From a virus, in IMG/VR virus record IMGVR_UViG_3300023108_001185, positions 1 through 25,110 of that record: DNA of 25,110 nt, one strand, 5' to 3'. Within the stretch, counting starts at the first letter, position 1. Each line of letters starts with the position of its first letter. The notes below the pieces were generated by a model. That model searched no databases, was not told where the DNA came from, and saw only the letters and a list, made by a program, of their open reading frames with translations. Of the stretch, positions 1 to 25,110 are shown in pieces. The position numbers and the translations under genes are program-made.

Positions 1-2
1 AT

Positions 3-71
3 ATACTTGAGGTAGACCCTGCCGCCGAGCCTGAAACAGTCGAAACAGGAGACGATAATGAAGACGTTTAG
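3..71 (+). CDS. C-terminal end of an upstream gene, possibly portal protein gp20 (partial)
   Basis: An open frame runs in from the left edge and stops at TAG 69-71, giving 22 codons of an acidic tail that ends in GDDNEDV. The next gene starts inside it (ATG at 58), with an AGGAGA ribosome site at 47-52 within this frame, so translational coupling is likely. In T4-like phages the gene before the gp21-gp22-gp23 block is the portal, gp20. That position is the only argument for the identity, because 22 residues are too few to recognise a family. Confidence 0.4.
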   Translation: MLEVDPAAEPETVETGDDNEDV

Positions 72-357
72 ACAATTCAGAGAAGGCGTTGAGGTAGATA
101 TCCAAGAGGCGCCAATGGATGGAGTCGAAAAAGGCTCATTAGAAGGCGACAAGCATATGTGTGCTACTAAGATCTTCAAAGAAGGTTTTGGTGAAGGTAC
201 ACCTATCACAGGCGAACACGCCATTCCAGATGATGAAGGCAATGTTGCTTGGTATAAGGTTATGTTTGAACATGGTATCGAACAGGTTGAGATTTCTGAA
301 GAAGGCGTACAAGTCCTTGCTCAAGAATCTCACATGAACCACAAAAAGAAAAAGTAA
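58..357 (+). CDS. Small phage protein in the gp67/gp68 position, function unknown
   Basis: This 99-residue protein has the N-terminus MKTFRQFREG, a start type common in phage head-region proteins, and an acidic body. It ends in SHMNHKKKK, a His/Lys-rich tail. It lies between the probable portal gene and gp21, where T4 carries the prohead core proteins gp67 and gp68. It does not resemble T4 gp67, which is mostly a long acidic run. The start is supported by AGGAGA at 47-52, five bases upstream. A virion or prohead role is inferred from position only. Confidence 0.6.
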   Translation: MKTFRQFREGVEVDIQEAPMDGVEKGSLEGDKHMCATKIFKEGFGEGTPITGEHAIPDDEGNVAWYKVMFEHGIEQVEISEEGVQVLAQESHMNHKKKK

Positions 358-369
358 CGGAGAAAATAG

Positions 370-759
370 ATGGCGGTCACAGTAGATGTACTAAAGTTGA
401 CGCAGGTCCAAGGCGTTGTGGCCGTCAGAGGCACAGCAGCCACAGGTACTATCGCTTTAGCAACAGATTTAAAAAAGTCAACAGAAACACAGTCAAGCCC
501 TGCTGTCAATATCAAAGGACTACAATGGACATTATCTGCTTCAGCTCGTGCATATGTTCAGCGCAATAGTAAAATTCTATACGAACTGACAGAATCAGGT
601 ACTTTAGATTTTTACGGCTGGGCAGACACAGATGAGAATGACCAAGACATCGAAGTAGTTATTTCAGGCGGCAACGGCGGAACTGTCATAGTTGATTGTG
701 CTAAAGTATCAGGTTACGGTTCACAGCAACACCAAGGTGCTGATGGGAGTCTAGGCTAA
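370..759 (+). CDS. Beta-rich head-region protein, function unknown (decoration-like candidate)
   Basis: This 129-residue protein is rich in Val, Thr, Ser, Gly and Ala, with alternating hydrophobic segments such as VVAVRGTAATGTIALA and DIEVVISGGNGGTVIVD. That pattern suggests an all-beta fold. It has no Cys-rich, nucleotide-binding or membrane motif. The start follows GGAG at 360-363, and its TAA stop overlaps the gp21 start (TAATG at 757-761). Position between portal and gp21 suggests a head component such as a decoration or prohead core protein. I do not recognise the family. Confidence 0.65.
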   Translation: MAVTVDVLKLTQVQGVVAVRGTAATGTIALATDLKKSTETQSSPAVNIKGLQWTLSASARAYVQRNSKILYELTESGTLDFYGWADTDENDQDIEVVISGGNGGTVIVDCAKVSGYGSQQHQGADGSLG

Positions 760-1418
760 TGAGACTAATAAAAGAACTTAACGAAGACCTACAGTTTATT
801 GTAGAAGAATCAGAGTCAGGCAAGAAGAGCCTCTATATCGAAGGCGTCTTTCTACAGTCTAACTTACAAAACAGAAACGGTCGTGTCTATCCCAGAGAGA
901 TTATGGCGAAAGAAGTAGACCGTTATATGCAGGAACAGGTCAACACTAAGAGAGCATACGGAGAACTTGGGCACCCAGACGGTCCTAATATTAATCTCGA
1001 CCGTGTTTCACATATGATTACCTCTCTTAGAGAAGATGGCGATAACTGGATAGGCAAGGCTAAGATCCTTGACACTCCTATGGGTAACATTGCCGCAAGC
1101 CTAATTAAAGAAGGTGCAGGACTTGGTGTTTCTTCACGTGGTCTTGGCTCACTGAAAGAAAACAGCGAAGGCATTAATGAAGTACAAGACGACTTCATGC
1201 TTGCCACAGCAGCTGATATTGTTGCTGACCCTTCAGCCCCAGATGCTTATGTACAGGGCATCATGGAAGGCAGAGAATGGGTGTTTGTTAAAGGTGTATG
1301 GCAAGAAAGAGAAATCGAAGAAACACAGCAGTTTATTAAGAAAGCAAGCAGTAAAGACCTCGCTGAGGCCAAAATACGTGCTTTCAACGAATTTTTAAAT
1401 AGGCTATCTAATATTTAA
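759..1418 (+). CDS. 21: Prohead maturation protease (gp21-like, U9/S80 family)
   Basis: This 219-residue serine protease sits inside the prohead and cleaves scaffold and capsid precursors during head maturation. The fold opens with SLYIEGVFLQSNLQNRNGR (about residues 24-42). The likely catalytic His72 is in YGELGHPDG and the catalytic Ser126 in LGVSSRGLG. An Asp in the AADIVADPSAPD segment (about 151-162) fits the third triad position known for T4 gp21. Length matches T4 gp21 (about 212 residues). It overlaps the upstream stop (TAATG) and directly precedes scaffold and capsid genes, the standard T4-like order. Confidence 0.95.
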   Translation: MRLIKELNEDLQFIVEESESGKKSLYIEGVFLQSNLQNRNGRVYPREIMAKEVDRYMQEQVNTKRAYGELGHPDGPNINLDRVSHMITSLREDGDNWIGKAKILDTPMGNIAASLIKEGAGLGVSSRGLGSLKENSEGINEVQDDFMLATAADIVADPSAPDAYVQGIMEGREWVFVKGVWQEREIEETQQFIKKASSKDLAEAKIRAFNEFLNRLSNI

Positions 1419-1422
1419 TTTG

Positions 1423-1430
1423 TATAAATA
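1423..1430 (+). promoter_or_regulatory. T4-type late promoter box upstream of gp22
   Basis: The octamer TATAAATA matches the T4 late promoter consensus recognised by a gp55-containing RNA polymerase. It lies just after the gp21 stop and about 43 bases before the gp22 start, which has an AAGGAGA ribosome site. Confidence 0.8.
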
Positions 1431-1472
1431 TATAAGACTATATTAAATCTAACCGTAAAAGGAGATAAAACA

Positions 1473-2639
1473 ATGGGTGTAGAGTCTAAAATCAGAGAGC
1501 TTATGGAGGGTGCAGCAAACCGTCCTAAAGATAAGCTCACTGCTCGTGACGATAGCAACCCTACTCAAGGCGATTCAAACGCATCCCCTGAGCAACAGGA
1601 CCTTTCAGGTACTGGTAATGCTGAGGGTGGTTTGACTTCAACTGTGGGTAAGGCTGCTTCTGCTAAGGCGAGCAAAGATAATACTCTTCCTGCAGGTAAC
1701 GGCGCTAAAGAAGCTCCTGCAAACTTTGTCAACGACAAGCCAAGCGAAACTGATGTAATGAAAAAGTCCTCTGCGGGCAACGTACATCGTGAAGAAGCTG
1801 AACTTGAAGAAGATGAAGTTTTAGTAGAAGACGAAGCCGTTGAGGAAGAAGTAGAAGAAATTACTGAAGAAGAAGTTGAAGAAATCGAAGAAGAGGAAGA
1901 AGTCGCAGTAGATGACGATGTCCTTTACGAAGAAGATCTCAATGCTCTCTTTGAAGGTGATGAAAACCTCACTGAAGAATTTAAAGTTAAAGCAGCTGAA
2001 ATCTTTGAAGCTGTTGTTACTTCCCGTGTAGCAAACGAAGTAGAAGCTATCGAGGCAGATCTCGAAGAACAGGCCAATATTGAGTTTGAAAACAAACTGG
2101 AAGAAATGGTTGAGAATATCGACAAGTACCTCAACTATGTTACAGAGAATTGGATGAAGGAAAACGAACTTGCTGTTGAAAACGGCCTTCGTAACGAGAT
2201 CACTGAGTCCTTCATTAAGGGTATGCAGCAGGTATTTACCGAGCACTACATTGAAGTACCCGAAGAAAAATATGACGTAATGACTGAAATGCAGACTAAG
2301 ATTGATGACCTTCAGAGCAAGCTTGATGAGCAGGTTCAGAAGAACATGGATCTTAACGAGGAATCAGTAGTCCTGAAGAAGCAAAATATTTTTGCTGATA
2401 TTGCTGAAGGACTTGCCGATACTGACGCAGAGAAGTTTGCTGTAATGGTAGAAGATATTTCTTATACTAGCGCAGAGTCATATGAAAACAAGTTAAAGGT
2501 AGTTAAAGACAACTATTTCCGTAAGGAAATCGCAGAGTCTACTGATACATTAGAAGATTCTGTAGATGAAGTTTCTTTGACTGAAAACACTGTTATGAGC
2601 AAATATGCTGAAGCTCTTAGCAAAAGTACAAAATTTTAA
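1473..2639 (+). CDS. 22: Prohead core scaffolding protein (gp22-like)
   Basis: This 388-residue protein would form the internal core on which the capsid assembles and would be degraded by gp21. The N-terminal 100 residues are polar and low-complexity. Residues about 107-167 are an extremely acidic Glu/Asp run. The rest is charged and mostly helical, with a coiled-coil stretch around KIDDLQSKLDEQVQKN (about 275-300). Length exceeds T4 gp22 (about 269 residues), mainly through the acidic insert, as in other marine T4-like phages. Identity rests on the scaffold-like composition and the exact position between gp21 and gp23. A TATAAATA box and AAGGAGA precede it. Confidence 0.9.
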   Translation: MGVESKIRELMEGAANRPKDKLTARDDSNPTQGDSNASPEQQDLSGTGNAEGGLTSTVGKAASAKASKDNTLPAGNGAKEAPANFVNDKPSETDVMKKSSAGNVHREEAELEEDEVLVEDEAVEEEVEEITEEEVEEIEEEEEVAVDDDVLYEEDLNALFEGDENLTEEFKVKAAEIFEAVVTSRVANEVEAIEADLEEQANIEFENKLEEMVENIDKYLNYVTENWMKENELAVENGLRNEITESFIKGMQQVFTEHYIEVPEEKYDVMTEMQTKIDDLQSKLDEQVQKNMDLNEESVVLKKQNIFADIAEGLADTDAEKFAVMVEDISYTSAESYENKLKVVKDNYFRKEIAESTDTLEDSVDEVSLTENTVMSKYAEALSKSTKF

Positions 2640-2642
2640 TAT

Positions 2643-2650
2643 TATAAATA
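2643..2650 (+). promoter_or_regulatory. T4-type late promoter box upstream of gp23
   Basis: TATAAATA starts four bases after the gp22 stop. The gp23 ATG is at 2689, preceded by AAGGAG. A dedicated late promoter for the most abundant virion protein is expected in T4-like phages. Confidence 0.8.
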
Positions 2651-2688
2651 GTAAAGTTAGTTTATAACAACAATAAGGAGAAACTTCA

Positions 2689-3954
2689 ATGTTTTTATCT
2701 GAACAGTTAGAGAAGAAGTGGGAACCTGTTCTTAAGCACGAGAGCCTGCAAGAAATTGCAGATCCGTACAAGAGATCGGTAACTGCTGTAGTTCTCGAAA
2801 ATCAGGAAAAGGCTCTGCGTGAAGAAAAAGCAGCCCTTTTCGAAGCAACACACGCGAACGCCACTGGCGCTTCAATCGACAACTATGATCCTATTCTTAT
2901 CAGCCTGGTTAGACGTGCTCTTCCCAACCTGATGGCTTATGACGTAGCTGGCGTACAGCCTATGACTGGTCCTACTGGTTTGATCTTCGCTATGAAGTCA
3001 CACTATGCTAGCCAGACTGGTACTGAAGCCCTGTTTAACGAAGCCGATACTGACTTCTCTGGTACTGGTACTCACGCAGGTTCTAACCCTGTTGACGGTA
3101 CTTATACTACTGGTACTGGTGTAACTACTTCAACTGCTGAAGGCTTTGGCGACTCAACTACTCTGAATGAAATGGCATTCAGCATTGAGAAGACCACTGT
3201 AACTGCTAAGTCACGTGCTCTGAAAGCAGAATACACCGTTGAACTTGCCCAGGACCTGAAAGCGATTCATGGTCTTGACGCAGAAAGCGAACTGAGCAAC
3301 ATTCTTTCTCAGGAAATTCTCGCTGAAATCAACCGTGAAGTTATCCGTACTATCTACAAGGTAGCGAAGACTGGTGCTGCTTCTACAGCAACTCCTGGTA
3401 CTTTCGACCTTGACGTTGATAGCAACGGTCGTTGGTCTGTAGAACGCTTCAAAGGCCTCATGTTCAACATTGAGCGTGATGCCAACGTAATTGCACAAGA
3501 CACTCGTAGGGGCAAAGGTAACTTCATCATTTGTTCTTCTGACGTAGCTTCTGCACTTGCCATGTCCGGCGTACTTGACTACAGCTCAGGCTTGAGCAAC
3601 AACTTGCAGGTTGATGATACAGGCAACACTTTTGCTGGTGTACTGAACGGTCGTTACAGAGTATACATCGACCCTTACAGTGCTAACACTGGTGCAGCTT
3701 CTCAGTTCTACGTAGCTGGATACAAAGGCACTAGCCCTTATGACGCAGGTCTTTTCTACTGTCCGTATGTTCCTTTACAGATGGTCAGAGCGATTGATCC
3801 AAGCACATTCCAGCCAAAGATTGGCTTCAAGACTCGTTACGGCATGATTGCTAACCCATACGTAACTCAGTCTGATGGCACTACTGACGCTGATACATTC
3901 ACAGCAGATCGTAACCAGTATTATCGTTCAGTTAAGGTTACTAACCTGATGTAA
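2689..3954 (+). CDS. 23: Major capsid protein gp23
   Basis: This 421-residue HK97-fold capsid protein has clear T4-like gp23 features: DPILISLVRRALPNLMAYD (about 67-85), then VQPMTGPTGLIFAMKS, and a C-terminal segment IGFKTRYGMIANP. The N-terminal 52 residues are a helical propeptide ending in ALFE-ATHANATG. Leu50-Phe-Glu52 fits the L/I-x-E cleavage rule of gp21 proteases, so maturation after Glu52 is predicted. It is shorter than T4 gp23 (521 residues), as in marine relatives. A late promoter precedes it and a strong terminator follows. Codon use is visibly richer in C-ending codons (AAC, ATC, TTC) than in downstream genes, fitting high expression. Confidence 0.98.
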   Translation: MFLSEQLEKKWEPVLKHESLQEIADPYKRSVTAVVLENQEKALREEKAALFEATHANATGASIDNYDPILISLVRRALPNLMAYDVAGVQPMTGPTGLIFAMKSHYASQTGTEALFNEADTDFSGTGTHAGSNPVDGTYTTGTGVTTSTAEGFGDSTTLNEMAFSIEKTTVTAKSRALKAEYTVELAQDLKAIHGLDAESELSNILSQEILAEINREVIRTIYKVAKTGAASTATPGTFDLDVDSNGRWSVERFKGLMFNIERDANVIAQDTRRGKGNFIICSSDVASALAMSGVLDYSSGLSNNLQVDDTGNTFAGVLNGRYRVYIDPYSANTGAASQFYVAGYKGTSPYDAGLFYCPYVPLQMVRAIDPSTFQPKIGFKTRYGMIANPYVTQSDGTTDADTFTADRNQYYRSVKVTNLM

Positions 3955-3985
3955 TAAAAAGAATCCCAATAGGGACATTTTTGAG

Positions 3986-4011
3986 GGGGCTACAATGTAG
4001 CCCCTTTTTTT
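3986..4011 (+). terminator. Intrinsic terminator after gp23
   Basis: The stem GGGGCTAC (3986-3993) pairs perfectly with GTAGCCCC (3997-4004) across a 3-base loop and is followed by seven T residues (4005-4011). This is a textbook rho-independent terminator. It isolates the capsid transcript from the downstream haem-copper gene unit. Confidence 0.95.
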
Positions 4012-4030
4012 ATCTATACTATATAATGTG

Positions 4031-4038
4031 TATAAATA
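4031..4038 (+). promoter_or_regulatory. T4-type late promoter box for the haem-copper gene pair
   Basis: TATAAATA lies 20 bases after the terminator T-run and about 65 bases upstream of the first start at 4103. With the terminator it makes the two accessory genes an independent late transcription unit. The box occurs within AATGTGTATAAATAGTG. Confidence 0.8.
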
Positions 4039-4102
4039 GTGTAAATAGCACGTTGAGATAACGTCCTGTTTTTCCTTTATGGACTACAACGGAGAAACCG
4101 AT

Positions 4103-5386
4103 ATGAAGAAATTTTTATTTCTTATGTTGCTACCTACCTTAGCAACAGCACAAACATACACAGATGATGTAGCAGAAATCATCAATAATAACTGTGTAAC
4201 TTGCCACCGTCCTGGTGGTGTAGGCCCAATGAGTTTTGAAACCTATGAGCAGGTAAGACCCTGGGCTCCTCTTATTCAAATGCGAGTAGCAAACAGAGAG
4301 ATGCCTCCCTATGCGTATGACCACGGCATAGGCATTCAAGACCTTGAGGGCGATTGGCGACTCTCCCAAGAACAGATTGACACTGTAGTAGCATGGGTTA
4401 ATGCAGGTTCGCCTTACGGTGATCCTGACAGAGTAGTACAACTACCCGAAATGCCTGACCCAAATGAATGGAAGTTTACACCTTTATTCGGACAACCTAC
4501 AGTGATTGTAGCATCAAGTCCGTATGATATTCCTGCAAACGGAAATGACTTGTGGAGTAAGGAGATTGTTGATTCAGGCGTATCAGAAAGTCAATGTATC
4601 AAAGCAGTACAAGTAAAACCCAGAGGTGATGCCGCAGCAGTAGTACACCACGCTAACAGCAGCTTTCTCACAGAACAAGGCAGAGAAGGTATGTTGACTG
4701 AATATGCTATGGGCAAGTGGGGAGAGATTGTACCTGAAGGAGTTTGTCGTACATTCCCAGCAAACGCAAAAGTATCGTGGGACATTCATATGTTCCCAGG
4801 TGGAGTAGGCGCAACTGCTGAAGGTGCGATGATTAAAGATAATGTAGTGGAGATTGGCATTTGGTTCCACGATGAAGAAACAAGCAAAGACTTACGATTC
4901 AAGCAAGACTTGTCATTGTATCGTTTAGGACAGCAAGATGATATTGCTATTCCTCCTCACGGTTACTATATGACTCAAGGGTTTCATAGTTTCGACCACC
5001 CTGTACGTTTAGATAGTTTTCAGCCACACGGGCACTTGAGAATGAACGCAGCATCACTTGAAATTTTCTACCCAGAAACAGGTAGAACAGAACCTGTAAG
5101 TCAAATTTCAAATTGGTCAGCAACTTGGCATCATAGTCACTTGTATGCACAAGATGTTGCACCGTTAATTCCGGCCGGAGCAGTCATAGTTCTTAAACAG
5201 TGGTATGACAATACGGCTAATAACCCAAACAATCCTGACCCTGATATGTGGGTAGTAGGAGGCAGTCGTACAGGTGATGAGATGACTCACGCTTGGTTAG
5301 CCATTACGCACTTGGATGATGAGGAATATGAACGATTAGTGGAGGAGAGAAATGCAAAAACTATTATTGCTACTGCTAACGATTAG
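4103..5386 (+). CDS. Exported c-type cytochrome / type II copper monooxygenase-like protein, copy 1
   Basis: This 427-residue protein begins with a signal peptide, MKKFLFLMLLPTLATA, with an AxA cleavage site before Q17. The start at ATG 4103 is chosen because GGAGA (4091-4095) lies seven bases upstream and the signal peptide begins there; an in-frame ATG at 4079 would add eight polar residues. A c-type haem motif CVTCH (31-35) is followed by the possible axial Met67 in NREMPPY. The rest resembles the PHM/DBH-type copper monooxygenase core. Candidate copper ligands are His182-His183 (VVHHAN), His229 (WDIHMF), His309 and His311 (QPHGHLRM) and Met394 (TGDEMTHAW). A conserved DNTANNPNNPDP stretch follows the second copper site. 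Bacterial cytochrome/copper-monooxygenase fusions share this layout. The substrate is unknown. Haem attachment would need the host periplasmic maturation machinery. Confidence 0.85.
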   Translation: MKKFLFLMLLPTLATAQTYTDDVAEIINNNCVTCHRPGGVGPMSFETYEQVRPWAPLIQMRVANREMPPYAYDHGIGIQDLEGDWRLSQEQIDTVVAWVNAGSPYGDPDRVVQLPEMPDPNEWKFTPLFGQPTVIVASSPYDIPANGNDLWSKEIVDSGVSESQCIKAVQVKPRGDAAAVVHHANSSFLTEQGREGMLTEYAMGKWGEIVPEGVCRTFPANAKVSWDIHMFPGGVGATAEGAMIKDNVVEIGIWFHDEETSKDLRFKQDLSLYRLGQQDDIAIPPHGYYMTQGFHSFDHPVRLDSFQPHGHLRMNAASLEIFYPETGRTEPVSQISNWSATWHHSHLYAQDVAPLIPAGAVIVLKQWYDNTANNPNNPDPDMWVVGGSRTGDEMTHAWLAITHLDDEEYERLVEERNAKTIIATAND

Positions 5387-6587
5387 CACAGCAGCGTTTG
5401 CTCACGATGACATTGCTATAGATTATGCAGAAAATGTAGCACCTATTCTTATTGAGCAATGTCAAATGTGTCACAGAGAAAATGGCATTGCACCATGGGC
5501 TATGAGCAATTATCAAATTGTTCAAGGATTTGCTCCTGCAATGAGAGAGGCTATCGTTGAGAAACGTATGCCTCCTGGGCAAATTAATCCAAAGTATGCT
5601 GATGTTATTGTTAATCATAGAACACTAAGCCACACAGAAGAAGAAACACTGTTGGCTTGGATAGACGCAGGCGCACCTGTTACTGGTGATAGAGACCCAT
5701 TGACTGAAACGGTTTACTCTACGAGCGAATGGGTAAACGGTGAACCAGATATGATTATAGAAGTGCCTCCTCAAGAGATACCTGCTGTCGGTACTCTCGG
5801 TCCTAATGCTATTCCTTATCGTTATACCAGTGTAGATTTGGGATTGACAGAGGACAAGTGGTTACGTGGTTCAGAATTTCTACCATCAGAACCTACTGTT
5901 ATGCATCATATGCTCAACACTGTATCACTACCAGGTGAACGCAACATGAACTTGCTTGGCACATCAGGCGAAGGACAAGGCAACATGGACTACGCACAAA
6001 TCAGTGCTTATGTTCCTGGAGGCACACCTGACTTTTATGATGAGAACACTGGCGGTTTGCTACGTGCAGGCAGTATTGTAAACTTACAACTACACTATAC
6101 ACCAGACGGCACAGCACGTACTGACAAAGCACGTATCGGACTATACTTCCACGATGAAGGTGTAGTACCAGAAGAAAGAATGGCAGGAGACTGTGCGTGT
6201 ATCTTTCCTAATACATGGACAAACATTCCTCCATACGATCCAAACTTTGTGCAGACAGCAGAAATAACATTGCAAAACGACATAAACTTGCATACGTTCT
6301 TACCCCATATGCACTTTAGAGGCAAGAGTATGAAAGCAACTGCATATTATCCTGACGGCACTTGGGAAGAACTTATTGACATCCCACGTTATGAGTATGC
6401 TTGGCAACTGTCATACACATGGAAAGAACCTAAGTTTATACCTAAAGGAACACGATTGTTTGTTGAGGGCGCATTTGACAATTCAGCAGACAATCCAATG
6501 AATCCTGACCCAAGCAGAGAAGTACCTTGGGGACAGATGAGCGAGGATGAAATGTTCTTTGGAGCATTTACTTGGAAGAACTTGTAA
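5352..6587 (+). CDS. Exported c-type cytochrome / type II copper monooxygenase-like protein, copy 2
   Basis: This 411-residue divergent paralogue of the preceding gene overlaps it by 35 bases. Its own GGAGG (5341-5345) sits six bases before the ATG, and a signal peptide MQKLLLLLLTISTAAFA follows. The haem motif is CQMCH (37-41), and Met73 in KRMPPG is the axial ligand candidate. Copper ligand candidates are His185-His186 (VMHHML), His248 (NLQLHYTP), His319 and His321 (LPHMHFRGK) and Met401 (SEDEMFFG). These fit the HH, H, HxH and M ligand pattern of peptidylglycine monooxygenase. The C-terminal DNSADNPMNPDP, then VPWG, is close to bacterial homologues. Copy 2 is nearer the canonical family than copy 1. 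The two products may form a heterodimer or act on different substrates; that is inference. Confidence 0.87.
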   Translation: MQKLLLLLLTISTAAFAHDDIAIDYAENVAPILIEQCQMCHRENGIAPWAMSNYQIVQGFAPAMREAIVEKRMPPGQINPKYADVIVNHRTLSHTEEETLLAWIDAGAPVTGDRDPLTETVYSTSEWVNGEPDMIIEVPPQEIPAVGTLGPNAIPYRYTSVDLGLTEDKWLRGSEFLPSEPTVMHHMLNTVSLPGERNMNLLGTSGEGQGNMDYAQISAYVPGGTPDFYDENTGGLLRAGSIVNLQLHYTPDGTARTDKARIGLYFHDEGVVPEERMAGDCACIFPNTWTNIPPYDPNFVQTAEITLQNDINLHTFLPHMHFRGKSMKATAYYPDGTWEELIDIPRYEYAWQLSYTWKEPKFIPKGTRLFVEGAFDNSADNPMNPDPSREVPWGQMSEDEMFFGAFTWKNL

Positions 6588-6593
6588 GTGTAC

Positions 6594-6687
6594 GGTGGCC
6601 TTCCTTTATTTCTGACATTTTGTATGATCCTTATCGTTGTCGATACGGCCATACACGTAATGATTCAGATGTATTTCGAAGGCCACC
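6594..6687 (+). other. Long structured hairpin (30 bp in 94 nt), candidate RNA element
   Basis: The outer stem GGTGGCCTTC (6594-6603) pairs perfectly with GAAGGCCACC (6678-6687). Inside it, 6611-6615 pairs with 6665-6669, 6616-6619 with 6659-6662, 6621-6626 with 6650-6655 and 6632-6636 with 6641-6645. The loop is TTGT. The whole is one long rod with short internal loops and an AT bulge at 6663-6664. It begins seven bases after the stop of the second copper gene. No T-run follows, so it is not a standard intrinsic terminator. It may be a mRNA 3' stabiliser, a processed small RNA or a DNA-level structure. Confidence 0.6.
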
Positions 6688-6700
6688 CTGCATTTAATGC

Positions 6701-6729
6701 TTGACAAGTCTTAAAATATCGTTTATTAT
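6701..6729 (+). promoter_or_regulatory. Near-consensus sigma70 promoter with adjoining palindrome
   Basis: TTGACA (6701-6706), a 17-base spacer and TATTAT (6724-6729) form a near-perfect host-type promoter. Transcription should start near 6736. The palindrome GCATTTAATGC (6690-6700) abuts the -35 box and could be an operator. The transcript would begin almost at the hairpin at 6739-6765 and read the small ORF at 6798. Confidence 0.75.
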
Positions 6730-6738
6730 ATATAGTAC

Positions 6739-6765
6739 GGAAAGTAGCACTATACGTTACTTTCC
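6739..6765 (+). other. Hairpin at the predicted 5' end of the 6701 promoter transcript
   Basis: GGAAAGTA (6739-6746) pairs perfectly with TACTTTCC (6758-6765) across an 11-base loop. It begins about three bases after the predicted transcription start, so it would sit at the very 5' end of the RNA. A stability or regulatory role is possible. No T-run follows. Confidence 0.55.
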
Positions 6766-6797
6766 TATACACACCAGTATACAACCAACGATTAAAA

Positions 6798-6932
6798 ATG
6801 CCCACAAGGCAAGGACTTGAAAAGAAAATGAGAAAGCGCGACTACACCTTAGCAGCAGTACAGTCTTTAACAACCGTATTTTTAGCATTTGCTCTACCAG
6901 CAGTTATTATATATGCTAACAGCGGTTTCTAA
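6798..6932 (+). CDS. Small single-pass membrane protein (44 aa)
   Basis: An ATG at 6798 opens a 44-residue frame ending at TAA 6930-6932. The first 15 residues are strongly basic (RQGLEKKMRKRD). A hydrophobic helix of about 22 residues follows (TLAAVQSLTTVFLAFALPAVIIYA), then a short polar end. This is a positive-inside single-pass membrane layout. A second in-frame ATG at 6828 would give 34 residues. Neither start has a strong ribosome site; AAGGA at 6810-6814 is 13 bases before the second. Its placement behind a sigma70 promoter in an otherwise gene-free stretch supports it. Function is unknown. A small host-membrane effector or a partner of the exported haem-copper proteins are both guesses. 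Confidence 0.5.
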   Translation: MPTRQGLEKKMRKRDYTLAAVQSLTTVFLAFALPAVIIYANSGF

Positions 6933-7007
6933 ATTAGCAATAATTTATATTCTGTTTTGTATCCATTTATCTGTAAACAATGACTTTGTACCTAGACTTA
7001 CAGGTAT

Positions 7008-7015
7008 TATAAATA
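7008..7015 (+). promoter_or_regulatory. T4-type late promoter box upstream of the tail-tube-like gene
   Basis: TATAAATA lies 24 bases before the start at 7040. The stretch 6933-7000 before it is AT-rich, and I see no gene in it. Confidence 0.8.
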
Positions 7016-7039
7016 GTAGATACACACAAGGTAACTACT

Positions 7040-7615
7040 ATGGCATACACCCCCACAGCTAATATATCAGAAGCTACATTTGATGCAGGCAACCCTAGTG
7101 AACTTGATTACTTAAAACCCAATGGGTTTCGTTTTCAGGTTCACAACCTGCCAAATGTTTCTTTCTTTTGTCAATCAGCAAACATACCTGACATTACTTT
7201 AGGTGAAGCTCAGGTACAAACCCCACTAGTAGATTATTTTCAACCAGGTGAAAAACTAACTTTCGGTTTGTTGAATATACGTTTTCTTATTCAGGAAAAC
7301 ATGGCCAATTATTCAGAGTTATATAACTGGCTAAGAGGCATGGGTAATCCTGAAACCACAGAAGAATACACAAACTATTTACAGAAACAACTGTATAGAT
7401 TCCCAGGCAAAAATACAGCAACTACTATTGAAGGATTGTTTAGTGATGCAAGTTTGTTTGTATTAGACTCAAACGACAATCCTTCAATAGAGATAATATT
7501 TCAGGACGCTTTTCCTACAGCATTAAGTGGATTAGATTTTGATTTGACTGACTCAGAGTATTTCATAGGGCTAGCATCATTTAGGTACAGACAGTATAAG
7601 ATAAACTCGTTATAA
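7040..7615 (+). CDS. Tail-tube-fold structural protein (gp19/gp54/gp3-type)
   Basis: This 191-residue protein has the N-terminal pattern NGFRFQVHNLPNVSFFCQS, followed by ANIPDITLGEAQVQTP. This resembles the 'RFQVEI...F.C.SA.LP' opening of T4-like tail tube proteins (gp19, gp54). The C-terminal half, from IEIIFQDAFPTALSGLDFD to the end, also fits a tube-type beta fold. Marine T4-like phages carry a tail completion or tube-initiator gene (gp3 or gp54) between gp23 and uvsY, so the position agrees. I cannot decide between a tube initiator at the baseplate and a tail terminator from sequence alone. It is preceded by a late promoter. Confidence 0.7.
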   Translation: MAYTPTANISEATFDAGNPSELDYLKPNGFRFQVHNLPNVSFFCQSANIPDITLGEAQVQTPLVDYFQPGEKLTFGLLNIRFLIQENMANYSELYNWLRGMGNPETTEEYTNYLQKQLYRFPGKNTATTIEGLFSDASLFVLDSNDNPSIEIIFQDAFPTALSGLDFDLTDSEYFIGLASFRYRQYKINSL

Positions 7616-7618
7616 ATA
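7611..7618 (+). promoter_or_regulatory. T4-type late promoter box overlapping the stop of the tail gene
   Basis: TATAAATA overlaps the TAA stop (7613-7615) of the tail-tube-like gene and lies 24 bases before the uvsY start at 7643. The surrounding sequence is a nearly pure AT run to 7642. It may add late transcription of uvsY and uvsW. Confidence 0.6.
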
Positions 7619-7642
7619 TTATTATATTATTATAGGTATATT

Positions 7643-8086
7643 ATGATTACATTGAATGAACTGCAAGAGGAGTGGAAGTCCGATTGCAAGATTGATGAAC
7701 TAAATCTAGGCAGTGAATCTGCAAAGACACCTGAACTCCACTCTAAATATCTAAACTATCTCACTACTTTTAAACTACAGCTACGTAAATACGAAGCGCA
7801 AATGCTATCCCTACGTAGAATTAAGAGTAGATACTTTAGAGGTGAACTGAGCAAAGAAGAATTAAATGATTTAGGTTGGGAGCAATACTTAGGCAACCAG
7901 CCACTGAAACAAGAAATGCAAGAAGTATTAGACAGCGATCCTGATGTTATAAAAATCATGGACAAAGTAGAGTATATACGTGCTTGCTTGTATCAGTGTG
8001 AGTATATAATGAAGTCACTAAATAGTAGAACATGGGACATAAAAAATACTATTGAATGGACAAAGTTTAGTAACGGATTGATGTGA
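7643..8086 (+). CDS. uvsY: Recombination mediator UvsY
   Basis: This 147-residue protein matches UvsY in length (T4: 137) and layout. The N-terminus LNELQEEWKSDCKID, the central KYLNYLTTFKLQLRKYEAQ, the basic patch RIKSRYFRGEL and the C-terminal helix VEYIRACLYQCEYIMKSL are all typical. UvsY loads the UvsX recombinase onto single-stranded DNA coated by gp32. Its last codons overlap the uvsW start (GTGA at 8083-8086), so the two are translationally coupled. Confidence 0.9.
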   Translation: MITLNELQEEWKSDCKIDELNLGSESAKTPELHSKYLNYLTTFKLQLRKYEAQMLSLRRIKSRYFRGELSKEELNDLGWEQYLGNQPLKQEMQEVLDSDPDVIKIMDKVEYIRACLYQCEYIMKSLNSRTWDIKNTIEWTKFSNGLM

Positions 8087-9564
8087 TAAAAGTTAGCAAA
8101 AAGAATGAAGTACATCTTAAGATAGAAACAGAGCCAGGTATATCACAAGAGCTTAATGATTTCTTCACGTTTGATGTACCAGGTGCTCGTTTCATGCCAC
8201 TGTACCGTAGTCGTATGTGGGATGGCAAGGCACGTTTGTATAATATGTACAGGCAAGAACTATACGTAGGGCTTCTGCCTTACCTAAAAGAGTTTGCTGA
8301 CACTTTAGAATACCCGCTAGAAATAAACATAGAGGACATAGGTGATCCTCTATCAACGCAGTACATAGAAAACTTTGCTAAGAAACTAAAACTGCAAAGC
8401 GGAGGCAAAGACATTGAAATTAGAGACTATCAGGTCGAAGCTGTTAAACACGCTATCAACAATGGGCGAGCGCTTCTCCTGTCTCCTACTGCATCCGGTA
8501 AGTCACTTATCATTTATAACCTTATCCGCTATCATCAGCATCTTAACAGAAAGCAGCTCATTATCGTACCAACAACATCTCTCGTTGAACAAATGTATGG
8601 TGACTTCCAAGACTACGCAACCGCAGACGATTGGGCTGTGTCCGAGAACTGTCATAGAATATATGGCGGCAAAGAAAAGTCAAACGAATATCCTATAACT
8701 ATATCTACTTGGCAATCTATATACAAGTTTCCTAAGTCTTGGTTCGATAAGTTTGATGTTATCTACGGAGACGAAGCACATCTATTCAAAGCAAAATCTC
8801 TTACAACAATACTAGACAAATGTGTCAATGCAAAATACCGTATTGGCACAACAGGCACACTTGATGGAACAAAGACCCACAAGTTAGTGTTAGAGGGTGT
8901 ATTCGGTCAAGTAAAGAAAGTTATTACTACAAAGAAACTGATGGACACTAATCAAGTTGCCGATCTAAACATTGTTGCTATGGTATTAGATTATCCTGAT
9001 GAAGATAGAAAAGCAGTAAAGGGCATGACATATCAGGAAGAAATGGATTGGCTTGTGACTAATCATAGACGTAATATAGTTATACGCAATCTATCTATTA
9101 CACAGGAAGGCAACACACTTGTATTGTTTCAGTTTGTAGAGAAACATGGGAAAACTCTACACGATATGATTTCAAAAAAGTGTCCGGACAGAAAAGTATT
9201 TTTTGTATTTGGTGGTACTGATACAGATACGAGAGAACAGATACGTGCTATCACAGAGAAAGAAACAGATGCTATTATAATAGCGTCATATGGGACTTTT
9301 TCTACAGGCATAAATATTAGAAACTTACACAATATTGTTTTTGCTTCACCGAGTAAAAGCAAAATCCGAAACTTACAGAGTATTGGTAGAGGGTTACGTA
9401 AAGGGGATAACAAAGTCTCATGTAACTTGTTTGATATTGGTGATGACTTACAATGGAAGTCAAAGAAAAATTATACGTTAATACATATGGTTGAGCGTAT
9501 TAAATTATACAATGAAGAAAAATTCAAATACAAGTTAGTAAGGATACCTATTAATGGAGAATAA
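8083..9564 (+). CDS. uvsW: ATP-dependent DNA helicase UvsW
   Basis: This 493-residue superfamily 2 helicase carries an N-terminal DNA-binding domain (about 1-105, with RMWDGKARLYN). Then come RDYQ (114-117), Walker A SPTASGKS (134-141), DEAH (230-233), TGT (about 255) and motif VI QSIGRGLRKGD near residue 436. UvsW unwinds branched recombination and replication intermediates and R-loops. Length matches T4 UvsW (about 503). The start is GTG, fixed by the 4-base overlap with uvsY. The following gene starts inside its last codons. Confidence 0.95.
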   Translation: MIKVSKKNEVHLKIETEPGISQELNDFFTFDVPGARFMPLYRSRMWDGKARLYNMYRQELYVGLLPYLKEFADTLEYPLEINIEDIGDPLSTQYIENFAKKLKLQSGGKDIEIRDYQVEAVKHAINNGRALLLSPTASGKSLIIYNLIRYHQHLNRKQLIIVPTTSLVEQMYGDFQDYATADDWAVSENCHRIYGGKEKSNEYPITISTWQSIYKFPKSWFDKFDVIYGDEAHLFKAKSLTTILDKCVNAKYRIGTTGTLDGTKTHKLVLEGVFGQVKKVITTKKLMDTNQVADLNIVAMVLDYPDEDRKAVKGMTYQEEMDWLVTNHRRNIVIRNLSITQEGNTLVLFQFVEKHGKTLHDMISKKCPDRKVFFVFGGTDTDTREQIRAITEKETDAIIIASYGTFSTGINIRNLHNIVFASPSKSKIRNLQSIGRGLRKGDNKVSCNLFDIGDDLQWKSKKNYTLIHMVERIKLYNEEKFKYKLVRIPINGE

Positions 9565-9967
9565 TTATCAAGTAGTAAGATTGTTAAATAATATGACGGT
9601 CGTAGGTAATGTATTGTTTTCACCTGAGGATGTTTTGATTCAGTATCCTTTGGAAGTATATTCTAGGCCTGTTGAAGATGGTAATGGTAAAGTGGTAGGA
9701 GAGCACATGGTGCTACGTCCTTACTTAGTTATGACACAGGATACTGAAATAGTTATAGATACCTATAATGTTTTATGTTCCTCTAAATTAGATACTAGGT
9801 TATTTCGCTCTTATGAGGAAATGGTTGAAAAGGTTTACAAAAAAAATATTGAATTTGAAGGGGACTTTTTTAAAGAAGAACCTGAACAAGAAATGACAAA
9901 GGAAGAAGCAGAGTATTTGAGCGAAGTATTAGAGAACTTTTTAGAGAAGGATAAGATAGTACATTAG
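9554..9967 (+). CDS. Conserved phage protein with an Sm-like N-terminal pattern
   Basis: This 137-residue protein starts 11 bases inside uvsW. The first 80 residues read as a small beta barrel: VRLLNNMTVVGNVLFSPED, then VLIQYPLEVY, then MVLRPYLVMTQDTEIVIDT. The order of a short strand, a 'G.V' turn and an 'I..P' strand resembles Sm/Hfq-like folds. The last 55 residues are charged and helical (EEPEQEMTKEEAEYLSEVL). T4-like marine phages commonly carry such a gene between uvsW and gp55. RNA binding is only an inference. Confidence 0.75.
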   Translation: MENNYQVVRLLNNMTVVGNVLFSPEDVLIQYPLEVYSRPVEDGNGKVVGEHMVLRPYLVMTQDTEIVIDTYNVLCSSKLDTRLFRSYEEMVEKVYKKNIEFEGDFFKEEPEQEMTKEEAEYLSEVLENFLEKDKIVH

Positions 9968-10012
9968 TCCTTTAATGCCTACAGCACAAGTATAACAACT
10001 AGAAGAATCCGT

Positions 10013-10036
10013 GTCAAGCATTTTGTGGCGCTTGAC
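10013..10036 (+). promoter_or_regulatory. Inverted repeat overlapping the gp55 promoter -35 box
   Basis: GTCAAGC (10013-10019) and GCTTGAC (10030-10036) form a 7-bp inverted repeat with a 10-base gap. The right arm includes the first five bases of the -35 box. No T-run follows immediately. It could be a repressor operator or a weak end to upstream transcripts. The rest of 9968-10012 shows nothing recognisable. Confidence 0.5.
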
Positions 10037-10060
10037 AAAATAAATTTTTAATTATATAAT
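10032..10060 (+). promoter_or_regulatory. Perfect sigma70 promoter for gp55 and the long downstream operon
   Basis: TTGACA (10032-10037), a 17-base spacer and TATAAT (10055-10060) match the bacterial housekeeping promoter exactly. The predicted transcription start (about 10066-10068) is only 2-4 bases before the gp55 ATG at 10070, so the mRNA would be essentially leaderless. Confidence 0.85.
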
Positions 10061-10069
10061 GGTATTATT

Positions 10070-10633
10070 ATGAGTAAAAGTACAGCACATTACATTGACA
10101 ACAAAAAGTTTTTTCAGGCCATGAAGGACTGGAAGGACGAAATCAACGCTGCTGAAGAAGCAGGTAATCCTAAACCTCAGTGTACAAACTACTTGGGCGA
10201 ATGTTTTGTTAAGATCTCAAATCATTTGGCCTATAAGTCTAACTTTGTAAACTATACTTTCCGGGACGAAATGATACTTGACGGCATTGAGAACTGTTTA
10301 CGATATGCTGACCGTTTCAACCCTGAAAAATCCAACAACCCTTTCGCATACTTCACACAGATTACATACTATTCTTTTGTGCGTAGAATTAAGAAAGAGG
10401 CCAAACAATCTGAAACTAAACTCAGATATTTACAAAGCATTGACCTCCAACAACTACTAGATGAGATCGAAGGTGACTCTGGCAACTATGATTATCTGAA
10501 CTGGATACAAGAACAGTTAGATGCAAATGCTAAAGAAAGAGAGGATCTCAATAAAACGGCCACAAAAATGCCAAAAAGGCGGCCAAAATATTTTGACGAA
10601 AAAGATGAAGAAACACTTGACATTGATGTCTAA
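10070..10633 (+). CDS. 55: Late-transcription sigma factor gp55
   Basis: This 187-residue sigma70-family protein would direct host RNA polymerase to TATAAATA late promoters. Its start YIDNKKFFQAMKDWKDEIN aligns with the T4 gp55 opening 'YVNNKELLQAIIDWKTEL'. The region-2 core is present: DEMILDGIENCLRYADRFNP, then NNPFAYFTQITYYSFVRRIKKE (about 65-108). The C-terminus is acidic (DEKDEETLDIDV), as in T4 where the end contacts the sliding clamp. This N-terminal match fixes the start despite the lack of a ribosome site. Six late boxes in this window are its likely targets. Confidence 0.93.
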   Translation: MSKSTAHYIDNKKFFQAMKDWKDEINAAEEAGNPKPQCTNYLGECFVKISNHLAYKSNFVNYTFRDEMILDGIENCLRYADRFNPEKSNNPFAYFTQITYYSFVRRIKKEAKQSETKLRYLQSIDLQQLLDEIEGDSGNYDYLNWIQEQLDANAKEREDLNKTATKMPKRRPKYFDEKDEETLDIDV

Positions 10634-10671
10634 ATATTATATACTGGTCTTATCTATATTGAGGATAGTAT

Positions 10672-11559
10672 ATGAAGGTTCGATATTCCGAAATGTTCTA
10701 CTCGTTTCAAGGCGAGGCAGAACTAGCAGGCACACCAACAGTCTGGCTTAGATTTTTCGGCTGTAACTTAGAATGTAACGGCTTCGGCCAAGAACAACCC
10801 ACTGAACCCTCTACATGGAAACTCCCATACAAGGAGTATGACTTGATTGATGTCAAGCGAGTAGAGGATCTTCCTGTATGGGAGTATGGTTGTGACTCAT
10901 CTTATACATGGTCAAAAGAATACAAACACTTGGCCACTGACACTACAATCGAAGGTGCCGCTGACAAACTTGAATCACTCTTGCCACGTGGCAAATTCAC
11001 TCACCCTGATTCTAAACAAGAAAATATGTTGGCTTTCACTGGCGGTGAACCCATGCTACAACAGCGACAGATGAAAGCTATTGTCAATGAGTTTCTTATA
11101 CGTGGCAATGTGCCTAAACTTATTACAGTAGAAACAAATGGCACTAAAAAATTAAACAAAGACTTACAAGACTTTATCAACATATACTTGGCTGACATGG
11201 GTATTCGTTGGCATTGGGCAATCAGCCCTAAACTATGGCACACTGCTGGTGAAGTGAAAGCAGTAGATGTTGACAATTTTATGTCATATATTGAAGGCAC
11301 TCGTAGCACAGGTATTATAAAGTTTGTTTGTAATGGCAGTAAAGAATCATGGCGAGAAGTAGATCACTATGCAGATCAAATTGCCTTTTGGGCTCGCCAC
11401 GCTGACATGAAAAAGCCTGACATATGGATTATGCCTGCAGGCGCAACGAAAGAAGAGCAAGAACAAGTAGCAAACATTTGTAATGTTGCTATGGAAAAAG
11501 GCTACAAGGTAGCTACTCGTAATCATTGTTATGTTTACGGCAATCAGATAGGAACTTAA
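10672..11559 (+). CDS. queE: 7-carboxy-7-deazaguanine synthase QueE with a split Fe-S motif
   Basis: This 295-residue radical SAM enzyme converts 6-carboxytetrahydropterin to 7-carboxy-7-deazaguanine. Family marks are EMFYSFQGEAELAGTPTVWLRFFGC at the N-terminus (residues 7-31, quoted as blocks EMFYSFQGE and TPTVWLRF), AFTGGEPMLQ (SAM site) and VETNGT. The usual CxxxCxxC cluster is split: Cys31 and Cys35 (GCNLECNGF) are followed by an insert, and Cys74 appears in GCDSSYTW, which matches the 'CDTKHTW' end of the bacterial motif. Similar inserts occur in phage QueE proteins as I recall. A GAGG site (10661-10664) precedes the start. It heads the deazaguanine cluster after gp55. Confidence 0.9.
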   Translation: MKVRYSEMFYSFQGEAELAGTPTVWLRFFGCNLECNGFGQEQPTEPSTWKLPYKEYDLIDVKRVEDLPVWEYGCDSSYTWSKEYKHLATDTTIEGAADKLESLLPRGKFTHPDSKQENMLAFTGGEPMLQQRQMKAIVNEFLIRGNVPKLITVETNGTKKLNKDLQDFINIYLADMGIRWHWAISPKLWHTAGEVKAVDVDNFMSYIEGTRSTGIIKFVCNGSKESWREVDHYADQIAFWARHADMKKPDIWIMPAGATKEEQEQVANICNVAMEKGYKVATRNHCYVYGNQIGT

Positions 11560-11560
11560 T

Positions 11561-12019
11561 ATGAATATAGGCAAAAAACATTTTGATGAACTCCCTGAGT
11601 ATGACGATACAATCCCATATGATTGGAATCAAATAGATAATATTGTCACTGATATTGCTGACCGTATCAAAAGGCGACAGGTAAAGTTTGACAACATATT
11701 AGGATTGTCCAGAGGCGGACTTATCCCAGGTGTGATGTTGTCACATAAACTGAATGTAAACTTTGTCCCTATTGTGTGGCAAACAAGAGACGGCACTATA
11801 AAGGACAAAGTTACACTGTCTAAATATAATGATGGAGCGAATCTCATAGTAGATGACTTGATTGATTCGGGCGAAACATTTTTTCAAGTTAAAAAATATG
11901 CACCATTGGCCAAGTATTGTGCGTTGTTTAACAAACAATATTCAATAGCGCTTGACTATTGGGGAACTACTTTATATAATGAGCATAGATGGTTAGACTT
12001 TCCTTGGGAGAAACAATGA
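11561..12019 (+). CDS. Purine-type phosphoribosyltransferase
   Basis: This 152-residue type I phosphoribosyltransferase has the PRPP-binding motif LIVDDLIDSGET (95-106) and the upstream loop ILGLSRGGLIPG (about 46-57). It most resembles bacterial xanthine/guanine (Gpt-like) enzymes, which turn a free purine base plus PRPP into the nucleotide. Between queE and folE it could recycle guanine displaced from DNA by the transglycosylase, or feed GTP to FolE. Both roles are inference. Its stop overlaps the next start (ATGA). Confidence 0.85.
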   Translation: MNIGKKHFDELPEYDDTIPYDWNQIDNIVTDIADRIKRRQVKFDNILGLSRGGLIPGVMLSHKLNVNFVPIVWQTRDGTIKDKVTLSKYNDGANLIVDDLIDSGETFFQVKKYAPLAKYCALFNKQYSIALDYWGTTLYNEHRWLDFPWEKQ

Positions 12020-12201
12020 GAACAAGTGAGATACGTAAAGAAACGAACTGGAACATGGGTGAATCAGATGTTCTATACATTGTAGATTTGTATGATGATG
12101 GGGTGCTGGTAGAATCACGTAAACTACCTAACAAAAGCATACACTATGCTAAAGACGTATCAGAAAACTGGGATAATGGAATCATAAAAGATGATAAGTG
12201 A
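12016..12201 (+). CDS. Small hypothetical protein (61 aa)
   Basis: The start at 12016 overlaps the previous stop as ATGA and follows GGGAG (12006-12010). A longer in-frame start at 11989 lies inside the previous gene without a ribosome site. The protein (MRTSEIRKETNWNMGESDV to KDDK) has two strand-like stretches, VLYIVDLYDDGVLVESR and HYAKDVSENW. I do not recognise the family. It overlaps folE by 11 bases. Confidence 0.6.
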   Translation: MRTSEIRKETNWNMGESDVLYIVDLYDDGVLVESRKLPNKSIHYAKDVSENWDNGIIKDDK

Positions 12202-12874
12202 TATAATTAAAACACGCCTCAAGTCAGCAGGTTTGAGGTATCACGCATCTGATAATATTTCAGGTGTGTTATATGCTGGCGACAAAGACGCAATCATAAA
12301 CGAACTGACTGAAAAGTTTGAGGGTGTGCTTGACTCTCTGATTATTGACAGAGAAACAGACCCTAACTCACAAGGCACAGCAAGGCGACTTGCTAAGATG
12401 TATGTGAACGAACTCATGGCTGGTCGCTATGACAAAATGCCTAATGCCACAGCGTTTCCTAATCATGTAGATGATGGCTACGAAGGTATGCTTGTTGTTC
12501 GTAGCGAGCTGAAGTCAATGTGTTCACATCACCATCAGCCTGTTAACGGTGTAGCATACATAGGTATCATAGCTGCCGATAAACTTATTGGACTGTCTAA
12601 ATATACACGTATAGCACAGTGGTGTGCAAGACGAGGTACACTACAAGAAGAACTGTGCAATGATATTGCCCGTGAGATTATGAAAGCAACAGGTAGTGAG
12701 AATGTAGGTGTTTATATTCAGGCAACACATGGTTGCTGTGAGAACAGAGGCATTATGGCACACAGCTCAATGACACAGACCACGGTACTCAAAGGCAGTT
12801 TCTTTAATAACCCTGACACTAAAAAAGAATTCTTTGACAACATCAAACTACAACAGGAATATTCTTGTAGATGA
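12191..12874 (+). CDS. folE: GTP cyclohydrolase I (FolE)
   Basis: This 227-residue enzyme opens GTP to dihydroneopterin triphosphate, the first step toward deazaguanine (and folate). The active-site block SMCSHHHQPVNG gives zinc ligands Cys111 and His114, and the third is Cys182 or Cys183 in ATHGCCENRG. The substrate-binding stretch KLIGLSKYTRIAQWCARRGTLQE follows (quoted blocks IGLSKYTRI and RRGTLQEEL). DPNSQGTARRLAKMY (57-71) is the family's N-terminal helix. Length is normal. It overlaps neighbours on both sides (11 and 4 bases), placing it in the same translational unit as the queE and dpdA genes. Confidence 0.96.
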   Translation: MISDIIKTRLKSAGLRYHASDNISGVLYAGDKDAIINELTEKFEGVLDSLIIDRETDPNSQGTARRLAKMYVNELMAGRYDKMPNATAFPNHVDDGYEGMLVVRSELKSMCSHHHQPVNGVAYIGIIAADKLIGLSKYTRIAQWCARRGTLQEELCNDIAREIMKATGSENVGVYIQATHGCCENRGIMAHSSMTQTTVLKGSFFNNPDTKKEFFDNIKLQQEYSCR

Positions 12875-13410
12875 TAAAACCTAATCAACCACAGTTTGTA
12901 GTAGACCTTGAAACACTAAGCACTCATGCCAATGGGTGTATTGTGTCTATTGGTGCTGTCAAATTCTCACTTGAAGAAGGAATACTTGAGGAGTTTTTTA
13001 TAAACATTGATCCTCAAACTTGTAAAGATGTAGGACTACACTTTGACAAGAATACAATTGAGTGGTGGACAAAACAAAGTAAAGAGGCACGGGATGCTTG
13101 GATGAAAGACCCTGTACCTCTCACAGAAGCACTACATAAGTTTGCTGACTTTTATGAAGTGGGCAATCCTATATGGGGCTTCGGTGCTAACTTTGATATA
13201 AGTATTTTAGAATCAGCATATTATGCTATTGGGTACGACAAGGATAAAGAATACGGGCAACACTTGCCCTGGAAGTTTTGGGACATATACTGCCTACGCA
13301 CATTAGCAAATGTGTTAGGTAAAAAACTACAGAAAACAGGCGTGAATCACAATGCGTTACATGACGCTATTGCTGAGGCCAAACTTATTATAGAGATATT
13401 GAAATCGTGA
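12871..13410 (+). CDS. dexA: DexA-like 3'-5' exonuclease (DEDDh)
   Basis: This 179-residue RNase-H-fold exonuclease has VDLETL (Asp12, Glu14), Asp109 in GANFDISIL, and His160 with Asp165 in NHNALHDAIAEA, a DEDDh arrangement. NTIEWWTKQSKEA (61-73) closely matches 'STIEWWKNQSPEA' of T4 DexA and is also typical of the Rv2179c-like exonuclease family. T4 DexA (227 residues) degrades host DNA and is dispensable. The gene overlaps folE as ATGA and the transglycosylase as GTGA. Confidence 0.85.
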   Translation: MIKPNQPQFVVDLETLSTHANGCIVSIGAVKFSLEEGILEEFFINIDPQTCKDVGLHFDKNTIEWWTKQSKEARDAWMKDPVPLTEALHKFADFYEVGNPIWGFGANFDISILESAYYAIGYDKDKEYGQHLPWKFWDIYCLRTLANVLGKKLQKTGVNHNALHDAIAEAKLIIEILKS

Positions 13411-14777
13411 AATTAGAATATGTAGGTTCAGGCACCTCTTACATGAGGTTATCAAATCCATCTTTACATGACCGACCAGAGATTATAGCTTTGGTTAATA
13501 AAATGTTTCATCACTTCTTTGATGACCAACCAGGACATACTTTCTCACTGCTTTATAACGCATGGGCAGAAAGTAACTTTGGTCCTCGTCTAAGTAACTT
13601 CAAAGAGTCTATGCACCAACTGCATGCTGACTCAGGCGGACTACAGATGGTGACACTCGCTCACAAAATACCTAAGGGTGTTGATAAAAATACACTGCGA
13701 GAAGAAGTGTATCAGGATCAGAGTAAATGGGCAGATGTTGGTATGTGTTTTGACGAGATTCCTGTCATTACAACAGGAGCATCAGACAGAAACGATACCA
13801 CAAACAGATACTTTGACAGAGCAAATCGTCACAAGTATGCTAAACAGACAGGCGAGAACATCAAGCGACAGATTGAAGTGTTCAAACAAAACGGTAGCAA
13901 CTGTAAGCCGTTTATGATTTGTCAGGGAGGTGACCTCGAAACATATCTTGAATGGATTGATACTATACTTGAAACAGTGCCTAAAGAAGATCACAATCGC
14001 ATAGGCGGTGTGGCAATGGGTGGTGCAGCATTAGGTACCGGAAGACTTGAAGATATACAAAAAGCATTCTTCGCAAGTCAGGTTCCTGTCCGTGACGAAA
14101 CAGGCAAGCTACACTTACACATTCTGGGAGTAGGTGCTGTGTCACGCATGATACCTTATCTTATCTTCCTGCAAAATGGTATGTATGGTGATGTTCACAT
14201 ATCATATGACTCTACAACTCACACACGAGCAGTAGAAACAGGACTGTATTATATGTTGGGTGAGATTGTTAATGGACACTTTGTTGCGGGTGAAGGCAAG
14301 ACGTTGAAGTATGATAGAGCAAGAGCATCTGACGCTCCTCTCATAGGTGAAGCACGAGCATTTGTTCCTAACGTAGAATATGAGACTATGTATAATGACA
14401 TAAAAAAATACTGGCCTCTGTCAATGACACTTGAAAAGTTCCATGAAGTATTGAACACACCTTCTATACCATATCTTGAAACATATGGACAGTTGGATGA
14501 ATGGTACGAAGGCAGAACGTCTATGTGTTTAGCAAGTATTAAAAACTTTATGTATCAGATAGAAAAGTATACACATGACAAAAAGGCATTGATTAAACTT
14601 GCAGATGAAAAGTATCCTAAAGGAGCAGCGGCCGCATTGTATGAAGTAAAAGACGTAGAATCATTCAATGATTGGATGAGAGCGTGGTCACCTATATTCA
14701 AAAAAGGTAAACAGTCACAGAGTATTTCACACGTAGCACCTTTGGAAAAACCATCATTGGAGGCCTTGTTTGGATAG
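13407..14777 (+). CDS. dpdA: DpdA-like DNA 7-deazaguanine transglycosylase
   Basis: This 456-residue protein of the tRNA-guanine transglycosylase superfamily has HADSGGLQM (Asp75), FMICQGG (169-175), IGGVAMGGAALGTG (199-212) and LGVGAVSRMIPYL. The last motif leads to SYDSTTHTR, where Asp268 sits at the position of the TGT nucleophile ('FDCVxPTR'). The CxCxxC zinc site of tRNA enzymes is not visible. Phage DpdA proteins swap guanine for a 7-deazaguanine in DNA, which blocks many restriction enzymes. FolE, QueE and QueD in the same operon support a DNA target. The start is GTG, set by a 4-base overlap. The exact base inserted is unknown. Confidence 0.88.
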   Translation: MKLEYVGSGTSYMRLSNPSLHDRPEIIALVNKMFHHFFDDQPGHTFSLLYNAWAESNFGPRLSNFKESMHQLHADSGGLQMVTLAHKIPKGVDKNTLREEVYQDQSKWADVGMCFDEIPVITTGASDRNDTTNRYFDRANRHKYAKQTGENIKRQIEVFKQNGSNCKPFMICQGGDLETYLEWIDTILETVPKEDHNRIGGVAMGGAALGTGRLEDIQKAFFASQVPVRDETGKLHLHILGVGAVSRMIPYLIFLQNGMYGDVHISYDSTTHTRAVETGLYYMLGEIVNGHFVAGEGKTLKYDRARASDAPLIGEARAFVPNVEYETMYNDIKKYWPLSMTLEKFHEVLNTPSIPYLETYGQLDEWYEGRTSMCLASIKNFMYQIEKYTHDKKALIKLADEKYPKGAAAALYEVKDVESFNDWMRAWSPIFKKGKQSQSISHVAPLEKPSLEALFG

Positions 14778-15258
14778 TTTTACTCAACTTGATTATAATA
14801 TAGACATTGACAAACTCAAAGAAGATGTGTATAATATAATATTTGCTGTTGGTTGGGGGGAGTTAGACCAAATTTGTTTGACTCATCCTCTTGGCAAACC
14901 TGACTGGTTTTCAGGAGTAGGTGGCATGGTTGTGCCTACTGACCATTCTGAACTGAATGAAAAAATACATGGCACATATCTTGAACAAGTATATCATATG
15001 GTAAAAAATGATTACCCTTGTCATCGTGTAAGATTGATGAAACTAGAACCTAGAAAATGTATGTCTTTTCATACAGACGTAACACAAAGAATACACATAC
15101 CTGTGACCACAAATGAAAAAAGTATGATGGTTATAAAAGAAGAAGTCAAGCACATGGAACCAGGTACTGTGTGGTTGACTAACACAACTAGGCCACATAC
15201 AGCATTCAACGCAGACACCATTAACGATAGAGTACATATATTATTTGACTTACTATGA
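14770..15258 (+). CDS. 2-oxoglutarate/Fe(II) oxygenase-like protein (Asp/Asn beta-hydroxylase type)
   Basis: This 162-residue protein has the iron-binding pattern His101-x-Asp103 (SFHTDVTQRIHIPV), distal His143 (TTRPHTAFN) and Arg154 (NDRVHILFD). Together these match the Asp/Asn beta-hydroxylase-like branch of the cupin-fold oxygenases. The start is TTG at 14770. GGAGG (14759-14763) lies six bases upstream, and the start overlaps dpdA by eight bases. Coupling to dpdA hints at a role in modifying DNA or a linked protein, but the substrate cannot be read from sequence. Confidence 0.75.
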   Translation: MDSFTQLDYNIDIDKLKEDVYNIIFAVGWGELDQICLTHPLGKPDWFSGVGGMVVPTDHSELNEKIHGTYLEQVYHMVKNDYPCHRVRLMKLEPRKCMSFHTDVTQRIHIPVTTNEKSMMVIKEEVKHMEPGTVWLTNTTRPHTAFNADTINDRVHILFDLL

Positions 15259-15476
15259 CAGATGAAAACGGTAATATAATTGTATCTTTAGATGATGCCA
15301 GAGAACTCAGAGAGCGTAAGCAAAAGGAGTTAGAGTATTATCTTGACCACTTAAAAGAACTACAGCTTAAAATATCGTGGTTAGAGGCCGATTTAAGATT
15401 GACCGAAACCATCATTAAAATTATTGAAGATGAATCAGTATTAACACTTGACAACAACCCTGATAAGGAGTTATAA
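15255..15476 (+). CDS. Small coiled-coil protein
   Basis: This 73-residue protein begins with a short beta-like MTDENGNIIVSLDDA. Then comes a long charged heptad-rich helix, REL to TIIKIIED (about 16-59). It overlaps the previous stop as ATGA and ends one base into the next gene. Small coiled-coil proteins before dsbA are common in marine T4-like phages. Its function is unknown. Confidence 0.7.
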   Translation: MTDENGNIIVSLDDARELRERKQKELEYYLDHLKELQLKISWLEADLRLTETIIKIIEDESVLTLDNNPDKEL

Positions 15477-15706
15477 TGGACGCACAAAAAGTAAGAAATG
15501 CAGTAGTAGAAGTATCTAACGCACTGACCAGAGCACAAGCAGAACGAGAACTAATCCGTGAAATTGTTAAAAAGATACATGATGATGAAGGACTTGACAA
15601 GCGAGTGTTTCGTAAAATTTGTCAGGCATATTACAAAGGTAACTTCCAGGATGAAACTGCCCTCAACTCAGAGTTTGAGGATACATTCTCACAGGTAATG
15701 TCATAA
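15476..15706 (+). CDS. dsbA: DsbA-like double-stranded DNA-binding protein
   Basis: This 76-residue protein resembles T4 DsbA (89 residues). LIREIVKKIHDDEGLDKRVFRKICQAYYKGN (about 27-57) parallels the T4 segment 'LIKDIRIRAKDELGVDGKMFNRLLALYHKDN' (quoted here as LIREI, DEGLDKRVF and AYYKGN). T4 DsbA binds DNA and stimulates late transcription. AAGGAG lies five bases before the ATG, which shares one base with the previous stop. Confidence 0.75.
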   Translation: MDAQKVRNAVVEVSNALTRAQAERELIREIVKKIHDDEGLDKRVFRKICQAYYKGNFQDETALNSEFEDTFSQVMS

Positions 15707-15707
15707 C

Positions 15708-16250
15708 ATGAATATATTTTATCTACACCCTAACCACAAAACTTGCGCGCAACAGCATTGCGACAAGCACGTGGTCAAAATGATTATAGAGTATGCACAG
15801 TTGATGTCTACAGCACACCGTGTACTTGATGGTGATATGTATCAGGACAAAACTAAAAACAATCGCAACATTAAGCGTTGGCGTATGGTAGATAGTGAGC
15901 TTGAGAACACACTGTACAAAGCATCACACATTAATCATCCATCAGGTAAGTGGTGTAGAATGACAAAGGAAAACTACGGTTATTTGTATAGCTTGTGGTT
16001 GGAACTTTGTAAAGAGTATACTCACAGGTATGGTAGAAAACACTTGACACAGGAGAAACTAGAACATATACTAGTTAATACACCTAAGAATATGCCTAGC
16101 GCAGGTGTTACTACCTTACCACAGGCAATGCCTGATGACGTTAAGATGCCTGATCCTATTGACGGGTATCGTAAATACTACAGAACATACAAGCGAGACT
16201 TCGCTAAGTGGACAAACAGACAAACACCGGAGTGGTTCAATGCCAGATAA
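15708..16250 (+). CDS. Conserved T4-like phage protein of unknown function
   Basis: This 180-residue protein starts MNIFYLHPNHKTCAQQHCDKHVVKMIIEYAQL (blocks MNIFYLHPN, CDKHVVKM) and contains TAHRVLDG, ASHINHPSGKWCRM and a C-terminal YRKYYRTYKRDFAKW. I recall this N-terminal pattern from hypothetical proteins in many cyanophages and other T4-like phages. It is rich in His, Cys, Trp and Tyr and has no signal peptide or membrane helix. The paired His/Cys/Asp residues near the N-terminus could form a metal or active site. No function is assigned. Confidence 0.8.
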   Translation: MNIFYLHPNHKTCAQQHCDKHVVKMIIEYAQLMSTAHRVLDGDMYQDKTKNNRNIKRWRMVDSELENTLYKASHINHPSGKWCRMTKENYGYLYSLWLELCKEYTHRYGRKHLTQEKLEHILVNTPKNMPSAGVTTLPQAMPDDVKMPDPIDGYRKYYRTYKRDFAKWTNRQTPEWFNAR

Positions 16251-16458
16251 TAGTGGAGGCAACTTTACTTCTAAAGAGCTTACTAATGATGTAAGGTCTA
16301 ATAGAGCAAGGCTTGCTAAATTTTATGAAGGATGTTATGAAGATTTCAAGGCTTCTGGCTTAGAATTTAGAATGACATATCAAGAATATAAAAAACGATG
16401 GGCGAAAGCAAAAAGAAAAGCAAACAGGAAAAAGAAAAATGCCAGTAAGAAAACGTAA
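16240..16458 (+). CDS. Small basic protein (72 aa)
   Basis: The start at 16240 follows GGAG (16229-16232) with a 7-base spacer and gives 72 residues. An upstream in-frame ATG at 16105 would only read the previous gene in a wrong frame. The protein opens MPDNSGGNFTSKE and has a helical middle with FYEGCYEDFK. It ends in a strongly basic tail, KRWAKAKRKANRKKKNASKK, suggesting nucleic-acid binding. The family is not recognised. It overlaps both neighbours. Confidence 0.65.
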   Translation: MPDNSGGNFTSKELTNDVRSNRARLAKFYEGCYEDFKASGLEFRMTYQEYKKRWAKAKRKANRKKKNASKKT

Positions 16459-16792
16459 TGTATTTATCAAGGTGAGCTTTCAGAAAGAAGGCATACACTG
16501 TTATCCTGATGCGCCAGAGGGTGTTGAGTTTCTCAAGCACCCTCACCGCCATATGTTTCATTTCTATGTTACATTAGAAGTGTTCCATGATGACAGGGAC
16601 GTAGAGTTTATTCTGTTCAAGCGTGAACTTGAAGGACTGTTTGATGAGGGTATCATGCAACTTGATTATAAATCATGTGAAATGCTTGGTCAGGATCTCA
16701 TGGACTATGTTGAGGCAAACTATCCTAACAGGCAGTGTGTGGTTGAAGTATTTGAAGATGATGAAAACGGAGCAATAGTATATAATGCGTAA
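16439..16792 (+). CDS. Conserved phage protein with QueD/PTPS-like (T-fold) pattern
   Basis: This 117-residue protein contains HPHRHMFHFYVTLEVFHDDRD, then VEFILFKRELEGLF, then SCEMLGQDLMDYVEANYP and VVEVFEDDENGAIV. The order of HxH-strand, 'EF..fK' helix, 'SCE' helix and 'EVxEd' strand parallels the 'HGH', 'DF..lK', 'TaEn' and 'Et' motifs of 6-pyruvoyltetrahydropterin synthases. The residues are not identical, so enzymatic activity is doubtful. Related proteins are common hypothetical proteins in tailed phages as I recall. It overlaps the previous gene by 20 bases and the glycosyltransferase by eight. Confidence 0.8.
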   Translation: MPVRKRNVFIKVSFQKEGIHCYPDAPEGVEFLKHPHRHMFHFYVTLEVFHDDRDVEFILFKRELEGLFDEGIMQLDYKSCEMLGQDLMDYVEANYPNRQCVVEVFEDDENGAIVYNA

Positions 16793-17975
16793 ACTATTCT
16801 ACATGGGACTAGAGTCCTACGAAGCACGTTACACTCTACAGTTACAAGAATGGAACGAGCGAGTATTTAAACTACGAGGCATTGATTATGAAGTTATCAA
16901 TGGCCTTGAACTTGATGACAGTAAAGCTATTGTCACAGGCAGTGTGCTTGATGCCCATGGTAGAACGTATTATAGTTTGTCACAACACATGAACCTGATT
17001 CAGAAGATGAAGAACGGTGAGGTGACAAGTGATGATGTTATCTTCTACGAGGATATGTTTACTCCCGGACTTGAATGTTTGCCATATATTATGGATCAAA
17101 GTCCTGCCGAATACAGACCTAAAGTGTTCCTTCGTTTCTTGGCACAGACTACAGACCCAGATGACTTTCTAATACGTGAAGGTATGTTTGATTGGATGCG
17201 TAAGTATGAAGAAATGGTTGACCAGTTTGTTGATGGTATCATGGTAGCATCAGAGGAGTTTGTAGCACATCTTCGTATTGCAGGCTTTAAGAAACCAATC
17301 TATGTGACAGGTTTGCCTTATGGTAAGTCAGAAGTGTTGGAACGAGTAACACCTACTGTTGCACTACACAACAGAACTAAACGTGTAGGTTTCGCTTCTC
17401 GCTGGGATGATGAAAAGCAACCACACTTCTACATGGACTTGGCTGAAGCATACTACAAAGTAGATCCTGAAATGGAGTTTGCTATTTTCTGTGGTCACCC
17501 TGAACTGAAAAGTAATCGTCAGGAGTATGTGGACAGAGCATTGGCACTACAAGCAGGAAACACAGCAAACTTCAAAGTATACACTGGTCTAAAGAAAAAT
17601 GATTACTACAATCTATTGGCTGACAGTCAGGTATTGTTTAACTGTGCATTACAAGACTGGGTCAGTAATACAGTTAGTGAAGCAGACACTATGGGTTGTT
17701 TGACATTGTTCCCAGCATACAGAAGTTTCCCTGAGGTATTTGCCAACAACGCTAACCATATGTATGTTCCCTGGTCAGTAGAAGATGCCATTGATAAGTT
17801 AAAGAAAATGCAGTTTGCTATTGACAATGTATACTTAGACGAGTATAATATAGGTAAGATAAGTGATTATCAAGATGGAACAATCGGTAGGACTATTGAT
17901 TGTATGTTGAACGGTGAGGACTCTCGGGGTCACACTGATTATCGTAAATACGTAGCGAAGGCAAAATATGAATAA
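16785..17975 (+). CDS. GT-B fold glycosyltransferase
   Basis: The C-terminal half of this 396-residue protein looks like the donor-binding domain of GT4-type enzymes: RVGFASRWDDEKQPHFYMD, FAIFCGHPE, VYTGLKKNDYYNLLADSQV and the nucleotide-sugar segment SNTVSEADTMGCLTLFPAYRS (in parts NTVSEADTMGC and TLFPAY). The N-terminal half has DDVIFYEDMFTPG and VDGIMVASEEF. No signal peptide is present, so it acts in the cytoplasm. It is translationally coupled to galE, which would supply a UDP-hexose. The acceptor could be phage DNA, a virion protein or a host glycan. Confidence 0.75.
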   Translation: MRKLFYMGLESYEARYTLQLQEWNERVFKLRGIDYEVINGLELDDSKAIVTGSVLDAHGRTYYSLSQHMNLIQKMKNGEVTSDDVIFYEDMFTPGLECLPYIMDQSPAEYRPKVFLRFLAQTTDPDDFLIREGMFDWMRKYEEMVDQFVDGIMVASEEFVAHLRIAGFKKPIYVTGLPYGKSEVLERVTPTVALHNRTKRVGFASRWDDEKQPHFYMDLAEAYYKVDPEMEFAIFCGHPELKSNRQEYVDRALALQAGNTANFKVYTGLKKNDYYNLLADSQVLFNCALQDWVSNTVSEADTMGCLTLFPAYRSFPEVFANNANHMYVPWSVEDAIDKLKKMQFAIDNVYLDEYNIGKISDYQDGTIGRTIDCMLNGEDSRGHTDYRKYVAKAKYE

Positions 17976-18912
17976 GAAGGTATTAGTCACAGGTAGTAAA
18001 GGTTTCATTGGGCATCAGACTTGTTTACAGTTAGAAGAACAAGGCTTTGAAGTATTCGGTATAGACTGGGCGAGTGATTTAACAAAGCCAGGTATTACTG
18101 TAGACTTTGCTTCGGATACTACAAGGACTATTCTTAAAAGTAACAACATCAAGACTGTTATTCACTTTGCGGCAGACCATGAAGTAGGTCGTAGCGTTGA
18201 AGAACCATCAGTGTTTTACAATAACAATATTGTGAGCAGTATCAGGTTCCTTGACAAGTGTATACAGGCAGGTGTTGAGAACTTTATCTTCAGTAGCTCA
18301 AGCAGTGTATACGGTGACAACCCAACCTTTCCTACAACGGAGAGAAACAGAAAAGATCCTATGTCACCTTATGGTCGTACAAAACATTTCTTTGAGGAAA
18401 TACTCAAGGACTATGAAAACGCATACGGTATCAAAACATTGTCACTTAGATACTTCAATGCGGCAGGTGCTGATGTATTGAACAGACACGGTTACGAACA
18501 AGAAACGTATTCACATCTTGTTCCTATTCTTGCAAGGTGTTTCGGCAAAGGCGAACCCTTTACAGTATTTGGTAATGATTATAATACACCTGATGGTACT
18601 TGTATACGAGACTACACACACGTTTGCGATATTGCACAGGCACACATTGATGCTATACATTATTTAGATCACAATGGCATCTATCAAGTATTTAATATTG
18701 GTAAAGGTAATGGAGAGAGTGTATTGGAAGTGATAGATGCTTTCAGAAAATATACTGGTAAGGATATTGAAGTGAACTATAGTGACAGGAGAGAAGGCGA
18801 CCCAGCAAAAACATTTGCAGCTATTGAACTTGCTATGAATGAACTACAATGGGTTCCTAAGTATACACTTGCTGACATTGTAGAACACGCATACAAGTGG
18901 GAGAACAGATGA
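17968..18912 (+). CDS. galE: UDP-glucose 4-epimerase-like NAD-dependent epimerase
   Basis: This 314-residue extended short-chain dehydrogenase has the NAD site TGSKGFIG (8-15), VIHFAADHEVGRSVEEP, the SSSSSVYG strand and the catalytic Tyr135-xxx-Lys139 (SPYGRTK). LRYFNAAGAD, GTCIRDYTHVCDIAQAH and FNIGKGNGESV follow, all GalE marks. It would interconvert UDP-glucose and UDP-galactose, or a related sugar pair. It overlaps the glycosyltransferase by eight bases and queD by four. Confidence 0.92.
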   Translation: MNKKVLVTGSKGFIGHQTCLQLEEQGFEVFGIDWASDLTKPGITVDFASDTTRTILKSNNIKTVIHFAADHEVGRSVEEPSVFYNNNIVSSIRFLDKCIQAGVENFIFSSSSSVYGDNPTFPTTERNRKDPMSPYGRTKHFFEEILKDYENAYGIKTLSLRYFNAAGADVLNRHGYEQETYSHLVPILARCFGKGEPFTVFGNDYNTPDGTCIRDYTHVCDIAQAHIDAIHYLDHNGIYQVFNIGKGNGESVLEVIDAFRKYTGKDIEVNYSDRREGDPAKTFAAIELAMNELQWVPKYTLADIVEHAYKWENR

Positions 18913-19358
18913 AACATTATTCAACGAAAACGTATGGGCATGAACGTGGGTTGTCGTGTGTATTCCGACAGCCTAATGCCACGCACAGCCATTGTTCACT
19001 GCTACACGGTTATTCATTAGGATTTAGTTTTAAGTTTGGTACTGAATGCCTTGATGATAAAAATTGGGTAGTAGACTTTGGTGGCTTGAAAGAACTAAAG
19101 ACATGGTTAGAAGATAACTTTGACCATACTTTGGTTGTAGACAGGGACGACCCAGAGATACAGGAACTTATGTCATTACAAGACAAAGGACTTGCTAAGG
19201 TTGTCATACTACCTGGCGTTGGCTGTGAGAAGTTTGCAGAAGAAGCATTTTGGTATGCTGATTCTGTTGTAAAGAATCTGACAAATGGTAGATGTTATTG
19301 TGTATCGTGTGAAGTAAGGGAACACGGTGCTAACTCTGCTATATACGAGCGTGAATGA
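18909..19358 (+). CDS. queD: 6-carboxytetrahydropterin synthase QueD-like
   Basis: This 149-residue PTPS-family protein would convert dihydroneopterin triphosphate to 6-carboxytetrahydropterin, the substrate of QueE. HSHCSLLHGYSLGFSF carries Cys29 and His33, with Tyr35 where most members have His (HGH). NWVVDFGGLKELK and DNFDHTL match the family. His11 (TYGHERG) and His28 are further metal-ligand candidates. The HGY form is, as I recall, typical of a QueD branch in phages and alphaproteobacteria. The start at 18909 overlaps galE as ATGA after GGGAG; a GTG at 18897 is in frame but less likely. Confidence 0.88.
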   Translation: MKHYSTKTYGHERGLSCVFRQPNATHSHCSLLHGYSLGFSFKFGTECLDDKNWVVDFGGLKELKTWLEDNFDHTLVVDRDDPEIQELMSLQDKGLAKVVILPGVGCEKFAEEAFWYADSVVKNLTNGRCYCVSCEVREHGANSAIYERE

Positions 19359-20416
19359 AGATAGCGTTAGTAACCGACCTACACTTTGGTGCTAGGGGTG
19401 ACTCGCTACAGTTTGATGCTTACTTCCGAAAGTTTTATGAAGAAACTTTTTTCCCTTACTTAGAAGAACATGGTATCAAAACTATCTTCGACCTCGGAGA
19501 TACATTTGACAGACGCAAATATATAAACTATAATAGTTTAAAAAGCTGTAAGGAATATTTCTTTGACAGAATACGTGACATGGGTATCGACCTACATATG
19601 GTCCCAGGTAACCATGACACTTACTACAAAAATACTAATGAAGTAAATTCACCTAATTTATTATTGAGAGAATATGACAATGTTTACCTCTATGAAGAAC
19701 CAACTGAAGTCACTATGGGAAAGACTAAACTCCTCCTTCTCCCTTGGATCTGCACAGACAACTATGCACGAACTATGGAGTTGGTTAAGTCATCTCGGGC
19801 AAAGGTGTGCTTCGGCCACTTCGAATTCAGTGGTTACCAAATGTATCGTGGGACTCCTAACCCTCACGGTATGGACCCTAGCATTTTTAGTAATTTTCAG
19901 CGTGTTATTAGCGGTCACTTTCATCACCGCCATAGCCGAGGAAATATCACGTATATGGGCAACCCATATGAAATAACTTGGTCGGACTATGATGATCCAC
20001 GTGGTTTTGCTGTATTTGATTGTGACAATCAGGAGATAGAATATGTTGATAACCCGAATACTATGTTTTCTAAGATCTATTATGATGACAGTGAACCCGG
20101 TAGTATTGGAAACTATACTAATTATGCTTTTGACGCTGTACGGGGTAAGTGCGTACGACTCATCGTGGTAAAGAAAACAAACATATCTTTGTTTGAAAAG
20201 TTCCTTGACAATTTATATGCTTGTGATTTGATTGAGCTAAAAATCATTGAGGACTTGTCTGAGTTTGAGGACGAGGCCGTAGGTGAAGATGTAAACTTAG
20301 AAGATACAATGACACTCCTCAAAGAATATGTTGACGGTATTGAAATAAGTGTAAATAAAGAGAAGCTAAAAACAATGCTACAGTCGCTATATGTAGAGGC
20401 ACAAGACATTGGATAA
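19355..20416 (+). CDS. 47: Recombination endonuclease subunit gp47 (Mre11/SbcD-like)
   Basis: This 353-residue metallophosphatase-fold nuclease has all five motifs: TDLHFG (Asp8, His10), DLGDTFDRR, VPGNHDTYY, CFGHFEF and SGHFHHRH. With gp46 it processes DNA ends for recombination and helps degrade host DNA. Length matches T4 gp47 (about 339). It overlaps queD as ATGA. Unusually, a gene of another family is inserted between it and gp46. Confidence 0.96.
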   Translation: MKIALVTDLHFGARGDSLQFDAYFRKFYEETFFPYLEEHGIKTIFDLGDTFDRRKYINYNSLKSCKEYFFDRIRDMGIDLHMVPGNHDTYYKNTNEVNSPNLLLREYDNVYLYEEPTEVTMGKTKLLLLPWICTDNYARTMELVKSSRAKVCFGHFEFSGYQMYRGTPNPHGMDPSIFSNFQRVISGHFHHRHSRGNITYMGNPYEITWSDYDDPRGFAVFDCDNQEIEYVDNPNTMFSKIYYDDSEPGSIGNYTNYAFDAVRGKCVRLIVVKKTNISLFEKFLDNLYACDLIELKIIEDLSEFEDEAVGEDVNLEDTMTLLKEYVDGIEISVNKEKLKTMLQSLYVEAQDIG

Positions 20417-21071
20417 AGATAGAGAATATCATTTAAAACATTCCGGTCTTCATATTTTTTCTTTTCTGAGCGGCAGATGGAATGAAGAAGAACATAATGA
20501 ATGGGGATATAGAACTTTATTAGATCTGAAAGAAAACAGAGACTCTATACTGTGTCTTGGTTGTTCTTTTACATACGGTCAAGCAGTTGAAAAAAAATAT
20601 CCATGGCCTGAGGTACTCGGTAGAAAAACTAACAGAGATGTTTTTAATTTAGGAAGACCCGGTGGTAGTTTAGATTCAACATACAGAATACTCAATTCTT
20701 GGTTACCTGTTTTAAAATCTAAGGACATTTGTATATTAAATTGTTTTAGACGTAGAGAATTTTATTTACCAGTACAAAAAAGATTTATACCAATGGGGCC
20801 ATCCTTTCCTGGGTTTCTAGCAAACACAGATTACTCTTTGAGAACGGTTCTTTTAACAGATGATATTCAGTATGACTTAGATAGACAAAAAACTTTAAGA
20901 GCTATTAAAAATGTGTGTGATGAATTTGATAGCAAATTACATTTTATTGATTATGAAGGTTCTATGGATACGGTTTCTTTTATTGATCTAGGAACAGACG
21001 GGCAACATCCGGGACCCAAGCAACAGGAAGTATACGCAGAATTATTTTATGATAAAATTCAAAACAATTAG
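20409..21071 (+). CDS. SGNH/GDSL hydrolase-like protein between gp47 and gp46
   Basis: This 220-residue protein has the SGNH blocks: ILCLGCSFTYG (nucleophile candidate Ser53), FNLGRPGGSLDS (glycine block, 79-90), ILNCFRRREF (near block III) and TDGQHPGPKQQ (Asp197, His200). Such enzymes cleave ester bonds in glycans or lipids. There is no signal peptide. The start is TTG at 20409, with a TAGAGG site about eight bases upstream. It overlaps gp47 by eight bases and gp46 by 23. Codon use is more AT-rich, with many TTT, TTA and AAA, than in flanking genes, suggesting later acquisition. Confidence 0.75.
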   Translation: MDKDREYHLKHSGLHIFSFLSGRWNEEEHNEWGYRTLLDLKENRDSILCLGCSFTYGQAVEKKYPWPEVLGRKTNRDVFNLGRPGGSLDSTYRILNSWLPVLKSKDICILNCFRRREFYLPVQKRFIPMGPSFPGFLANTDYSLRTVLLTDDIQYDLDRQKTLRAIKNVCDEFDSKLHFIDYEGSMDTVSFIDLGTDGQHPGPKQQEVYAELFYDKIQNN

Positions 21072-22719
21072 ATGGAAAAACTTTTTATCTACAGGTAATA
21101 GTTTTACAGAAATAAGTTTAGACAGAAGTCCTAGTACACTTATCGTAGGCGAGAATGGTTCGGGTAAATCAACACTGCTTGATGCTATTACTTTTGCATT
21201 GTTCAACAAACCTTTCCGAAACATATCAAAGCCTCAGTTGATAAACTCTATCAATAAAAAGAAACTGTTGGTAGAGGTTGAGTTTACAATAGGTAAGACA
21301 GAATACCTTGTACGTAGAGGTAGTCTCCCAGGCATCTTTGAAATAGAAATAGACGGCACAATGGTAGATCAAAATGCTAGTGTGCGTGACTATCAAAAAC
21401 ATCTTGAAGAAAACATACTGAAACTAAACTACAAGTCCTTCACACAGATTGTGATACTTGGTTCAGCATCCTTCACCCCCTTCATGCAGTTGCCTCTTGG
21501 TCAGCGCAGAGAAATCATAGAGGACATACTGGACATAAGTATATTTACAAGAATGAAAGAAGTGCTTAAGCAAAAGGTCGTTGACCTGAAAGAAAAACTT
21601 AGATTCATTGAAGGAGAAATCTCAGTAATAAAAGAGAAAGGCAAAGTCCAGAAGTCCTACATTGAAACTTTACAAACTGACAAGCAGGAAAAGATAAACA
21701 AGATACAAGGAGAGATAGATGAGACCCAATCAAAGATTGAGAAACTTACAGAGGACTCAAACGCTAGCACAGCAGAGAAGGAGAGTTTGGGCTCAGTTGA
21801 GTCAAAAAAGCAAAAATTGGAAACCCTCAAAGCCGAGTTTGATAGAAAAATTAGAGACGCTAGACGAGAGTTAGACTTCTATCATAACAATGATGATTGT
21901 CCTACTTGTAAGCAAGGCATACCACATGACTTCAAAGCAAGCATGTCAGAAGAAAAGTTAGATAGGATTGATGAACTTGAAAAGGCTCAGGTAGAACTTG
22001 ATGCTAAGTGGGAAGAGGTTGATAAACTATATGAACAATACTTAGAAATTAATCAAAAGATTGTAGATACAAACAACCTACTTATCACTGAACAAACTTT
22101 ACTACAGCGTTTGATACTTGAAAAGTCTGAAACAGAAAATAAGATAGGTGATATTGAAAAAGAAACAGCAAAACTAAAAGAGATTGCTAAGGACATTGTA
22201 GGCAAAACAGAACAGCGTGATACTTACAAAGAAGAACAGGAGTATCATTCTGTAGCAGAACACTTACTAAAAGATTCAGGTATTAAAACAAAAATAATCC
22301 GTCAATATTTGCCTGTAATAAATAAGTTAGTAAATAAATATTTAACAGCAATGGACTTCTTTGTTCAGTTTGATCTTGATGAAACATTCAAGGAAACTAT
22401 TAAGTCCAGGCACAGAGATAAATTTAGTTATGCCTCTTTTAGTGAAGGTGAAAAACAGAGGATAGATTTGGCACTAGTATTTACTTGGCGAACAATCGCT
22501 AAAATGAAGAACAGTGCTAGCACGAACCTATTGCTCCTAGATGAGGTCTTTGATAGCTCGTTAGATGTTAATGGTACTGACTATGTTATGCAGTTACTAA
22601 ATACTATAGGTGAAGATACAAATGTGTTTGTAATCTCACACAAGGGTGACCAACTGTTTGACAAATTTAGAAGTCAGATAAAATTTGAGAAACGACAAAA
22701 CTATTCGGTGATGACATGA
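21049..22719 (+). CDS. 46: Recombination endonuclease subunit gp46 (Rad50/SbcC-like)
   Basis: This 556-residue SMC-type ATPase is the partner of gp47. Walker A is GENGSGKST (34-42). Two coiled-coil arms flank a zinc hook CPTC (Cys284, Cys287). The ABC signature is SFSEGEKQRIDLAL (Ser465 region) and Walker B is LLLLDEVFDSSLD. Length matches T4 gp46 (560). It begins inside the SGNH-like gene and its stop overlaps the deformylase start (ATGA). Confidence 0.97.
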   Translation: MIKFKTIRWKNFLSTGNSFTEISLDRSPSTLIVGENGSGKSTLLDAITFALFNKPFRNISKPQLINSINKKKLLVEVEFTIGKTEYLVRRGSLPGIFEIEIDGTMVDQNASVRDYQKHLEENILKLNYKSFTQIVILGSASFTPFMQLPLGQRREIIEDILDISIFTRMKEVLKQKVVDLKEKLRFIEGEISVIKEKGKVQKSYIETLQTDKQEKINKIQGEIDETQSKIEKLTEDSNASTAEKESLGSVESKKQKLETLKAEFDRKIRDARRELDFYHNNDDCPTCKQGIPHDFKASMSEEKLDRIDELEKAQVELDAKWEEVDKLYEQYLEINQKIVDTNNLLITEQTLLQRLILEKSETENKIGDIEKETAKLKEIAKDIVGKTEQRDTYKEEQEYHSVAEHLLKDSGIKTKIIRQYLPVINKLVNKYLTAMDFFVQFDLDETFKETIKSRHRDKFSYASFSEGEKQRIDLALVFTWRTIAKMKNSASTNLLLLDEVFDSSLDVNGTDYVMQLLNTIGEDTNVFVISHKGDQLFDKFRSQIKFEKRQNYSVMT

Positions 22720-23237
22720 GAGATTTAAAACTGCTTACTTTTGGAGATCCAAAACTTAAAGTACCTCCTAAAGAGTTTGACTTTGATGGTGAAGAAGATC
22801 CTGTAGAATTAAAGAAAGACTTGTTGGCTGCTATGTACAAGGCTGGAGGTGTTGGCCTTTCAGCTAATCAGGTAGGACTAGATCATAAAGTTTTTGTTAT
22901 CGGTGGTTCTGGTGTAGAAACAAAAGCTGTATTCAATCCTGTATTGATGAATGTTTCTGATGAAGTGGTTACACTTAAAGAAGGTTGCCTATCTTATCCA
23001 GGACTTTGGTTGATGATTAAAAGGCCTGTTGGTGCTGTATTTAAGTATCAGGATGAGAAAGGAGAAGAAATCATCGAGGAGTTTAAAGGCATTCCAGCAA
23101 GAGTTATGTTACATGAGTATGACCATATGCTGGGACAGAACTTTACTATGCGAGCATCTAAACTAAAAATAGAAAGAGCATTGAAGGGTTTAGATAAAAA
23201 AGTAAAACAATTTAAACAAAGGAAGAATTATGTCTGA
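22716..23237 (+). CDS. def: Peptide deformylase
   Basis: This 173-residue metalloenzyme removes the formyl group from new proteins. All three motifs are present: GVGLSANQVG (45-54), EGCLSYPG with metal ligand Cys91, and HEYDH (133-137) with two His ligands and the catalytic Glu. Length is near full bacterial size, longer than the minimal phage deformylases. It is coupled to gp46 (ATGA) and to the next gene (8-base overlap). Phage deformylases are known from marine viruses and are thought to sustain translation of phage proteins during infection. Confidence 0.96.
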   Translation: MRDLKLLTFGDPKLKVPPKEFDFDGEEDPVELKKDLLAAMYKAGGVGLSANQVGLDHKVFVIGGSGVETKAVFNPVLMNVSDEVVTLKEGCLSYPGLWLMIKRPVGAVFKYQDEKGEEIIEEFKGIPARVMLHEYDHMLGQNFTMRASKLKIERALKGLDKKVKQFKQRKNYV

Positions 23238-23601
23238 CGATATGTTTGACTTTGGTTTTACTGCTGTAGATGAAATACCTACAGGCGAAGTACAACCACA
23301 ACAACCAGTAGTTGCGCAGGTAGATGACGCACAACTTCAGACTATATTAGATAAGCTAGAAAGACTTGAAGGACTAGTGTTGTCGTCTGACAATGCTGAC
23401 ATGATAAACGAGCATCGCTCTCTGGTACAAGCAGACGTGGTTGCTAAACTAAAACAGGTAGAGGATCTAATCTTACCTCTACTGTATAATCTTCAGAAGA
23501 ATCCTGAGAAAGATTATATTCACTGGCCTAATAGGACAGCTATTATAGATAAACAAGTAGAAAAAATAAAGTCAGTGACCCGCTATTACGATAGCGTATA
23601 G
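23230..23601 (+). CDS. Conserved T4-like phage protein of unknown function
   Basis: This 123-residue acidic protein has a disordered N-terminus (DDMFDFGFTAVDE, then a Pro/Gln stretch). A helical region DDAQLQTILDKLERLEGLVL follows, and the C-terminal ILPLLYNLQKNPEKDYIHWPN is a pattern I recall from hypothetical proteins of marine T4-like phages. It has no catalytic or membrane motif. It overlaps def by eight bases. The FDFGF element resembles short peptide motifs used for binding partners such as clamps, but that is a guess. Confidence 0.75.
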   Translation: MSDDMFDFGFTAVDEIPTGEVQPQQPVVAQVDDAQLQTILDKLERLEGLVLSSDNADMINEHRSLVQADVVAKLKQVEDLILPLLYNLQKNPEKDYIHWPNRTAIIDKQVEKIKSVTRYYDSV

Positions 23602-23609
23602 GAGCAGTT

Positions 23610-24206
23610 ATGAGTGAAACAAAGTCTGGTGTTGAACCGGTAGTCGATGGTGTTTTTACAAGACCCGTAGGTAATGTATATGATTTTTATTTAAATGGAA
23701 ACATTGAAGGACCAGAAGAATATGTTTCATGGAATCACATTATACGAACTGCTACACAAGGGGACGTAATCTATTTACATATAAACTGTTACGGTGGTGA
23801 TGTTATGACAGCCGTTCAGTTAATGAGAGTTATGGCAGAATCACAGGCCCAAATCGTTGCTTCAGTAGAAGGTGCTTGTATGTCTGCCGCCACATTCTTG
23901 TTTCTCATTGCCGATAGTTTTGAGATTAGTGAGCATAGTATGTTCATGTTCCATAACTATTCAGGCTTTTCATTCGGTAAAGGGAATGAAATGAGAGAAC
24001 AAATCAACCACGAGGATAAGTGGAGTAAGCATCTGTTAGAATCTATTTACAAGGATTTCTTTACTGATGCTGAGATTGAGGAGATAGCAAATGGCCGTGA
24101 CTTCTGGATGGCCCCTGAGGAAGTCCAAAAGAGACTTGAGGCCAGACAAAAGATATATGAAAAAGAAGCGGCCAAGCCTAAACGAGCGGCCAGAAAAAAG
24201 TCTTGA
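23610..24206 (+). CDS. ClpP-like serine protease
   Basis: This 198-residue protein has the ClpP/crotonase fold pattern: VIYLHINCYGGDVMTAVQL, then GACMSAATFLFLIAD with nucleophile Ser92, MFMFHNYSG with His115 and NGRDFWMAPEEV with Asp164. These form a complete Ser-His-Asp triad. Length equals cellular ClpP (about 200). The C-terminus is basic (KPKRAARKKS). AGGAG overlaps the previous stop, giving a good ribosome site. It could act with host Clp ATPases or in head processing. The family occurs in marine T4-like phages. Confidence 0.9.
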   Translation: MSETKSGVEPVVDGVFTRPVGNVYDFYLNGNIEGPEEYVSWNHIIRTATQGDVIYLHINCYGGDVMTAVQLMRVMAESQAQIVASVEGACMSAATFLFLIADSFEISEHSMFMFHNYSGFSFGKGNEMREQINHEDKWSKHLLESIYKDFFTDAEIEEIANGRDFWMAPEEVQKRLEARQKIYEKEAAKPKRAARKKS

Positions 24207-24211
24207 CATTG

Positions 24212-24219
24212 TATAAATA
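24212..24219 (+). promoter_or_regulatory. T4-type late promoter box upstream of the glycine-zipper gene
   Basis: TATAAATA starts five bases after the ClpP-like stop and 38 bases before the next start. A TTGACA at 24203-24208 overlaps the stop region, with a weak TAAGAAT at 24225-24231, so host-polymerase transcription is also possible. Confidence 0.7.
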
Positions 24220-24256
24220 ATGTGTAAGAATATAAGAACAATATAAGGAGATACTT

Positions 24257-24652
24257 ATGAAAAAGTTTTTATGTGCTACAACATTTTTTCTGGTTGGTTT
24301 TGTTTCAGGCGGAACTTATGGCCAAGAAGTCGTGGAGTTTGTTAGCTCTGAACCTAACATGGTTTATGAGATTGTAGATGTATGCACTACAAGGCAGGTA
24401 GTAAAGAATCGTAATGACATTAATATTATAGGTGCTATTGCAGGCGGCATTATAGGCAATCAAGTAGGCGGTGGCAACGGCAAGACAGCGGCCACAGCAC
24501 TTGGCGCTGTCCTAGGCTCCCGTGTAGCTACAGATGTTAGCCCACGTATTGTTGAGGAAGTAAACTGTTTCCCTGAAACCCGTCAGATTCAGCGCGGTGA
24601 GAAGGTCACTTTTCGTTACAAAGGCAAGCTAATCACGCAAGTTATTGATTAA
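24257..24652 (+). CDS. Exported glycine-zipper (17 kDa antigen/SlyB-like) envelope protein
   Basis: This 131-residue protein has a signal peptide (MKKFLCATTFFLVGFVSGG). A glycine-zipper 2TM segment lies at about 58-92: IIGAIAGGIIGNQVGGG, then TAATALGAVLGSRVA. The C-terminus ends in VTFRYKGKLIT, like bacterial outer-membrane glycine-zipper proteins. There is no lipobox, since Cys6 lies too early without the usual context. Cys43 and Cys104 flank the zipper and may form a disulphide. Such a protein would insert into the host envelope. It may act in lysis, envelope remodelling or exclusion of other phages, which is inference. AAGGAG precedes the start. Confidence 0.85.
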   Translation: MKKFLCATTFFLVGFVSGGTYGQEVVEFVSSEPNMVYEIVDVCTTRQVVKNRNDINIIGAIAGGIIGNQVGGGNGKTAATALGAVLGSRVATDVSPRIVEEVNCFPETRQIQRGEKVTFRYKGKLITQVID

Positions 24653-24664
24653 TAACGAAAAATA

Positions 24665-24717
24665 AAAGCCCTTATATTTCAAGCACTTACTGTAAGTCAT
24701 TGATTTATAAGGGCTTT
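24665..24717. terminator. Long hairpin, probable terminator
   Basis: AAAGCCCTTATA (24665-24676) pairs perfectly with TATAAGGGCTTT (24706-24717), with a nested ACTTAC/GTAAGT pair at 24685-24697. On the + strand only TTT follows the GC part, so termination would be modest. On the - strand the stem is followed by a T-rich run (TTTTATTTTT), which fits a stronger terminator. It separates the glycine-zipper gene from the next promoter. Confidence 0.7.
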
Positions 24718-24723
24718 AATGTC

Positions 24724-24751
24724 TTGACTTTTCCTGAAATTCGTGTATAAT
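24724..24751 (+). promoter_or_regulatory. Sigma70 promoter for the metallopeptidase gene
   Basis: TTGACT (24724-24729), a 16-base spacer and TATAAT (24746-24751) form a strong host-type promoter just after the hairpin. The start codon is at 24796, with TGAGGT at 24781-24786 as the ribosome site. Confidence 0.8.
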
Positions 24752-24795
24752 ATAGCATATAAACAATGAGAAAACGGATGTGAGGTCCACTTATC

Positions 24796-25110
24796 ATGCA
24801 AATTCAACAAAAATCACTACTCGCTAAACTACTGTCAACCGAAAACATTACAGTAGAAGTCAAAGCAAGCCTGCCTACAGCAGCGTTTGATCCAATGTCC
24901 CGCACTATGTATATCCCTAAGTGGAAAGATATGCCTACTTGTATGCAGGACCTTCTTATCGGTCACGAGGTAGGCCACGTCCACGAGACTCCAGCAGAAG
25001 GCTGGCACGATGCTGTTTGTGAGGACAAGACACTTAAAGGCTTCCTCAATGTTATCGAGGACGCACGTATCGAGCGAGCAGTCAAGACACGTTATCCCGG
25101 TCTTGTCCGT
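24796..25110 (+). CDS. HExxH metallopeptidase-like protein, N-terminal part (VWA/CobT-like candidate)
   Basis: The frame is open from ATG 24796 to the window edge (105 codons). DLLIGHEVGHVHETP carries the zinc motif HEVGH, and NVIEDARIERAVKTRYPG downstream supplies Glu/Asp residues for a third ligand. This 'ED.RIE......PG' pattern is typical of phage and bacterial proteins that join a metallopeptidase-like domain to a C-terminal von Willebrand A domain, often annotated as CobT-like. They usually accompany a MoxR/CobS-type AAA ATPase, which is not visible here. The C-terminal part lies outside the window. Confidence 0.75.
   Translation, partial: MQIQQKSLLAKLLSTENITVEVKASLPTAAFDPMSRTMYIPKWKDMPTCMQDLLIGHEVGHVHETPAEGWHDAVCEDKTLKGFLNVIEDARIERAVKTRYPGLVR

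Follow-up and report, generated by a model that had tools for sequence, protein, structure and literature searches.

A pair of overlapping genes between the capsid and tail genes

The stretch of DNA analysed here, which we call the window, spans positions 1 to 25,110 of the 25,110-base virus record IMGVR_UViG_3300023108_001185 from IMG/VR. It encodes the T4-type core genes gp21 (prohead protease), gp22 (scaffold), gp23, a tail tube-like protein, UvsY and a UvsW-like helicase, and comes from a T4-like, probably marine phage. As a first-pass annotation of this DNA had described, two overlapping open reading frames, referred to as cuA and cuB, lie between the terminator that follows gp23 and the tail gene:

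2689..3954, + strand: gp23, major capsid protein (PF07068, E = 1e-140; phrog_138), the upstream anchor of the insertion site
3983..4007, + strand: intrinsic terminator after gp23 (11-pair stem and T tail), separating the capsid gene from the module
4031..4038, + strand: T4-type late promoter -10 box TATAAATA, 72 bp upstream of cuA
4103..5386, + strand: cuA, 427 aa, predicted exported cytochrome c / copper type II monooxygenase-like protein; signal peptide ~1-16, haem-c domain ~17-105, copper core ~120-405
4193..4207, + strand: cuA haem-c attachment motif CVTCH, residues 31-35, with distal Met M67 (M67PP); kept in 99-100% of phage homologues
5341..5347, + strand: Shine-Dalgarno sequence GGAGGAG for cuB, inside the end of cuA and before the cuB ATG
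5352..6587, + strand: cuB, 411 aa, second predicted exported cytochrome c / copper type II monooxygenase-like protein; signal peptide ~1-17, haem-c domain ~18-112, copper core ~130-411
5460..5474, + strand: cuB haem-c attachment motif CQMCH, residues 37-41, with distal Met M73 (M73PP); kept in 98-100% of phage homologues
7040..7615, + strand: tail gene, tail tube-like (phrog_45, E = 8e-35), the downstream anchor of the insertion site

The cuA frame opens at 4079, and the ATG at 4103 is favoured as its start by a GGAGA at 4091 and by the signal peptide. The two genes overlap by 35 nt and are likely translationally coupled; at 28-29% identity, their products are as strongly diverged as initially claimed. 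The late promoter that had been assigned to the pair is likewise borne out by its conservation, with TATAAATA found 34-97 bp upstream of cuA in 21/21 contigs that share the gp23 context. Within the window this octamer occurs six times where 1.85 occurrences are expected, always on the + strand and before or at gene starts. The late sigma factor, a gp55-like gene, is presumably encoded at 10070-10633, a position that we take from synteny with phage Melnitz.

The capsid protein of the window is 69-70% identical to those of Methylophilales phage Melnitz EXVC043M and Pelagibacter phage HTVC008M, both of which have the same gene order as the window phage (gp21-gp22-gp23, tail gene, uvsY, helicase) but lack cuA and cuB between gp23 and the tail gene. 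Because the order is shared and the pair is not, cuA-cuB represents an insertion in an otherwise collinear block. Downstream of cuB, roughly 450 bp without a clear gene (6590-7040) contain a perfect inverted repeat, GGTGGCCTTC...GAAGGCCACC. Elsewhere in the window, at 10672-14777 and 18897-19358, QueE-, FolE-, tRNA-guanine transglycosylase/DpdA-like and QueD-like genes, recognized by eye only, probably form a 7-deazaguanine DNA modification pathway.

Predicted fold and conservation of the metal ligands

For each protein, an AlphaFold model based on homologues from phages and bacteria (pLDDT 87 and pTM 0.85 for cuA; pLDDT 79 and pTM 0.74 for cuB) predicts a two-domain double jelly-roll core, the copper core on which the initial reading of these genes had hinged. 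The best PDB match of both models by Foldseek is human dopamine beta-hydroxylase (DBH), with rat peptidylglycine monooxygenase (PHM) next (E = 5e-12 and 5e-11, respectively, for cuA; 6e-10 and 3e-9 for cuB); taken together, the Foldseek matches to DBH and PHM range from E = 5e-12 to 1e-8. VIA Z scores are 18.1 (cuA) and 17.6 (cuB) to DBH (4zel) and 18.0 and 16.5 to PHM (1sdw/1phm), compared to 8.3 and 7.3 for the next unrelated fold. The matches in this second tier, PNGase F and viral scaffold or capsid proteins, are expected since PHM shares the double jelly-roll capsid fold (PMC8812541). That the proteins are themselves double jelly-roll capsid proteins is ruled out by the gap in Z and by the invariant ligands described below.

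At the sequence level, a profile led by cuB homologues (A6) matches human DBH at E = 1.3e-5 and places the HH, H and HxH motifs on DBH histidines; searches of the PDB with a cuA-led profile (A5) and a cuB-only profile (A7) gave no match to DBH or PHM. Pfam family Cu2_monoox_C matches cuB below its cut-off (E = 0.0024, 17.8 bits; cut-off 23), and no copper family in Pfam matched cuA. A Cytochrome_CBB3 match (E = 3.6e-5, 24.4 bits) also stays below its cut-off of 27, cuA falls below the Pfam cut-offs for cytochrome c, and neither protein has a PHROG or an NCBIfam match.

The putative copper ligands follow the pattern HH182/183-H229-H309xH311-M394 in cuA and HH185/186-H248-H319xH321-M401 in cuB. 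Across 36 aligned phage sequences of both copies, the invariant columns include both haem cysteines and the haem histidine, the MPP, and the HH, H, HxH and M of the copper pattern. Since the columns that remain invariant between copies with 28% identity include exactly the haem and copper ligands, these motifs are not there by chance. After deduplication, which left 73 cuA and 59 cuB rows, conservation of each ligand is 97-100%, and the ligands are also invariant in all bacterial cuA-type rows that have the column and in the closest bacterial relatives of cuB. Judged by alignment, the predicted CuH site (H182/H183/H229 in cuA; H185/H186/H248 in cuB) is invariant and falls on DBH histidines, and the predicted CuM site (H309/H311/M394; H319/H321/M401) is likewise invariant, with the DBH alignment stopping short of the Met. 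The fold match, combined with this column-by-column alignment of HH, H and HxH to DBH, suggests that the ligands would cluster at two copper sites in each protein. The CxxCH motif and the downstream distal Met are invariant in both exported proteins, whose signal peptides were identified by eye. Thus, signal peptide, haem motif with MPP, and HH/H/HxH/M pattern are all present in each protein at the residues first reported; the conserved CxxCH and MPP support the haem-c fusion, and the predicted-structure matches (Z 16-18) and ligand columns support the PHM/DBH-type assignment. Median dN/dS values of 0.10 for cuA (78 pairs) and 0.11 for cuB (113 pairs) indicate that both genes are under strong purifying selection.

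Distribution in phages and relatives in bacteria

A single scan of IMG/VR for each gene returned 244 relatives of cuA and 114 of cuB, of which we kept the best 80 of each. The flanks of these kept relatives (best 80 of 244 and best 80 of 114) fall into about ten gene contexts. These include the gp23-cuA-cuB-tail type of the window, contigs of 340 kb, 230 kb and 74 kb with distant gp23, and contexts with tail fibre, Hsp20, lysozyme or spanin neighbours. The adjacency of gp23 and cuA recurs in 21 contigs, all with the late promoter, and that of cuB, tail gene and uvsY in many. Such recurrence bears directly on the possibility that the pair reflects an assembly chimera or cellular contamination of viral bins, to which the abundance of relatives in bacterial genomes and one contig that may join two phage types lend some appearance. 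We consider this explanation barely credible: many independent contigs carry the arrangement, chimeric assembly is excluded because 21/21 gp23-context contigs have TATAAATA before cuA and because the ligands are conserved and both genes are under purifying selection, and phage cuB forms a clade apart from bacteria. A phage origin, as originally proposed, is therefore supported. The contig in question, IMGVR_UViG_3300047562_001438, carries the same cuA-cuB pair with a lysozyme-type flank on its left and a T4 tail-uvsY flank on its right; this junction at the module may stem from recombination or from chimeric assembly. Among 50,697 phage records in INPHARED, tblastn found no match to the pair.

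The range of contexts also bears on two suggestions in the first-pass annotation. Some phages carry cuA without cuB, and the pair is therefore not an obligate heteromer. A virion-borne oxidase acting at adsorption or entry, to which the position of the genes between capsid and tail genes could point, appears very improbable, given that the signal peptides direct the proteins out of the cytoplasm, where virions are assembled, and that in other phages the module lies outside the structural clusters.

Further redox and metal-binding proteins accompany the module in some phages. Some 20 loci, spread over several contexts, encode an additional exported cytochrome c of 122 aa (Cytochrom_C, 2.9e-7) between cuA and cuB. 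At three loci (L068, L070 and L081), cuB is split into two exported proteins, one with a redoxin domain and haem c and the other with the copper core; a SOUL haem protein (2.6e-44) lies between the halves in L068 and L081 (L081:12284-12934), and a CopC copper protein (4.8e-15) follows the split gene in L070 (L070:6804-7214). In L081, the separate redoxin-haem c protein that accompanies the copper core is encoded at 11611-12306. These split forms look like intermediates between the bacterial redoxin-haem-copper form and the phage haem-copper form. Additionally, a 217 kb contig of the same type as the 340 kb phage contig encodes a CHASE2 and adenylate/guanylate cyclase protein two genes downstream of the module (L112:11907-13976).

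In bacteria, a genome scan yielded 242 stretches with relatives, mostly from marine gammaproteobacterial MAGs; the bacterial-source MAGs (L150-L250) bear names such as Pseudohongiella, OM182, SAR86 and Pseudomonadales. Most genomes checked (34 in all) hold 13-40 family members. A strong cuB relative was found in 4/274 genomes drawn across the class, and cuA relatives occur in 38/59 genomes of the family to which one of those four belongs. Bacterial cuA relatives are 65-77% identical to the phage protein, and the nearest bacterial cuB 55-56%. The bacterial cuA genes occur singly or in tandems of up to four beside MFS transporters (labelled by eye), cupins, GMC and PQQ dehydrogenases, and an exported protein. 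The commonest neighbour is an exported protein of ~317 aa (family F1; 52 loci, for example L173:3068-4018) with no Pfam match and no homologue among the phage ORFs.

In the tree with bacterial homologues that had been called for, built here as a quick tree for each gene, the cuA of the window falls in an all-phage clade (support 99), with three label changes needed between phage and bacterial cuA, and a long-stemmed branch (96) sets the phage cuB copies apart from the rest. Two MAGs, one assigned to Neomarinimicrobiota (L150) and one to Flavobacteriales (L157), have phage-like cuA genes in genomes with only 1-3 family members, and probably represent phage contigs in bacterial bins. In another bacterial cuB-like clade, the HxH motif of CuM is gone; at L159:995-2731 and similar loci, a redoxin-haem c-copper paralogue in which this motif is replaced by RxN, RxS or RxG lies divergently beside bacterial cuA genes and is possibly their non-catalytic partner.

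The persistence of this bacterial clade despite the loss of HxH, together with the CopC and SOUL neighbours in some phages, would fit a role in copper or haem handling or in redox sensing, in which the proteins sequester copper or pass electrons without catalysis and so limit oxidative or copper stress on the infected cell or on progeny. We regard such a role as unlikely, because practically all phage copies retain the full set of six copper ligands, a pattern expected of catalysis and not of simple binding.

Lysis-gene neighbourhood, proposed role and known systems

Several of the phage contexts place the module beside lysis genes. In one phage group, a lysozyme lies 0.8-1.4 kb upstream and spanins directly downstream; in another, a phrog_2524 protein and a lysozyme follow the module. 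A cell-wall hydrolase endolysin is found 22 bp upstream in two loci (L017 and L018) and 1.3 kb downstream in two others (L080 and L082), and overlapping Rz/Rz1-like spanin genes (phrog_739, phrog_812) come directly after the module at L056:12514-13252 and L081:14033-14882. In 42 records (2.72 Mb), 11/22 lysozyme matches, the 11 being counted by hand, lie within 1.5 kb of the module where 1.54 would be expected. Since the contigs are related, the P value of this enrichment is not a true probability, and the independent placements, of which there are about four, carry more weight. In the phage type of the window itself, no lysis gene adjoins cuA-cuB.

We propose, with a probability of about two in three, that cuA and cuB constitute a late, exported haem-to-copper monooxygenase module that came from marine gammaproteobacteria and works in the host envelope as infection ends. 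The module is made together with capsid and tail proteins, and in other phages with lysis proteins, which suggests this timing and location. Of the roles first put forward, the late periplasmic or lysis-time one gains support, whereas the virion-linked oxidase finds none. A mostly T4-like phage lineage would have taken the genes from marine gammaproteobacteria, after which they would have been exchanged among phages. Each protein would be secreted by Sec, receive haem c from the host maturation system and bind two copper ions. In PHM and DBH, CuH is the entry point for electrons and CuM the site of O2 activation. By analogy, the fused haem may take an electron from the periplasmic cytochrome c pool, with the separate phage cytochrome c as a further carrier in some phages, and hand it to the CuH site (HH+H). 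From there the electron would reach the CuM site (HxH+M), at which O2 would be split and a C-H bond of the substrate hydroxylated. Ascorbate would be replaced as electron source by the fused haem together with the additional phage cytochrome, and the substrate would presumably sit in the periplasm or outer envelope.

The strongest competitor, which we hold to be a real but less probable possibility, is that cuA and cuB are ordinary auxiliary metabolic genes with which the phage boosts periplasmic substrate oxidation by its host, hydroxylation being followed by host GMC and PQQ dehydrogenases, for carbon or energy; nearness to lysis genes would then reflect shared late expression. It agrees with the 65-77% identity of cuA to bacterial enzymes encoded in tandem beside catabolic-looking genes and with the 13-40 paralogues carried by hosts of the family. 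However, genes for metabolic support are usually expressed early or in the middle of infection, a pattern with which a late promoter and recurrent positions in lysis cassettes agree badly; monooxygenases use up electrons rather than provide them; and the phage cuB proteins group in a long-stemmed clade of their own and are without the redoxin domain seen in their nearest bacterial relatives. We slightly favour an envelope-directed or lysis-assisting oxidation over plain metabolic support. More tentatively still, the copper monooxygenase pair, its own cytochrome c and a copper chaperone could form a dedicated oxidative module, made with endolysin and spanins, that oxidizes a component of the host envelope at lysis. 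If so, an oxidative step would stand beside holin, endolysin and spanin in lysis. The conservation of these enzymes under strong purifying selection in about ten contexts of mostly T4-like phages, with electron carriers and a copper chaperone and beside lysis genes, points to a redox step in infection unseen in model phages. The phage pair also gives direct access to a family of enzymes that has expanded in marine gammaproteobacteria, and the bacterial relatives suggest which hosts the carrier phages infect.

The enzyme class is already known, as is the bacterial fusion, which is common in some marine bacteria; what appears to be new is the phage-borne pair. DBH/PHM-type enzymes are best known from animals, and to our knowledge their cytochrome-fused bacterial branch is uncharacterized. 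No copper type II monooxygenase of a phage is known to us, and searches of the open-licence PMC literature yielded none. With the copper type II ascorbate-dependent monooxygenases (DBH 4zel, PHM 1sdw/1phm; PF03712), cuA and cuB share the predicted double jelly-roll core and the HH+H / HxH+M pattern; they differ in being prokaryotic and phage-borne, in their low identity to these enzymes (10-18%) and in having a fused N-terminal haem c in place of free ascorbate. The cytochrome c-copper paralogues of marine gammaproteobacteria have the same domain order and ligands but, unlike cuA and cuB, are chromosomal, numerous in each genome and devoid of a phage late promoter, and the nearest bacterial relatives of cuB retain all ligands but carry an extra N-terminal redoxin-like domain (~575 aa in total) that phage cuB lacks. 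Phage-encoded pmoC (PMC7674155) is a known case of a copper monooxygenase component carried by phages, but it specifies an unrelated membrane subunit of methane monooxygenase, whereas cuA and cuB are predicted to be complete, soluble, exported enzymes with their own haem.
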